From Pectobacterium parmentieri (GTDB lineage: Bacteria; Pseudomonadota; Gammaproteobacteria; Enterobacterales; Enterobacteriaceae): a DNA stretch of 64,000 nt. Position 1 is the stretch's first letter. Each line of letters begins with the position of its first letter. The notes beneath the pieces are model-generated. The model did no database searches. It was not told the origin of the DNA and was given only the letters and a program-made list of their open reading frames with translations. The stretch spans positions 62,001-126,000 of the forward strand of contig NZ_CP015749.1 in the NCBI RefSeq assembly GCF_001742145.1. The letters are read 5' to 3'. The translations under genes and the position numbers were made by a program. This document shows positions 1 through 64,000 of the stretch, piece by piece.

Positions 1-382
1 AGCAGGGAAACCAGTAACACGCGCTTCAGCGCGGAGAGAGAGTAAAAACTTGTCATTATCATCGGTAAAAGGCTAAGTTGTTATATTATAACATACCGAT
101 TTTTATCGATGATGGTAGAGGGTATAGGTAAGAAAGTATGTAAGGCGATTGAGTTTGGTTTGGGGGAATATTTCGTGCGCCATTCTGCTGACAAAACCCA
201 GCTAACTTATATTGTTCACGGCATAATTTCCGCCAAAAAGCCGGGGTTCATAGGGGGCTGGCGTAGCCCCCTATGTCGGGCGCGTGCTGCGACGTAGCAT
301 GAAGATAACGGTGTTTGAAGCGCACGAAACCACCTCTAGCTCTACATAACCCATGTGACTAAAAGCCAATTCCATGAACACA
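1..382. other. Left-edge region without a convincing gene
   Basis: This stretch precedes the 3' end of the phosphoesterase gene on the minus strand. An AT-rich patch near 75-105 could be promoter-like, but no gene with recognisable content follows it. The 62-codon plus-strand reading frame at 109-297 has no clear ribosome site, runs through a strong hairpin and resembles nothing I know. I see only the hairpin listed separately. Confidence 0.5.
249..275. terminator. Strong GC-rich hairpin downstream of the phosphoesterase gene
   Basis: CATAGGGGGCT (249-259) and AGCCCCCTATG (265-275) form a perfect 11-bp stem around a five-base loop. There is no T-run on either side, so it is not a textbook intrinsic terminator. 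It lies about 110 bp beyond the minus-strand operon end and could be a processing or transcription-end structure, or a short mobile palindrome. Confidence 0.4.
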
Positions 383-2206
383 TTACACCGCTGATAAATT
401 CCCCTGCATATCAACCACAAAGCGAGTCGCTGGCTCATCGTTGATATATCCCGCGAGGATTTTTAGCATCAGGCCGAAGCGGTATTGCAGGCTTTCCGGT
501 GGTAGCGTAGCCGTTGGCGTGTAGGCAGCGAGCAGTGCGCGATACTGTTTCACTCGCGCTGCCGGAATATCTTGCCAGGCGAGATCGCTGCCGTTGCGCA
601 GGCAATACCAGTCGGTCACCAGCGTGAGCAGAGAAATATCCTGTAACCCATCGCTGCCTGCTACCGCGCTCGGTTTACGCTGGTCGGCATCAGGCAGCGC
701 GTTGGCGCTGATCGGCTCTTTTTGCTGCGCAATCCACAGCAGATCGGCACAGTTCAGCGTGTTGATGAGAGGAGATAGATCCTCCGGCCAGTCTTTTACC
801 AGAAAACGCTGGCGTACCAGCAGCGCCAGATGGTGGTGCAGGAAGTCGTAATAATCGCGGCTTTTCAGTATGTCACCCAGCGGTTCGCCGGTGCGATCCA
901 ATTCTTTCTGATAAAACGGGAACAGATGGTTGAACTGCGGCACGTTGCGTAGGACCAGCGTATCAATATCGACTCGGTCATTATGCAGCGTCGCCAGCTT
1001 CATCGCAGGTGGGTAGGCGGCCAGTGACGGCACCGCCACATTCACCAGCGTCCCCTGTGAACCGCGATACACGCCCGTGTCGTTGACGTGCAGATGACCG
1101 CTGAAATGCAGACGGATGCCTGCCGCCAGTGCCTGTTCGGCAACCTCTGGCTTCGGCGTACGCTTGATGAAGCTGTTGCTGCCGAACAGTTGTTTTTCAT
1201 CCTCTACCGTGCCGTCGAGGAAATCGACCAGCGGATAGTGCGAGAACACCAGCAGCTTCTTATTCTGCGCTTTCGCCCGCTGTACCACCGATTTCACCCA
1301 CGGCAGCATGAACGGTTTCTCGATCAGCAAGGCATTCCAGCCGGTGTTGCTGCTGGTGGAGTAGCCTTCAATCCCTTCACGTTTCTCCGGGCCGTCTTTG
1401 ACCTGATACACGTTGGCATCGATGGAAAGTAGCCACAGCCCCGCTTCCGGCTCCACCAAATAGGAGGCATCGACGATGTTCCACTGTTTGCTACCATCCG
1501 GTGAACGGGCGAGATACTGACGTTTATTGAGTTCGTCGCTGTCGCCAAACGGCGTTTCCCAGTGCAGGAAGTCATCGCGTTTAAAGAAACCAAACGGTTT
1601 CATCAGCGGCAGGCCGCGTTCATAGCCGAGTGCCTGCATCTTGGCTGTAACGATTAGCGATTGTGCGCCGCCCAGTTTAACGCCGGGTTTACTGCTCAGC
1701 AGCGTGCTGGTGCCGTCGGCGTTGAGCATTCTTTCCCACGAGTCATCCCCTTGTGGACGGTTGACATCATGGTTGCCCGGTGTGGCGAAGAAGCGCATCC
1801 CGTGACGCTGTTCGTACTGCGTCAGGATGGCGGCGATGCCTTCAACGGTAGGTTGTTGGCCGTCATCAGAATAATCGCCGGACAGCACTACGTATTTCAC
1901 CTGCTGTTTTGCCAGTTCGTCCAGCGCAGCCAGCAGCGCAAAGTAGGGCTCGTTGAAGATGCGGGTCGAATTCACCGAATCTTTCAGGGTGCGAATGGTC
2001 AGCTTCTTTCCGGTCTGCGCATCGGGCAGGCCGTCAAAATCGTAGTTGCCGTAGATATTGTGGACGTGGACATCCGAAATAATGGCAATGCGCAGCGGCC
2101 CGGCGGGCGCGGTCGTGTCGGCGTTAGCATGAAAAAAGCCGCCAGCCAGCGTAATGGCGCTGCCTGCGCCGAGCTTGACGAAAGTTCTGCGAGTGAGTGA
2201 TGTCAT
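383..2206 (-). CDS. Tat-exported calcineurin-like metallophosphoesterase
   Basis: A 607-residue phosphoesterase, probably acting in the periplasm. The N-terminus carries a twin-arginine signal (TRRTFVK followed by a hydrophobic stretch and an Ala-rich cleavage region). The metallophosphoesterase motifs appear in order: SDVHVH, GDYSDD, GNHD, SHYP and GHLH, which supply the two-metal ligands. I placed the start at 2206 because GGAG lies eight bases upstream; an upstream in-frame ATG at 2221 is less well spaced. It is the last gene of the leftward branch of the sugar cluster, 18 bp after the kinase gene. A phosphatase in an oligosaccharide-uptake operon suggests removal of phosphate from the substrate or an imported product, but the substrate cannot be read from sequence. 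Confidence 0.85.
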   Translation of the reverse strand: MTSLTRRTFVKLGAGSAITLAGGFFHANADTTAPAGPLRIAIISDVHVHNIYGNYDFDGLPDAQTGKKLTIRTLKDSVNSTRIFNEPYFALLAALDELAKQQVKYVVLSGDYSDDGQQPTVEGIAAILTQYEQRHGMRFFATPGNHDVNRPQGDDSWERMLNADGTSTLLSSKPGVKLGGAQSLIVTAKMQALGYERGLPLMKPFGFFKRDDFLHWETPFGDSDELNKRQYLARSPDGSKQWNIVDASYLVEPEAGLWLLSIDANVYQVKDGPEKREGIEGYSTSSNTGWNALLIEKPFMLPWVKSVVQRAKAQNKKLLVFSHYPLVDFLDGTVEDEKQLFGSNSFIKRTPKPEVAEQALAAGIRLHFSGHLHVNDTGVYRGSQGTLVNVAVPSLAAYPPAMKLATLHNDRVDIDTLVLRNVPQFNHLFPFYQKELDRTGEPLGDILKSRDYYDFLHHHLALLVRQRFLVKDWPEDLSPLINTLNCADLLWIAQQKEPISANALPDADQRKPSAVAGSDGLQDISLLTLVTDWYCLRNGSDLAWQDIPAARVKQYRALLAAYTPTATLPPESLQYRFGLMLKILAGYINDEPATRFVVDMQGNLSAV

Positions 2207-2224
2207 TGATGTCTCCGGCATTAT

Positions 2225-3133
2225 TTATAACGGATGGCTGTATAGCGCATAATCATGACAGGCAATCAATCGTGCGCCGTCGAGTGCATCGCCCATTGGA
2301 ACGGTGAGTTGGGATTGCCACTCGTCCGGCAGCCAAGGCCGGATATGCAGGCCAATACTGCCCATGAGCGATAAGCGAGGTGGGGCGTGGCGCGCCACGG
2401 CGGCCAACAGCAGGCTGATGTCGCTGGCCGTCCGCGTCAGCAGCGCGTTGGAAACGGCATCGCCCTGCTGAGCGCAGTCAAATACGCGACGGGCGAACTG
2501 TGCATAGTCGCCCGGTTTCGCCTGCGGGCTAAATGCCCGTAGCGCGTCAAGCGTGTTCGCGGCCTGCTCTGCGCAGGCGGAAAAGAAATCGTCGATGCTT
2601 TGGCTGAGCGTAGACGGCGCGCACCAGCCTTGCATTACATCGTAGGTGTGTTGCAGCGCTGCTAGCCCAAGGCGTGCGCCGCTGCCCTGATCGGAGATCG
2701 GGAACTCATGGCCGCCGTAGGCGGTAATTGTCTGGCTCTGCCACGCCAGCCCGCAGGAGCCGGTTCCGGCAATGACTACGCCCGCGTCTTTCCCCTGATT
2801 GACGGCCAGACAGGCACCGAGCGCATCGGTATTAAGCACCTGAGTGGCATAAGGATGAGGTAATGCCAGAAACGCCTCGTAGGCGGTGCGATGCTCCGCG
2901 CTCGCGAGTGCCAGTCCGACTTTCAGCCTGGGTACGTCATCCGGTGACAGCCCGCTGTGTTTCAGCGCCTGCGCGATGGCATCGTCTACCGACTGGCGCA
3001 CGCTCTCCACGCCGAGCAGCAGATTGGCGCGACCGCCGTGTCCTTGTCCGAGCGGTGTACCATCTGCCTGATAAATACGCGCCCGACAGCCTGTGCCGCC
3101 GCCATCCACACCCGCATAGAGCCATGTCGTCAT
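2225..3133 (-). CDS. BadF/BadG-type sugar kinase (N-acetylglucosamine kinase-like)
   Basis: A 302-residue member of the BadF/BadG/BcrA/BcrD ATPase group, which belongs to the actin/hexokinase-like superfamily. It shows the phosphate-1 loop GVDGGGTGCRA near residues 8-18, an IAGTGSCGLAW motif around residue 120, and an SDQGSGARLG stretch typical of the GlcNAc kinase branch. It probably phosphorylates an amino sugar or other monosaccharide released after import. The start overlaps the stop of the upstream 183-residue gene as ATGA, which indicates translational coupling. The true substrate is not defined by sequence. Confidence 0.8.
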   Translation of the reverse strand: MTTWLYAGVDGGGTGCRARIYQADGTPLGQGHGGRANLLLGVESVRQSVDDAIAQALKHSGLSPDDVPRLKVGLALASAEHRTAYEAFLALPHPYATQVLNTDALGACLAVNQGKDAGVVIAGTGSCGLAWQSQTITAYGGHEFPISDQGSGARLGLAALQHTYDVMQGWCAPSTLSQSIDDFFSACAEQAANTLDALRAFSPQAKPGDYAQFARRVFDCAQQGDAVSNALLTRTASDISLLLAAVARHAPPRLSLMGSIGLHIRPWLPDEWQSQLTVPMGDALDGARLIACHDYALYSHPL

Positions 3134-3681
3134 GATGCGCTCGCTCCTGAATCCAGATAAGGAAGACAGGCCACCGCCAGATCGCCGCTGAGGCTGACGA
3201 TTTCAGCCTCTGAGGCTGGCAGGCTGTTGAGCAGCAGGATTAACTCGCTGGCGCAGCGTGTCAGCAACTGCTCCGCCAGTGCATCCTGCGGGTGTACCAG
3301 CACAACATGCCCAAGCGTGGCGTAATCGTTGGCCTGCGCCTGCTTTGACCAGTCGATCACCCGATCAACATGGTTATCGAAGTGTTGAAACAGCGCTTCA
3401 CTGAGTGGCGTAAGCGGGGTGATGCCCTCAACGGCCTGAAGCATTTCCTGCACCGCCCACAGCCCCAGCCGCGAGAGGCTGGCCGGATTACCTATGGGGA
3501 AACTGTCGCCGCTGCGACAGGTCAGGATCCCGTCATGCCAGTGTAGCAGCCGGGTAAAACCGCCCGTGACGAGAAGATAGCGGTTTTGTCCCGGCCAGCG
3601 CTGTTCGCACAATGTGCTTTCCCACGAGCGATCAAAGGGACGATCGCCATCGATGTCGATCTCCCTCAGTTGCCATTTCAC
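3130..3681 (-). CDS. Half-length relative of the neighbouring kinase
   Basis: A 183-residue protein read from a GTG start that overlaps the binding-protein stop as GTGA; it in turn overlaps the kinase start as ATGA. It looks like the C-terminal half of a BadF-type kinase. Its segment SRLGLWAVQEML aligns with ARLGLAALQHTY of the neighbour, and ALAEQLLTRCASELILLLNSLP aligns with AVSNALLTRTASDISLLLAAVA. The N-terminal phosphate-1 loop is missing, so it is unlikely to be an active kinase alone. It may form a heteromer with the full kinase or be a decaying duplicate; tight coupling on both sides argues that it is still translated. Confidence 0.65.
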   Translation of the reverse strand: MKWQLREIDIDGDRPFDRSWESTLCEQRWPGQNRYLLVTGGFTRLLHWHDGILTCRSGDSFPIGNPASLSRLGLWAVQEMLQAVEGITPLTPLSEALFQHFDNHVDRVIDWSKQAQANDYATLGHVVLVHPQDALAEQLLTRCASELILLLNSLPASEAEIVSLSGDLAVACLPYLDSGASAS

Positions 3682-4985
3682 GGTGCGCTTTTCCGCTGTT
3701 GTTGATTGGTCGCAATCGTTTCGTTGAGGCGCTTCACATCGTTTGACGTCAGGCGCAGATACTCATCAAACGACACTTGATCGTTCAGATATTGCGTAAA
3801 GCGCGTCAGGATGATGGGGTACAGCTCGTTCGCCCCCAGGCTTTCCATGCGCTCCCAGTCAAAGACGTAAGACGGGATCTTTTTGATCTCTTCGCGTGCG
3901 GTATTCAGGCCGTCGATCACATGCTTATCTTTAGTCTGGTAGTGCAGATCGGTAATATCCGCGCCGACGATGATATTGAAGTGCTCGGCGATCTCACGCT
4001 GCAACGGCTCGCTGCCCAGCCACTCCATGAACTCGGCCACTTCCTGCGGGTGTTTGGTGGTGGTGAACGGCATGATGAAGGTCGCTCCGCCCATCGAAAT
4101 ACACTTCTCTTTGCAAGGCGCTGGCAGCACTTTCCAGTCAAAACCATCGCCGATCTGTTTACTGAACTGGTTCAACAGCCAGTTGCCGGAGAAGTAGGTC
4201 ACGATGTTGCCGTTCACGAAATCGTCCGCCATGCTCTTATACTGGCCGCCGCCCGCTGCGCCCCACATTTCGCGTGGGAACACGCCTTCATCCGACCAGC
4301 GTTTCAGATCCTTAATCCACTGCTGTGCAGCCGCATCTGGGAAGTTGATTAGCCCATCTTTATCGTAACGTGCGCCGTAAGAGTAAGCCGGGCCGGAGAA
4401 GCGGAAACCGCTGCGGTCGATGGTAAAGGGAATATGCACGCCGGTCTTTTCCGCGACCAGCTTCGAGGCTTTCATCAAATCATCAATCGTGTAGCCCGGC
4501 TGCGGCAGGGGAACGCCCGCCTGTTCAAATAGCGTCACGTTAACGAACGGGAGATCGGCGGTCCAGGACGCGACAAAACCCGGCAGCGCATCGGCTTTAT
4601 GCACGCCTTTAACGCGCATGACCTTTTCGATACCCGTGCTATAGCGTTTCTCGAATGCGGCAGGATCTTTCAGGTAGGGACGCAAATCCAGCGTATAGCC
4701 GAGCAGCCCCATCTGCGTGGTTTTGGCAATATCGGGGCCTAAGCCTGCCGCTAGTTGCATCGGCAACTGTGTTTGCAGCGCGTTATAGCCCGTGCTGACG
4801 AAATTCACATCGATGCGTTCATTACTTTGGGAGAAGGATTTAACTTTCTGCTCCATGAAATGCACTAATTCGGGATCGTCGTCACTATATAAAAATGTTA
4901 TTTGCGTTTTGGCGGCTAACGCGCTGCTGCTGAATAACCCCAGCGTAAGAGCGGAAAAAAATAACGCGGTGTTGGGACGCATCAT
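3678..4985 (-). CDS. ABC transporter extracellular sugar-binding protein
   Basis: A periplasmic solute-binding protein of the family-1 (MalE/UgpB-like) type, about 435 residues. The start MMRPNTALFFSALTLGLFSSSALAA is a clear Sec signal peptide. I chose the ATG at 4985 because GGAG sits six bases upstream; a GTG at 4997 is also in frame. The mature part has the usual binding-protein layout, with an Asp/Glu-rich N-terminal lobe and a Trp-rich ligand region. It is the first gene of the leftward branch and faces the ATPase and permease genes of the rightward branch, so the two branches make up one complete importer. The GH105 neighbour suggests an unsaturated oligogalacturonide or rhamnogalacturonan-type ligand. 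Confidence 0.85.
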   Translation of the reverse strand: MMRPNTALFFSALTLGLFSSSALAAKTQITFLYSDDDPELVHFMEQKVKSFSQSNERIDVNFVSTGYNALQTQLPMQLAAGLGPDIAKTTQMGLLGYTLDLRPYLKDPAAFEKRYSTGIEKVMRVKGVHKADALPGFVASWTADLPFVNVTLFEQAGVPLPQPGYTIDDLMKASKLVAEKTGVHIPFTIDRSGFRFSGPAYSYGARYDKDGLINFPDAAAQQWIKDLKRWSDEGVFPREMWGAAGGGQYKSMADDFVNGNIVTYFSGNWLLNQFSKQIGDGFDWKVLPAPCKEKCISMGGATFIMPFTTTKHPQEVAEFMEWLGSEPLQREIAEHFNIIVGADITDLHYQTKDKHVIDGLNTAREEIKKIPSYVFDWERMESLGANELYPIILTRFTQYLNDQVSFDEYLRLTSNDVKRLNETIATNQQQRKSAP

Positions 4986-5080
4986 AAACATCTCCACATC
5001 ATAGGTTTGATTAATGGCTGAAATACCCTGGCGTTGCCTGCGAGGTTATTTTTATTCCTGTGATTTATTCTCTGTCCTAA

Positions 5081-5100
5081 TTAATGCAAATTTGCATTAA
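5081..5100. promoter_or_regulatory. Palindromic operator 1 of the sugar cluster
   Basis: TTAATGCAAATTTGCATTAA is a perfect 20-bp palindrome about 95 bp upstream of the binding-protein start. An almost identical copy lies at 5277-5296. Paired palindromes in the only divergent promoter region of a cluster that encodes its own LacI-family regulator (12176-13225) make it the likely regulator binding site. Binding itself is inferred. Confidence 0.7.
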
Positions 5101-5197
5101 CCTGTCATTTTCATCATGCAATCATGGACAGAAGCCCGACTGATTTATGTGAGGCAGATTAAAGATATTTTAAATGTTGGTTTAAATAAAGTATTTT

Positions 5198-5213
5198 TGT
5201 GATATTAATCACA
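5198..5213. promoter_or_regulatory. CRP (catabolite activator) binding site
   Basis: TGTGATATTAATCACA matches the CRP consensus TGTGA-N6-TCACA at every fixed position. It lies between the two operator palindromes, midway between the divergent genes, where it could activate both directions. Catabolite control is usual for plant-sugar uptake clusters. Confidence 0.75.
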
Positions 5214-5276
5214 TATATAAATATGAGAATCTTATTTATTAATGCGAAATGTCAATAAATGAATGCAAAAGACAAT

Positions 5277-5296
5277 TTAATGCAAATTTGCATTGT
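5277..5296. promoter_or_regulatory. Palindromic operator 2 of the sugar cluster
   Basis: TTAATGCAAATTTGCATTGT repeats the palindrome at 5081-5100 with changes only in its last two bases. The centres are 196 bp apart, so one regulator dimer pair could bridge both by looping around the CRP site. It lies about 130 bp upstream of the 820-residue gene. Confidence 0.7.
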
Positions 5297-5428
5297 GGTT
5301 GCGAGTTGATGGTGCAGGGAATCAACTGTTGCCCTAAATATTGGCAGCGTGTGCACAGTGAAGGTGCAAATAAATTTAGTCATACGTTTTCGTTATTTTA
5401 TTCGTCAAAACCGTAAACAGGATTCCGT

Positions 5429-7891
5429 ATGAATATCGGTTGGAAATTAAAGAAGAACGGCGTCATTAATCGGTTTCTGATTACCGAACTGACGGAAAAA
5501 CGTTATTTCGCCGAGCCGGATACGCTGGCTGATAAGGTGAATTACCGCTTTATCAACGGTTTTGTCGATGTTGGTGTTTTACCCTGCCGCGTGCGTTTTT
5601 TGCAGGAAGAAGCAAAGCGTGAGGTGACGTTGCCTGAAGATCTTCATTTCCCGCTGATGTGGAGCGGCGGCGATGAAAGCCGCAGTGTGAATTTCAGTGA
5701 TTTCTGGCCGTGTCCGGTTCATGTTCAGCGCTTTTCTCGCTGTGTTATCCACAGCGACAGTGCGCAGGCGGCGCCGTTTACCCTCAGCACCTGCGGCGGT
5801 ATTACGCTGTGGCTGAACGGCGAGCCGATTACTCGCTTTACGCCCTTTACCCGTAATACTGAACAAACCTGTGACATCATGCTGCCGCTGCAAGCGGGGG
5901 CGAACACGCTGGTCGTGCATAGCGAAGAACTGTGCGAGCGTGATACCGATTATCTATTCAGCCTGTGCTATCAGGGGGAAGACACGCTCTTCTGGCAGCT
6001 TGATGACGATGCGGCACTTAGCGAACAACTGACCGAACTGGATAGCTGGGTTAACGGGCTGACGTTGGAAAATAACCTGATCCAACCGCCCGTGCTGGTG
6101 CTGAACAGCACGCAGCCGCTGCCGGAATCCGTGACGATGGCGCACCGTCTGATTGGCAACGTCAACGAATCTGTCCCCGTATGGCAGCAGAAACAAACGC
6201 TGCCTGCGGGCAATCTGGGCTGGCAGGTGGATTTACCCGCCGTTCTGGTCGGTTACTACGATCTGGTCTGCGCCGCGACCTGTAACGGCATTACGCTGAC
6301 GCGCACCCTGAGCTTTGGACGCCTGCCATCGCAGACGATGCCTGCGTTACCGACGCTGGCTGCGCGGCGTGAAGCGGTGTTGCGCCATACTGCGCGGCAC
6401 GGTTTTGAGCGCCTCGGACGGCTGTTGGCGATTGTCGCGACGGGCGAGGGCAGCGATGCCGCTACGCCGATTCTCAACAGCGCGCTGCAAAAAATCAGCC
6501 GCCGTGAAGACTGCGCGGATTTCCAACTGGTGCCGCTGATTTGGCTGTGGCAGCGCTATCAGGGGCAACAACTGCCACCGCAGGACTGGCGGCGCGTGCG
6601 CAGCGCCATTCTTGGCTTCCGCTACTGGATTGATGAACCGGGCAACGACACCATGTGGTTTTGGAGTGAGAACCACTGCCTGTGTTTCCACGTCGCGCAA
6701 TATCTGGCCGGACAAAACTTCCCTGATGACACTTTCCCGTGCAGCGGCCGCCGTGGTCTGGAGCAAAAGGCGATTGCTCATGAGCGCCTGACGCGCTGGT
6801 TTGATTCCATTCTGGAACACGGGCTGGTGGAGTGGAACTCGGCGGCCTATTACCCCATCGATCTGATTGGGCTGGTGGCGCTGTACGAACTGGCGCAGGA
6901 CGCCGATCTGCGCGAGAAATCTCGCGTGGTGATTGACCGCATCATGCTGATGACGGCGTGGGTGCATCAGAATGGCGTCGCGGTTGGCACCATGGGACGT
7001 GCCTACGATAAAGAGCTGCGTTCCGGCATGTTGACCGAACTGTCCGGCCTGTGTGCGCTGATGTGGGGCGAGGGCTGGCTGATTCCGCACTGTGCCGCGC
7101 TGCCGCTGCTGTGCCTGAGCGACTATCAGCCGCCGGAAACGACGGATCGGGTTGCGCACTGGTCACTGCCACACGGCGCAGAAGCCCGCTGGGTGCAGGG
7201 GCTGAACCGTAGTGCCCGCATTATTGCCTGGAAGCAGCGCGATGTCGCCTTTTCTTCGGTTTTCGACCATCACCCCGGCGAGCCTGGACACCAACAGCAT
7301 CTGTTGGATGTGCGGCTAGGCACGCATTATGCCGCCCGTCTGTGGGTAAACCACCCCGGTGAGGATCGTCCTGACGGTGTGCATCGACCTTCGTACTGGA
7401 CGGGTAACGGGCGCTTGCCACACCTGATGCAATACCGTAATCGCGCGCTGATGGTGTTCGATCTGCAACAGGATGTCCGCCCGTGGACGCACCTCTATTT
7501 GCCACAAACCGCGCTGGATGACGTCATCGTTGAAGACGTTTGGTGCTTTGTACGCGGCGGCAACGGCTATGCCGCTTTCCATAATCCCGCCGGATTACAG
7601 CCATTTGCGACCGCAGGCCAGCAGGCGGAAGGTGAACTGCGGGCGTATGGCGAACAGAACGTGTGGTTCGTTGCTGTGGACAGCGGCGACGGTGCGGAAG
7701 GATTCGCCGCGTTTGCTGCCCGCTTCCGGGGGCGCTCTTTGGTTCAGGATAGCAACGGCGTGTGTATTGACGATCCCGATTACGGAGAACTGGCCTTTAG
7801 CCACAAAACAGGGTTCAGCGTAGCCCAGCAGCCGTTCGTTTTTCCCGACGATGTCCCGGTCGTCCCGCAGTTCAACACAGGAAACCCATGA
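5429..7891 (+). CDS. Uncharacterised 820-residue protein of the sugar cluster
   Basis: I do not recognise this family with confidence. There is no signal peptide or membrane segment, so it is probably cytoplasmic. Residues about 1-320 look beta-rich. Residues about 320-600 are helical and Trp-rich, with a WFWSENHCLCFHVAQYLAGQ stretch near 405-425 and repeated ALYELA/LSGLCALMW helices that recall (alpha/alpha)6-barrel lyases or hydrolases. The C-terminal part turns beta-rich again, with histidine- and arginine-containing segments. This order (beta domain, alpha-toroid, beta-sandwich) occurs in heparinase/alginate-lyase-type and some glycosidase enzymes. It is the first gene of the rightward operon and is followed after one base by the GH105 gene, so a role in breaking down the imported oligosaccharide is likely but unproven. 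Confidence 0.6.
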   Translation: MNIGWKLKKNGVINRFLITELTEKRYFAEPDTLADKVNYRFINGFVDVGVLPCRVRFLQEEAKREVTLPEDLHFPLMWSGGDESRSVNFSDFWPCPVHVQRFSRCVIHSDSAQAAPFTLSTCGGITLWLNGEPITRFTPFTRNTEQTCDIMLPLQAGANTLVVHSEELCERDTDYLFSLCYQGEDTLFWQLDDDAALSEQLTELDSWVNGLTLENNLIQPPVLVLNSTQPLPESVTMAHRLIGNVNESVPVWQQKQTLPAGNLGWQVDLPAVLVGYYDLVCAATCNGITLTRTLSFGRLPSQTMPALPTLAARREAVLRHTARHGFERLGRLLAIVATGEGSDAATPILNSALQKISRREDCADFQLVPLIWLWQRYQGQQLPPQDWRRVRSAILGFRYWIDEPGNDTMWFWSENHCLCFHVAQYLAGQNFPDDTFPCSGRRGLEQKAIAHERLTRWFDSILEHGLVEWNSAAYYPIDLIGLVALYELAQDADLREKSRVVIDRIMLMTAWVHQNGVAVGTMGRAYDKELRSGMLTELSGLCALMWGEGWLIPHCAALPLLCLSDYQPPETTDRVAHWSLPHGAEARWVQGLNRSARIIAWKQRDVAFSSVFDHHPGEPGHQQHLLDVRLGTHYAARLWVNHPGEDRPDGVHRPSYWTGNGRLPHLMQYRNRALMVFDLQQDVRPWTHLYLPQTALDDVIVEDVWCFVRGGNGYAAFHNPAGLQPFATAGQQAEGELRAYGEQNVWFVAVDSGDGAEGFAAFAARFRGRSLVQDSNGVCIDDPDYGELAFSHKTGFSVAQQPFVFPDDVPVVPQFNTGNP

Positions 7892-7892
7892 C

Positions 7893-8999
7893 ATGCAGAC
7901 AGGCTCACTTAACCGACAACAAACCGAAGCGCTGTTAGCGCAGGTAGCGCGGGCGTTTTGCCGCCTGAAAGCGATTGATAGCGTAACGCAGGACGACGCA
8001 CCGGACGCTGGGCTAACGATTCAATTTGAAGAGTGGGATTGGGAAGTTGGTGTCGGGTTGTACGGTTTCTGGAAGCTGGCGCATCTGACGCAGGACGACA
8101 CCATGCTGACGACGCTGGCGAACTGGTATCAACAAAAGCTGGATGCTGGGTTGCCGCCGCGTCAGATCAACTCGACGGCACCGATGCTGGTGCTGGCGCT
8201 GCTGTGTCAGGACAAACCGGATGCGCCCGCGCAGTGGCGTGAAACCGTGAGCAACTGGGCGGACTGGCTGCTGCACTCGCTGCCGAAAACCGAAGACGGC
8301 GGCTTCCAGCATACGGTGAAAGAACGGCCGAATACCGGGCAATTGTGGGACGACACGCTGTTTATGGCCGGTCTGTTTCTGGTGGTCGCAGGGAAACTGC
8401 TTTCCCGTCGTGATCTGATCGAAGAGGCGGAATATCAGCTCGTCACGCACGCGCGCTATCTGGCCGACGTGCGCAGCGGGCTGTGGTATCACGGCTGGAC
8501 GTTCGTCGGCCGCCATCACTATGCCAATGCGTTTTGGGGGCGCGGCAACGCGTGGATCACGCTGGTGCTGCCGGAAATGCGGGTGCTGGCGGAGGATCAA
8601 CTGTCCGCGCCGGTATTGCGCACGCTGGAAGCGATTCTGGAACAGCAAACGGCAACGCTGGCGCGTGTCCAGCACGATTCTGGCCTGTGGCACACACTGC
8701 TGGATGACCCGGATTCACCGCTGGAAACCTCCGCCAGTGCCGGATTCATCGCTGGCATCCTGACAGCGAGGCGGCTGGGGATGCTGCACGATTTCCCGCA
8801 GGACGTGCTGGAAAAAGGCTATGCCGCCGTGGTGGCGCAGATTGACGCACAGGGTGTAGTGCAAGGTGTCTCGGACGGCACGGCGATGGGGCATGATTTG
8901 CAGTTCTATCGCGATATTCCCAATGTTGCCGTGCCTTACGGGCAGGCGCTGGTGATGCTGATGTTATTGGCACAGTTAGATTCTGTTTGCGAGGGCTGA
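7893..8999 (+). CDS. GH88/105 unsaturated glycuronyl hydrolase
   Basis: A 368-residue glycoside hydrolase of the family 88/105 group (YteR/RhiN-like), which removes the 4,5-unsaturated uronate left at the non-reducing end by polysaccharide lyases. The motif [13 protein letters not shown] at residues 151-163 contains the aspartate expected as catalytic acid (Asp153 or Asp154), and FWGRGNAW is the family signature near residue 210. It has no signal peptide, which fits cytoplasmic action after import. I used the ATG at 7893 because AGGAA lies nine bases upstream; the longer frame overlaps the preceding gene. The substrate could be rhamnogalacturonan, pectin or another lyase product. Confidence 0.85.
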
Positions 9000-9001
9000 C
9001 A

Positions 9002-10093
9002 ATGGCGAGTCTGGAACTGAAAAACGTCCACAAAAATTATGGTGCGGTGAACATCATCAAAGGCGTGGACTTAACGATTCATGACGGCGAGTTCATGGTC
9101 TTTGTCGGCCCGTCGGGCTGTGGAAAATCCACGCTGCTGCGCATGATTGCCGGGCTGGAAGAGATCAGCAGCGGCGAGTTGCTGATCGACAACCGCAAGG
9201 TGAACGATCTCACGCCAGCCGAGCGCAAGATTGCGATGGTATTCCAGTCTTACGCGCTCTATCCGCACCTTTCGGTGCGCAAGAACCTCGCGTTCGGGCT
9301 GGAGAATTTGCACTTCCCCAAAGACGAAATCATCCGTCGTATTGATGAAGCGGCCCGTATGCTGGGGCTGGAACCCTATCTGGATCGCCGACCGCGTGCG
9401 CTGTCGGGTGGACAGCAGCAGCGCGTGGCCATTGGCCGTGCGATTGTGCGTGAACCTGACCTGTTCCTGTTTGACGAACCGCTCTCCAATCTCGATGCCA
9501 AGCTGCGCGTGCAGACGCGTGGCGAGCTGTCTCGCCTGCATCAGAAACTGCGCACCACCATGATTTACGTGACTCACGATCAGGTGGAAGCGATGACAAT
9601 GGCGCAGCGCATTGTGGTGCTGAATGCGGGTCGGATCGAGCAGGTTGGCACGCCGCTGGAGCTGTTCAATCGGCCGAAAAATAAGTTTGTCGCGGGCTTC
9701 ATCGGCTCACCGCGCATGAATATGTTCCCGGCGCAGATCGTCGCCACCGGTGCCGACGGCGTCGAGGTGCAGTGTCCTTCCGGCAATCGTCTGGTGCTGC
9801 CGTTTATCGGCACCGTCGGGCAGAACGTCACGCTCGGGATTCGTCCTTCACACTGTGAGCTGGTGGAGGAGGGGGAGGGGATCGCGCTGTGCGTCGATCG
9901 CTGCGAGATGATGGGGCATGAAACCTTTATCTACGGGCGAATGGGCGGTATTGACGATGAGATGATCGTCCATCTGGCGCAGCACCGCGAGTTCGCTGCG
10001 GGTGAGTCGGTGTTCGTGCGCTTCCCGCCGACGTATTGCCATCTGTTCGACGGCAAAACGGATGACACATTGCCGCGTGGTAGCGAGCATTAA
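9002..10093 (+). CDS. Sugar ABC transporter ATPase (MalK/UgpC/MsmX type)
   Basis: The nucleotide-binding subunit of the importer, about 363 residues. It shows Walker [11 protein letters not shown]-loop [11 protein letters not shown], signature [14 protein letters not shown], Walker [13 protein letters not shown] and the H-loop [11 protein letters not shown]-terminal OB-like (TOBE) region follows from about residue 235, as in MalK. I used the ATG at 9002, which follows the GH105 stop by two bases. It should energise the two permeases downstream and take substrate from the divergently encoded binding protein. Confidence 0.92.
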
Positions 10094-10116
10094 TTATCGC
10101 GACGGGAGAGGACGAC

Positions 10117-11115
10117 ATGAAAAAGATTGCCTTACTGCCCGCAGGATCGCTGATCGATAAGCTGGTGACGCCAGTAGAGAAAGCGGTGAATCTGCTACAA
10201 AAATTCGGTGGCCGCAAAGTGATGCCGTGGTTTTTTATCGCGCCTAACATGCTGCTGTTCGCCGTTTTTGTCTTTATTCCGATTCTGCTGGCGGTGTGCT
10301 ACGCCTTTACCGGTGGCACCAATATTCTGCTGTGGGAACGTCCTTACGTCGGCGTGGATAACTTCTCCACGCTGCTGAGCTGCGGCAATTACGCCGAGCC
10401 ATCGAGCTGTGAACAGGATCTGTTCTGGACTGGCGTCTACAACACCGTGTCGTTCACCTTTTTCAACGTGCTCTGCACGCTGCTGGTGGCGCTGGTGACG
10501 GCACTGATCCTTAACCGCAAGATTATCGCGCGGGGGTTTTTCCGTGCGATGTTCTTCTATCCGGTGCTGCTGTCGCCGGTGGTGGTTGGCCTGATCTGGC
10601 AGTGGTTCCTTAACCGTAACGGCCTGCTGAATCTGGTGCTGTCGTCGCTGGGCGGGCAGCCGATTACCTTCCTGCTCGACCCGACGCTGTCGCGTTTCTG
10701 GGTGGTGTTTGTCTCCGTCTGGTTTCACGTCGGGTTTTATACTCTGATCCTGCTGGCGGGATTGCAGGCGATCCCGCGTGATATCTATGAAGCGGCGGCG
10801 GTGGACGGTACCTCGCGTTGGCGTGGTTTTTATCGGCTGACGTTACCGCTGCTGGCACCGAACATTCTGGTGGTGGTGATTCTGCTGACCATCAACAGCG
10901 TGCAGATCTTCGATGAAGCCTGGGTGTTAACCAACGGTGGCGGCCCCGGCACGGCCAACAGCTTTATTGTGCAGTACATCTACCAGACCGCCTTCTCGTC
11001 AAATGCATCGCTCTACGGGCTGGCCTCGGCAGCCTCGGTGCTGATGGGCGTAGTGCTGATGATCCTGACGGCGTTGCAGTTCCTGCTGACGCGTCGGCTG
11101 GAAGGGAAAAAATAA
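10117..11115 (+). CDS. Sugar ABC transporter permease, MalF type
   Basis: A 332-residue inner-membrane permease with about six transmembrane segments starting at residue 38. The coupling-helix EAA motif reads EAAAVDGTSRWRGFYRLTLPLLAPN near residue 226. A ribosome site (GGGAGAGG) precedes the ATG. It forms the transmembrane channel with the next gene product. Confidence 0.9.
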   Translation: MKKIALLPAGSLIDKLVTPVEKAVNLLQKFGGRKVMPWFFIAPNMLLFAVFVFIPILLAVCYAFTGGTNILLWERPYVGVDNFSTLLSCGNYAEPSSCEQDLFWTGVYNTVSFTFFNVLCTLLVALVTALILNRKIIARGFFRAMFFYPVLLSPVVVGLIWQWFLNRNGLLNLVLSSLGGQPITFLLDPTLSRFWVVFVSVWFHVGFYTLILLAGLQAIPRDIYEAAAVDGTSRWRGFYRLTLPLLAPNILVVVILLTINSVQIFDEAWVLTNGGGPGTANSFIVQYIYQTAFSSNASLYGLASAASVLMGVVLMILTALQFLLTRRLEGKK

Positions 11116-11123
11116 CGGGAGCC

Positions 11124-12176
11124 ATGATGAAAATAATCGCCTTTCTCACCCGCACCCGTCATCCAGGGCGCATCCATATGACGGATATCATGAGCTGGGT
11201 CTGGCTGGTGGTCGGCACGCTGCTGGTGATGATTCCGGTCATGTGGGCAGCCATGTCGTCGTTCAAAACGCCCGCAGAGATTAACCGCTTTCCGCCGAGT
11301 TTTCTGCCGCAGGCGGCGGATACCATCATGCTGCCGGAGTACCCCAAACCATTGGAACTGTGGCAGGTTAAACAGGAAGACGGTGAAGCGAAAACCATGG
11401 CGCTGGTCCGGCGTATTGGGCTGATCGCCCAACTGGTGAACCCAGATGCGCCGAGTGAGGTGGTGCGTGTGTCGACCAAAGATCTGGTGCCGATGAAGGC
11501 GTTGCATCTGGAAACGGAAAACTACACGACGCCGATCACGAAGTTCCACTTTGCCACCTACCTGAAGAACACCGTATTCGTGACGGTGATGGCGACGCTG
11601 CTGACCCTGTTGCTCAGTTCGATGGCGGCGTTCGCGCTGTCAAAATACGAGTTTCGCGGTCGTGGTACGGTGCTGACGCTGTTCCTCTCGACCATGATGA
11701 TCCCGCTGTCGGTGGTGATGGTTCCAACGTTTCTGGTGGTGATCGGCCTGAACATGGGCGATAACCTATGGGGCGTGATTATCCCTACAGTCGCGACGCC
11801 GACCGGCGTATTCCTATTACGGCAATATATGCTGACGATCCCCGATGAGCTGATCGAGGCGGCGCGGATCGATGCCGCCAGCGAGTTCCGTATTTACTGG
11901 AAGATCATCCTGCCGCTGACCGCACCCGCGCTGGCGGTACTGGCGATCTTCTCGGTGATCTGGCGCTGGAACGACTTCCTCTGGCCGCTGATCGTCCTCT
12001 CCAGTCAGGACAATTTTACGCTGCAAATAGGTTTGAATGCGTTTCAGGGGCAGTTCTCGGTGCAGTGGCACTATATACTGGCGATGACGATGCTCTCGCT
12101 TCTGCCGGTGACGGCAGTGTTCGTCTTCCTGCAAAAATACATCACGACGGGGATTGCCAACACGGGGATGAAATAA
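11124..12176 (+). CDS. Sugar ABC transporter permease, MalG type, with enlarged periplasmic loop
   Basis: A 350-residue permease with the EAA motif EAARIDAASEFRIYWKIILPLTAPA near residue 247 and the C-terminal segments typical of MalG partners. Between the first (about residues 22-44) and second (about 148-168) membrane segments lies roughly 100 residues of soluble sequence, far longer than in MalG. This probably forms an extra periplasmic domain, seen in a subset of carbohydrate permeases. A second ATG three bases downstream (11127) is an equally good start. The stop TAA overlaps the regulator ATG (TAATG). Confidence 0.88.
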   Translation: MMKIIAFLTRTRHPGRIHMTDIMSWVWLVVGTLLVMIPVMWAAMSSFKTPAEINRFPPSFLPQAADTIMLPEYPKPLELWQVKQEDGEAKTMALVRRIGLIAQLVNPDAPSEVVRVSTKDLVPMKALHLETENYTTPITKFHFATYLKNTVFVTVMATLLTLLLSSMAAFALSKYEFRGRGTVLTLFLSTMMIPLSVVMVPTFLVVIGLNMGDNLWGVIIPTVATPTGVFLLRQYMLTIPDELIEAARIDAASEFRIYWKIILPLTAPALAVLAIFSVIWRWNDFLWPLIVLSSQDNFTLQIGLNAFQGQFSVQWHYILAMTMLSLLPVTAVFVFLQKYITTGIANTGMK

Positions 12177-13225
12177 TGGCGACACTCAAGGATATTGCCG
12201 ACCGCGCGGGGGTTTCCATCAGCACGGTTTCCCGCGCGCTGAACGGGACGGCACCGATCAGCGCTAAAGTCAGGCAGCACATCATGGCGATCGCCACCGA
12301 GCAGGGTTATCCGCTGCATAAAGTGGGTAAAGCGACCGTCACGCAGACGGAACCGCTGCGCCATATTTTGCTGGCGACGCCGCGCAACCTGATGCTGGAA
12401 AGTGAGTACAATTTGGTGTCGCTGACGCTGATTAATGCTCTGAAAACGCTGTGTTTACAACGCAATATCCAACTGCGTCCATTTCTGGGGGAACACGACA
12501 CCATTAACGAACAGCAACTGCTGCGTGAACTTCAGGGAGGAAAAGAGAGCGGTATTCTCATCGTGAATGACGATCACCCAACGTTGCTGAACGCCGTGGC
12601 GGAAAGTGGTATTCCGGCGGTGCTGATTAACGGTGAGGATCCCTCGATGCGTCTGAGTAGCGTCACGCCAGCCAACCATTATGCAGCGGCAGCCGCGGTG
12701 CGTTACCTGATCGATCAGGGTCATACGCGGATCCTACATCTGACCTGGACGTCGCGCATGACGATTAAACAGCGCGAGCGTGGCTATCGTGATGCGCTTG
12801 CTCAGGCGGGGATTGCGGTGGATGACGATCTGATTCTGTCGCTGCCGGATTTCCACCCGCGCACGGCCCGCGATGCGCTATTGCGCTGGCTGACAGCGAA
12901 TCCCGATAGATTAGGTGTCACCGCGATTTTCTGCGCGGCGGACAATCAGGCCATCGGCGTGATCGACGCGCTGTATCAGCACGGACTGCGGGTGCCAGAT
13001 GATATGTCGGTGATGGGCATGGACGACATTCTGCCATTCGACATGCTGCCGGTTTCGCTCACCACGGTACACCTGCCGTTTGAGACGATTGCCCGTGCTG
13101 CGCTACAGTTGCTGGCGCAGCAAATGACGCCCTCACAGGCGCTCGGTATTGCCCAGCGCACCGAACTGGCGGGGAAGGTGGTCGTCAGAGAATCGGTACG
13201 GCGCATTGAGAGTAATACAGATTGA
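12176..13225 (+). CDS. LacI-family transcriptional regulator
   Basis: A 349-residue regulator with the LacI helix-turn-helix TLKDIADRAGVSISTVSRALNG at residues 3-24, the hinge, and a periplasmic-binding-protein-like sensor domain. Start codon and permease stop overlap (TAATG), so it is co-translated with the transporter. It most likely binds the two TTAATGCAAATTTGCATT palindromes at 5081 and 5277 and releases them when a sugar ligand is present. A degenerate copy of the last 100 bases of this gene lies at 15802-15883. Confidence 0.9.
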   Translation: MATLKDIADRAGVSISTVSRALNGTAPISAKVRQHIMAIATEQGYPLHKVGKATVTQTEPLRHILLATPRNLMLESEYNLVSLTLINALKTLCLQRNIQLRPFLGEHDTINEQQLLRELQGGKESGILIVNDDHPTLLNAVAESGIPAVLINGEDPSMRLSSVTPANHYAAAAAVRYLIDQGHTRILHLTWTSRMTIKQRERGYRDALAQAGIAVDDDLILSLPDFHPRTARDALLRWLTANPDRLGVTAIFCAADNQAIGVIDALYQHGLRVPDDMSVMGMDDILPFDMLPVSLTTVHLPFETIARAALQLLAQQMTPSQALGIAQRTELAGKVVVRESVRRIESNTD

Positions 13226-13266
13226 GCTTACGGGCAGCAGAGCTGTCCGACTGTGGGATAACCCTT

Positions 13267-14685
13267 TCACGATAACCCGATGGCCGCTGCCAGTTGATGT
13301 ACCAATACCTTTGCCATCGCGGGTTCGGCCACATTCGTGAATCCCATAAGGAGCCCGCCGTGTGATGGCCCACACATTCGCCAGTCATTCAGTGCCTGAA
13401 TGGCAAGACCATGAGATTGAGCCGCCGCTGCCAGAGACTGGTCGTCACCACGGGTTGCCAGCGTAGCTAACACATGAATGCCGCCCGCCTGCGGTTGGAC
13501 GGTTAGGTGTGAACCTAATGTCTGTAAAAGCTCGTCGACCAGATAGCTGCGACGCATGGCATACAGTGAACGCATCTTGCGCAAATGGCGGGCAAAGTGA
13601 CCTTGTTCCATGAAATCCGCCACCGTGGCCTGGGGCAAGATCGAACCAGAGTAGCCAAAGTGATTTGTCGTCTCCTTGAAGCGCTCGATCTGCGGTTCAG
13701 GGACCACCAGATAGGCTAAGCGTAGGCCGGGAAACAGGACTTTGCTGAAGGTGCCGGTGTAGAGTACGCGCCCGTCGCGATCCAGGCTTTTCAGCGCCGG
13801 TAATGGTCGACCGTGGTAACGGAACTCGCTGTCGTAGTCGTCCTCAATGATCCAGGATCGGCGGTGGCTGGCCCATTCCAACAACTGTAGTCGTCGGGGC
13901 AGAGACAACGCTACCCCCATTGGGCTTTGGTGCGTGGGAGTCACCACGGCAAAACGTGCCTCTGCGGCTCGCTGTTGACCCATGTCCACATTCAGACCTT
14001 CCTCATCCACCGGAACGGGTGCCAGATGCATACCTGCTCGCTCTAAGAACTGGCGAGCGAAGAGATAGCCGGGATCTTCGAACCATCCAATATCGCCGGG
14101 TTGTAATAACGTGCGGCACACCAGTTCCAGTGCTCCCCGGTAGCCTGCGGTGATGAACACCTGCTCGTATGTGCAAGTGATACCGCGCGAGATCCCCAGA
14201 TAGGTCGCGATGGCTCGACGAAGCGGTTCATAGCCCGCCGGATCGGGATAGATCATGGCTGCCGTATCCAGCGTGCGTAAATTTTTCCCGGCAAGGCGTG
14301 CCCAGGTCTTGCGGGGAAAGGCATCCAGTGCAGGTAAGCCGAGTTGGAAAGGTTGTACTTGAGCGGCCTCGGTTTGCGGACGCGAGGGTATTTGAGAACG
14401 GGAGGGGGTGATATATCCCGACTCGGTCAGCTTTTCCAACTGGGGGGAGACGATGGTACCCGCTGGGCCACGTGTCAGGAAATAGCCTTCACCGGCTAGC
14501 ATCTGATAAGCCATTTCGACCGTGCCTCGTGCCAGATTCAGTTCACTGGCAAGGCTGCGCACGGACGGTACGCGATCGCCTGGATGAAGTTTTCCGGCGG
14601 TAATGGCGTCGCGGTAGCGTCGATACAACTGTAAATAGAGCGGCGCATCGTGTTCCCTGCTTGGCTTCAGATGCTGCATGTCCAT
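13267..14685 (-). CDS. MocR-type GntR/aminotransferase regulator
   Basis: A 472-residue PLP-dependent regulator. The N-terminal GntR winged helix (residues about 13-80, PSVRSLASELNLARGTVEMAYQML) is fused to a fold-type I aminotransferase domain with the PLP-lysine motif TGTFSKVLFPGLRLAY and the aspartate motif IIEDDYDSEFRYHG. PdxR-like proteins of this class control vitamin B6 or small-molecule genes. It is divergent from the acetyltransferase gene at 14777, which is its probable target. An in-frame ATG at 14679 is an alternative start. Confidence 0.9.
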   Translation of the reverse strand: MDMQHLKPSREHDAPLYLQLYRRYRDAITAGKLHPGDRVPSVRSLASELNLARGTVEMAYQMLAGEGYFLTRGPAGTIVSPQLEKLTESGYITPSRSQIPSRPQTEAAQVQPFQLGLPALDAFPRKTWARLAGKNLRTLDTAAMIYPDPAGYEPLRRAIATYLGISRGITCTYEQVFITAGYRGALELVCRTLLQPGDIGWFEDPGYLFARQFLERAGMHLAPVPVDEEGLNVDMGQQRAAEARFAVVTPTHQSPMGVALSLPRRLQLLEWASHRRSWIIEDDYDSEFRYHGRPLPALKSLDRDGRVLYTGTFSKVLFPGLRLAYLVVPEPQIERFKETTNHFGYSGSILPQATVADFMEQGHFARHLRKMRSLYAMRRSYLVDELLQTLGSHLTVQPQAGGIHVLATLATRGDDQSLAAAAQSHGLAIQALNDWRMCGPSHGGLLMGFTNVAEPAMAKVLVHQLAAAIGLS

Positions 14686-14776
14686 ACGTTATGTCCTATT
14701 CATTTACTCAATTCTTGCACCTTCATTATGGGGCATAATTTTCCTAACATACTGGCTTCATTACAAGGAGATTGAC

Positions 14777-15208
14777 ATGGGTACCTTTCGATTGAGCCTC
14801 ATTGACAGCGATCGGGACTATCTGGCTTGCTTCGATGTTATGCGGGAGCTGCGACCTCATCTTCCTGATGCTGCCGGATTCACTGCGCAGGCCCGTCGCC
14901 AAGCTGGGCAAGGCTATCATCTGCTGGCGGCATGGCAGGGCGATCGCGTCATGGGGTTGGCGGGTTACCGCATTCAGGAAAACCTGTTGTATGGTCGATT
15001 CCTCTATGTTGATGACCTTGTGGTTGCCGTTGCTGTCCGCGATAAGGGGCTCGGTGGCCTGCTGATCGAGGCAATGCGCGAGGAAGCGCAGCGGCAAGAC
15101 TGTGCTCATCTGGTGCTCGATACAGCCTTGGGCAATGCACTGGCGCAACGCTTCTATTTTCGTCAGGGCTTGCTCTCCAAAGGGTTGCATTTCAGCTTAG
15201 CGCTATAG
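14777..15208 (+). CDS. GNAT-family N-acetyltransferase
   Basis: A 143-residue single-domain acetyltransferase. The acetyl-CoA loop motif reads VRDKGLGGLLIEAM near residues 83-96, followed by the usual ALGNALAQRFYFRQG C-terminal part. The start at 14777 has AAGGAG seven bases upstream; longer frames run into the divergent promoter. Divergent pairing with a MocR regulator, with an AhpD-like gene following, suggests a small stress or detoxification unit. The acceptor is unknown. Confidence 0.85.
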   Translation: MGTFRLSLIDSDRDYLACFDVMRELRPHLPDAAGFTAQARRQAGQGYHLLAAWQGDRVMGLAGYRIQENLLYGRFLYVDDLVVAVAVRDKGLGGLLIEAMREEAQRQDCAHLVLDTALGNALAQRFYFRQGLLSKGLHFSLAL

Positions 15209-15348
15209 GTGTGAAGAGCCATGAAACAACGATGTTGTGGTCACTCCGGATGGCAAGGTCGTGCAACTCCGACGGTTGAACCATTGGCTCAGACGCTCTA
15301 TGTACTGATTTTTTTCTCGTCCTTTCATTTCTTAATTGGAGACCTTCT

Positions 15349-15780
15349 ATGAGTACGCTTCGCTTGCCCTACCAAACTCTCTCGCCAGAAGCCTATCAAG
15401 GGCTCGGCATGACCAAGAAAGCCCTGAACAAGAGCAGCCTTGGAAAACAGTTGATCGAATTGGTCTATTTGCGTGTGTCGCAAATTAATGGCTGCGCTTT
15501 CTGCCTGGAGATGCATGCGTCGGCTCTGCGTGCTGATGGTGTGCCGGATACGAAGCTGGACAGCCTGGCTGGTTGGCGTGTGAGCGCGCAGTTCAATGAA
15601 CGCGAGCGTGTGGCGCTAGCCTGGACTGAATCGCTTGTGGACGTGGCTCACAGCCACGCGCCTGATGAAGATTTTGAGCCGCTGAAGGTACATTTCAGCG
15701 ATGCAGAGATCGCCGATCTGAGCTTTGCCGTCGCGCTGATGAGTGCTTTTAATCGCTTGGCGATCGGTATGCGCCAATAA
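15349..15780 (+). CDS. Carboxymuconolactone decarboxylase/AhpD-like protein
   Basis: A 143-residue all-helical protein with the redox motif CAFCLEMHASALR near residues 49-61. This is the CxxC plus histidine arrangement of AhpD-like alkylhydroperoxidases rather than true decarboxylases. It has a good ribosome site (TGGAGA) and follows the GNAT gene by 140 bp on the same strand. A role in peroxide or electrophile reduction is likely. Confidence 0.85.
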   Translation: MSTLRLPYQTLSPEAYQGLGMTKKALNKSSLGKQLIELVYLRVSQINGCAFCLEMHASALRADGVPDTKLDSLAGWRVSAQFNERERVALAWTESLVDVAHSHAPDEDFEPLKVHFSDAEIADLSFAVALMSAFNRLAIGMRQ

Positions 15781-15801
15781 GGTATGGCGCCTGCTTTGCA
15801 G

Positions 15802-15883
15802 GCGCAGCAAATGACGTCATCACTGTATTGCCCAATGCACCGAACTGGCGGTGGTCAAAGAATCAGTACAGAGACTGAAATAG
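15802..15883 (+). pseudogene. Decayed duplicate of the lacI 3' end
   Basis: GCGCAGCAAATGACG here is identical to bases in the 3' part of the LacI gene (from about 13120). The match continues after small deletions through ATTGCCCA, GCACCGAACTGGCGG, GTGGTCA and AGAATC to a stop codon. It is a degenerate, out-of-frame copy of roughly the last 100 bases of the regulator. It lies just beyond the MocR/GNAT/AhpD block and probably marks the junction of an insertion or partial duplication. Confidence 0.75.
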
Positions 15884-15891
15884 ACGGGATG

Positions 15892-16482
15892 CTATTTCAG
15901 CGACAGCAGTCGTTCAAGAACCGTGACACGATAGCCGCGGAAATCGATATATCCACCGAACCATTCGCTTTGACTGGGAGAGACGAGTTTCTCGATAAAC
16001 CAGCGATCTCTCATAATTGAAACAAGTTCAATAATGGTCATAGCAATGGCATAAGCAAACCAGAGCGCGGCAACAACCACGCCAAGATAAAGCCACGGCC
16101 AGTTGACCGTTATGGTCTGCTGCACCAATAAAATGACGGCGCAGATCTGAACCAGCAGCTTTCCTATGTAGGCACGTAGGGAAAACGTCCGTATGCTTTC
16201 GGCACTAAAGAAATACGGATTGGTTAATGATGTCCTGGTTTCACGCACTGGGATGCCATGAACATAGACCATCCATTCACTCTTTTCCTTTGGCAAAAAG
16301 GCGATGCCTTTTTCACTCAGACGGTGTAATCGCAGAGAGAGGATGACGGGGTAAGCCAGTTTCATCGCCAGAAGGTAGAAGACCGGGGCGCTTATACCGG
16401 CGACTGCCAGCGCGCCACAGAGGCAAATCGCAAAAAAGATCCTGGTGGTGTAGATAAAAAGAGATGTTGACTGGTAGTTCAT
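15892..16482 (-). CDS. Hypothetical inner-membrane protein
   Basis: About 196 residues with an N-terminal hydrophobic region (about 8-50) and another pair of hydrophobic segments at about 115-155. A soluble middle contains conserved-looking aromatic and charged residues (GIPVRETRTSLTNPYFFSAESIRTFSLRAYIGKL). I do not recognise the family. The start at MNYQSTSLF is chosen because upstream sequence is poorly coding, but the ribosome site is weak. It sits head-to-tail with the acetyltransferase gene at 16550. Confidence 0.6.
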   Translation of the reverse strand: MNYQSTSLFIYTTRIFFAICLCGALAVAGISAPVFYLLAMKLAYPVILSLRLHRLSEKGIAFLPKEKSEWMVYVHGIPVRETRTSLTNPYFFSAESIRTFSLRAYIGKLLVQICAVILLVQQTITVNWPWLYLGVVVAALWFAYAIAMTIIELVSIMRDRWFIEKLVSPSQSEWFGGYIDFRGYRVTVLERLLSLK

Positions 16483-16549
16483 TTTATAAATCCATTTATA
16501 CACGGCGTGTATGCCGCACGCCGTCACTTTACTGCCGAATGTTTGATAA

Positions 16550-17005
16550 TTAAAGCGGCATTCTATATTCGATAATGCCCGGTTTTTCCGCTACCCAATT
16601 ATAAAGTCGCTGGGCTGTTTTATTGGTTTCCTGAGTGTGCCAATACAACCGATCACAGTGTTTTTCCTGTGCCTTTTCTCTCACATATTCAATCAGTTTT
16701 TTGCCAACGCATTTACCGCGAGCGGTGGGGGCAACGAAAAGATCTTCTAAGTAACAATAAGGGTTTACGCCCCAGGTGGAATCGTGAAAAACAAAATGTG
16801 CGAAGCCGATAATGTGTGCTCCTTCCCGTGCTATGGCACAGTGAACGGGAATCTCTGCTTTAAAAAAGCGATCCCAAGTTGTTTTAGTGACGTCATCGGT
16901 AAGCTGGACGTTATAGAACGCCTGATAACTTTCCCAATAGGGTAGCCATTGATCGTAATCTTCTGGCTCGGCTGAATTAATCATAATTTCTCGATCTAAA
17001 TTCAT
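16550..17005 (-). CDS. GNAT-family N-acetyltransferase
   Basis: About 151 residues with a complete GNAT fold. The acetyl-CoA motif is APTARGKCVGKKLIEYVREKA, followed by CDRLYWHTQETNKTAQRLYN, which is typical of acetyltransferases acting on small amines or amino acids. Several ATGs compete (17020, 17005, 16984); I chose MNLDREI at 17005 because the domain begins there, but the exact start is uncertain. The sequence upstream in the same frame encodes a hydrophobic stretch unlikely to belong to the protein. Confidence 0.8.
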   Translation of the reverse strand: MNLDREIMINSAEPEDYDQWLPYWESYQAFYNVQLTDDVTKTTWDRFFKAEIPVHCAIAREGAHIIGFAHFVFHDSTWGVNPYCYLEDLFVAPTARGKCVGKKLIEYVREKAQEKHCDRLYWHTQETNKTAQRLYNWVAEKPGIIEYRMPL

Positions 17006-17236
17006 TATTTTTACTCTCATATTGTCGCGATATTTTGTTGTTACGGATGGGTGCTGAAAATCAGGCTGATTTTTATAGCAATAAGATAGGAATAAGATAG
17101 CAATGAAATAGACGGATATACCCAGCCACTTATTGAGAGAGATGCAGACCAATTAGAAGGAGATGAAGACGGTGTTAAAGGGGCGTCTGCATCGACGCCC
17201 CTGAAAATTACCTAATATTATTGACGGTTCCGCACG

Positions 17237-19078
17237 TTAGGATTTCTCTGGCGCTGAATAGACGAGCTGGCCTTTGAAATACGTTTTGACCACGTTGGCA
17301 CGATGCACCTGTTTGATCGGTACGTTGAACAAGTGGCGATCCAATACGATTAGATCGGCGGATTTACCCAGCTCGACCGAGCCTGTCTCTTTCTCTATGC
17401 CCATCGTTTTTGCGCTGTTGATGGTATAGATACGAATCGCTTCAGGCAGATCGACGGCTTCTTCGGGGGCCAGTGTACCGGGTGCATCATCCAGCGGATT
17501 CTGGCGTGTTACCAGTCCTTCAATACCGATCCAAGGTGATGGTGTGGGGCCACCGGCTGGCCAGTCAGAGCCGCCAGCGACTACCGCGCCAGAACGTAAC
17601 AATTTAACCGTGGGGACAAAGTCCTTCATACGTTCTTCGCCAATGGTCACAACACTGGCGTTAGTCATATCGGACGGGAACCACAGCATCGGCGAGAGGT
17701 CGGCGGCAACCCGCAACTGTGCGAAGCGTGGCATATCTTGCGGTGAAATCAAATGCGTATGCGCGATTTGATGCATCGGACCATTTGGTCCATTAATTTT
17801 ACGTACCTGCTCAACGGCATCCAGCGCCAGACGCAGTGAACCATCTCCCGCAGCATGAAGCTTGGTTGATATGCCTTGTTTATCCAGCTTGGACAGAATC
17901 TCGACGACTTGCTCGGTGGTGTAGTGCGTATCACCGTGATAGTGATCGCCATGGGTTTTGGTTGGCAGATAGGGATCAATCAGCTTTGCGGTATGGGCCG
18001 GTGGAACACCATCCAACACAAATTTAAAACGATCGGGGAAGAAGTTGGTGGTGCGGTAGACATCGCGTCGGGCAACCAACTCCAGACCCGCAGCGCCTTC
18101 ATCCAACAGCGGCGTGGAGACGATCGAGCCGATAATACGCAGAGGCAGGCCTTCTGCCCGGTCAATCTTGCTCCAGATGCGCAGATTCACTTCTGAACTG
18201 ACCGCTTCCTGCACGCCAGTAATGCCCAACGACACCATCGTTTTTGCGGCTCTGCGACCTGATGTCAGCCGTTGCTCTTCTGTGGGTACCGGAACCAGAC
18301 TTTGTACATGCTGGAATGCGGGGAATTCTTGCAACAGGCCTGTAGGCTCGCCTGTTTTGGCATCTTTAACAATGACGCCTCCGGCTGGGCTAACGGACTG
18401 GGCGGTGATAGTTGCCAGACGCATCGCCTCACTATTAATCCAGCGGTTATGGTAAGAATCATCACGCAGAATGACCGGACGCCCGTTACTGACTTTATCC
18501 AATTTCGCCAGCGCTTCGGCGGTAGACAGCTCTGCCATATGCGGGCTACCCCAGGCAGACCCGACCACCCATTCGCCCGGTCCTGCTTTTTGCGCGCATT
18601 CACTGACCTGATTCAGAATGCCATCCAGTGAGCTTGTTTGCGCGAAGTTACAGGAATAAATATCTTCATAGCCGCCGTCTAACGGGTGAGCATGGACATC
18701 ATTAATCCCCGGCATTGCCATACTGCCATTGAGGTCAACCACCTGCGTTTTCGGGCCGATAAACTCTGCCGCCTGTGCATTTGAACCGATGAAAACATAA
18801 CGGCCATCGCGTACTGCGACGGCTTCCGCCCACGGCTGACCCTGATTAACGGTATAAATATTGCCATTGCGTAAAACTAAATCGGCAGTCGCTGCCGTTT
18901 CTGCCGCCATTAGCCCGGGTGAGGAAAAAAACAAACCTGAAACGGTCACAGCAAGCGCAGCGAGCCTGAAAGAATAGCGTCCTGTTACCGCGTGCTTAGC
19001 CTGTGTCGAGGATGTGTTGTTGACCGTGTTTTGGGATCGATTCTTGGTAGCTATGCGGCGTGTACTATTTTTTTCCAT
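17237..19078 (-). CDS. Exported amidohydrolase (YtcJ/AepA-like, amidohydrolase 3 family)
   Basis: A 613-residue metal-dependent hydrolase. The basic N-terminus is followed by a hydrophobic segment ending SSPGLMAAETA (residues about 35-62), a long Sec-type signal. Metal-site motifs are visible: NDVHAHPLDGG, KLHAAGDGSLRLALDA, AHTHLI and GSDWPAGGPTPSP, and the C-terminal composite beta domain ends GSVELGKSADLIVLD. The soft-rot exoenzyme regulatory protein AepA belongs to the same superfamily, so a link to exoenzyme control is possible but not shown here. Such enzymes cleave amide or carbamate bonds of small molecules. Confidence 0.82.
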   Translation of the reverse strand: MEKNSTRRIATKNRSQNTVNNTSSTQAKHAVTGRYSFRLAALAVTVSGLFFSSPGLMAAETAATADLVLRNGNIYTVNQGQPWAEAVAVRDGRYVFIGSNAQAAEFIGPKTQVVDLNGSMAMPGINDVHAHPLDGGYEDIYSCNFAQTSSLDGILNQVSECAQKAGPGEWVVGSAWGSPHMAELSTAEALAKLDKVSNGRPVILRDDSYHNRWINSEAMRLATITAQSVSPAGGVIVKDAKTGEPTGLLQEFPAFQHVQSLVPVPTEEQRLTSGRRAAKTMVSLGITGVQEAVSSEVNLRIWSKIDRAEGLPLRIIGSIVSTPLLDEGAAGLELVARRDVYRTTNFFPDRFKFVLDGVPPAHTAKLIDPYLPTKTHGDHYHGDTHYTTEQVVEILSKLDKQGISTKLHAAGDGSLRLALDAVEQVRKINGPNGPMHQIAHTHLISPQDMPRFAQLRVAADLSPMLWFPSDMTNASVVTIGEERMKDFVPTVKLLRSGAVVAGGSDWPAGGPTPSPWIGIEGLVTRQNPLDDAPGTLAPEEAVDLPEAIRIYTINSAKTMGIEKETGSVELGKSADLIVLDRHLFNVPIKQVHRANVVKTYFKGQLVYSAPEKS

Positions 19079-19259
19079 ACGTATATCTCCATATATAACG
19101 TTTACACCTCATTGATAAGGCGTTGCTATTTTTCAGTAGCAATGGAGAAATAACTGTACCGATTGTGCTCTGATTATACCGCTGAGCACGAAACGCACAT
19201 GATGTGATGATTTCCCTGGTTGATTGTTTATGTTTGGTTTCTCTATACACCACAAAATG

Positions 19260-19286
19260 AAAAACCCCCGCAGTGCGAGGGTTTCA
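19260..19286 (-). terminator. Intrinsic terminator downstream of ssb
   Basis: Read on the minus strand, AAACCCTCGC-ACT-GCGGGGGTTTTT forms a stem of about 8-9 bp followed by a T-run. It lies about 35 bp after the ssb stop. Confidence 0.8.
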
Positions 19287-19320
19287 GGTCTAAACTTTAC
19301 AGAATTGTCTATGGTATGCG

Positions 19321-19863
19321 CTAGAACGGAATGTCGTCGTCGAAATCCATTGGCGGTTCGTTACTTTGTGCGGGCGCGCTGTTCTGTGCCGGACGCTGCT
19401 GAGCTTGCGCACCGCCGCTGAACTGGTTGCCACCCTGCGGCTGCTGAGGTTGACCCCAACCGCCTTGCTGCTGACCGCCACCTGCATTACCGCCTGCTGG
19501 TGCGCCGCCGCCCTGTCGTCCACCTAGCATCTGCATGGTGCCGCCGACGTTAACAACGACTTCGGTGGTGTAGCGCTCTACGCCAGCCTGATCGGCCCAT
19601 TTACGGGTTTGCAGTGCGCCTTCGATATAAACCTGAGAGCCTTTGCGCAGGTATTCGCCTGCAACTTCTGCCAGTTTGCCGAACAGAACCACACGGTGCC
19701 ATTCGGTCTTCTCTTTCTGCTCACCGGTTTGCTTGTCACGCCAGCTTTCCGACGTAGCCAGCGTGATGTTGGCAACTGCACCACCATTCGGCATATAGCG
19801 GACTTCCGGGTCTTGACCCAGATTCCCGACAAGAATCACTTTATTAACGCCTCTGCTGGCCAT
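19321..19863 (-). CDS. ssb: Single-stranded DNA-binding protein
   Basis: SSB of 180 residues coats single-stranded DNA during replication, repair and recombination. The OB fold (residues about 1-112) begins [39 protein letters not shown] Gly/Gln-rich linker follows, and the conserved acidic tail [10 protein letters not shown] recruits partner enzymes. It is divergent from uvrA, the standard enterobacterial arrangement, and a LexA-type box lies in the shared promoter region. Confidence 0.98.
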
Positions 19864-20005
19864 GCTCGTATCTCCTGATGAATCGATAGATTTGTTTTAA
19901 GTCTAAACGATCAATCTTAACATGGGAAAACTCTCTGTCATACCTGCGAAATGGCTTCAGAAATGAAAGTCAGATTTGCAGCGTTTGCAAAATAAACGGG
20001 TTTAA

Positions 20006-20025
20006 TACTGGATATTCATTCAGTT
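20006..20025. promoter_or_regulatory. LexA (SOS) box between ssb and uvrA
   Basis: TACTGGATATTCATTCAGTT has the CTG-N10-CAG core of the SOS box. It lies about 90 bp upstream of uvrA and 140 bp upstream of ssb, where E. coli also carries a shared LexA operator. Confidence 0.85.
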
Positions 20026-20112
20026 TTTTTTGTGCCATAATTGTCCGTTTCGTACCGGTTCTCTCCGTTCGGGAGACGATGACAAACCGTTTTTATTCCG
20101 GGAAGTGTGTGA

Positions 20113-22947
20113 ATGGATAAGATCGAAGTTCGTGGTGCTCGTACCCATAATCTCAAGAATATCAATCTGATAATCCCTCGTGACAAGCTGATCGTTATCA
20201 CCGGTCTGTCTGGTTCGGGTAAGTCATCGCTGGCGTTCGACACGCTGTATGCCGAAGGGCAGCGGCGCTATGTGGAATCCCTCTCCGCCTACGCCCGTCA
20301 GTTCTTGTCGCTGATGGAAAAACCGGATGTCGATCATATAGAAGGGCTGTCGCCCGCCATCTCTATCGAACAAAAATCCACTTCACACAACCCGCGTTCG
20401 ACGGTCGGGACGATTACCGAAATTCATGACTACCTGCGTTTGCTGTTTGCCCGCGTGGGTGAACCGCGCTGCCCAGAGCATGATGTGCCGCTGGATGCGC
20501 AGACGGTCAGCCAAATGGTGGACAACGTGCTGGCGCAGCCGGAAGGTAAACGCCTAATGCTGCTGGCGCCGATTGTGAAAGATCGCAAAGGCGAGCACAG
20601 CAAGACGCTGGAAAACCTGGCGTCACAGGGTTACATCCGCGCCCGTATCGACGGCGAGGTGTGCGATCTGTCCGATCCGCCAAAACTGGAATTACAGAAA
20701 AAACACACCATCGAAGTTGTCGTCGATCGCTTTAAAGTGCGAGAAGACTTGGCGCAGCGCCTGGCGGAGTCGTTTGAAACTGCGCTGGATCTGTCCGGTG
20801 GTAGCGTAGTCGTGGCCGATATGGACGATCCAACGCAGCCTGAACTGCTATTTTCGGCGAATTTTGCCTGTCCAGTGTGTGGCTACAGCATGCACGAGCT
20901 GGAACCGCGTATGTTTTCGTTCAACAACCCGGCGGGCGCGTGCCCAAGCTGTGATGGTCTGGGCGTACAGCAGTTCTTCGATCCGGTTCGCGTGGTGCAA
21001 AACGCGGAGCTGTCGCTGGCGGGCGGAGCGATTCGCGGCTGGGATCGCCGCAATTTCTATTATTTCCAGATGCTGCGCTCGCTGGCGGAGCACTACAAAT
21101 TTGACGTCGATGCCCCGTTTGAAGACCAGACTGCAGCGGTGCAGAAAGTGATTCTGTACGGCTCCGGCAAAGAGAACGTTGAATTCAAATATATCAACGA
21201 TCGTGGTGATACCTCGGTACGTCGTCATCCGTTTGAAGGCGTGCTGCACAATATGGAGCGCCGCTATAAAGAGACGGAATCCACGGCGGTGCGCGAAGAG
21301 TTGGCGAAATTCATCAGCAATCGCTCCTGCGCCAGTTGCGGCGGGACGCGTCTGCGTGAAGAAGCGCGTAACGTGTTTGTTGAGCAAACCACGTTGCCGC
21401 AGATTTCCGATATGAGCATTGGCCATGCGATGACGTTTTTTCAGAATATGAAGCTTAGCGGGCAGCGTGCCCAAATCGCCGAGAAAGTACTAAAAGAGAT
21501 TGGCGATCGGCTGAAGTTTCTGGTGAATGTGGGGCTGAACTATTTGTCGCTCTCCCGCTCGGCGGAAACGCTGTCCGGCGGCGAGGCGCAGCGTATTCGT
21601 CTGGCGAGCCAGATCGGTGCCGGGCTGGTTGGTGTGATGTACGTGCTGGATGAGCCGTCTATCGGCCTGCACCAGCGAGACAACGAGCGCCTGCTGGAAA
21701 CGCTGGTTCATCTGCGCAACTTGGGCAATACCGTCATTGTGGTGGAACACGATGAAGACGCAATTCGTGCTGCCGACCATGTGATTGATATTGGCCCCGG
21801 TGCGGGTGTGCACGGCGGACAAATTGTCGCCGAGGGCACGATGGAAGAAATTATGGCGGTGCCGGGGTCGCTGACGGGGCAGTTCCTCAGCGGTAAGCGC
21901 AAGATTGAAATACCGAAGCAGCGCGTACCTGCGGATCCAACCAAAGTATTGAAGCTGATCGGCGCGAAGGGCAACAACCTGAAAGACGTCACGTTGACGC
22001 TGCCAGTTGGCCTGTTTACCTGCATCACCGGTGTGTCGGGATCGGGCAAATCTACGCTCATCAACGATACTTTGTTCCCGCTGGCACAGCGTCAGTTGAA
22101 CGGTGCGACGCTGGCAGAACCTGCTGCTTACCGTGAGATCCAGGGACTGGAACATTTCGACAAAGTGATCGATATCGACCAAAGCCCGATCGGTCGTACA
22201 CCACGTTCCAATCCCGCAACTTACACCGGCATTTTCACGCCGATTCGCGAGCTATTTGCTGGCGTGCCGGAAGCCCGTACCCGTGGCTATAACCCCGGAC
22301 GTTTCAGCTTTAACGTGCGTGGCGGACGCTGCGAAGCCTGCCAAGGCGACGGTGTAATCAAGGTCGAAATGCACTTCCTACCGGATGTCTATGTGCCGTG
22401 TGACCAGTGCAAAGGTAAACGTTATAACCGTGAAACGCTGGAAATTAAATACAAGGGTAAAGGCATTCATGAAGTGCTGGATATGACCATCGAAGAAGCG
22501 CGCGAGTTTTTTGATGCCATCCCAGCGCTGGCGCGGAAGCTGCAAACGTTGATCGATGTTGGCCTGTCCTACATTCGCCTTGGGCAGTCGGCAACTACGC
22601 TGTCCGGCGGGGAAGCGCAGCGTGTGAAACTGGCACGCGAACTGTCAAAACGTGGAACGGGTCAGACGCTGTATATTCTAGACGAACCCACGACTGGCCT
22701 GCACTTTGCTGATATTGAGCAGCTTCTTACCGTTCTGCATCAACTGCGCGATCAGGGCAATACTATCGTGGTGATTGAGCATAATCTGGATGTGATTAAA
22801 ACGGCGGACTGGATTGTCGATTTAGGGCCGGAAGGCGGTAGCGGCGGCGGAGAAATTCTGGTTTCTGGCACGCCGGAAACGGTAGCGGCGTGCGAGCAGT
22901 CTCACACCGCGCGCTTCCTGCGACCGATTCTGGCACGCGAAGCCTGA
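20113..22947 (+). CDS. uvrA: Excinuclease ABC subunit UvrA
   Basis: UvrA of 944 residues, close to the usual enterobacterial 940, is the damage-recognising ATPase of nucleotide excision repair. The first ATPase begins with [13 protein letters not shown] near residue 31 and has the signature [16 protein letters not shown]. The second begins [13 protein letters not shown] near residue 640 and has [21 protein letters not shown]. Zinc-binding cysteine pairs are seen in [16 protein letters not shown] and in [32 protein letters not shown] control is expected from the upstream LexA box. Confidence 0.98.
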
Positions 22948-22964
22948 TAGCGAGAGGCCAAATC

Positions 22965-23384
22965 ATGTGGGCGCAATATGAAATCCGCCTGAAGCCGAAA
23001 GCCAGAGGCTTCCATCTGGTGACGGATGAAATACTGGCGCAGGTCACTGCACTGCGTCAGATAAAAGCCGGACTGATGCATGTGTTCATCAAACATACCT
23101 CGGCGGCGCTAACGATTAATGAGAATGCGGACCCCACGGTGAGGCAGGATTTCGAGAGCTTCTTTAATCGGTTAGTGCCGGAGGATGAACCGTACTACCG
23201 CCATATTTATGAAGGCAGTGACGACATGCCCGCGCACCTGAAAGGCAGCCTGCTGGGAAACAGCCTCACGCTCCCCATCACCGACGGATGCCTGAACATC
23301 GGCACCTGGCAGGGTATCTACCTGTGCGAACACCGCAACCACGGCGGCAGCCGCTCGCTGGTCGTTACGCTGAATGGGGAATAG
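22965..23384 (+). CDS. yjbQ: YjbQ family protein (UPF0047)
   Basis: A 139-residue member of the YjbQ/UPF0047 family, a small alpha-beta fold linked to weak thiamine-phosphate synthase activity in E. coli. Characteristic stretches are MHVFIKHTSAALTINENADP and the C-terminal GTWQGIYLCEHRNHGGSR. I used the ATG at 22965, 17 bp after the uvrA stop; the longer frame overlaps uvrA. It marks the last core gene before the CRISPR-Cas insertion. Confidence 0.9.
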   Translation: MWAQYEIRLKPKARGFHLVTDEILAQVTALRQIKAGLMHVFIKHTSAALTINENADPTVRQDFESFFNRLVPEDEPYYRHIYEGSDDMPAHLKGSLLGNSLTLPITDGCLNIGTWQGIYLCEHRNHGGSRSLVVTLNGE

Positions 23385-23424
23385 CTCCCTTGAAGCGAAT
23401 CGTACCAGCGACTTATCTCGATAA

Positions 23425-25018
23425 ACACTGAACTGCCTGCACGGCAGTGAACGCTGAATATCGTTTTCCTGTTCACTGTGATCTTTTCTAAGCTGCCTGT
23501 ACGGCAGTGAACATATTGTACTGAAACGTGATTGGCTCCATTCTTTTCTAAGCTGCCTGTACGGCAGTGGACTCACGCTGTACGGAAAACTGGCAGAGGT
23601 GGCTTTTCTAAGCTGCCTGTACGGCAGTGAACTGATTGCCCAATACCAAACGCTGGAATTTAACTTTCTAAGCTGCCTGTACGGCAGTGAACGCCGAGTT
23701 TCACGACAGCCACATTCGGTGCACTTTCTAAGCTGCCTATACGGCAGTGAACGCAATTAGCGACCCGTAAAACCCGCCCTCCACTTTCTAAGCTGCCTAT
23801 ACGGCAGTGAACTCAGAAATTCCATCCACTTATCGTTAATCAGCTTTCTAAGCTGCCTATACGGCAGTGAACACGAAAGCGGCGCAACGTCAGTATCGGG
23901 CGGCGTTTCTAAGCTGCCTATACGGCAGTGAACGTGAATGCGCCATCGGAATAAATATTGATAACTTTCTAAGCTGCCTGTACGGCAGTGAACATAGCGC
24001 ACCATAACATTGTTAGCGCTTACATTTTCTAAGCTGCCTGTACGGCAGTGAACACATGAAATTCACGGATAGTGATTATATAATGATTTCTAAGCTGCCT
24101 GTACGGCAGTGAACATCATGCACATCATGGATGAATTGGAATTGTGTTTCTAAGCTGCCTGTACGGCAGTGAACACGGAGGCGACCGTGACAGCGACCAT
24201 TACCCATTTCTAAGCTGCCTGTACGGCAGTGAACGAGCTGCGCAAGAAAAATTGCCTCGTCATCATTTTCTAAGCTGCCTGTACGGCAGTGAACGGGGCG
24301 ATGGTTGCTACAGTGATACTACTGTAGTTTCTAAGCTGCCTGTACGGCAGTGAACTTTATGGATGCGCGGGCGTTAGATTTTGCTATTTTCTAAGCTGCC
24401 TGTACGGCAGTGAACCGAAAGGCACGTAAACAGATTGCCCGACTTTATTTCTAAGCTGCCTGTACGGCAGTGAACTAACCTCAACAAAGAATAAGCCCCT
24501 ATTATCTATTTCTAAGCTGCCTGTACGGCAGTGAACTTGCCCTGCACAGCTTCAATGATGCGTATGAATTTCTAAGCTGCCTGTACGGCAGTGAACACGA
24601 GTTTCTGCCGCTTGCCCTGCTTTCTGCTTTTCTAAGCTGCCTGTACGGCAGTGAACCCAAGATATCTAAAAGGCTAGAATCTTCCTCTATTTCTAAGCTG
24701 CCTGTACGGCAGTGAACACACGCAGGGCATAGTCAAGCACGTTGAATGATTTCTAAGCTGCCTGTACGGCAGTGAACGCTAACGCTAAATTGTTCCACCA
24801 GCTAAACGCTTTCTAAGCTGCCTGTACGGCAGTGAACCCTGCGAAACCTGAAAGCGGATAATTTGCAGTGTTTCTAAGCTGCCTGTACGGCAGTGAACAG
24901 GAGCTTTTAGGGGTATGTATGTTTATACAGTTTCTAAGCTGCCTGTACGGCAGTGAACTTCGATAGCGGAGTACACCGCCGCGTTTAGCTTTTCTAAGCT
25001 GCCTGTACGGCAGTGAAC
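23425..25018 (-). CRISPR. Type I-F CRISPR array 1 (27 repeats, 26 spacers)
   Basis: Twenty-seven 28-bp repeats occur at 60- or 61-bp steps with 32- or 33-nt spacers. In crRNA orientation the repeat starts GTTCACTGCCGTACAGGCAG and ends CTTAGAAA, with the stem CTGCC/GGCAG recognised by Cas6f. The repeat at 23425-23452 is degenerate in the half towards the leader, so the trailer end is on the left and the leader on the right, next to cas1; transcription is therefore leftward. The repeat at 23545 has one change (GTGGAC for GTGAAC). Four consecutive repeats (23725, 23785, 23845, 23906) carry CTATACGG instead of CTGTACGG, the form that dominates array 2. Confidence 0.98.
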
Positions 25019-25315
25019 CTGTAGCCCGATCACTCTAACGATTTGTTTTATTAGCAGCAATCACCGTTTTTGCCGCAAAAACCCTTTTTTTCAGCCTAAC
25101 TGTAACTCATTGATTTTTAATCCTGTGAAATAGACCAAATAAAAAGGGTCTGCATCTGGGTAATATTTTTTGTAGCCATCATTTTCCCAAACTATCTGTG
25201 ATAGGCTGATTTTCGTTAGTTTTCTGAAGATTATATTTTTATTTATTAAATAGTTAGTCTGCGATTAATTTCGCTGGCATCAACACCTATTATCGATCGC
25301 GGCAGAAAATACATT
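25019..25315. promoter_or_regulatory. Array 1 leader and cas1 promoter region
   Basis: This AT-rich gap separates the leftward array from rightward cas1. A pair of inverted motifs, ACCCTTTTTT (25081-25090) and AAAAAGGGT (25141-25149), is also found at the same distance from array 2. A perfect match to the IHF consensus (AATCAATGAGTTA on the minus strand, 25103-25115) lies between them; IHF bends the leader during spacer integration in type I-F systems. AT-rich hexamers near 25230-25255 could serve the cas1 promoter, but I cannot assign it exactly. Confidence 0.7.
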
Positions 25316-26296
25316 ATGGATAACGCTTTTAGCCCTTCGGACTTAAAAACAATTCTGCATTCCAAACGCGCCAATGTTTATTATCTTCAGCATTGTCGCA
25401 TTCTCGTCAACGGTGGCCGTGTCGAATATGTCACGGAAGAGGGAAGTCAGTCGCTGTACTGGAATATTCCCATCGCCAATACCAGCGTTGTGATGTTGGG
25501 AACCGGCACCTCCGTCACGCAGGCCGCCATGCGAGAGTTTGCCAGAGCCGGTGTGATGGTCGGTTTCTGTGGCGGTGGCGGTACTCCGCTGTTTGCGGCT
25601 AACGAGGCGGAAATCGCGGTATCCTGGCTATCGCCACAGAGCGAATATCGACCAACCGAGTATTTGCAGGACTGGGTGAGCTTTTGGTTCGATGATGAGA
25701 AAAGGCTGGCCGCCGCCGTCGCCTTTCAGCAGGTGCGAATAACACAAATTCGTCAGCACTGGCTAAGCTCTCGTCTGTCCCGCGAATCCCGCTTTACCTT
25801 TAAGGCCGATCACCTTCAGGCGCTTTTGGATCGTTATGAAAAAGGGCTAACCAACTGCCGTACCAGTAATGATGTGCTGGTACAGGAAGCGATGATGACG
25901 AAAGCCTTGTACAAATTGGCCGCTAATGCTGTCAGCTATGGTGACTTTACCCGCGCCAAACGCGGCGGTGGCACCGATTTGGCTAACCGCTTTCTCGATC
26001 ACGGCAACTATCTGGCTTATGGGTTGGCCGCCGTCTCGACGTGGGTCTTGGGTCTGCCGCACGGGCTAGCTGTGTTGCACGGTAAGACTCGCCGTGGCGG
26101 GTTGGTGTTCGACGTCGCCGATTTAATTAAAGATGCGCTTGTGCTACCGCAGGCTTTTATTGCTGCGATGGAGGGCGAAGATGAACAAGAATTTCGTCAG
26201 CGCTGCCTGACCGCGTTTCAACAATCCGAAGCGCTGGATGTGATGATCGGCAGTTTGCAGGATGTCGCCAGTAAGCTGAGTCAGGTAGCGCGATGA
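25316..26296 (+). CDS. cas1: Type I-F CRISPR integrase Cas1
   Basis: Cas1 of 326 residues is the metal-dependent integrase that inserts new spacers. The C-terminal helical domain carries the conserved metal ligands: Glu in QEAMMTKALYKLAANAV, His in GLPHGLAVLHGK and Asp in GLVFDVADLIKDAL. In type I-F it works with the Cas2 domain fused to Cas3, encoded by the next gene with a four-base ATGA overlap. It is the first gene of the cas operon and faces away from array 1. Confidence 0.97.
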   Translation: MDNAFSPSDLKTILHSKRANVYYLQHCRILVNGGRVEYVTEEGSQSLYWNIPIANTSVVMLGTGTSVTQAAMREFARAGVMVGFCGGGGTPLFAANEAEIAVSWLSPQSEYRPTEYLQDWVSFWFDDEKRLAAAVAFQQVRITQIRQHWLSSRLSRESRFTFKADHLQALLDRYEKGLTNCRTSNDVLVQEAMMTKALYKLAANAVSYGDFTRAKRGGGTDLANRFLDHGNYLAYGLAAVSTWVLGLPHGLAVLHGKTRRGGLVFDVADLIKDALVLPQAFIAAMEGEDEQEFRQRCLTAFQQSEALDVMIGSLQDVASKLSQVAR

Positions 26297-29200
26297 ATAT
26301 TCTGCTGATTTCAGAATGCAATAAGCGTGCGCTGGTCGAAACCCGTCGAATACTGGATCAGTTTGCCGAGCGCAAGGGCGAACGCAGTTGGCAAACCGCT
26401 ATCACGCTGGAAGGGCTGAACACACTACGCAAGCTGTTGCGCAAAACGGCACGTCGCAATACGGCTGTCGCCTGTCACTGGATTCGTAGTACAAACCATA
26501 CCGAGCTGCTGTGGGTCGTCGGCAATCTGCGGCGTTTTAATGCTCAGGGGAGCGTACCGACCAATACCACCAGCCGGGATGTCCTGCGCACGAAAGATGA
26601 AAACCCGTGGCACAGCGCTGAGGTATTTAGCCTGCTGGCCGCTATTGCTGGGTTATTTCACGATGTTGGCAAAGCCAATGCGTTGTTTCAGGCGGGACTG
26701 AGCGGCACAGGCCCGCACAGCCAACCCTATCGACATGAATGGGTATCGCTGCGACTATTTCAGGCTTTTGTCGGTGAGCAGGACGATAAAGCCTGGCTAA
26801 CCATGCTCAGCACCATTACCCCAGAAGCGGAGGTCGCGCTGTTGGCAACGCTGCAACACGATAAGCCGACGTTCAGCGATAGCCCATTTCGTACCTTGCC
26901 GCCACTGGCACAAACCGTTGCCTGGCTGATTGTGTCTCACCATCGGCTGCCAGTGTTTAATAAAGCTGTTGAGCTTGCACCAAATAGTAGTGAACCGCAG
27001 TTAAGTTTCGCTGAGACATGGTTAACCGACCATACCTCCGCTCAGTGGAATGCCATCAATCACTACAAAACTCACTGGACATCGTCCGAGCGAGAGCAAA
27101 ACTGGCAGTTCCCTAACGGGACACCACTGCGCAGCGCGGTCTGGAGAGAGAAGGCTCGAAAATTTGCAGGCCGTGCGCTGAAGCTGCCTGCATTCATGTA
27201 TTTCAGCCAGTTAGACCAGCGGTTGACCGTGCATCTGGCACGCCTTGCGCTCATGCTGGCAGATCACCACTACTCGGCAGGCGCGGCGACGCTTGGCTGG
27301 CAGGACATCACTTATCCGGTGTGGGCTAACACCGATCGCAAGACAAGGGAATACAAACAGAGGCTGGACGAACACTGCGTCGGTGTTGGACAAAATGCCC
27401 TACTACTGGGGAGAAGTCTGCCGCACCTGCGTGACACGCTCCCCGCCATCACCCGCCACAAAGGGTTCCGTCAACGCAGCACGCATCCACGCTTTCGCTG
27501 GCAAGATCGTGCGTTTGACCTTGCTGGCTCCATTCGTGAAACCACGAAACAGCACGGCTTCTTCGGCATCAACATGGCATCGACAGGCAGAGGGAAAACC
27601 TTTGCTAACGCACGAATTATGTATGGTCTGTCGGATGAAGCCATCGGCTGCCGCTTCTCCGTCGCGCTGGGGTTACGTACGCTAACGTTACAAACGGGCG
27701 ATGCGCTACGGCAACGTTTGAAGTTGGACGAAGACGACTTAGCGGTGCTGATTGGTTCACAGGCGGTGCAAGATCTCCATGAAATGCGGAAGGAGAATCA
27801 ACAACGCCAGCAGAATACGCCACAGACCGGCAGTGAATCCGCCGATCCGCTGTTCTCTGAACATCAATATGTTCGCTACGATGGCTCTCTGGATGATGGT
27901 CGGCTAAAAGCCTGGCTGGAACGCAGTCCAACTCTGCATCAATTACTGAGTGCGCCCGTGCTGATCACCACCATCGATCACCTAATGCCAGCAACGGAAG
28001 GGCTACGCGGCGGTCACCAGATTGCCCCAATGCTACGATTATTAACCTCCGACCTGGTACTCGATGAACCGGATGATTTTGGTCTGGAGGATCTTCCTGC
28101 CCTTTGTCGACTGGTTAACTGGGCGGGAATGTTGGGCTCACGCGTGCTGTTGTCGTCAGCCACACTGCCGCCTGCGTTAATTCGTGCGCTGTTCGATGCT
28201 TATCTTGATGGCCGCGCTGCCTGGCAACAGGCTTACGGTACACCAAATGCGCCACTGAATGTGTGCTGCGGCTGGTTTGATGAATTTGACTGTCAGCATG
28301 CGCAATATGGCGACGTGAAAGACTTCATGATCAAGCACGATGCGTTCGTTCATCAGCGGCTGAAAAATCTGACGAAAGATGAACTCCCGCTACGCTTCGC
28401 CACTATCGTACCGGTCAGCAGCCCCAGCAAAAATGCAGACGATGTTCATCTGGCCGTCGCACAGGCGATCCATCCACGGATATTGGATTTACATTCGCAG
28501 CATCACCAACAGCATGAAAGTGGGAAGACCGTCTCGCTGGGGCTGGTCAGAATGGCAAACATCGATCCGCTGGTTGCCGCCACTCGACAGTTACTTTCCA
28601 TCCCTTCACCGCCGGATACCTGTATTCATTACTGCGTTTATCACAGCCAACATCCGTTGGCGATGCGCTCCTATATTGAACAGCGGCTTGATGCCGCGCT
28701 GATGCGCAACGATGCCGATGCTCTGTGGCAGGTAGAGGAGATTCGTCAGGCGATAGAAAAAGCGCCACAACAGCATCACGTCTTTGTTGTTCTGGCAACC
28801 TCTGTCGCTGAAGTGGGTCGCGATCATGATTACGACTGGGCGATTGTTGAACCTAGCTCGATGCGTTCGCTGATCCAACTTGCCGGGCGCATATTGCGTC
28901 ACCGGCAGGATGAACGATATGTACCTAAAACGCCGAATATCTATCTGCTCAGTCACAATATTCGAGCGCTTAGGGGAGAGGACATTGCGTACTGTAAACC
29001 TGGCTTTGAGTCGCAGGATGACAGCCTGGATACACACGATCTCCATCAGCTATTACAGGAAAAAGAGTACCGCCACCTTAGCGCCGCACCGCGTATCGTG
29101 CAGCCAGCATCATTTACCAAACCGCTTTCACTGGTAGCGCTAGAGCATGCCGTGTTGGGAAAAACGCTGCTTGGCCTCAAAAATAAAAAACTCGATGACC

Positions 29201-29589
29201 TGAAACGCCCTCCCGCAGCCTTTTGGTGGCGCGCACACCCGCATTGGAATGGTGAACTGCAACGGCGAACACCTTTTCGTCAATCGGCGAAAGATGAAGC
29301 GTACACCCTGTGGATCGCCGATGACGATGAAGAACCCGTTTTCATGGTGCAGGACGATGGCCCCAGCGGCTGGAAGCCAAACGATATTGCTCGTCCCGTT
29401 ACGCTGAACATGGCAGAAGGCGTCAGTGCCTGGATTGAGCCGGATTACCACGCCTTGTACCAACGGCTGGCAGAAGAAAAGCAGTGGGAACTGAGCTGGG
29501 TGAGCGCCCGCTTCGGCGAAATTCGCCTGCGTGAAGAAAAAGACTGGTACTGGCACCCGCTGTTGGGAGTGTTTGGCGCACTCAGTTGA
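26293..29589 (+). CDS. cas3: Cas2-Cas3 fusion helicase-nuclease
   Basis: A 1098-residue fusion found only in type I-F. Residues about 1-95 are a Cas2-like ferredoxin domain (MNILLISECN, DQFAERKGERSWQTAITLEGLNTL). An HD nuclease domain follows, with LFHDVGKANALF at residues 121-132 and YRHEWVS. The superfamily-2 helicase has Walker A STGRGKTFA, a DEPD Walker B (LVLDEPDD), motif III SSATLPP and motif VI QLAGRILRHRQ. It joins Cas1 for adaptation and is recruited to R-loops for degradation. The gene is followed at once by the degenerate mini-CRISPR described below. Confidence 0.97.
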   Translation: MNILLISECNKRALVETRRILDQFAERKGERSWQTAITLEGLNTLRKLLRKTARRNTAVACHWIRSTNHTELLWVVGNLRRFNAQGSVPTNTTSRDVLRTKDENPWHSAEVFSLLAAIAGLFHDVGKANALFQAGLSGTGPHSQPYRHEWVSLRLFQAFVGEQDDKAWLTMLSTITPEAEVALLATLQHDKPTFSDSPFRTLPPLAQTVAWLIVSHHRLPVFNKAVELAPNSSEPQLSFAETWLTDHTSAQWNAINHYKTHWTSSEREQNWQFPNGTPLRSAVWREKARKFAGRALKLPAFMYFSQLDQRLTVHLARLALMLADHHYSAGAATLGWQDITYPVWANTDRKTREYKQRLDEHCVGVGQNALLLGRSLPHLRDTLPAITRHKGFRQRSTHPRFRWQDRAFDLAGSIRETTKQHGFFGINMASTGRGKTFANARIMYGLSDEAIGCRFSVALGLRTLTLQTGDALRQRLKLDEDDLAVLIGSQAVQDLHEMRKENQQRQQNTPQTGSESADPLFSEHQYVRYDGSLDDGRLKAWLERSPTLHQLLSAPVLITTIDHLMPATEGLRGGHQIAPMLRLLTSDLVLDEPDDFGLEDLPALCRLVNWAGMLGSRVLLSSATLPPALIRALFDAYLDGRAAWQQAYGTPNAPLNVCCGWFDEFDCQHAQYGDVKDFMIKHDAFVHQRLKNLTKDELPLRFATIVPVSSPSKNADDVHLAVAQAIHPRILDLHSQHHQQHESGKTVSLGLVRMANIDPLVAATRQLLSIPSPPDTCIHYCVYHSQHPLAMRSYIEQRLDAALMRNDADALWQVEEIRQAIEKAPQQHHVFVVLATSVAEVGRDHDYDWAIVEPSSMRSLIQLAGRILRHRQDERYVPKTPNIYLLSHNIRALRGEDIAYCKPGFESQDDSLDTHDLHQLLQEKEYRHLSAAPRIVQPASFTKPLSLVALEHAVLGKTLLGLKNKKLDDLKRPPAAFWWRAHPHWNGELQRRTPFRQSAKDEAYTLWIADDDEEPVFMVQDDGPSGWKPNDIARPVTLNMAEGVSAWIEPDYHALYQRLAEEKQWELSWVSARFGEIRLREEKDWYWHPLLGVFGALS

Positions 29590-29675
29590 GTGCGCCACTG
29601 CCTGTACGGCAGTAATGTAAGATTAAAGCCACGAATGACTTTTCTTATTTCTAAGCTATCTGTATCGATAGGGCT
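29590..29675 (-). ncRNA. Degenerate two-repeat mini-CRISPR, putative CreR/CreA-like guide RNA
   Basis: Two repeat-like units, 29590-29617 and 29648-29675, flank a 30-nt pseudo-spacer (29618-29647). The left unit keeps the whole hairpin core ACTGCC-TGTAC-GGCAGT but has lost both ends. The right unit keeps the first ten bases (TTTCTAAGCT), and its stem is changed on both sides yet still pairs (CTATC with GATAG). In crRNA orientation (minus strand) the right unit supplies the 5' handle CTTAGAAA and the left the 3' hairpin, as in a normal Cas6f product. The pseudo-spacer matches 24 of 30 positions of the site at 29723-29752. The unit begins at the last base of the cas2-3 stop codon. Confidence 0.8.
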
Positions 29676-29678
29676 TGC

Positions 29679-29708
29679 ATGATACACATTCATACGCTTA
29701 TGCTTCAA
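29679..29708 (-). promoter_or_regulatory. Minus-strand promoter for the mini-CRISPR
   Basis: On the minus strand TTGAAG (29708-29703), an 18-bp spacer and TATCAT (29684-29679) match four and five of six bases of the sigma-70 hexamers. Transcription would start at about 29672, at the edge of the first degenerate repeat, so the guide RNA can be made independently of the cas operon. This is a sequence prediction. Confidence 0.6.
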
Positions 29709-29722
29709 TCACTGAAGAAATA

Positions 29723-29754
29723 TAAAAATAAAGAGACAAATGTCTTTTCTTAGG
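29723..29754 (+). promoter_or_regulatory. Pseudo-protospacer targeted by the mini-CRISPR guide
   Basis: Bases 29723-29752 match the pseudo-spacer without gaps at 24 of 30 positions. Counted from the PAM side, positions 1-9 are all identical and mismatches fall at 10, 15, 18, 19, 25 and 27. Bases 29753-29754 (GG on the plus strand) give the type I-F 5'-CC PAM on the correct strand and side. The site lies in the only non-coding promoter-sized region upstream of the 53-codon ORF and csy1, so Cascade binding without full pairing would be expected to block transcription rather than cut. Confidence 0.75.
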
Positions 29755-29814
29755 TTGAATGAAATCTTCAGCTATCATGCTCGTATAGTGCAAGCTTTAA
29801 GCAGGTCGCAGCAT

Positions 29815-29976
29815 ATGAAACGATTAAACGTTATTGGATTAGCAGTGTTATTGGCCGCTATTTTGGTTGTCATCCTTTGTATGAAGCCCATAACTATGTA
29901 TATCAATAACCAAGCGGACAGCTCAGCAAAGGGACAACAATTCTCAATTTTTTCTATAACAATCAATCGAAACTAG
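29815..29976 (+). CDS. Small hydrophobic protein between cas2-3 and csy1 (53 aa)
   Basis: A 53-codon frame starting MKRLNVIGLAVLLAAIL, with AGG nine bases upstream of the ATG and its stop 40 bp before csy1. Residues about 6-24 form one strongly hydrophobic segment (VIGLAVLLAAILVVILCMK), followed by a polar tail, so it is a likely single-pass membrane peptide. Nothing at this place is part of the standard I-F operon. Its position directly downstream of the Cascade target suggests either a leader ORF of the csy transcript or a toxin kept silent by the guide, as in CreTA modules. An upstream in-frame ATG at 29740 is less likely because it lies inside the target site. Confidence 0.55.
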   Translation: MKRLNVIGLAVLLAAILVVILCMKPITMYINNQADSSAKGQQFSIFSITINRN

Positions 29977-29992
29977 AAGAAAGTTCATGTAA

Positions 29993-33871
<3,879 letters not shown>

Positions 33872-34275
33872 CCCTTTGGTAGCGGCCAACTGCAAGCTAT
33901 TGATTGTTAATTGCAGTTGGTCGTCTTAATAAAAAAGGGGTTTTCGAAAAAAATATATTTTCTTTAATAATCTGGCGATTAGTGTGAAAACCTAACCGTT
34001 CACTGTCGCATCGATGGATTATTCATCGTCTCAAGCACCCGCGTCTGGCTATTATCGAGGTAGTGCTGCTCTGGTGCTCAATGCGTTATGGCCCTTTAAT
34101 AACGTATTATTGTTGCCTCTTTTCGTGACGCTTTTACGTAACTGGATTTTTTGATTGGGTGAGAAATTACAATTTTGACGTTATTAATATTTAAAAATCG
34201 TCATTTTTCCGTTAAGGTACTCTTACAGGGAAATAATTCGTTGGCTTAAGTAAAATTCAAGGGAGTGAGATCACG
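33872..34275. other. Intergenic region between cas6f and the effector island
   Basis: Apart from the inverted repeat listed separately, I see no gene. The sequence becomes strongly AT-rich from about 33925, which marks the left boundary of the effector/immunity island. The upstream promoter and the AGGGAG ribosome site (about 34260) of the effector gene lie at its right end. Confidence 0.5.
33886..33920 (+). terminator. Hairpin after cas6f
   Basis: CCAACTGCAA (33886-33895) and TTGCAGTTGG (33911-33920) form a perfect 10-bp stem with a 15-base loop, 15 bp after the cas6f stop. The following TCGTCTTA is only weakly T-rich, so it is a possible but not classical terminator of the cas operon. Confidence 0.5.
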
Positions 34276-35136
34276 GTGAAATACGATCCGGTGTTAAAAA
34301 CGCTTGTTGATGATGATTATCGGCTAGAGGATCATCTTGATTTTAAAAAGCAGCATGCAGATATCAACGATCAAAAATTACGTGCTCAACTAAATGAAAT
34401 AAATGATGATAATATTCATGCCATATTGACTGCGCAGGAAGCAACGTATTTTTTAAAAACATTGTGTACGCCAAATCCTAATCAATCGTGGAAAACGGCC
34501 ATATTTGGCTGTACTGACCCTGTATCATCGTTTGCCGGTAATATTGCAGAGGCTGTGTCTGTGAGCCGAATTTTGATGGAGATAAAAGGATTCGGCGTAA
34601 AGGCAACTGAATATATTGGAAAAGATGGCAATAAATATATAAAACTATCTGGGTATCCTGGGGTAAGGAAATATTTAAATGCCACTAGATATTTAAATAT
34701 TAGTCATAAAATAGTAGATATAGGGATAGGGACGAAAGGTATCGAAAGCGGTATTGCGGCTGGTGCAAGATTATGTATTATTTTTTCAGCGGCTTACCGA
34801 ACCATTGAGTTAATGTTTAAAGATGAATACGCATTAACCGATTTCTTTGTTAATTTAACGATGGATGCCGCAAAATTAGCGATATCGATTGGAGTTGCAT
34901 GGGGGGCGAAAACGGCAGCTACCTCGGTAATGGTAGCCACAGGAGGCAGTGTTATTATTATTGCTTGTGGTGTATTCGCATTAGGGGTCATTGTCAGCTT
35001 TTCATTACTCTGGTTAGATGATAGGTATAAAATAAGTGAGACGATAATAAATAACTTAAAATCACATAGATCACAATATACCCCATACCATCCAGACCAG
35101 TTCTTTAATACCTGGGGGAGGTACAGTCGTGGTTAA
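34276..35136 (+). CDS. Putative membrane-active type VI effector
   Basis: A 286-residue protein with a GTG start after AGGGAG. The N-terminal 90 residues are charged and soluble. The middle holds the motif SGYPGVRKYLNATRYLNISHKIVDIGIG (about 123-150), which I recall from enterobacterial polymorphic-toxin-like proteins, though I cannot name the family. From about 155 to 250 come three or four hydrophobic helices rich in Gly and Ala, the layout of pore-forming domains. It is followed by tandem small membrane proteins, the first overlapping it by eight bases, and an orphan hcp lies at the far end. The best reading is an Hcp-delivered inner-membrane toxin with cognate immunity; activity is inferred. 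Confidence 0.55.
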   Translation: MKYDPVLKTLVDDDYRLEDHLDFKKQHADINDQKLRAQLNEINDDNIHAILTAQEATYFLKTLCTPNPNQSWKTAIFGCTDPVSSFAGNIAEAVSVSRILMEIKGFGVKATEYIGKDGNKYIKLSGYPGVRKYLNATRYLNISHKIVDIGIGTKGIESGIAAGARLCIIFSAAYRTIELMFKDEYALTDFFVNLTMDAAKLAISIGVAWGAKTAATSVMVATGGSVIIIACGVFALGVIVSFSLLWLDDRYKISETIINNLKSHRSQYTPYHPDQFFNTWGRYSRG

Positions 35137-35533
35137 GGTTAACAGGCCATTAGTGGGCGCATTTGCAATTTTTATTTTTCTATTGACATGTTTTACTGGT
35201 TGGTTTTCTTTTAATTCATATTTGGATTTTTTACAGTTAACTGATGTAATTGTTTTTTCATGGAAAGTTGGGTTGATGGTTTTTTGTTCACCATTGCTAT
35301 TCTATTTTTCATATTTATTCCTTTATTCTGTAGTGAATAATGAAGTGGCTAGAATTAATAATAAACTTGGAGGGGGGTTGGTTATAATAATGATTATTGG
35401 GGGCGTAATTAGCTTGTTTTCATCTCTGTATATATCTTATAGCCTAAATGAGTTGGGCTATGAAGTCTGCCCTAAGACATCCTGGATGTCTCCAAATAAA
35501 TATGTAAAAAACATTGATCTTTGTAAAGAATAA
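35129..35533 (+). CDS. Putative immunity protein, tandem copy 1 (DUF1240-like)
   Basis: A 134-residue membrane protein read from a GTG start after GGGGAGG, overlapping the effector stop by eight bases, which couples their translation. Three hydrophobic segments (about 8-28, 42-70, 85-105) are followed by the tail CPKTSWMSPNKYVKNIDLCKE, whose two cysteines recur in every copy and could form a disulfide outside the membrane. I believe the family is DUF1240, recalled and not searched. Being the effector-coupled copy, it is the likeliest cognate immunity protein. Confidence 0.65.
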   Translation: MVKVNRPLVGAFAIFIFLLTCFTGWFSFNSYLDFLQLTDVIVFSWKVGLMVFCSPLLFYFSYLFLYSVVNNEVARINNKLGGGLVIIMIIGGVISLFSSLYISYSLNELGYEVCPKTSWMSPNKYVKNIDLCKE

Positions 35534-35578
35534 AATAGTACGAAAGTATGATATTCCATGCCTGGGGGAGATACAGCC

Positions 35579-35986
35579 GTGGTTAAAGTAAATAGGCCAT
35601 TAATTGGTTCGTTTGCATTATTTCTTTTTCTTGCTTCTTGTTGGGGATGTTGGTTCTCTTTAAGCGGATACTTAGCTTTCTTTGAATCAAATGATGTAAT
35701 TATCTTCTCATGGAAAGTTGGTGTCCTGATATTCGCTGCACCACTATTGTTCTATTTTTCATATCTGGCTTTTTATTCTGTAATAAAAAACGAACCTGCA
35801 AAGATGAATAATAAATTAGCAAATATATTAGCAATGATAGCTATCTTTGGCGCGGTGGTTAGTTTGTTTTTATCAATATATGTATCATATGATCTTAACA
35901 TTCAAAGTTATAAAATGTGTCCAAAAATATCCTGGATGGATCCCAATAAGTATGTGAAAGATATTGTTTTCTGTGATAAATGGTAA
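35579..35986 (+). CDS. Putative immunity protein, tandem copy 2
   Basis: A 135-residue paralogue of copy 1. I placed the start at the GTG in the conserved context GTGGTTAAAGTAAATAGGCC, preceded by GGGGAG; an ATG at 35558 would lie upstream of that ribosome site. Three membrane segments and the tail CPKISWMDPNKYVKDIVFCDKW are conserved. It follows copy 1 by 45 bp. Confidence 0.6.
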   Translation: MVKVNRPLIGSFALFLFLASCWGCWFSLSGYLAFFESNDVIIFSWKVGVLIFAAPLLFYFSYLAFYSVIKNEPAKMNNKLANILAMIAIFGAVVSLFLSIYVSYDLNIQSYKMCPKISWMDPNKYVKDIVFCDKW

Positions 35987-36032
35987 AGATTATCTAATAG
36001 GTTGTTATTTTTATGCCTGTGGAGGATTGTTC

Positions 36033-36440
36033 GTGTTTAAAATAAATCGGCCGCTATTTTTCTCATTCTCAGTGCTGGTTTTTATAATTACATGCTGGGG
36101 AATCTGGTTTTCTTTTAATGGTTATTGGGGTTTGTTTAGACTAAGCGATATAATTATCTTTTCATGGAAGGTCGGGATACTTATTTTTGGTTCGCCAATG
36201 TTGTTTTATTTTTCTTATTTAGGGTTTTACATGGCAATAAAAAACAAACCGATAGGAATGTATGGAACATTAACAAATGTATGTGGTTATTTGTTTTTTA
36301 TTGGTGTGGTGATTAGTTTTATTGCATCTATGTATATTTCTTTTAATTTTAGAAGTTATGGGTATGAATTATGTCCTAAGAACTCTTGGATGGATCCCAA
36401 TAAGTATGTGAAAAGCATTGTTCTCTGTGATGAATGGTAA
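36033..36440 (+). CDS. Putative immunity protein, tandem copy 3
   Basis: A 135-residue paralogue starting GTGTTTAAAATAAATCGG after GGAGG. The tail FRSYGYELCPKNSWMDPNKY is shared with copy 5, while the N-terminal part differs from copy 5. It follows copy 2 by 46 bp; the longer frame beginning at 35964 overlaps copy 2 and is not supported. Confidence 0.6.
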   Translation: MFKINRPLFFSFSVLVFIITCWGIWFSFNGYWGLFRLSDIIIFSWKVGILIFGSPMLFYFSYLGFYMAIKNKPIGMYGTLTNVCGYLFFIGVVISFIASMYISFNFRSYGYELCPKNSWMDPNKYVKSIVLCDEW

Positions 36441-36491
36441 ATAACAAAAATATCTAGTGGTTTTTATTTTCCTACCAAGGGAGAGTCAGTC

Positions 36492-36896
36492 GTGGTTAAA
36501 ATAAATAGGCCATTATTTTTCTCATTTTCATTGTTTGCTTTTATCCTTTCATGTTGGGGTGGATGGTTTTCTTTAAGCGGATATATTGATTTTTTTAATC
36601 TAAGCGATGTTGTTTTATTTTCATGGAAACTGGGGGGGATGATTTTTTTAGTGCCTATAGTATTGCAATTCTCTCATTTTTCCCTTTTCTCTGCGATAAA
36701 AAACAAGCCTATTAAAATGAATAATAAAATTTCAAATGTATTGGTTATATTTGCTATTCTGGGGGCTGTGATTAGTTTTTTTTCATCTCTTTATATCTCT
36801 TATAGCCTAAATGAGCTAGGGTATGAAGTCTGTCCTAAGACGTCCTGGATGTCTCCGAATAAATATGTAAAAAATATTGTTCTTTGTAAAGAATAA
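36492..36896 (+). CDS. Putative immunity protein, tandem copy 4
   Basis: A 134-residue paralogue with a GTG start after AAGGGAGA. Its C-terminal part (SYSLNELGYEVCPKTSWMSP) is nearly the same as in copy 1, whereas its N-terminal half (SGYIDFFNLS) resembles the broken copy 6. This mosaic pattern suggests gene conversion within the tandem array. Confidence 0.6.
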   Translation: MVKINRPLFFSFSLFAFILSCWGGWFSLSGYIDFFNLSDVVLFSWKLGGMIFLVPIVLQFSHFSLFSAIKNKPIKMNNKISNVLVIFAILGAVISFFSSLYISYSLNELGYEVCPKTSWMSPNKYVKNIVLCKE

Positions 36897-36943
36897 ATAA
36901 TGATAAGAGAATATGCTTTTTCATGCTTGGGGGAGGTACAGCC

Positions 36944-37351
36944 GTGGTTAAGGTTAACAGGCCATTAGTGGGCGCATTTGCAATTTTTATTTTTCTATTG
37001 ACATGTTTTACTGGTTGGTTTTCTTTTAATTCATATTTGGATTTTTTACAGTTAAATGACACGATAGTCTTTTCATGGAAAGTTGGGTTAATGGTATTTG
37101 GTTCTCCTTTGCTATTCTATTTTTCATATTTATTTTTTTATTCTGCAATAAATAATGAAGTGGCGAAAATAAATAATAAACTTGGAGGGGGGTTATTTAT
37201 AATAATGATAGTTGGTGCTATCATTAGTTTGTTCTCATCTTTCTACATATCTTATAATTTTAGAAGTTATGGGTATGAATTATGTCCTAAGAACTCTTGG
37301 ATGGCTCCCAATAAATATGTGAAAAAAATTACTCTCTGTGATGAATGGTAA
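36944..37351 (+). CDS. Putative immunity protein, tandem copy 5
   Basis: A 135-residue paralogue with a GTG start after GGGGGAGG. The first 100 or so bases are identical to copy 1 (through PLVGAFAIFIFLLTCFTGWF), while the C-terminus matches copy 3 (FRSYGYELCPKNSWM). It is therefore a recombinant of two neighbours or the result of a block duplication. Confidence 0.6.
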   Translation: MVKVNRPLVGAFAIFIFLLTCFTGWFSFNSYLDFLQLNDTIVFSWKVGLMVFGSPLLFYFSYLFFYSAINNEVAKINNKLGGGLFIIMIVGAIISLFSSFYISYNFRSYGYELCPKNSWMAPNKYVKKITLCDEW

Positions 37352-37402
37352 ATAACAAAAATATCTAGTAGTTTTTATTTTCCTACCAAGGAAGAATCAA
37401 TC

Positions 37403-37800
37403 GTGGTTAAGATAAATAGACCGTTTTTTTCATATATTCAGTTTTTATTATTTCATGCTGGGGAGGATGGTTCTCTTTACGCGGCTATATTGATTTCTTT
37501 AATCTGAGTCATGTTGTTTCATTTTCATGGAAACTCGGGGTGATAATTTTTCTCGTTCCAATCGTGTTCCAGTTTTCTTGTTTTGGCTTTTTTTCTGCGA
37601 TGAAAAATAGACCGATTAAAATGAATGATAAAATCTCAAATGCATTGGTCATTTTTGCTATTTTTGGTGCCGTGGTGAGTTTGATTTTATCTATGTATAT
37701 CTCTTATAGTCTTCATGTTCAGGGTTATAAAGTTTGTCCCAAGAACTCATGGATAGCTCCCAGTAAATATGTAAGAGATATTATTCTTTGTAAAGAATAG
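37403..37800 (+). pseudogene. Frameshifted immunity paralogue, copy 6
   Basis: The conserved GTG start and the residues KINRP are present, but the frame is lost in the run of seven T at about 37424-37430. One added T restores the expected SCWGGWFSLRGYIDFFNLS and joins it to the intact downstream part (IIFLVPIVFQFSCF through CPKNSWIAPSKYVRDIILCKE). As read, translation would stop near 37505. It may be a dead copy, a phase-variable homopolymer or a sequencing error. Confidence 0.7.
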
Positions 37801-37837
37801 ATTGATAATTATTTTATGATTAAATATGGAGTTATTC

Positions 37838-38242
37838 GTGGTTAAAGTAAATAGACCATTTATTGGAGCGTTTTCTGTTTTTATTTTATGCCTTTCCTGC
37901 TGGGGAACTTGGTTTTCTTTAAGTGAGTATTTATCATTTTTTAAATCAAATGATGTGATTGTTTTTTCATGGAGAGTTGGGGTTGCTATCTTTGGAGTAC
38001 CGTTGTCATTCTATTTTTCATATGCTTGTTTTTTTTCTGCGATAAAAAATGAGCATGTGAAGATCAATAATAAATTAGGCGAGTGGTTGGTTAAGTTTCT
38101 TATCTTCGGTGCTGTGGTTAGTTTGTTTTCATCATCGTATATATCATACAGCCTTAGTCATCAGGGGTATAAAACCTGCCCTAAAATATCCTGGATGGAT
38201 CCCAATAAATATGTGAAAGATATCACTCTTTGCGATAAATGA
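37838..38242 (+). CDS. Putative immunity protein, tandem copy 7
   Basis: A 134-residue paralogue and the last of the tandem row. GGAG lies six bases before the GTG at 37838; an ATG at 37826 is also in frame. It ends CPKISWMDPNKYVKDITLCDK, like copy 2. Its stop is 52 bp from the end of the convergent hcp gene. Confidence 0.6.
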   Translation: MVKVNRPFIGAFSVFILCLSCWGTWFSLSEYLSFFKSNDVIVFSWRVGVAIFGVPLSFYFSYACFFSAIKNEHVKINNKLGEWLVKFLIFGAVVSLFSSSYISYSLSHQGYKTCPKISWMDPNKYVKDITLCDK

Positions 38243-38294
38243 TAACTAACAAGCACAACGAATAAGATGTGCTTGTTATCAAAGGTCATAAATC

Positions 38295-38774
38295 CTAGAG
38301 GCTCATTTCCTCCCAGATACTGTAACCCGATGTTCCTGCAATCTTATGGTTCCATGCGATGGTTTTGTATTTTAGCTGGACTTTTTCATACGGCATGATT
38401 TCATTGTTATCGATGACGTGCGGATAGACACAGGTGACATCGACAATGTTCGCATCCGTTAATGTAACTTCATAATAAAGTTCTAATTGCCCTGCGGAAT
38501 TGACGCGGTAAAAATAGAATGTGACATCCACCTTTTCATTATAAGAGATTGCCATCCCTAATAATGGGGACGATTTGTCGATTGGCTTAACAAAATTAAT
38601 TGGGTGATGGGCAACATTTTGATCGCGGCTGATACTGTGGTTTAAGCCTAATACTTGTATTTGATCTTCATGACCAGTTTGGTAGCGATTGCCAATTGAG
38701 TCAAGCGTTGAGCAACCGGATGATATTAAACCCTGTTTTTGACCATTAATGCTGGCATAAATCAAATTAGCCAT
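38295..38774 (-). CDS. hcp: Hcp family type VI secretion protein
   Basis: Hcp of 159 residues forms the hexameric rings of the type VI inner tube and also carries small effectors. The family stretches are clear: MANLIYASINGQKQGLISSGCSTLDSIGNRYQTGHEDQI, QNVAHHPINFVKPIDKSSPLLGMAI and the C-terminal IAGTSGYSIWEEMSL. No other type VI structural gene is visible in the window, so this is an orphan copy serving a system elsewhere. It is convergent with the immunity row, which links that island to type VI secretion. Confidence 0.93.
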   Translation of the reverse strand: MANLIYASINGQKQGLISSGCSTLDSIGNRYQTGHEDQIQVLGLNHSISRDQNVAHHPINFVKPIDKSSPLLGMAISYNEKVDVTFYFYRVNSAGQLELYYEVTLTDANIVDVTCVYPHVIDNNEIMPYEKVQLKYKTIAWNHKIAGTSGYSIWEEMSL

Positions 38775-38892
38775 ATCAAATCCTTATGAAAATAATTATA
38801 AATAAGCTGACTGATAATATATCGGCCGTCAGCCCGGAAATAATACGGTTAATGTGGCATCAAAGCAAAGCGATCTCTCATAAATGGAGGGT

Positions 38893-39396
38893 TTATGCCG
38901 AAGTCGTATTCATCTCTCGCCAGTTTAGCCAGATCCGCATATCAAATTCCAACTGATGGTAGTCAGGGTCCATATGGCAACAGAGTTGGTAGAATGCCTT
39001 GTTATGATCTTTTTCTTTGAGGTGGGCGAGTTCGTGTATCACGATCATGCGTAGGAAATCTTCTGGCCCGTCACGAAATAGCGTCGCGATTCTAATTTCG
39101 TTGTTGGACTTTAATTTTCCACCTTGTACACGTGCCACAAAGGTATTGGTGCCCAGCGTCCCTTTTATCGGATTCTGTTTATTGTCGTAAAGCACCTTGG
39201 ATATCGCAGGCGCATTCTTCAAATATCGCTGCTTTAACTCTGCGACAAATTGATAGAGCAACTTATCACTCTGGATGTGATGGCGATCGGGATATCTTTT
39301 TTCCAGCCACAGGCCGAGCTTGCCTTGCTCAACGAGGGTTTGAGCTTGTGCGACAATCGCAGGGGGATAACCATTTAGGTAGCGTAACGTAGTCAT
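38893..39396 (-). CDS. YgjP-like zinc metallopeptidase (DUF45)
   Basis: A 167-residue protein with the zinc motif VIHELAHLKEKDHNKAFYQL (HExxH plus a downstream His), followed by the conserved C-terminal MDPDYHQLEFDMRIWLNW. This matches the YgjP/DUF45 metallopeptidase family, often found alone in enterobacteria. The physiological substrate is unknown. It lies at the right edge of the AT-rich island but has ordinary base composition. Confidence 0.8.
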   Translation of the reverse strand: MTTLRYLNGYPPAIVAQAQTLVEQGKLGLWLEKRYPDRHHIQSDKLLYQFVAELKQRYLKNAPAISKVLYDNKQNPIKGTLGTNTFVARVQGGKLKSNNEIRIATLFRDGPEDFLRMIVIHELAHLKEKDHNKAFYQLCCHMDPDYHQLEFDMRIWLNWREMNTTSA

Positions 39397-39462
39397 GAAC
39401 GTTCTGATTAGTACAATACAAAGAAACGAATCCCTAACCGTAACAGCGGCTAAGCGAAAATA

Positions 39463-39516
39463 AAAGCCACACGTTAAGCGAATTCACAACGGTGAGTCGG
39501 TTAAACCTGTGGCTTT
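39463..39516 (-). terminator. Intrinsic terminator downstream of tyrB
   Basis: On the minus strand AAAGCCAC (39516-39509) pairs with GTGGCTTTT (39470 down to 39462), followed by a T-rich run. The loop is long (about 38 bases) with possible inner pairing. It begins 14 bp after the tyrB stop. Confidence 0.65.
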
Positions 39517-39529
39517 ATCATTTTACGGT

Positions 39530-40723
39530 TTACTGAATGGCGGCGAAAGCCGCCGCGACGCGCTGGACGTTGCTGTGGTTCAGCCCCGCCATGCACATAC
39601 GGCCGCTGGCGATCAGGTAAACGCCGAACTCTTCACGCAGACGGTCAACCTGTTCCGGGCTGAAACCGGTGTAGCTGAACATACCGCGCTGAGTGAGCAG
39701 GTAATCGAAATTGCGGTTCGGCAGCGCATTTTTCAAGGCTGATACCAACTCCTGGCGCATGCTCAGAATACGGGTGCGCATCTCTTCGACTTCCGCTTTC
39801 CAGTCGGCGTTCAATTGCGCGTCGTTCAGGACTTTAGAAACCACCTGAGCGCCGAAATTTGGTGGGGAAGAGTAGTTGCGGCGTACCGTCGCTTTTAACT
39901 GACCCAACACTCGCAGTGCGCTGTCGGTATCGTCACACACCACGGAAAGGCCGCCGACGCGTTCGCTGTAGAGGGAGAAAATTTTGGAGAATGAGTTGGC
40001 GATCAGTGCCGGTACGCCCGCGCTGGCAATGGCGCGAATTGCATAGGCATCTTGCTCGATCCCGAGGCCAAAGCCCTGATAGGCGATGTCCATAAATGGA
40101 ATCAACTCACGTGCGATGACGACTTCAATGACGCGATCCCACTGTTCGGTGGTGAGGTCAGAACCGGTCGGGTTATGGCAGCATGGGTGCAGCAGCACAA
40201 TGCTGCGTGCTGGCAACGTTTGCAGGGTGGCAAGCATGGCATCAAATTTCACGCCCAGACTTTCGCCATCGAAATACGGATAGGTATGAACGTTAAAGCC
40301 CGCGCCCTCAAAGATCGCAATATGGTTTTCCCATGTAGGGTCGCTGACCCACACCTCTGAATCCGGGAAGTAGCGTTTCAGGAAATCTGCACCGATTTTC
40401 AGCGCACCGGAGCCGCCTAGCGTCTGGATGGTGGCGATGCGATCCGCTGCCAGCGCCGCGTGGCTTTCACCAAACAGCAGATGCTGGATCGCGCTACGGT
40501 AAGGCTGTAGTCCTTCCATTGGCAGATAGGAATTCGCGCTCTGAACTGGCTGGCGCAGGCTGTTTTCCGCCGCGCTGACGGCGCGCAGTTGCGGGATAAT
40601 ATTCTGCTCGTTGTAGTAGAGCCCGATACTCAAATTGATCTTATCTGCTCTTGGATCCTGTTTGAATTTTTCCATCAGAGACAAGATAGGATCTCCGGCA
40701 TAGGTATCAACGTTTTGAAACAC
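39530..40723 (-). CDS. tyrB: Aromatic amino acid aminotransferase
   Basis: TyrB of 397 residues transfers amino groups to the keto-acids of tyrosine, phenylalanine, aspartate and leucine, using PLP. The N-terminus [46 protein letters not shown] matches the enterobacterial enzyme closely. The PLP-lysine motif is [21 protein letters not shown], and the C-terminus keeps the substrate arginine ([11 protein letters not shown]). tyrB lies near alr and dnaB in E. coli too, but here a CRISPR array and three accessory genes separate them. Confidence 0.95.
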
Positions 40724-40786
40724 AGTGTGGCTCTCCTGAGTGTGTCATTTTATGGGCACCGTAACCCCGACGAGGGTGGGGGACAA

Positions 40787-41401
40787 TCAGGCCGCGTAAC
40801 GGCCGGGGCGATGATTCATCGCAATAATCAAGTTCAGAATGGTTGCTCCCAGAATCGAAACAATCAGCATCGATATGCTTACCACGAACAGGGAAGTCAG
40901 CACAATGACAACGTCAACACCCATCTGGAATTTTCCCGCTCGCAGGCCGTATTTGTCCTGAAGGTACAGCGCCAGGACGTTAACGCCACCGAGGCTGGCC
41001 TTATGGCGGAATAGCACAATGAAGCCTATGCCCGTGATGATGTTGCCGAACAGCGTGGCGTAAAACGGATTGAGCCGATCAAAATGAACGAAAAGCGGGT
41101 GCAGATCGGAAAATAAAGAAACTAAGCCGACGGCGCTAAATGTTTTCACCGTGAATTCCCACCCCATGCGACGCACGGCCAGATAATAGAAAGGTAGGTT
41201 CAGCAGGAAAAACGCGACGCCAAAGGAAATGTTTGTCAGATAGTGGACAAGAAAAGCGATACCAGCAGTGCCACCGGTGAGAGCACCTGCCTGACGCAGT
41301 AGGATGATACCAAACGATGCCATCAGCGTACCGATCAGTATCGCCAGCACATCTTCCAGTCGCGTATGTGATATTTTTTGTGTGGGAATAACGTTATCCA
41401 T
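40787..41401 (-). CDS. YitT family membrane protein
   Basis: About 204 residues with five or six transmembrane segments and the family stretch GALTGGTAGIAFLVHYLTNISFGVAFFLLNLPFYYLA. YitT proteins are membrane proteins of unclear transport function. I used the ATG at 41401 (MDNVIP); a GTG at 41410 is in frame. The Lrp-type regulator gene lies upstream on the same strand, but 250 bp of spacer suggest a separate promoter. Confidence 0.8.
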   Translation of the reverse strand: MDNVIPTQKISHTRLEDVLAILIGTLMASFGIILLRQAGALTGGTAGIAFLVHYLTNISFGVAFFLLNLPFYYLAVRRMGWEFTVKTFSAVGLVSLFSDLHPLFVHFDRLNPFYATLFGNIITGIGFIVLFRHKASLGGVNVLALYLQDKYGLRAGKFQMGVDVVIVLTSLFVVSISMLIVSILGATILNLIIAMNHRPGRYAA

Positions 41402-41652
41402 GGTGAGCACTCAACAGATGGTCGTAAAAATATGTGCTTACCCAAGCAAGAATCACACCAGATGATACCGCTTAGCGGCTGGTTTTCGCGAAAGACCTGC
41501 GGTAATAAGAGCAACGTATTGAATTATATAGATGAAAATAATGCGCGATTCGTGCGTTAAATTTATATTTATTGGTTTTTTTGTGCAAATAAATGTCTTT
41601 TATTGCGTAAATAATTCATTTCTATGCACCAAATAGGCACTATTGCCCCAGT

Positions 41653-42132
41653 TTAGGGCAACACAGGGGGTTCCGGTGTCACCAAACCGTTTTCTTTGAG
41701 GCGGTTCAAGACGACTGAGGTTTTCAGATGCGCGACACTCTTGTTCTGCGACAGAATCTGGCTAATCAGCGTGCTGAGCCCTGGCAGATCCGCGACGGCG
41801 ACTTTTAACAGATAATCGGCATCACCCGTCGTCTTATAGGCATCGATAATCGCATCCACTTCCCCTAGCATCTGGTGAAAGCGTTCAACGTATTCGCTGG
41901 TGTGGTTGATCAGCCGCACCTCAATTAACCCCAGACATTCCAGACCAACGGCATTCGGTGACAGTCGGGCATGATAGCCGAGGATCAGTTGTGCCTGTTC
42001 CAGCGCGATGCGGCGGCGGGAGCACTGTGAGGCGGAAAGCCCGACCAACTCACTCAGTTCCTGATTGGTCAGGCGGCCATTGGTTTGCAGCAGCGTCAGA
42101 ATTTTCAGATCGAAATCATCAATGTTGTACAT
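41653..42132 (-). CDS. Lrp/AsnC-family transcriptional regulator
   Basis: A 159-residue regulator. The N-terminal helix-turn-helix reads LTNQELSELVGLSASQCSRRRIALEQ (residues about 21-46), and the C-terminal RAM ligand-binding domain contains AIIDAYKTTGDADYLLKVAVADL. It probably senses an amino acid and may control the yitT-like gene or tyrB downstream. Its 5' end lies about 100 bp from the trailer end of CRISPR array 2. Confidence 0.9.
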   Translation of the reverse strand: MYNIDDFDLKILTLLQTNGRLTNQELSELVGLSASQCSRRRIALEQAQLILGYHARLSPNAVGLECLGLIEVRLINHTSEYVERFHQMLGEVDAIIDAYKTTGDADYLLKVAVADLPGLSTLISQILSQNKSVAHLKTSVVLNRLKENGLVTPEPPVLP

Positions 42133-42234
42133 CGCGTTCCCTAAACAGTGTCAGATAGTCAGTCAAACAGACTACCAGCTTTTTAAGCCGCGTTGCCTAT
42201 GAGTTTTTTATCGCTGATTTCCGAAACGTTTTGT

Positions 42235-44296
42235 TCTTTAAGCTGCCTGCACGGCAGTGAATGCTGGCTCGATGCGCAGCATGACAGCGCGCCCTTTCTA
42301 AGCTGCCTATACGGCAGTGAACTTCTTTCAATACCATGCCGCCCCACGCATTGCTTTCTAAGCTGCCTATACGGCAGTGAACCCTTTCCGCCATAAATTT
42401 TTATCTGCTTACCGTTTCTAAGCTGCCTATACGGCAGTGAACTCAGCTAGACGTAATTTATGGTATGTAGGCAATTTCTAAGCTGCCTATACGGCAGTGA
42501 ACAAGGTTGGGCGCTGGTGCCAATTGAGCCGACTTTTCTAAGCTGCCTATACGGCAGTGAACGACAGGGCGGTGGATCACATCGTTCCGCTCTCTTTCTA
42601 AGCTGCCTATACGGCAGTGAACTGGTATTCGTCGCCGGTCACTCGGTCATCCGTTTTCTAAGCTGCCTATACGGCAGTGAACTTTTTGTCAGGACTCAAA
42701 CCGGCGTAATTTATTTTCTAAGCTGCCTATACGGCAGTGAACGATTCGCGGGTTAGCGTGGGTGGTTCTGCGCTTTTCTAAGCTGCCTATACGGCAGTGA
42801 ACATTTAAGCTTCAGAATGTGATTGGCCTCAAAATTTCTAAGCTGCCTATACGGCAGTGAACTTGGTTTCATGACGCTGTGGCTTTCGCACCTTTTTCTA
42901 AGCTGCCTATACGGCAGTGAACATTCAGGTCATCTGGTATCGGAGAACGCAGCCTTTCTAAGCTGCCTATACGGCAGTGAACCATCGCTGGCGTATTCAG
43001 TGTGGTCGAAAGAGTTTCTAAGCTGCCTATACGGCAGTGAACCATTTCAACCGGAGAGGTCAGTACTAGACTGTTTTCTAAGCTGCCTATACGGCAGTGA
43101 ACATAGGATATCAATGTATGCCTCACGCGTAAGATTTCTAAGCTGCCTATACGGCAGTGAACATACAAAGGATACAATGCCCGTCGAGATAAACTTTCTA
43201 AGCTGCCTATACGGCAGTGAACTGGTGCGTGTCGCGGCGGCGGTAGAGGGTGATTTTCTAAGCTGCCTATACGGCAGTGAACTTGATAAACACGCACACG
43301 GCGCAGTGATGAGCTTTCTAAGCTGCCTATACGGCAGTGAACCTTTAGTGCAGGCAGCGGGGCGCTATTTCTAAGCTGCCTATACGGCAGTGAACGACGA
43401 GCAACGGGCGCACTGCCCATTGCCCAATTTCTAAGCTGCCTATACGGCAGTGAACTCAGATGCCGTTGATCTGGCACATGCCGTTATTTTCTAAGCTGCC
43501 TATACGGCAGTGAACTTAATTAACTGCATAACAGCCTGGGAAACGGTTTTCTAAGCTGCCTATACGGCAGTGAACGCAGCAACTTCACGCTGACGGGTTT
43601 GCATGTCTTTCTAAGCTGCCTATACGGCAGTGAACCGACTCACTTAACGAATTTGCATACGACCCGTTTTCTAAGCTGCCTATACGGCAGTGAACACTTC
43701 TAACACGCCTTTATGGTCATCATATACTTTCTAAGCTGCCTATACGGCAGTGAACGAATAACGTCGAGCGTGACGTCATCCAGCACTTTTCTAAGCTGCC
43801 TATACGGCAGTGAACAAATCCAAGAGAGTACGAGCGCCGTTAGCATATTTCTAAGCTGCCTATACGGCAGTGAACACTCTGATAGTTCTATATTGGGTCA
43901 CGTGGAATTTCTAAGCTGCCTATACGGCAGTGAACACTATTACCGTGACGGTGAATTTACTGTTAACTTTCTAAGCTGCCTATACGGCAGTGAACATCCT
44001 ATTATTAATTAGCGTTGCAGTCGCTAATTTCTAAGCTGCCTATACGGCAGTGAACTTAGTGCACGTTACGCCGTTTAGCGTTTCAGATTTCTAAGCTGCC
44101 TATACGGCAGTGAACATTGGAATAAGGCAATTAATAGCCGTGCTTAGTTTCTAAGCTGCCTATACGGCAGTGAACGCTAAACTGCTGGGCGTGCTCGATG
44201 AAGTTAATTTCTAAGCTGCCTATACGGCAGTGAACATTCTGTTTATGTTATAAAAGATTCTTCCTGCGTTTCTAAGCTGCCTATACGGCAGTGAAC
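42235..44296 (-). CRISPR. Type I-F CRISPR array 2 (35 repeats, 34 spacers)
   Basis: Thirty-five 28-bp repeats run at 60-bp steps with 32-nt spacers. In crRNA orientation they start GTTCACTGCCGTATAGGCAG, differing from array 1 by one base in the loop. The left-most repeat (42235-42262) is degenerate, so the leader is on the right and transcription runs leftward. Two steps are irregular: the spacer at 43343-43367 is only 25 nt, and the leader-proximal one at 44236-44268 is 33 nt. It uses the Cas proteins encoded about 10 kb to the left. Confidence 0.98.
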
Positions 44297-44430
44297 CGTA
44301 AGAGTTTTATGCTAATTACCAGATTATTAAAGCGAATACCCTGTTTTCTCGGAAAAACCCTTTTTTACAATCGAGGCTGTAGGTGATTAAAAATCAGTAA
44401 ATTACGACTAGCCGTTAAAAAAGGGTCTTG
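44297..44430. promoter_or_regulatory. Array 2 leader
   Basis: An AT-rich region bordering the newest repeat. As in array 1, ACCCTTTTTT (from 44357) lies about 60 bp from the repeat and AAAAAGGGT (44418-44426) a further 50 bp out. Between them AATCAGTAAATTA (44392-44404) is one mismatch from the IHF consensus. The middle piece fits the array 1 leader best when inverted. Confidence 0.65.
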
Positions 44431-44482
44431 GAGGAAGCGCGTTGTAGATTTTATTCTTTGTCTCGGCCTGTTCCAATCTGCA

Positions 44483-45133
44483 TCACTCCACAATGATCCG
44501 TTCGTCATCCTCTCCCAGACAGATACTTAGCTGCTGCCCGCTGGGGCTAAAGGCGCAGTAGGGTAAAGGTTCACGCAGATAGAGATGCAGTGGGAGTACC
44601 AGATAAAGCGCGATCAGTACGAATGCGGCGATTGTTTTGGCGGTGATTGTGTTTGTGGAGCGCGTTTTTTGGGTAACGGTTTTGCTCCGCACTGGGCTAT
44701 GAGGTCTCGAATTGTGCTGGGCGTGCCGATATTTCACGATGCCGATAGTGGTCATCGCTACGCCCACCAATATGGAAACATGCAGTTCGCCAGGCGTCGG
44801 AGAAAGTATCAGTTCCTCATTTTCATAATCCTGCCAGTATTGAATACGCCATAGTGCGCTGATACCGATTTGCACCAGCCCTGCTAATATCAAGGCAACA
44901 CGCCATCCCGAGAGTCGAAAGAGCGCCAGAAAGCAGAACCCTAACGCGGCGCAAGACCAGTAAATCAGATCGAATATCGCACCGAACATACCGCCAAACA
45001 GTGTGCCACCAACATCAGTCGGTTCCAGCGTATAAAAATTAATGAGCGCAAACAGCGTCAGGATAGCGGATGCGGCAAGCCAGCTTGCCGCATAGTAAAG
45101 GATAGGGCCGAAAAAACGGGGCGGTTGAGGCAT
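44483..45133 (-). CDS. Hypothetical membrane protein
   Basis: About 216 residues. Four hydrophobic segments are apparent (about 12-32, 50-80, 88-105, 120-140), then a basic linker (RPHSPVRSKTVTQKTRS), a last membrane segment and a short tail with the cysteine-containing CAFSPSGQQLSICLGEDDERIIVE. The family is unknown to me. I placed the start at 45133, where AAGGA is eight bases upstream; longer frames extend into the repeat element at 45161. Confidence 0.55.
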   Translation of the reverse strand: MPQPPRFFGPILYYAASWLAASAILTLFALINFYTLEPTDVGGTLFGGMFGAIFDLIYWSCAALGFCFLALFRLSGWRVALILAGLVQIGISALWRIQYWQDYENEELILSPTPGELHVSILVGVAMTTIGIVKYRHAQHNSRPHSPVRSKTVTQKTRSTNTITAKTIAAFVLIALYLVLPLHLYLREPLPYCAFSPSGQQLSICLGEDDERIIVE

Positions 45134-45160
45134 CTGGTGCATCCTTACACAAAATAGATC

Positions 45161-45289
<129 letters not shown>

Positions 45290-45308
45290 GTATTATTATG
45301 ATTTTTTA

Positions 45309-46388
45309 TTAATTATCCGTGTATTCCAACGTGGCACGCTGTGTTAAGCGGGTAATCAGCTCATAGGCGCTGACGCCCGTGTGTGCGGCAATGCGCTCAA
45401 CCGATAGCGCTGGCCCCCAGAGAATAGCCTCATCACCCACCTTATCCTGCGCCTCTGGTCCTAAATCAACGGTGATCATATCCATCGATACGCGACCAGA
45501 AAGTGGCACTTCGCGCCCGTTGATGAGCACAGGTGTACCCGCTGGCGCGCAGCGTGGGTAGCCATCACCATAGCCAACGGCCACGACACCCAGGCGCGTA
45601 TCGCGCGGGCTGGTCCAGGTGCTGCCATAGCCAACGGCTTCCCCTGCTTTGTGTTCGCGCACGGCGATCAGGTGAGAGGTAAAAGTCATGGCAGGCTGAA
45701 AGCCAAAATGAGCGGCGTCTTCGTTATCCAGCGGCGACACGCCGTAGAGAATGATGCCAGGGCGAACGCGATCGCGGTGCGCTTGCGGCCATAGCAGAAT
45801 GCCACCGGAGGCGGCGATGGACTGTGCGCCGGGTTTGCCCTGTGTAAAGGCATCGAAGCAGGCCAACTGGCGTTCGGTGGTTCCGGCTTCGGGTTCATCC
45901 GCACGACAAAAGTGGCTCATAATATTGACCGGCTGCACGACATTGCGGCATTCAGTCAGGCGTTGCCAAAACGCGTCGGCCTGTTCCGGCAGAACGCCGA
46001 GACGGTGCATGCCAGTATCGAGCTTCATCCACACGCGTACCGGTTGTGACAGCGTGGCCTGCTCCAGTGCGGCAAGCTGTTCGGGGCTGTGAACGGCAGT
46101 TTCTAGCTGGTGCTCAACCAGAAGCGGGAGATCGTCAGCGGAGAAAAAGCCTTCCAGCAAGACAATCGGTTTGGTAATGCCCGCTGCGCGAAGCGCCAAT
46201 GCTTCGGAGAGTCGTGCGACGCCGTAGCAGTCAGCATCGCAGAAGGTATGAGCGGATTCGATCATGCCGTGGCCGTAGGCATTGGCTTTCACGACGGCAA
46301 CGACCTGGCTGCCAGGCGCTAGCTGGCGGATACGTTGCAGGTTGTGGCGTAACGCACGCCGACTAATGACGGCGGTTGCCGTTTTCAT
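45309..46388 (-). CDS. alr: Alanine racemase
   Basis: A 359-residue PLP enzyme that makes D-alanine for peptidoglycan. The PLP lysine lies in [13 protein letters not shown] near residue 34, and the catalytic tyrosine region is AVGYGSTW. C-terminal beta domain motifs [12 protein letters not shown] and GDEAILWG are present. It follows dnaB on the same strand by 41 bp, as in E. coli. Confidence 0.97.
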
Positions 46389-46429
46389 TCTTGGTCCTTA
46401 GTGCAGTGTTGTCATTGCTGAGCGCTGCG

Positions 46430-47836
46430 TTATTCATCGTCATATTGTGGGCCGGCATAGTTATCAAAGCGCGACCACTGCCCGTTAAAGGTCAAACGAA
46501 CGGAGCCAATCGGGCCGTTACGCTGTTTCCCCAAAATGATTTCAGCGATACCTTTCAGATCGCTATTTTCGTGATAAACCTCGTCACGATAGATAAACAT
46601 AATCAGGTCGGCATCCTGCTCGATGGAGCCGGATTCACGCAGGTCCGAGTTGACCGGGCGCTTATCGGCGCGCTGTTCCAGACTACGGTTAAGCTGCGAC
46701 AGGGCGACGACCGGAACCTGTAATTCTTTTGCCAACGCTTTGAGTGAGCGAGATATTTCTGCAATTTCCAGCGTTCGGTTGTCCGACAATGACGGCACGC
46801 GCATCAATTGCAGGTAGTCGATCATGATCAGGCTGAGGCCGTCATGTTCACGGAACACGCGGCGAGCGCGGGAACGGACGTCGGTTGGCGTCAGGCCGGA
46901 AGAGTCATCGATGTACATGTTGCGCTTTTCCAGCAGGATCCCCATGGTACTGGAAATACGCGCCCAGTCTTCATCGTCGAGCTGACCGGTACGGATACGG
47001 GTCTGATCCACGCGAGACAGAGACGCGAGCATACGCATCATGATCTGCTCGCCGGGCATCTCCAGACTGAAGATCAGTACGGGTTTATCCTGCATCATCG
47101 CCGCGTTTTCACACAGGTTCATGGCGAAGGTCGTTTTACCCATCGATGGACGCGCCGCGACGATGATCAGATCGGATTTCTGCAGGCCTGCAGTCTTTTT
47201 GTCCAGATCCTGATAGCCAGTAGAGACGCCAGTTACGCCGTCGTGCGGGCGCTGATACAACTGTTCGATACGGGAAACGGTGTCTTCCAGAATGCGATCG
47301 ATACTTTTCGGACCTTCGTCCTTGCTGGCACGGTTTTCAGCGATCTGGAAGACGCGGGATTCGGCCAAATCAAGCAGATCTTCACTGCTACGCCCTTGTG
47401 GATCGTAACCCGCATCGGCGATCTCATTGGCGACGGAGATCATTTCACGCACGACGGCGCGCTCACGCACGATGTCGGCGTAGGCACCAATGTTGGCGGC
47501 GCTTGGGGTGTTTTTTGCCAGCTCGGCCAGATAGGCGAAGCCACCGGCGGATTCTAATGAGCCTTGCAGTTCGAGCGATTCGGACAGCGTAATCAGGTCG
47601 ATCGGTCTGCTCATTTCCAGCAAACGATGCATTTCGGTGAAGATCAGGCGATGGGCGCGGTTATAGAAGTCGTTGGCGACAACGCGCTCGGCGACATTGT
47701 CCCAGCGTTCATTGTCGAGCATCAGGCCACCCAATACCGATTGTTCAGCTTCCAGCGAATGTGGCGGAAGTTTCAGACCTTCCATTTGGCGGTCACGGGG
47801 TTCATTCGATTTATTGGTGGGTCTTTTCTCTGCCAT
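46430..47836 (-). CDS. dnaB: Replicative DNA helicase
   Basis: DnaB of 468 residues is the hexameric helicase at the replication fork. The N-terminal collar (LPPHSLEAEQSVLGGLMLDNERW) is followed by the RecA-type ATPase with Walker A ARPSMGKTTFAMN and the LIMIDYLQLM Walker B. No intein is present. Confidence 0.98.
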   Translation of the reverse strand: MAEKRPTNKSNEPRDRQMEGLKLPPHSLEAEQSVLGGLMLDNERWDNVAERVVANDFYNRAHRLIFTEMHRLLEMSRPIDLITLSESLELQGSLESAGGFAYLAELAKNTPSAANIGAYADIVRERAVVREMISVANEIADAGYDPQGRSSEDLLDLAESRVFQIAENRASKDEGPKSIDRILEDTVSRIEQLYQRPHDGVTGVSTGYQDLDKKTAGLQKSDLIIVAARPSMGKTTFAMNLCENAAMMQDKPVLIFSLEMPGEQIMMRMLASLSRVDQTRIRTGQLDDEDWARISSTMGILLEKRNMYIDDSSGLTPTDVRSRARRVFREHDGLSLIMIDYLQLMRVPSLSDNRTLEIAEISRSLKALAKELQVPVVALSQLNRSLEQRADKRPVNSDLRESGSIEQDADLIMFIYRDEVYHENSDLKGIAEIILGKQRNGPIGSVRLTFNGQWSRFDNYAGPQYDDE

Positions 47837-47963
47837 GAAACGGATTCTTTACCGGTTGATTTGCCATTGGATAAGAGGGCATTGTATATGCCGCACGTCC
47901 GAAATAACACAATCCATATCCATAATAGAGCAATGATGAACCTGTCACGATTAAGGAGATAAC

Positions 47964-48950
47964 ATGGCAAAACGCGTTCAGTTTCGGGCTTATGGCGGCC
48001 CAGAGGTGTTGCAATATGGGGATTTCATGCCTGCCGAACCCGCAGCGGGAGAGGTTCAGGTGGAGAACCGCGCCATCGGCATTAATTTTATCGATACCTA
48101 TATTCGTAGCGGCTTGTATCCCGTGCCTGATTTGCCTTCCGGGCTGGGAACCGAAGCGGCGGGCGTCGTAACGAAAGTCGGCGCGGGTGTGAGCGTGCTG
48201 AAAGTCGGCGATCGCGTCGTGTATGCGCAGTCCGGGCTGGGGGCATATAGTGAGGTGCATAACGTGGTGGCGGAGAAGGTGGCGCTGCTGCCAGACGCCA
48301 TCAGCTTTGAGCAGGCTGCGGCCTCTTTCCTGAAAGGGTTGACTGTTTACTATCTGCTGCGCCAGACGTATGACATCAAGCCGAATGACGTTTTCTTGTT
48401 CCATGCGGCTGCGGGCGGCGTTGGATTGATTGCCTGCCAGTGGGCGAAGGCGCTGGGGGCGAAGCTGATCGGGACGGTAGGTTCCGATGAGAAAGCGGAG
48501 CGCGCAAAACAGGCGGGTGCCTGGGCGACCATTAATTACCGTAGTGAGAACATCGCGCAGCGCGTCGCAGAACTGACCGATGGGAAGAAAGTGCCGGTGG
48601 TGTATGACTCGGTCGGGAAAGATACCTGGGAAGCTTCGCTCGATAGCCTGTGCCGTCGCGGGCTGATGGTGAGCTTCGGCAATGCGTCTGGGCCGGTGAC
48701 CGGCGTCAATCTGGGGATCTTGAACCAGAAAGGCTCGCTGTACGTGACGCGTCCTTCACTGTTTGGCTATGTGACGAACCGTGCTGAACTGGAGCAGGCT
48801 AGCAACGAACTGTTCTCATTAATTGTCAGTGGGGCAATTACGGTAGACGTGCCGCAAAATCAAAAATTCGCACTAGCGGATGCACAAGCGGCTCATCGGG
48901 CGTTAGAAAGTCGCAGCACGCAGGGTTCATGCCTGTTGATCCCGGGCTAA
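47964..48950 (+). CDS. qor: NADPH:quinone oxidoreductase
   Basis: A 328-residue zinc-free medium-chain dehydrogenase/reductase. The NADPH motif is AAAGGVGLIACQWAKALGAKLIGTVGS. It reduces quinones by one electron, and the gene is divergent from dnaB as in E. coli. A ribosome site (AAGGAG) lies just before the ATG. Confidence 0.95.
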   Translation: MAKRVQFRAYGGPEVLQYGDFMPAEPAAGEVQVENRAIGINFIDTYIRSGLYPVPDLPSGLGTEAAGVVTKVGAGVSVLKVGDRVVYAQSGLGAYSEVHNVVAEKVALLPDAISFEQAAASFLKGLTVYYLLRQTYDIKPNDVFLFHAAAGGVGLIACQWAKALGAKLIGTVGSDEKAERAKQAGAWATINYRSENIAQRVAELTDGKKVPVVYDSVGKDTWEASLDSLCRRGLMVSFGNASGPVTGVNLGILNQKGSLYVTRPSLFGYVTNRAELEQASNELFSLIVSGAITVDVPQNQKFALADAQAAHRALESRSTQGSCLLIPG

Positions 48951-49281
48951 TGGTTTAGGAAGGTTATCGTAGCGTGCTACGGTAACCTTGCCTTTCCTCG
49001 TTCGGCTGGGCTTCGGTTTATTTGCCGTGCCCTTCTGTAGAAGAAAAGACGGCTGCCCGTAGTATTACTTATTAACAAAAAAACCAAATCAACGTGTTTG
49101 TTTTTTAAACACCTCGCGGTAGGATTTGACGAAAACATAGACTCAGACGCTGATTCAAATTTTCTGCCTTGCACGTTCTCTGCGCCGTACATTATTTCTC
49201 TACCTCTTCGCTATCTCGATTGTTGTTTTCACAGGTGATGTATTCATCTGCTTTTGAACATACATAAAGAAGGATGCGAAT
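48951..49281. other. Intergenic region qor to cytochrome P450
   Basis: It holds the qor hairpin (48960-48989) and then about 290 bp with no convincing gene. The P450 ribosome site (AGAAGGA) is at its right end. Small frames here look like chance. Confidence 0.5.
48960..48989 (+). terminator. Hairpin after qor
   Basis: AAGGTTATCGTAGC (48960-48973) pairs with GCTACGGTAACCTT (48976-48989), a 14-bp stem with one wobble. It is followed by GCCTTTCCT, only weakly T-rich. It begins ten bases after the qor stop and is a likely terminator. Confidence 0.65.
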
Positions 49282-50670
49282 ATGAGATCCATCAAACGCC
49301 TGCCAATGCCCCCCACCCGAGGTGTTCTCGGGCATGTTGATTACTTAAAACGTAGTGACATCCATTTACAGATGCTGCGGTGGAAAGCGCAGTACGGACG
49401 CTTTTACCGATTAAGGCTGGGGCTTACGCCAGCGGTAGTGATTGCCGATACTGAATGGATTCGCACCATAATGAAATCCCGTCCTGGCGAGTTTCGGCGC
49501 ATCAGCAGTATTGAATCTGTTTTTCAGGAAGCCGGGTTGAACGGGGTTTTCTCATCGGAAGGAGAACGGTGGGAAAACCAGCGTAAACTGACGGAACCGA
49601 TGTTTCAGCCCGCTCATCTGAAGTATTTCTATTCGAGTCTCAGGAAAGTCACTTCTCGGCTATCTAACCGTTTTACGATGTTGGCTGAAACTGGGGAAAC
49701 GATCGCCCTGGTGGATGAATTTAAGCGTTATACGGTTGATATCACATCATTACTGGCTTTTGGTGAGGACGTGAATACCCTTGAACAAGGTGATAACCCG
49801 CTATCGCAAAGCTTACGTCACTTATTTCCCATCATTAATGAGCGCTGCGAGTCTCCACTCCCTGTATGGCGCTATATTCGGAGGGCGCGAGATAAACAGT
49901 TTGATGCGAGTCTGAACCTGATTCGTGAGTATGTGGATGGATTCATTTATCGCCAGCGGCAACGTATCCAGCTCAATCCACAATTACTGGACGCGCCTGA
50001 AAATATGCTACAGGTGATGCTCGCTGAGCAGCAAAAAGACGGGATGCTGAAAGACGACGATATTGTGGCGAATGCGATTACGCTGCTTATTGCAGGGGAG
50101 GACACGACGGCAAATACGCTTACCTGGATGAGTTTTTTGCTTTGCTCGGCTCCTTCGGTAGAAGCGTGCGTTTTTCAGGAGTGTAAAGAGGTGACTGATA
50201 GTGTTGAGGCCATCCTTCCGTGGCCGTTGCCGCGTATGCCTTGGCTCACCGCTGTGATGTATGAATCCATGCGGCTTAAGCCCGTCGCGCCGTTGCTGTA
50301 CCTTGAGCCTACCAAGAACACCGTCATTGATGATTTCCTGATCAAAAAGGGCACGCCCTTATTGCTAATGCTGAATGCGAGCGGGTTTGATGACGAGCTA
50401 TTTCAGCAGCCCTATGATTTTATGCCTGAGCGGTGGCTTGAGCGCGGAAAGGCGGCTTTTTCCGATCTCCAGCCCTTTGGCGGTGGGCCGCGTATGTGCC
50501 CCGGACGGTCTTTAGCATTAATGGAGATCAAACTGGGTTTTCATGCACTGTGTAGCGGCTTTCGCGTAGAGGCACAGCAGGCGGCATCGGCCGTCACCGA
50601 GAGTTTTGCTTTTACGATGACACCATCAGGTTTTTGCGTGAAGCTACACAAGCGCGAACAGACGCAATAA
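49282..50670 (+). CDS. Cytochrome P450
   Basis: A 462-residue heme monooxygenase. The diagnostic motifs are AGEDTTANTLTW (oxygen-binding I helix), YESMRLKPVAP (ExxR), FMPERWL and the heme loop FGGGPRMCPGRSLALMEIK with the cysteine ligand. No membrane anchor is seen, so it is a soluble bacterial type and needs a separate ferredoxin/reductase, not found nearby. The substrate is unknown. It separates qor from pspG, which are neighbours in E. coli, so it is probably an accessory insertion. Confidence 0.93.
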   Translation: MRSIKRLPMPPTRGVLGHVDYLKRSDIHLQMLRWKAQYGRFYRLRLGLTPAVVIADTEWIRTIMKSRPGEFRRISSIESVFQEAGLNGVFSSEGERWENQRKLTEPMFQPAHLKYFYSSLRKVTSRLSNRFTMLAETGETIALVDEFKRYTVDITSLLAFGEDVNTLEQGDNPLSQSLRHLFPIINERCESPLPVWRYIRRARDKQFDASLNLIREYVDGFIYRQRQRIQLNPQLLDAPENMLQVMLAEQQKDGMLKDDDIVANAITLLIAGEDTTANTLTWMSFLLCSAPSVEACVFQECKEVTDSVEAILPWPLPRMPWLTAVMYESMRLKPVAPLLYLEPTKNTVIDDFLIKKGTPLLLMLNASGFDDELFQQPYDFMPERWLERGKAAFSDLQPFGGGPRMCPGRSLALMEIKLGFHALCSGFRVEAQQAASAVTESFAFTMTPSGFCVKLHKREQTQ

Positions 50671-51148
50671 AAAAAGCGTGATGGCGTGTGTCAGTGGAAG
50701 GTCGATAAAGGCAGGAAAGCTTGTTTCTGGACGACATAGCCTGGCAATAATACCGACTCCTTAAGAGCCGGTATTATTGCCTGAAAGGCCGTGGCCGTTA
50801 CGCAAATTTCATCAGACTGTATGTAGGGTACAGCGTGGTGATCGTCACGAAGGTGCCGCTATGCGGCTATTATTTCCTGACGACGATGAAATCGTGTGGC
50901 ATGTTTGCCACGACGTTTGTTCACTCTATAAACGACAATCGAGTGTCAAACAGTGGCGTCATCCTAGCAGCCACATCAGGGAAAAAATATCTGCTGGCGC
51001 ACACTTTTGTACTAAAACAGATTGTACTAAAACTGGTCGTACTAAAATAAGACGGCCTTAAAACAAGGCGGTGCGAAGATCAATTCGTGTTAAACACCGC
51101 GTTGGCCGCCATTTTCGCGCGTAATTCAGATTTTTCCCTTTTATGGCA
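50671..51148. other. Intergenic region P450 to pspG
   Basis: A strong hairpin (50743-50781) lies 70 bp after the P450 stop. The remaining 370 bp contain overlapping short frames (for example 50777-51061) with no ribosome sites or recognisable sequence. I see nothing further. Confidence 0.5.
50743..50781. terminator. Strong hairpin after cytochrome P450
   Basis: GGCAATAATACCG (50743-50755) is exactly mirrored by CGGTATTATTGCC (50769-50781), with further pairing inward. There is no T-run, so it is a bidirectional hairpin that could stop or stabilise transcripts from either side. Confidence 0.55.
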
Positions 51149-51421
51149 TTACCACTGATTCCCATTGCGCTGACGATAGGTGTATTTTTGATAGGTATAA
51201 CGGTGCGAGTTGTAGACAGGTCGCCCGCTAAACTTGCGCCATAGCCATACCGCTGCAACGGCTAAAATTAGCCACGGTAGCACCTTTATCGCCATGCTAA
51301 ACAGCCCGCCAATCAGCATAAAAAGGGACGCCACAAACAGTGCCGCAATCACGCCCAGTAATGACACGCCCGTCAACATCAGCATGATAAAAAAGCCAAT
51401 AACGAAGAAAATTTCTAACAT
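51149..51421 (-). CDS. pspG: Phage shock protein G
   Basis: A 90-residue inner-membrane protein. MLEIFFVIGFFIMLMLTGVSLLGVIAALFVASLFMLIGG is very close to enterobacterial PspG, with a second hydrophobic stretch VLPWLILAVAAVWLW. PspG is an effector of the envelope-stress response. It lies next to dusA as in E. coli, with a sigma-54-type promoter upstream. Confidence 0.93.
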   Translation of the reverse strand: MLEIFFVIGFFIMLMLTGVSLLGVIAALFVASLFMLIGGLFSMAIKVLPWLILAVAAVWLWRKFSGRPVYNSHRYTYQKYTYRQRNGNQW

Positions 51422-51480
51422 GGTGTGCTCCTGTAGCGGTTAAACCGCAGAAAAATGAGTCTGCGTGCTACATAAGCAAT

Positions 51481-51497
51481 TACAAGAATCGTGCCAA
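51481..51497 (-). promoter_or_regulatory. Sigma-54 promoter of pspG
   Basis: On the minus strand TTGGCACGATTCTTGTA has the -24 TGGCAC and -12 TTGT elements at the correct spacing (consensus TGGCAC-N5-TTGCA; one base differs). It lies about 60 bp upstream of pspG, which in E. coli is transcribed by sigma-54 with PspF. The enhancer would be expected in 51500-51580. Confidence 0.8.
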
Positions 51498-51587
51498 GAT
51501 GCGTCGCTGATAAGTCGTTGATCTATCAGAGACGCCAGAAAGAGAAATGAGAATGTATTGGTGGAAAATACTAACTATTGGTATTTT

Positions 51588-52610
51588 TTAAACCAGATTA
51601 ACCAGCGTCAACGCACGTTCTACTACCGCAGCGTCGGCACCGGGCTTGTGGGCGTTTTCGCTGAGGTAGCGTCGCCACTGACGAGCACCGGTGATGCCTT
51701 GAAACATGCCGAGCATATGGCGTGTAATGTGGCCTAATGACGCACCGCCAGAAAGTTCGCGTTCGATGTAGGGATACATGGCTCGCACGACGCCAGCCAG
51801 ATCCGGAGCAACGGCATCAATACCAAACAGTTCACGGTCAACCTGCGCCAGAATACCGGGATTTTGGTAAGCCTCACGCCCCATCATCACGCCGTCCAGA
51901 TGTTGTAAATGCGTTTTGGCTTCTTCCAGCGTTTTAACGCCGCCGTTGATAGCGATAGTCAGTGCTGGAAAATCACGTTTGAGCTGATAAACGCGCGGAT
52001 AATCCAGCGGTGGAATTTCCCGATTCTCTTTCGGGCTAAGGCCCGATAGCCAGGCTTTGCGCGCGTGGATGATGAAGGTATCGCACTCGCCGCGCCCAGC
52101 AACGGTTTGGATAAACTCGCACAAGAATTCATAGCTGTCTTGATCGTCAATGCCGATGCGGGTTTTCACCGTAATCGGGATTGAGGTGCTGTCTTTCATT
52201 GCCTTGATGCAGTCTGCTACCAGCGCGGTTTCGCCCATCAGGCAGGCGCCGAAACGGCCATTTTGTACACGGTCTGACGGGCAACCGACGTTCAGATTGA
52301 TTTCATCATAGCCGCGCTGCTCTGCCAGTTTGGCGCATTGAGCCAATGCCGCAGGATCGCTGCCACCGAGTTGCAGCGCCAGAGGATGTTCGTCTTCGCT
52401 GTAGGCCAGATAGTCGCCTTTACCGTGAAGAATCGCGCCTGTTGTCACCATTTCGGTATACAACAGCGTCTGGCTAGTCAACTGGCGGAGAAAATAACGG
52501 CAATGACGATCGGTCCAGTCGAGCATCGGCGCGACGGAGAAGCGGTTAAGACTAGAGGCGCGGGAGTCGGCGGATACCGTGTTGCTTTTATCTGATTTTA
52601 CGTCGGTCAT
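51588..52610 (-). CDS. dusA: tRNA-dihydrouridine(20/20a) synthase
   Basis: DusA of 340 residues reduces uridine at positions 20/20a of tRNA using FMN and NADPH. FMN-barrel motifs include [18 protein letters not shown] near residue 26, the catalytic-cysteine region [33 protein letters not shown] and [10 protein letters not shown]. The N-terminal 20 residues are low-complexity, and an internal start is possible. Confidence 0.95.
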
Positions 52611-52755
52611 GGTTTGTCAGTCATCATTTCGTGTGTTTTGGCGGTGTTGTCTGAGGTTACCTTTGCTGGCGCGGGATTGTAGCACAGGGAATAGGTCGTG
52701 GCAGATAGCGATCTTGTTTCATATCAGGGAACATGCGTCTTCATTTCCAGTAACC

Positions 52756-52783
52756 GCCTCGACCGTTTCGTCGAGGCTTTTTT
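52756..52783 (+). terminator. Hairpin with T-run between dusA and the 97-residue gene
   Basis: GCCTCGAC-CGTTTC-GTCGAGGC forms an eight-bp GC-rich stem followed by six T on the plus strand. No plus-strand gene ends here, so it may act on readthrough or serve the leftward gene in reverse. It lies 24 bp beyond the stop of the gene at 52807. Confidence 0.5.
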
Positions 52784-52806
52784 GATCAAGACGCCCCGTG
52801 GATAAA

Positions 52807-53100
52807 TTAATGCAGCTCAACTTCCCAGTCTTCATAAGGTGGTTCAACGGTGAAACTGGGATCACAGTATTGTCGTAAATAGTCTGTTGCCCGTTTTTCG
52901 GCATATTTGGCGTTCAGTACGTTACCGTCTTCATCCAGCTCTAACACATTGGCGTAGATCGCGAAGACTTGTTCAAACGCGCTGGGTTCTTTGCCGTACA
53001 GCGAAAGGTAATCAATGCCTTCAAGCGTATTTTGGGTGCCGCTAGCCATGAAATAGGCGAAGGTTCTTAATGCACTGCTAAAGTTGTGGCTTAATTTCAT
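52807..53100 (-). CDS. Hypothetical small acidic protein, possible immunity gene
   Basis: A 97-residue soluble protein starting MKLSHNFSSALRTFAYFMASGTQNTLEGIDYLSLYG, with GGGAGA nine bases upstream of the ATG at 53100. It is acidic towards the C-terminus (EPPYEDWEVELH). Small acidic proteins directly downstream of an orphan C-terminal fragment often act as immunity proteins, and such a fragment lies at 53137-53325. I do not recognise the family with confidence. Confidence 0.6.
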   Translation of the reverse strand: MKLSHNFSSALRTFAYFMASGTQNTLEGIDYLSLYGKEPSAFEQVFAIYANVLELDEDGNVLNAKYAEKRATDYLRQYCDPSFTVEPPYEDWEVELH

Positions 53101-53136
53101 GGTAACTTTTCTCCCGTTATTGACTACTTTGCGCAT

Positions 53137-53325
53137 TTATAGCTCATCAATCGGTGTCAGCCCGCCGTATTCATCAGAGTAAACGTATTTTCCAGCAATT
53201 ACGCTGGGCGCATAGCTCTCATGTTGCTTCCTTCTCAACGAGATTGATGAATAAACGCGGTAGTGCGCTGATTGATCACGAAGGAGATACTTTAGCGGTT
53301 TGCAGGGATGAGATACAAACTGCAT
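53137..53325 (-). pseudogene. Possible C-terminal remnant of a lost larger protein
   Basis: A 62-codon frame whose last part, SYAPSVIAGKYVYSDEYGGLTPIDEL, looks like a genuine protein tail, while the first part looks non-coding. It ends 36 bp before the small acidic gene on the same strand, the usual spacing of toxin tail to immunity gene. No upstream body of such a protein exists. This reading is speculative. Confidence 0.3.
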
Positions 53326-53390
53326 CGAGAACGAAAAGGAAAGAGAGCAGGCTATTGGCTTGCTCCCTTGAGAAAGGTGGGGCGCTGTGA

Positions 53391-54047
53391 TTATGCGGTT
53401 GCGTGATTGACCATCTGTGTGAGCATGTTACGCCACGCTTCTACCTGACCGAGGTAGTTTGCCGCGGGTATTTGTTGGAAATTCCCGTTGGCATCTTCTA
53501 GCGCAAAAGTAGGAAAACCTTGTCCGCGCACTTTTGCCAGAAGTTCCCGGCTGGCGTTGATATGCTGTGACAGTGTTTCTGCTCGAACAAACGCCAACTC
53601 CGTGCAGAAGGCATCGCCATCCAGGCCGATTGCTTCTGCACATTGACGCAGCACTGCGGTATCGACGATCTTGAGACCGGAAACATAGTGTGCTTGCTCA
53701 ATCTGGTACAGCATTGCCATGCCTTTGTCGTCCATGGCTTCCGCAGCCAGTACAGCAGCCGTCGGCGGCGCAGAATCCAGTACGACGCTGGTATCGCGCA
53801 GCAGCCCTTCGTAATAAGCTTCTCCGAAAGTCTGCCCGGTTAACTGCGCAATACGGCGATCGTGAGGGATGACATAATCGTGCCACTCTGGGGTGATAGT
53901 CCGGCTATTGCTGCCGGTCATCATACCGCCACCGTGGAGGATCAGGTCCAGTCCGTCAATCTCCTGCGCCGCCAGCGCGAGTGGGGCGGCGCCGTAGCAC
54001 CAGCCGCACAAGGGATCGTAAATATAATGCAGTCTTACTGCGGCCAC
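53391..54047 (-). CDS. DsbA-family thioredoxin-fold protein
   Basis: A 218-residue protein with the redox motif DPLCGWCYG at residues 11-19 (Cys14 and Cys17) and a DsbA-like helical insertion. The cis-proline region is GQGFPTFALED. It has no signal peptide, so it belongs to the cytoplasmic DsbA/FrnE-like branch. Its start lies inside the 3' end of the metallo-beta-lactamase-like gene (13-base overlap), so the two are co-expressed. Confidence 0.85.
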   Translation of the reverse strand: MAAVRLHYIYDPLCGWCYGAAPLALAAQEIDGLDLILHGGGMMTGSNSRTITPEWHDYVIPHDRRIAQLTGQTFGEAYYEGLLRDTSVVLDSAPPTAAVLAAEAMDDKGMAMLYQIEQAHYVSGLKIVDTAVLRQCAEAIGLDGDAFCTELAFVRAETLSQHINASRELLAKVRGQGFPTFALEDANGNFQQIPAANYLGQVEAWRNMLTQMVNHATA

Positions 54048-54916
54048 TTCATCTCACCTTTCAGAACTTGCGCGCTCAGTTCAAGACCCGATTCTTCTTT
54101 CAGCGTCGGGTAGTGTTTCTTCATTGCGGCGATCAGTTCGGCAGAATTTTTGCTTTTCGCCAGCTCTTTTTCTACCGTCTCCAAATATTGCAGCGTGAAC
54201 GTCACGTTTTTCAGGGTGTAATCTGTTGGCGCGATGAAATGGCCCGGTACAACGGTGGTCGGTTTCAGCGCTTCAATGGATTTCAATGTTTCACGCCAGT
54301 GAACACGAGATTCCGGTGTTTGGGTATCGGCAAGCCAGACGTGGATGTTGGCAGACACTGGAATACCGCCAACAACGGCTTTCAGCGAAGGAATCCAGAC
54401 GTAAGTGCGATCCGGCGTTGGCCCTTTCAGTCCTTTCACTTCCAGTTTTTTACCATCAACGGTAAAGCTATCGCCTGCCAATAGTTGAGGAACAACGATC
54501 TCTTTCGGTGCGTTTTCTTTCAGAACCGGGCCCCAGTGTGCCACTTTGCCGTCTTTGCTCGCGTTGATGGCATCGATAGTGGCTTGGGTCGCAATGATTT
54601 TAGCGTCTGGGAACGCGGCTTTAATCACATCCAGACCGAAGTAGTAGTCAGGGTCGGAATGGCTGATATAGACGGTAGTCAGTTTTTTGCCAGTGGCTTT
54701 GATGCGATCAACCAGCGTTTGAGCATCGTTACGCTGGAACTGTGCATCAATCAGAGCAACTTCTTTATCGCCGCTGATAATCTCAGAAGAAACCGGGAAC
54801 ACACTCGCTTCGCCTGGATTAAATACGTCGATTTTTAACTCGGCGGCGTTGGCCGCAGAAGCCAGACCCAGTGATGCAGCGAGTAACGATACGGTAAAAG
54901 CGATAGATTTAGACAT
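54035..54916 (-). CDS. Exported metallo-beta-lactamase-fold protein
   Basis: A 293-residue protein with a clear Sec signal (MSKSIAFTVSLLAASLGLASAANAAE). The central motif reads YISHSDPDYYFG where active enzymes have HxHxDH, so two histidines are replaced. Later family features (VGGIPVSANIHVWLADT, VVPGHF) remain. The enzyme may be altered in metal binding or use a variant site. It is divergent from a LysR-type regulator. Confidence 0.82.
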   Translation of the reverse strand: MSKSIAFTVSLLAASLGLASAANAAELKIDVFNPGEASVFPVSSEIISGDKEVALIDAQFQRNDAQTLVDRIKATGKKLTTVYISHSDPDYYFGLDVIKAAFPDAKIIATQATIDAINASKDGKVAHWGPVLKENAPKEIVVPQLLAGDSFTVDGKKLEVKGLKGPTPDRTYVWIPSLKAVVGGIPVSANIHVWLADTQTPESRVHWRETLKSIEALKPTTVVPGHFIAPTDYTLKNVTFTLQYLETVEKELAKSKNSAELIAAMKKHYPTLKEESGLELSAQVLKGEMKWPQ

Positions 54917-55023
54917 GGTGATACTCCACAGGTATGACAGAAAGTGGGTTCATGTTATGTTGCATTAATCGTACGAAAAACCGCAAAATTGGCAATTGTT
55001 TGTTGCACAAAACGGACTAATCT

Positions 55024-55941
55024 ATGGATCGCATTACGGCTGCTGAAGTGTTTGTCACTATTATAGATCGCGGCAGCATGATCGCAGCGGCAGAGACGCT
55101 GGATATGTCCCGGGCGATGGTAACGCGCTATCTGGCAGAGATGGAGACGTGGGCAGGCGCGCGGTTATTGCATCGCACTACGCGCAAGTTGAGCCTGACT
55201 GATGCGGGGGAAAAAACGCTGGTGCGTTGTCGGGAGATGCTAGCGTTGACGGCGGACATGCGCGTCGAGGCTGATACTGGCAATGCCATGTTAAGCGGCT
55301 TGCTGCGACTCAGTTGTTCGCAGTCGCTGGCGCAGGGGGCGATCGGCATGGCGATCACCACTTTCTTGCGGCACCATCCTCGGCTCGCTATCGATCTGCA
55401 AATGAACAATCGGTCAGTGAATCTGGTTGAGGAGCGTATCGATCTGGCGTTGCGTATTACCAACGAACTTGATCCCAATTTGATCGCGCGCCCGCTGGCA
55501 AGCTGTGAGTCGGTATTGTGTGCGTCACCGTCTTATCTGAATGAGCATGGTATTCCGCGACAGCTTACCGATCTTTCGGTGCATAACTGCCTGACCTATA
55601 CCTATTTTGGCAAAAGCCTGTGGCATTTTTCCCGCGATGATGAAAAGTTTACGATTCCCGTCAGCGGAAACCTGAGCGGTAATGAATCGCTCGTGCTGCT
55701 GTCAGGCGCGCTGGAAGGGGCGGGGATTGCGCTGCAACCGCGCTATTCCGTGACGCCTTATCTCGCTAGCGGGCAGTTGGTCGCGCTGTTGCCAGAATAT
55801 CGCCCGCAGGCGATGGGTATTTACGGTATTTACACCTCGCGCCGTCAGATGCCCGCTGCGCTGCGAACGCTGTTAGATTTTCTGGTGGACTGGTTTGCTC
55901 ACGATCCGCGCTGGCGGACGCTGACCCAGAAAGCGGTGTAA
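55024..55941 (+). CDS. LysR-family regulator of the MBL/DsbA pair
   Basis: A 305-residue regulator with the N-terminal helix-turn-helix SMIAAAETLDMSRAMVTRYLAEMETWAGARLLHRTTRKLSLT and a LysR substrate domain. It is transcribed divergently from the metallo-beta-lactamase/DsbA genes across a 107-bp AT-rich gap, which makes those genes its likely targets. Confidence 0.88.
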   Translation: MDRITAAEVFVTIIDRGSMIAAAETLDMSRAMVTRYLAEMETWAGARLLHRTTRKLSLTDAGEKTLVRCREMLALTADMRVEADTGNAMLSGLLRLSCSQSLAQGAIGMAITTFLRHHPRLAIDLQMNNRSVNLVEERIDLALRITNELDPNLIARPLASCESVLCASPSYLNEHGIPRQLTDLSVHNCLTYTYFGKSLWHFSRDDEKFTIPVSGNLSGNESLVLLSGALEGAGIALQPRYSVTPYLASGQLVALLPEYRPQAMGIYGIYTSRRQMPAALRTLLDFLVDWFAHDPRWRTLTQKAV

Positions 55942-55952
55942 CGAGCTAGGCG

Positions 55953-56873
55953 CTACTGCCGTAAGACTTGTTCCAGACGTGAAGGCACGCTTGCGGCGTA
56001 CTGCTTGAGTTGTTCAATGACGGTATCGACGAGCGCTGACGCTGGGCGGTGTAGCGGGCGGATCAGGCTGACGGTAAAGGGGACATCGATACTGAAAGAC
56101 CGCACGACCACGCCGGAGGCCGCATAATCCAAAGCAGTGAGCGGGTTAACGATGGACAGCCCGATGCCTGCCCTCACCATCGCACACACCGATGCTGCGC
56201 TGTGGGTTTCCAGCACCATCCGGCGGGACACGCCCTGATCCTGAAACAGGTTGTCTAGCAACTGGCGATAGCTGTCGGCACTCGACAGGCTAATAAAGGG
56301 TTGATGAGAAAAATCCTGCGGTGTGAGCACCGCTTTTTGTGCCAGTGGATGTCTGGCAGGCAGCACACACACTTCATTTAATAACATCAGCGTTTGCCGA
56401 TCTGTACCGGCTGGCGTGAGGCTGTTTTCGGTTAACCCTAAATCATGACGCTGTGCGGATAGCCACTCTTCCAGCAGCGGCGATTCCTGCGGAATGATGT
56501 GCAGATTAAGCAGCGGATAGCGGGCCAGCAGCGGCTTGCAAACGTCAGGCAGTAGCGACTGTGAGAACACGGGCAGGCAGGCAATGGAAAGCTGAGCCTG
56601 CTGAAAACGGCGAATATCACGGGCGGCGTTGATGATCCGTTCTAGTCCATAGTAAGAGCGCTGCACTTCTTCAAATAGCTGTAACCCCTGTGCGGTGGGG
56701 TAAAGCCTGCCGCGCAGTCGCTCGAACAGCGTCATCTGAATCAGTTTCTCAAAGCGTGCCAGCTCGCGGCTGACGGTCGGCTGCGATGTATTCAGTAGCG
56801 CTGCCGCTTCCGTCAGATTCCCGGTCGTCATAACCGCATGGAAAATCTCGATGTGTCGTAAAGATATTGCCAT
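55953..56873 (-). CDS. lysR: LysR, activator of lysA
   Basis: A 306-residue regulator that closely resembles enterobacterial LysR (MAISLRHIEIFHAVMTTGNLTEAAALLNTSQPTVSRELARFEK, SPLLEEWLSAQRHDLGLTE, ETHSAASVCAMVRAGIG). I used the ATG at 56873 after GGGGGAA; a longer frame begins at 56918. It is divergent from lysA as in E. coli and senses diaminopimelate and lysine. Confidence 0.95.
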   Translation of the reverse strand: MAISLRHIEIFHAVMTTGNLTEAAALLNTSQPTVSRELARFEKLIQMTLFERLRGRLYPTAQGLQLFEEVQRSYYGLERIINAARDIRRFQQAQLSIACLPVFSQSLLPDVCKPLLARYPLLNLHIIPQESPLLEEWLSAQRHDLGLTENSLTPAGTDRQTLMLLNEVCVLPARHPLAQKAVLTPQDFSHQPFISLSSADSYRQLLDNLFQDQGVSRRMVLETHSAASVCAMVRAGIGLSIVNPLTALDYAASGVVVRSFSIDVPFTVSLIRPLHRPASALVDTVIEQLKQYAASVPSRLEQVLRQ

Positions 56874-56994
56874 TATGTTCCCCCCTATCCATATCATAGA
56901 TGAATAGAGTCTGCTCAAAACGATATTTGTTTACCAGAATGGTAATTTTTATAGTGGCTATCAACCACGATTAACCCGTAATTGGTAATTATTT

Positions 56995-58257
56995 ATGCCC
57001 CACGATCTGAATGACCTCACTCATGCTCTGAACGCGCAAAACCTGCGTGAACTGCCTGCCCGTTTTGGTTGCCCGGTGTGGGCCTATGACGCTCAAACCA
57101 TCGTTAACCGCATCGCCCAACTTCGTCAGTTCGATACGATTCGCTTCGCGCAGAAGGCGTGTTCCAACACGCATATTTTGCGCCTGATGCGTGAACATGG
57201 GGTGAAAGTCGATTCAGTCTCGCTGGGGGAAATTGAGCGTGCGCTGGTGGCGGGGTTTGTGCCGGGTACTGATGCTCATGAGATCGTCTTTACCGCCGAT
57301 CTGCTGGATCGCCCGACGCTGCAACGCGTTGCCGAACTGAATATCCCAGTGAACGCGGGTTCGGTCGATATGCTGGAACAGCTTGGGCAACAGTCGCCGG
57401 GGCATCCGGTATGGCTGCGTGTGAATCCGGGTTTTGGTCATGGTCATAGTCAGAAAACCAATACCGGTGGCGAGAACAGCAAGCACGGCATCTGGTATGG
57501 CGATTTGCCGCTGGCGCTGGAACACATTCAGCGCTATCAGTTGAAGCTGGTGGGGATCCACATGCACATTGGTTCCGGCGTGGATTACGGCCATTTGGAA
57601 CAAGTGTGCGAGGCGATGGTTCAGCAGGTCGTTGAGCTGGGTCAGGATATTGAGGCGATTTCAGCGGGCGGCGGGCTGTCGATTCCCTATCGTCACGGCG
57701 AAGAAGCGATTGATACCGAACACTATTACGGGCTGTGGAACGCCGCGCGGGAGAAAATTGCTACGCATCTCGGCCATCCGGTCACGCTGGAAATTGAACC
57801 TGGGCGCTTTCTGGTCGCGGAATCTGGCGTGCTGGTGGCGGAAGTGCGGGCGATAAAATCCATGGGCAGCCGCCACTTTGTGCTGGTCGATGCCGGGTTT
57901 AACGATCTGATGCGTCCTGCGATGTACGGCAGCTATCACCATGTGTCTCTGTTGTCGGGCGACGGCCGCGATATCAGCCAGTCCACGTTGCGAGACAGTG
58001 TGATTGCAGGGCCGCTGTGTGAATCCGGCGATGTGTTTACCCAGCAAGCAGGCGGTGGTGTAGAAACCTTCCCGCTACCGGAAGCACAGGTTGGCGACTA
58101 TCTGGTCTTCCATGATACCGGTGCATACGGCGCATCGATGTCCTCTAACTACAACAGCCGTCCATTGCTGCCGGAAGTGTTGTTTGAAAACGGCGAACCG
58201 CGCCTAATCCGCCGCCGTCAGACGCTGGAAGCGCTGCTGGCGCTGGAAGCGCTTTAA
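56995..58257 (+). CDS. lysA: Diaminopimelate decarboxylase
   Basis: LysA of 420 residues catalyses the last step of lysine synthesis. The PLP-lysine lies in RFAQKACSNTHIL near residue 54. Other motifs are HIGSGVDY, EPGRFLVAESG and the C-terminal GPLCESGDVF. It is transcribed away from lysR with 121 bp between them. Confidence 0.97.
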   Translation: MPHDLNDLTHALNAQNLRELPARFGCPVWAYDAQTIVNRIAQLRQFDTIRFAQKACSNTHILRLMREHGVKVDSVSLGEIERALVAGFVPGTDAHEIVFTADLLDRPTLQRVAELNIPVNAGSVDMLEQLGQQSPGHPVWLRVNPGFGHGHSQKTNTGGENSKHGIWYGDLPLALEHIQRYQLKLVGIHMHIGSGVDYGHLEQVCEAMVQQVVELGQDIEAISAGGGLSIPYRHGEEAIDTEHYYGLWNAAREKIATHLGHPVTLEIEPGRFLVAESGVLVAEVRAIKSMGSRHFVLVDAGFNDLMRPAMYGSYHHVSLLSGDGRDISQSTLRDSVIAGPLCESGDVFTQQAGGGVETFPLPEAQVGDYLVFHDTGAYGASMSSNYNSRPLLPEVLFENGEPRLIRRRQTLEALLALEAL

Positions 58258-58353
58258 TCAACTCGTATACTCCTAGTGTTGTCAACGCACTGAACGCGCA
58301 GCGCCGGAACATCACCTTTACGGCGCGTAGCGTGTACTAATAATATTAAGGGG

Positions 58354-58389
58354 GGCCGCGAGTGTGGATTAGCACGCGGCCTCCTTTTT
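58354..58389 (+). terminator. Intrinsic terminator of lysA
   Basis: GGCCGCG and CGCGGCC form a seven-bp GC stem (plus weak inner pairing) followed by TCCTTTTTG. It lies about 100 bp after the lysA stop. Confidence 0.8.
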
Positions 58390-58527
58390 GTTTGCGCTGG
58401 TCTTTTGTGCCTTTTTACCCCTGCCTGACCAACCTTCGTTTCTGATGTAGTCAAATCACAATGTGATAAACCTCTCGCTATCTTGTTCTCTGACACAGTT
58501 TTTTTTATTCAAATGCCCATTTTTTTC

Positions 58528-58539
58528 GTGTCTGGACAC
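58528..58539. promoter_or_regulatory. Short inverted repeat upstream of the GntP operon
   Basis: GTGTCTGGACAC is a 5-2-5 inverted repeat about 190 bp before the permease start. It could be an operator, perhaps for the CdaR-like regulator encoded at the end of the cluster; no consensus was compared. Confidence 0.35.
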
Positions 58540-58726
58540 ATAGGTCGATTTATTAGGAAAGCATAGAATAACTATCGTGAAATATTAATAGGGCGAGGTT
58601 TGAACGCTATTATTCATTAAGTGTTAATAAAATTAAAAACATCATTTAATACAAATCGGCCAGAGAAAAGATTTGTATTCGTACCCTGCTGTCTATTTTT
58701 TATAAAAAACAAGAAGAGGTTTAATT

Positions 58727-60031
58727 ATGCATGCAATGGAACCCCTTGGCTGGTATGGGGCTTTAATAGGTTTGTTTGTTGCTATAATTCTTATTCTAAG
58801 AAAGGTTAATCCCGTCTATTCTTTATTTTTTGGTGCCATCATTGGCGCTGTGATTGGCGGAGCCAATTTAGATCAAACCATTTCATTATTAACCTCCGGC
58901 ACACAAAGCGTGATGGGCACCGTTATCCGTGTATTGGCGGCGGGTGTTTTAGCGGGTGTGATGATGGAGTCAGGGGCCGCAGAAACGATTGCTCAGGCAA
59001 TCGTAAGAAAAATGGGGGAAGGAAAAGCCATTTTAGCCCTGACGTTAGCGACGATGATTATTACTTCCGTTGGCGTATTTATTCCTGTTGCCGTGTTAAT
59101 TGTTGCACCGATCGCGCTATCTGTTGGGAATAAAATGGGCGTGTCAAAGTTGGCATTGTTATTGGCACTGTCTGGCGGCGGAAAAGCGGGCAATATTATT
59201 TCACCGAATCCAAATACTATTGCTGCCGCGAATGGGTTTCACCTGAGCTTGAGTGATGTGATGATTGCCGGTTTTATTCCTGCGGTTTGCGGCATGGTAA
59301 TGGCTGTGATCGTCGCCACATTACTGAAAAACAAAGGCGTCAAGGTCAGCGAACAGGAAGCGAATGCGTTGTCTGCGACAACCAGTGACAAGGCCTATCC
59401 GACGCTTGGCAAAGCGATTGTGGCACCGTTGGTTGCCGTTGTTCTGCTGATGCTTAATCCCATTGGTTCTATTTTGCATATCAACCTGCTCTCTTCCTTT
59501 AAACTTGATGCGATGTATGTATTGCCGCTGGCGGGATTTATTGGTTTGGTCGCGATGGGGCAGCAACACAAAATGTTGGCTTATACGGCATCCGGTTTGG
59601 AGAAAATGACTGCTACCGTGCTGATTTTAATTGGTGCAGGCGCGATTGCTGGGTTAATTTCCGCTTCAAATTTATCGATACAGGTTGTCGCATTAATTAA
59701 TGTTCTTGGTATTTCTGGCACCTTCCTGGCACCGATATCAGGTATTTTGATGGCTGCTGCTACGGCATCAACATCCACTGGCGTTATTTTAGCGACAGGA
59801 ACATTTGGTGATGCTATTTCACATGTTGGCGCTCCTCCTATTTCTTCTGCCGTTATGGTTCATACAGGCGCTACCGTTATTGACTCTTTGCCGCAGGGTA
59901 ATTATTTCCACGTCACAGCACAAAGCATGAATATGAGTATTCGGCAACGTATGGCCTTAATTCCTTATGAGGCGCTGGTGGGGGGGACAATGGCCATTGT
60001 CTCAACGGTTTTGTACGGTTTTGTTTTATAA
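58727..60031 (+). CDS. GntP-family organic acid permease
   Basis: A 434-residue permease with about 12 transmembrane segments and the family stretches SGGGKAGNIISPNPNTIAAANGF and GVILATGTFGDAISHVGAPPISSAVMVHTGA. GntP transporters carry gluconate and related sugar acids. The following glycerate kinase gene suggests glycerate, and the CdaR-like gene suggests sugar diacid intermediates. AAGAGG precedes the ATG. Confidence 0.9.
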   Translation: MHAMEPLGWYGALIGLFVAIILILRKVNPVYSLFFGAIIGAVIGGANLDQTISLLTSGTQSVMGTVIRVLAAGVLAGVMMESGAAETIAQAIVRKMGEGKAILALTLATMIITSVGVFIPVAVLIVAPIALSVGNKMGVSKLALLLALSGGGKAGNIISPNPNTIAAANGFHLSLSDVMIAGFIPAVCGMVMAVIVATLLKNKGVKVSEQEANALSATTSDKAYPTLGKAIVAPLVAVVLLMLNPIGSILHINLLSSFKLDAMYVLPLAGFIGLVAMGQQHKMLAYTASGLEKMTATVLILIGAGAIAGLISASNLSIQVVALINVLGISGTFLAPISGILMAAATASTSTGVILATGTFGDAISHVGAPPISSAVMVHTGATVIDSLPQGNYFHVTAQSMNMSIRQRMALIPYEALVGGTMAIVSTVLYGFVL

Positions 60032-60040
60032 GGTAGCGAG

Positions 60041-61201
60041 ATGATGAGTATGAAAAATGAAACGTTTGTTTTGGCACCGGACTCCTTCAAGGAAAGTATG
60101 ACGGCAAAAGAAGTGTGTATTGCCATGGAAAAAGGTCTGAAAAAGATATTCCCTGAAGCGACGTATATTCACGTACCCATGGCAGATGGCGGTGAAGGCA
60201 CCGTGCAATCATTGATTGATGCGACACAGGGCCATATTTTCCAGCAAACGGTGGTTGGCCCACTGGGTGAACCGGTGGAAGCAACTTATGGTGTAATGGG
60301 CGACGGCGACATTGCCGTGATTGAAATGGCTTCTGCCAGTGGTATTCACCATGTCAATCAGGACACTAAAAACCCGTTAATCACGACGACTTACGGCACA
60401 GGCCAGTTGATTCGTGCCTGCCTGGATAAGGGGATCAAAAAAATTATCCTGGGTATCGGTGGTAGTGCAACCAACGATGGTGGTGCAGGGATGGCAGAAG
60501 CGCTGGGGGTGAAATTCTATGATGAGGCCGGCGAACGGTTAAGTCGTGGTGGTGGTGCATTAGGAAGGCTACATCATATTGATATTTCAAGTATTGATAA
60601 GCGTCTTGCTGACATCGATATTCTGGTGGCGTGTGATGTGACTAACCCATTGTGTGGTGAAAATGGTGCTTCCCATATTTTTGGGCCGCAAAAGGGAGCA
60701 ACGCCTGAAATGGTCAGCATGCTCGACGGCAATCTGTCCCACTATGCCAACCTTATTAAGGCACAGTTGGGTAAAGATATTGCCAGCCAGCCCGGCGCGG
60801 GAGCGGCGGGGGGATTGGGAGCAGGCTTGATGGCGTTTACTGGTTGCACGCTGCAAAAAGGCATTGATATTGTGATTGAGTACAGCGGGCTAAGGGAGAA
60901 ATTGTCTGAAGCCGATTTTTGTTTTACGGGGGAAGGGCGCATTGATAGCCAGACCAAATTTGGTAAAACCCCCTACGGTGTGGCAAGAACGGCGAAGGAG
61001 AATAGCGTCCCGGTGATTGCGGTATCTGGCTGTGTAGGAAGCGGTGTTGAAGATCTCTATCAGGAAGGTATTGATGCCATCTTCGGTATTATTCCCCACG
61101 CAAAAAGTATTGATGGTTTATTAAAAGAAGGGGCGTTAAATATGGAGCGTGCCTGTGAAAATATTGGACGTTTAATTAAGGCGACGTCTATCCATCATTA
61201 G
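60041..61201 (+). CDS. Glycerate 2-kinase
   Basis: A 386-residue enzyme of the GarK/GlxK family that phosphorylates glycerate to 2-phosphoglycerate. The family stretches [51 protein letters not shown] and [18 protein letters not shown] are all present. It lies nine bases after the permease stop, so the two form one operon. A nearby ATG at 60050 is an alternative start. Confidence 0.95.
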
Positions 61202-61298
61202 TCCCTATTTTTGTCATTATTTTTGCAGCGGATTGCTTTCCATTTTTTATATAGATGGATACACAGCATCGCCTTTTAGAATAAAAACAGGAAAGAAA

Positions 61299-62741
61299 AT
61301 GACTGCGTTTTTAAGAAGAACCAAAATTGTTGCAACACTGGGGCCAGCCACCGATCGTGATGATAATCTGGAAAAAATCATTAGAGCGGGCGTGAATGTT
61401 GTTCGATTTAATTTCTCCCATGGAACATCGGACGATCATATTATTCGTGCCGAAAAAATTCGTAATATTGCACGTAAGCTTAATAAACATGTGGCGATTT
61501 TGGGGGACTTACAGGGGCCTAAAATCAGGGTGTCAACGTTCAAAGAGGGGAAGGTTTTTTTGAATGTTGGTGATACGTTTATTCTGGATGCCTGTCTGGA
61601 AAGAGGGCTAGGTGATAATCATCAGGTTGGTATCGATTATAAAAATCTGCCAAACGATGTTGTACCCGGCGATATCTTGTTGTTGGATGATGGTCGCGTT
61701 CAGTTAAAAGTGATGGGTGTGGCAGACGAAAAAATTACCACTTTCGTTACCGTCGGCGGCGTTTTATCCAATAATAAAGGGGTTAACAAACTAGGCGGTG
61801 GGTTATCTGCTGATGCACTGACCGAGAAAGACAAAACCGATATTTTGGTTGCCGCGAAGATTAACGTCGATTTTCTGGCCGTATCATTCCCACGTAATGG
61901 TGACGATCTCCGTTATGCTCGCCAGTTGGCGCGTGAGGCGGGTTGCCAGGCTGCCATTGTCGCCAAGGTTGAACGGGCTGAGGCGGTCGCTACACCAGAA
62001 TGTATGGATGACATCATTTTGGCATCTGATGTGGTGATGGTCGCGCGTGGCGATCTGGGTGTGGAGATTGGTGATGCTGCGCTGGTTGGTGTGCAAAAAG
62101 CGCTGATCCAACGCGCTCGTCGTCTTAATCGCGTTGTGATTACGGCGACGCAAATGATGGAGTCGATGATTGCCAGCCCGATGCCAACGCGTGCTGAAGT
62201 GATGGATGTCGCGAATGCCGTATTGGATGGTACGGATGCCGTCATGCTATCGGCAGAAACCGCCGCGGGGAGCTACCCGGAAGAAACGGTCATCGCTATG
62301 GCGAACGTGTGTTTGGGGGCAGAAAAAGAGCCTCAGGTCACCGTATCTAAGCACCGGCTTGACGTTGAATTCGATAATGTTGAAGAAACGATCGCCATGT
62401 CGACCATGTATGCAGCAAACCACCTTAAAGGTGTAAAAGCAATTGTCACTATGACCGAATCAGGGCGTACTGCACGGATGACCTCGCGTATTACGTCGGG
62501 CTTACCGATTTTTGCACTGTCCCGTCATGAGAAGACATTGAATCTCGCGGCACTCTATCGTGGTGTAACGCCGTTATTTTTTGCTAGCAAAGCTGAAGGG
62601 GTTGCGGCTGCGCACGATGCCATTACGTTACTGCGCGAAAAGGGCTATCTGGCTTCTGGAGATTTAGTGTTACTCACGCAGGGCGATCAAATGAGTCTGG
62701 TTGGCAGCTCAAATACCTGCCGCATCATGCAGGTCTCCTAA
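61299..62741 (+). CDS. pyk: Pyruvate kinase, PykA-like
   Basis: A 480-residue pyruvate kinase of PykA length and sequence ([91 protein letters not shown]). AGGAAAG precedes the ATG at 61299; the longer frame is unlikely. It turns phosphoenolpyruvate into pyruvate with ATP formation. As the third gene after permease and glycerate kinase it completes the path glycerate to 2-phosphoglycerate (then enolase) to pyruvate. Confidence 0.95.
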
Positions 62742-63066
62742 TATATCCTTATTCGTTAAATTGGATATATATTGGTTATATACCTGAAATATAAATTATT
62801 TCAGGTACGTAACATCTTTTAATTCATTTTTATTGATGCTTTTGTTTGGGTTTTTATGTTGACGATAATAAATAATTGATAACAGCTAATTTAACTAATT
62901 AAAGTTGATTTTCATTCCCGTCGGGAAACAATGAGTGGCTGTTTTCTTTTTTGTAATAATAATTGGCGTGGTTTTATTAACGTGAAACATGATGACGATA
63001 AATAGATATTAAGTGAGAGCTTAACATTCACGTTATATTTTATGCCACCTACGCCGGGGATAATTT
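62742..63066. other. Intergenic region pyk to CdaR-like gene
   Basis: It contains a hairpin near its start (listed separately) and then 250 bp of AT-rich DNA with no gene, probably the promoter of the regulator. Confidence 0.5.
62781..62807 (+). terminator. Hairpin after pyk
   Basis: TACCTGAAAT (62781-62790) pairs with ATTTCAGGTA (62798-62807), a perfect 10-bp stem with a seven-base loop. The T-run starts eight bases later, so it is a weak intrinsic terminator. It begins 40 bp after the pyk stop. Confidence 0.55.
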
Positions 63067-64000
63067 ATGGCTGACTATGATTTTGATGATAAATTGGCGC
63101 GCTCTATTGTGACAAGGACTATGCAGATTATTGATTGCAATGTGAATGTCATGGATGCGCGAGGGCGGATTATCGGCAGTGGTGATAAGGAACGTGTTGG
63201 CGAAATACATGAAGGCGCACTGTTAGCGCTCACGCAGGAACGTATTGTTAATATTGATGACGCATCCGTGCATATGCTACAGGGGGTCAGACCGGGTGTT
63301 AATCTGCCGCTACGTTTAAATGGGAATATTGTCGGCGTGATTGGGCTAACGGGTACGCCAGCGGGGTTGCGTCAATATGGTGAATTAGTCTGTATGACAG
63401 CGGAAATGATGCTGGAACAGGCACGATTACTCCAACTACTGGCACAAAATAGCCGTTTGCGAGAAGAGTTGGTACTCAGTCTGGTGCGCAGTTCTGCCTA
63501 TTCAGCCACGCAGTGCGAATGGGCGCAGCGATTAGGGGTCGATCTGCAAAAGCCCCGGATTGCGATGGTTGTTGAATTGGACAGCGGGCAACTGGGGGTC
63601 AGCACTGCGATGACAGAACTCCAGCAGTTGCAGTCACTGTTGATGGAAACCGATAAAGATGACCTGATGGCGATAGTCTCTCTGACTGAGATGGTGGTAC
63701 TTAAGCCCGCGTTTATCCATGCAGAACGGTGGGAGCCTGAAGAACATAAACGGCGAATGGAGAAGTTATATCATCGACTGCAAGAAGGAAGCTCTCTGCG
63801 TGTGCGTCTGGCATTAGGCAACTTTTTTCCCGGTGACGGCGGCGTTGAGCGTTCATACCATACGGCAAAAACCACTATGAAAGCAGGTAAGCAGCGCATG
63901 CCAGAAACACCATGCTACTGCTATCAGGACATGGAGTTACCTGTCCTCCTCGATAGCCTACGTGGAGGATGGCAGGCCAACGAACTGGTGCGTCCACTGC
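63067..64000 (+). CDS. CdaR-like sugar diacid regulator (5' part, runs off the window)
   Basis: The frame opens at ATG 63067 (MADYDFDDKLARSIVTRTMQIID) and stays open for 311 codons to the edge. The first 130 residues match the putative sugar-diacid recognition domain (RIIGSGDKERVGEIHEGALLAL, NLPLRLNGNIVGVIGLTGTP). The C-terminal PucR-type helix-turn-helix lies beyond the window. CdaR activates galactarate, glucarate and glycerate genes, which suits its place after the glycerate operon. Confidence 0.85.
   Translation, partial: MADYDFDDKLARSIVTRTMQIIDCNVNVMDARGRIIGSGDKERVGEIHEGALLALTQERIVNIDDASVHMLQGVRPGVNLPLRLNGNIVGVIGLTGTPAGLRQYGELVCMTAEMMLEQARLLQLLAQNSRLREELVLSLVRSSAYSATQCEWAQRLGVDLQKPRIAMVVELDSGQLGVSTAMTELQQLQSLLMETDKDDLMAIVSLTEMVVLKPAFIHAERWEPEEHKRRMEKLYHRLQEGSSLRVRLALGNFFPGDGGVERSYHTAKTTMKAGKQRMPETPCYCYQDMELPVLLDSLRGGWQANELVRPL

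Follow-up and report, generated by a model that had tools for sequence, protein, structure and literature searches.

The type I-F CreTA of Acinetobacter WCHA45 was established experimentally as a guide-repressed module in the gap between cas3 and csy1, and the available text of that report mentions 19 more modules found by hand (PMC10097628). CreR is described, in the accessible parts of three sources, as a crRNA-like RNA with a partial match to a cas promoter, whose action is relieved by crRNA competition or anti-CRISPRs (PMC13131331, PMC12948488, PMC12737573). The excerpts differ on its distribution: PMC13131331 names types I-B, I-E and V-A, whereas PMC12737573 refers to 'Type I and Type V-A' at large, and given this broad wording type I-F cases of CreR may already be known. 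In CrePA, a CRISPR-repressed protein toxin is combined with a crRNA-like antitoxin (PMC12737573, accessible part). Among the literature matches listed, in which the primary CreR and CrePA papers appear as references only, we recognised no module from Pectobacterium or E. coli, no type I-F CreR and no membrane-protein version in the text available.

The analysed stretch of Pectobacterium parmentieri DNA (the window, 64,000 nt) contains a complete type I-F locus, with cas1f, cas3f (cas2-3) and csy1-4, all six cas genes scoring above NCBIfam cut-offs. CRISPR arrays with 26 and 34 repeat matches (at most three mismatches) flank the locus on both sides; in the second array, at 43315-43395, one spacer falls 7 nt short of those next to it, with repeats spaced at 53 instead of 60. 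The end of cas2-3 is separated from csy1 by a 427-bp gap that holds, in this order, a hairpin arm at the cas2-3 stop, a pseudo-repeat (PsiR1), a 30-nt spacer, a second pseudo-repeat (PsiR2), the target with its PAM, the gene of a small protein (P0001) and 40 bp before csy1 (Table 1). Direct reading of the sequence confirmed the degenerate mini-CRISPR that a preliminary description had placed between cas2-3 and csy1. No copies of the gap were found in the plasmid collection searched. Downstream of csy4, seven tandem copies of a unit of about 450 bp occupy 35129-38242 and encode DUF1240 membrane proteins in the two copies scanned; with an unassigned 286-aa protein before them (34276-35136) and an Hcp-like type VI protein after them on the opposite strand (38295-38774), they look like an immunity-gene array.

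Table 1. Features of the type I-F locus and its cas2-3/csy1 gap, in window positions
Feature	Position	Strand	Basis or remark
cas2-3 (Cas3f), intact	26293..29589	+	TIGR02562, 1347 bits
Perfect 10-bp inverted repeat across the cas2-3 stop codon, just before PsiR1	29575..29596	.	GGCGCACTCA-GT-TGAGTGCGCC; without T-run
PsiR1, pseudo-repeat retaining crRNA 3' hairpin (29598-29612)	29590..29617	-	direct reading; folding
PsiS, 30-nt guide	29618..29647	-	24/30 match to target
PsiR2, pseudo-repeat whose 5' handle (29648-29655) is intact and whose stem (29656-29671) is compensated	29648..29675	-	direct reading; folding
Candidate guide-RNA promoter, TTGAAG(18)TATCAT	29679..29708 (-10 29679-29684, -35 29703-29708)	-	matrix score
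Target (protospacer)	29723..29752	-	match to PsiS
PAM, 5'-CC on minus strand (GG on plus)	29753..29754	-	direct reading
Candidate repressed promoter, weak	29750..29789	+	TTAGGT(17)TATCAT by eye, or ATGAAA(19)TATAGT by score
P0001, 53-aa single-TM protein, candidate CRISPR-repressed effector/toxin	29815..29976	+	orthologue comparison
csy1, 40 bp after P0001	30017..31351	+	TIGR02564
csy2	31279..32280	+	TIGR02565
csy3	32294..33307	+	TIGR02566
csy4/cas6f, candidate processor of guide	33317..33871	+	TIGR02563

Each pseudo-repeat retains what a minus-strand guide would need from it, the handle upstream and the hairpin downstream. The PsiR1 hairpin (CTGCC-TGTAC-GGCAG) lies inside a 16-nt stretch identical to the array repeat; the remaining part, 29590-29597, bears no resemblance to a handle and belongs to the other hairpin, which spans the cas2-3 stop. 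A search against Rfam yielded a sub-threshold match of PsiR1 to CRISPR-DR4 (18.2 bits versus 35, E 0.58), and nothing beyond it was found in Rfam for the locus. In PsiR2, the handle (TTTCTAAG) is intact, two inner pairs of the stem (CTATC/GATAG) are altered on both sides, and the loop has 6 nt versus 5 in the array repeat; folding of the 25-nt piece gave a z-score of -3.8, with 2 of 200 shuffles folding as well. Thus, of the two decayed repeats described previously, the PsiR1 hairpin and the PsiR2 handle are kept, 29590-29597 is unlike a handle, and the second stem, said to have changed on both arms yet still to pair, does so around a loop of six nucleotides. Degenerate repeats outside an array, with a processable hairpin and handle, as in crRNA-like regulators, are therefore present. 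In the survey of loci described below, the PsiR2 stem is free of mispairs in 30 of the 34 distinct loci, a fraction biased upward by the scan's tolerance of at most one stem mispair, and two-sided changes, which are free of this bias, occur at four of the five pairs. For P. atrosepticum, the part of PMC3630108 available reports that a two-sided change at the same stem pair (C18A/G8U) preserved crRNA function.

The 24/30 gapless match between PsiS and its target, with nine straight matches from the PAM end and a correct 5'-CC PAM, was reproduced as first described. None of 40,000 first-order Markov samples of 29676-30016 attained 24/30 beside a GG or 15/17, the agreement of the window pair over 17 nt, and two carried the nine-nt seed. 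Likewise, 0 of 2000 shuffled guides reached 15/17, and the guides of 23 other loci, placed on the window gap, gave 13/17 at best and 8.3 on average; a chance match was rejected on these grounds. Across the 5.03-Mb genome, the 17-nt pattern with PAM occurs at eight places with at most three mismatches, versus 16 for a reversed control. Two sites remain at up to two mismatches, one being the spacer, which lacks a PAM, and the other the local target; no other chromosomal target with a PAM was found at this threshold. The window guide can self-fold. Its mismatches fall at positions 10, 15, 18, 19, 25 and 27, and it is exceptional in being matched at positions 6 and 12. Ungapped similarity between guide and target extends to 42 nt at 76%; at nt 18-42, 17 of 25 positions are shared, versus a maximum of 11 in the 33 other distinct pairs, so the window pair may be young or born of a duplication.

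To place the module within the genus, 25 Pectobacterium genomes were compared. Of these, 14 carry csy1, and five of the 14 carry the module: the window's own genome, P. betavasculorum NCPPB 2795, P. versatile KC01 and two further genomes, G006 and G005. In the other nine, cas2-3 and csy1 are 23 bp apart or overlap. P. betavasculorum and P. versatile have the same small gene as the window and a common guide that differs from the window's, with the target differing in step (15/17, CC PAM). G006 and G005 have a common third type of guide, another target (11 and 12 of 17, CC PAM) and a different small hydrophobic frame in the gap; the first hairpin of G005 contains one mispair. Both arms of the inverted repeat across the cas2-3 stop are identical in P. 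betavasculorum, P. versatile and G005, and the repeat is also present in G006. By eye, hairpins after the cas3 stop precede the pseudo-repeats in loci L038, L039, L041, L046, L050 and L055 of the wider survey as well, and in L038 and L039 they carry a T-run that would terminate the guide RNA. The comparison of related gaps suggested in the preliminary description was thus borne out as to co-variation, with guide and target letters departing from the window's in step, and partly as to conservation: the repeat pair, seed and CC PAM are kept in the four relatives, and the module is missing from nine of the 14 genomes with csy1.

G006 is probably P. atrosepticum. Its csy1 start is the published primer sequence and its Csy1 has 443 aa, both fitting the P. 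atrosepticum data in the accessible part of PMC3513311; its gap measures 365 bp, the length given for P. atrosepticum in PMC4499141, whose authors, in the text available, left open the presence of a promoter there. P. atrosepticum therefore probably carries the module. The recurrence of the arrangement in relatives bears on whether the gap holds a decayed piece of a CRISPR array, or a spacer acquired from self DNA, that no longer has a function. Such an origin would agree with the degeneracy of both repeats and with a possibly young or duplicated window pair; it is nevertheless improbable, considering that precisely the handle, hairpins, seed and PAM are kept and that the stem is compensated.

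To extend the analysis beyond the genus, Csy1 was searched in 394 genomes of the order (60 matches) and 369 genomes of the class (32 matches). Named loci were fetched for the best 80 of 544, and 77 of these were scanned along with 100 loci from earlier searches. The resulting 177 loci include duplicates; to pass the scan, a locus needed a match in addition to a handle and a pair of hairpins. Candidates combining handle, hairpins and a GG site were detected in 99 loci, and the module anatomy, with at least 11 of 15 non-sixth positions matched beside GG, in 44, representing 34 distinct guides. When each of 15 wrong dinucleotides replaced the PAM, no locus passed in six of the runs, a single locus in another six, and 3, 4 and 6 loci in the last three. 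The scan's hairpin rule misses L041, L047, L104 and L139, though all four match on direct inspection. In a first survey of 24 loci, chosen by eye from 100 with other loci with one-mismatch handles omitted, GG follows the best site found without regard to the PAM in 23. The remaining locus, L093, is handle-like and was rejected, having neither hairpins nor a target.

The pairs revealed a positional pattern. Over the 34 distinct pairs, positions 1-5 are never mismatched, position 6 is mismatched in 25 and position 12 in 24; the counts for positions 7-11 are 1, 4, 2, 1 and 1, those for 13-17 are 4, 7, 10, 10 and 9, and matching fades after position 17, with 19-29 mismatches at each of positions 18-32. 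Positions 6 and 12 do not count towards the scan score, which rises with matches at the others, so this contrast is partly one of selection, for which the wrong-dinucleotide runs serve as a control. In the first survey, scored over all 17 positions, 17 and 18 of 23 pairs were mismatched at positions 6 and 12, and 0-5 elsewhere up to position 17. In Cascade structures, the sixth crRNA positions flip out and need not pair. With positions 1-5 never mismatched, 6 and 12 random-looking and a fade after 17, the pattern looks like a Cascade-like pairing rule. The guides vary among loci yet follow their own targets, which by this comparison is coevolution. The two similar stretches could otherwise be operator copies for an ordinary regulator rather than guide and target, as the similarity running to 42 nt, past the spacer, and the partly palindromic target (AGACA-AA-TGTCT on the plus strand, by eye, within 29730-29750) might suggest. 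Operator copies give no reason for freedom at positions 6 and 12 or for dependence on a PAM, and in relatives both sites have unrelated letters while seed, PAM and hairpins are kept; we consider them very improbable.

Candidate promoters were then placed relative to guide and target. The window guide promoter has a spacing of 18 and a predicted +1 about 24 nt before the handle, and in 34 of the 44 loci the best guide promoter puts 21-27 nt between the start and the handle that follows it, as estimated with approximate matrices and without a shuffle control. By the same matrices, likewise without a shuffle control, the best sigma-70-like promoter near the target has a -35 starting 2-6 nt past the end of the target in 22 of the 34 distinct loci, among them the window; in the remaining 12 it lies at 10 nt (one locus) or upstream (11 loci). 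A PAM-flanked partial match near cas genes, another mark of crRNA-like regulators, was thus found, the promoter of the window being a weak prediction. This candidate precedes P0001 and csy1-4, all on one strand, and in that respect the spacer would match the csy promoter region, as had been proposed; the immediate neighbour of the target is, however, the P0001 gene, and csy1 starts 264 nt beyond the target. With the P0001 gene and csy1 on one strand, 40 bp apart and behind the target, both would be controlled.

Considering these features, we think it likely that the gap encodes a type I-F RNA of the CreA/CreR type, through which the Csy complex represses the small-protein-csy operon until the complex is inhibited. 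A minus-strand RNA would begin near 29672 and be cut by Cas6f (Csy4) at both pseudo-repeats, leaving a crRNA-like guide that has CUUAGAAA as its 5' handle and a hairpin on the 3' side. Carried by the Csy1-4 complex, the guide would bind the CC-flanked target through partial pairing, presumably without cleavage, and the bound complex would block the promoter beginning beside the PAM. The operon silenced in this way would be short, P0001 and csy1-csy4, with P0001 and csy1 probably co-transcribed. Should the complex run short, be titrated away by array crRNAs or be blocked by an anti-CRISPR, P0001 and Csy would both rise; the rise of csy1-4 would resupply Csy proteins, as with CreR, and the released small membrane protein would most likely stall or damage the cell, as with CreTA and CrePA. 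Cascade repression of its own csy operon and/or a small gene had been put forward from the window alone, and the retention of repeat pair, seed and PAM in relatives supports it at the level of sequence. Four features of the window speak against this explanation: mismatches outside positions 6 and 12, a weak forward promoter, a longer PsiR2 loop and a self-folding guide. The absence of the module from nine of the 14 csy1-bearing Pectobacterium genomes counts against it as well. In P. atrosepticum, according to the accessible part of PMC4499141, a single mRNA starting at the cas1 promoter carries the cas-csy genes, so expression of csy1-4 may be independent of a gap promoter and the control may be partial.

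The distance between target and csy1 bears on which gene is the selected target. Pure autoregulation, a type I-F CreR in which the csy1-csy4 promoter is the selected target and the small frame a passenger or leader, would suit the eight of 34 distinct loci in which 5-73 nt separate the target from the csy1 start downstream, hardly enough for a gene; csy1 is the obvious target there. Seven of these distances are 62-73 nt, and the 5-nt one belongs to L111, whose csy1 start is uncertain. CreR itself has been reported in types I-B, I-E and V-A (PMC13131331, in the part accessible), and 10 of the 26 long inserts contain no strongly hydrophobic frame. In the other 26 distinct loci, however, the target is 121-338 nt from csy1, and 16 of these inserts hold a frame with a 15-residue hydropathy of at least 2, equalled by at most 1 of 200 shuffled inserts in nine cases and by 5-22 of 200 in seven. 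P0001, moreover, shows protein-level selection. As an account of the module in general, autoregulation on its own is somewhat unlikely. Loci L039, L041, L043, L046, L049, L055, L099 and L100 have a guide and a target 62-74 nt before csy1 and are candidates for a type I-F CreR.

P0001 was compared with its two orthologues, giving dS of 0.63 and 0.56 and dN of 0.17 and 0.16. Judged by these rates, it is under protein-level selection, which speaks for a protein product, an RNA part being also possible. A search of the 25 Pectobacterium genomes identified three proteins at E <1e-10, all in the cas2-3/csy1 gap, and further matches in these genomes up to E 1 look like noise. With a profile of the three sequences, gap proteins of an Enterobacterales MAG, Yersinia pekkanenii and Serratia grimesii scored clearly above all 3600 layout-keeping shuffles; the protein of Cedecea locus L207 did only slightly better than the best shuffle (E 0.046 versus 0.067), and the other 14 real gap proteins do not stand out from the 3600. 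Some alignment rows are unrelated by score, and the case for a family is therefore built on the three Pectobacterium proteins and those of Yersinia, Serratia and one MAG; for Cedecea, Leclercia, Photorhabdus, Brenneria and E. coli, the link to the single-TM family is one of place and layout. No KilA-N-type toxin protein, as in CrePA, was identified: P0001 has no Pfam match over the cut-off and, at the thresholds applied, could not be assigned to any family of NCBIfam or PADLOC.

Of 5426 complete E. coli genomes, 237 have the cas3/csy1 gap. Guide position 5 separates two lineages, and the target shows the matching change. One lineage has an intact ATG frame and was sampled with five loci; four of these were covered over all csy genes and have csy1-4 intact, as has the covered part of the fifth, and cas3 is frameshifted in one of the four. 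In the other lineage, the small frame lacks the ATG and is frameshifted, and csy or cas3 pseudogenes occur in five of nine loci (UTI89, MS8345, SF-468, A20 and 82.0311) and in none of the remaining four. All 37 E. coli rows at 100.0% identity span the whole 4,057-bp stretch from the gap to csy4; in SZQ1, one of two other records at 99% identity or more, the match starts inside csy3, so that the gap, csy1 and csy2 are absent together. RefSeq skips one locus tag between cas3f and csy1 in E. coli loci L216, L219, L221 and L223, a pattern that an earlier annotation of the small frame would leave.

This pattern of gene loss fits addiction, resting on two lineages. An addiction or abortive-infection module of the CreTA/CrePA type, with a membrane protein as toxin, would make P0001 the selected target and the control of csy1-4 incidental. 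Its place and layout would be those of the Acinetobacter CreTA (PMC10097628, as far as its text is available), single-TM-like proteins occur in the same gap in several genera, many with a basic N-terminus and a KP motif, and the E. coli lineage with the intact frame keeps csy1-4. Against this, three of the five broken E. coli loci have the csy2 internal stop in common (UTI89, MS8345 and SF-468), the changed frame still encodes the same last residues from other start codons, and P0001, the candidate toxin, has no family match in the libraries scanned. A P. atrosepticum cas6f deletion mutant is also viable, as stated in the available part of PMC3630108, and a lethal effector is thus not likely in this species under laboratory growth. 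On balance, addiction is a plausible reading, falling a little short of an even chance.

Elaborating on the preferred reading, repression of the small-protein-csy operon by the Csy complex, we tentatively suggest, at slightly under even confidence, that a family of small single-TM proteins is silenced by the Csy complex through ectopic guides that change fast along with their targets and obey a 17-nt, skip-every-sixth rule. The system would then be a protein alarm, in which loss or inhibition of the complex frees a membrane effector together with fresh Csy, and the window's guide and target would have been replaced jointly, perhaps through duplication of some 42 bp, with the effector gene retained. 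P. atrosepticum being a studied type I-F system, RNA-guided self-control and a possible anti-CRISPR alarm are testable there and in E. coli. The rule at positions 6 and 12 offers natural evidence on the shortest and least perfect matches that selection for Cascade binding will still maintain. Moreover, when csy genes are deleted or anti-CRISPRs are tested in module-bearing strains, expression of an unannotated membrane protein may be induced.

Hok, TisB, Ldr and similar type I toxins are short hydrophobic proteins with a single TM segment, repressed at the mRNA level by antisense RNA and not by Cascade. P0001 resembles them in being short and single-TM, without a match in the family libraries scanned. 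CrePA, with its CRISPR-repressed protein toxin and crRNA-like antitoxin, is comparable to the predicted guide and candidate effector of the window; CreP, according to the available text, typically has a KilA-N domain and blocks division, whereas P0001 is a short single-TM protein (PMC12737573). With CreR, as far as it is described in the sources available, the window has in common a predicted crRNA-like guide and a partial match near a candidate cas promoter, and it differs in having a small gene between the promoter and csy1. The likeness to the Acinetobacter I-F CreTA extends, by the layout described in the accessible part of PMC10097628, to a cas3-csy1 gap of about 400 bp, two pseudo-repeats, a CC-flanked partial target and a guide divergent from a short reading frame. 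By the same account, its toxin is a small RNA with a 33-bp frame, its guide has 20 nt and is unpaired at positions 6, 11 and 18, and its target lies downstream of the creT promoter; the window, in contrast, encodes a 53-aa membrane protein that shows protein-level selection, its guide measures 30 nt, and its target adjoins or overlaps the -35 of the candidate promoter. Together, these comparisons make the Acinetobacter I-F CreTA the nearest known case; what is new here is the membrane-protein family and the breadth of occurrence.
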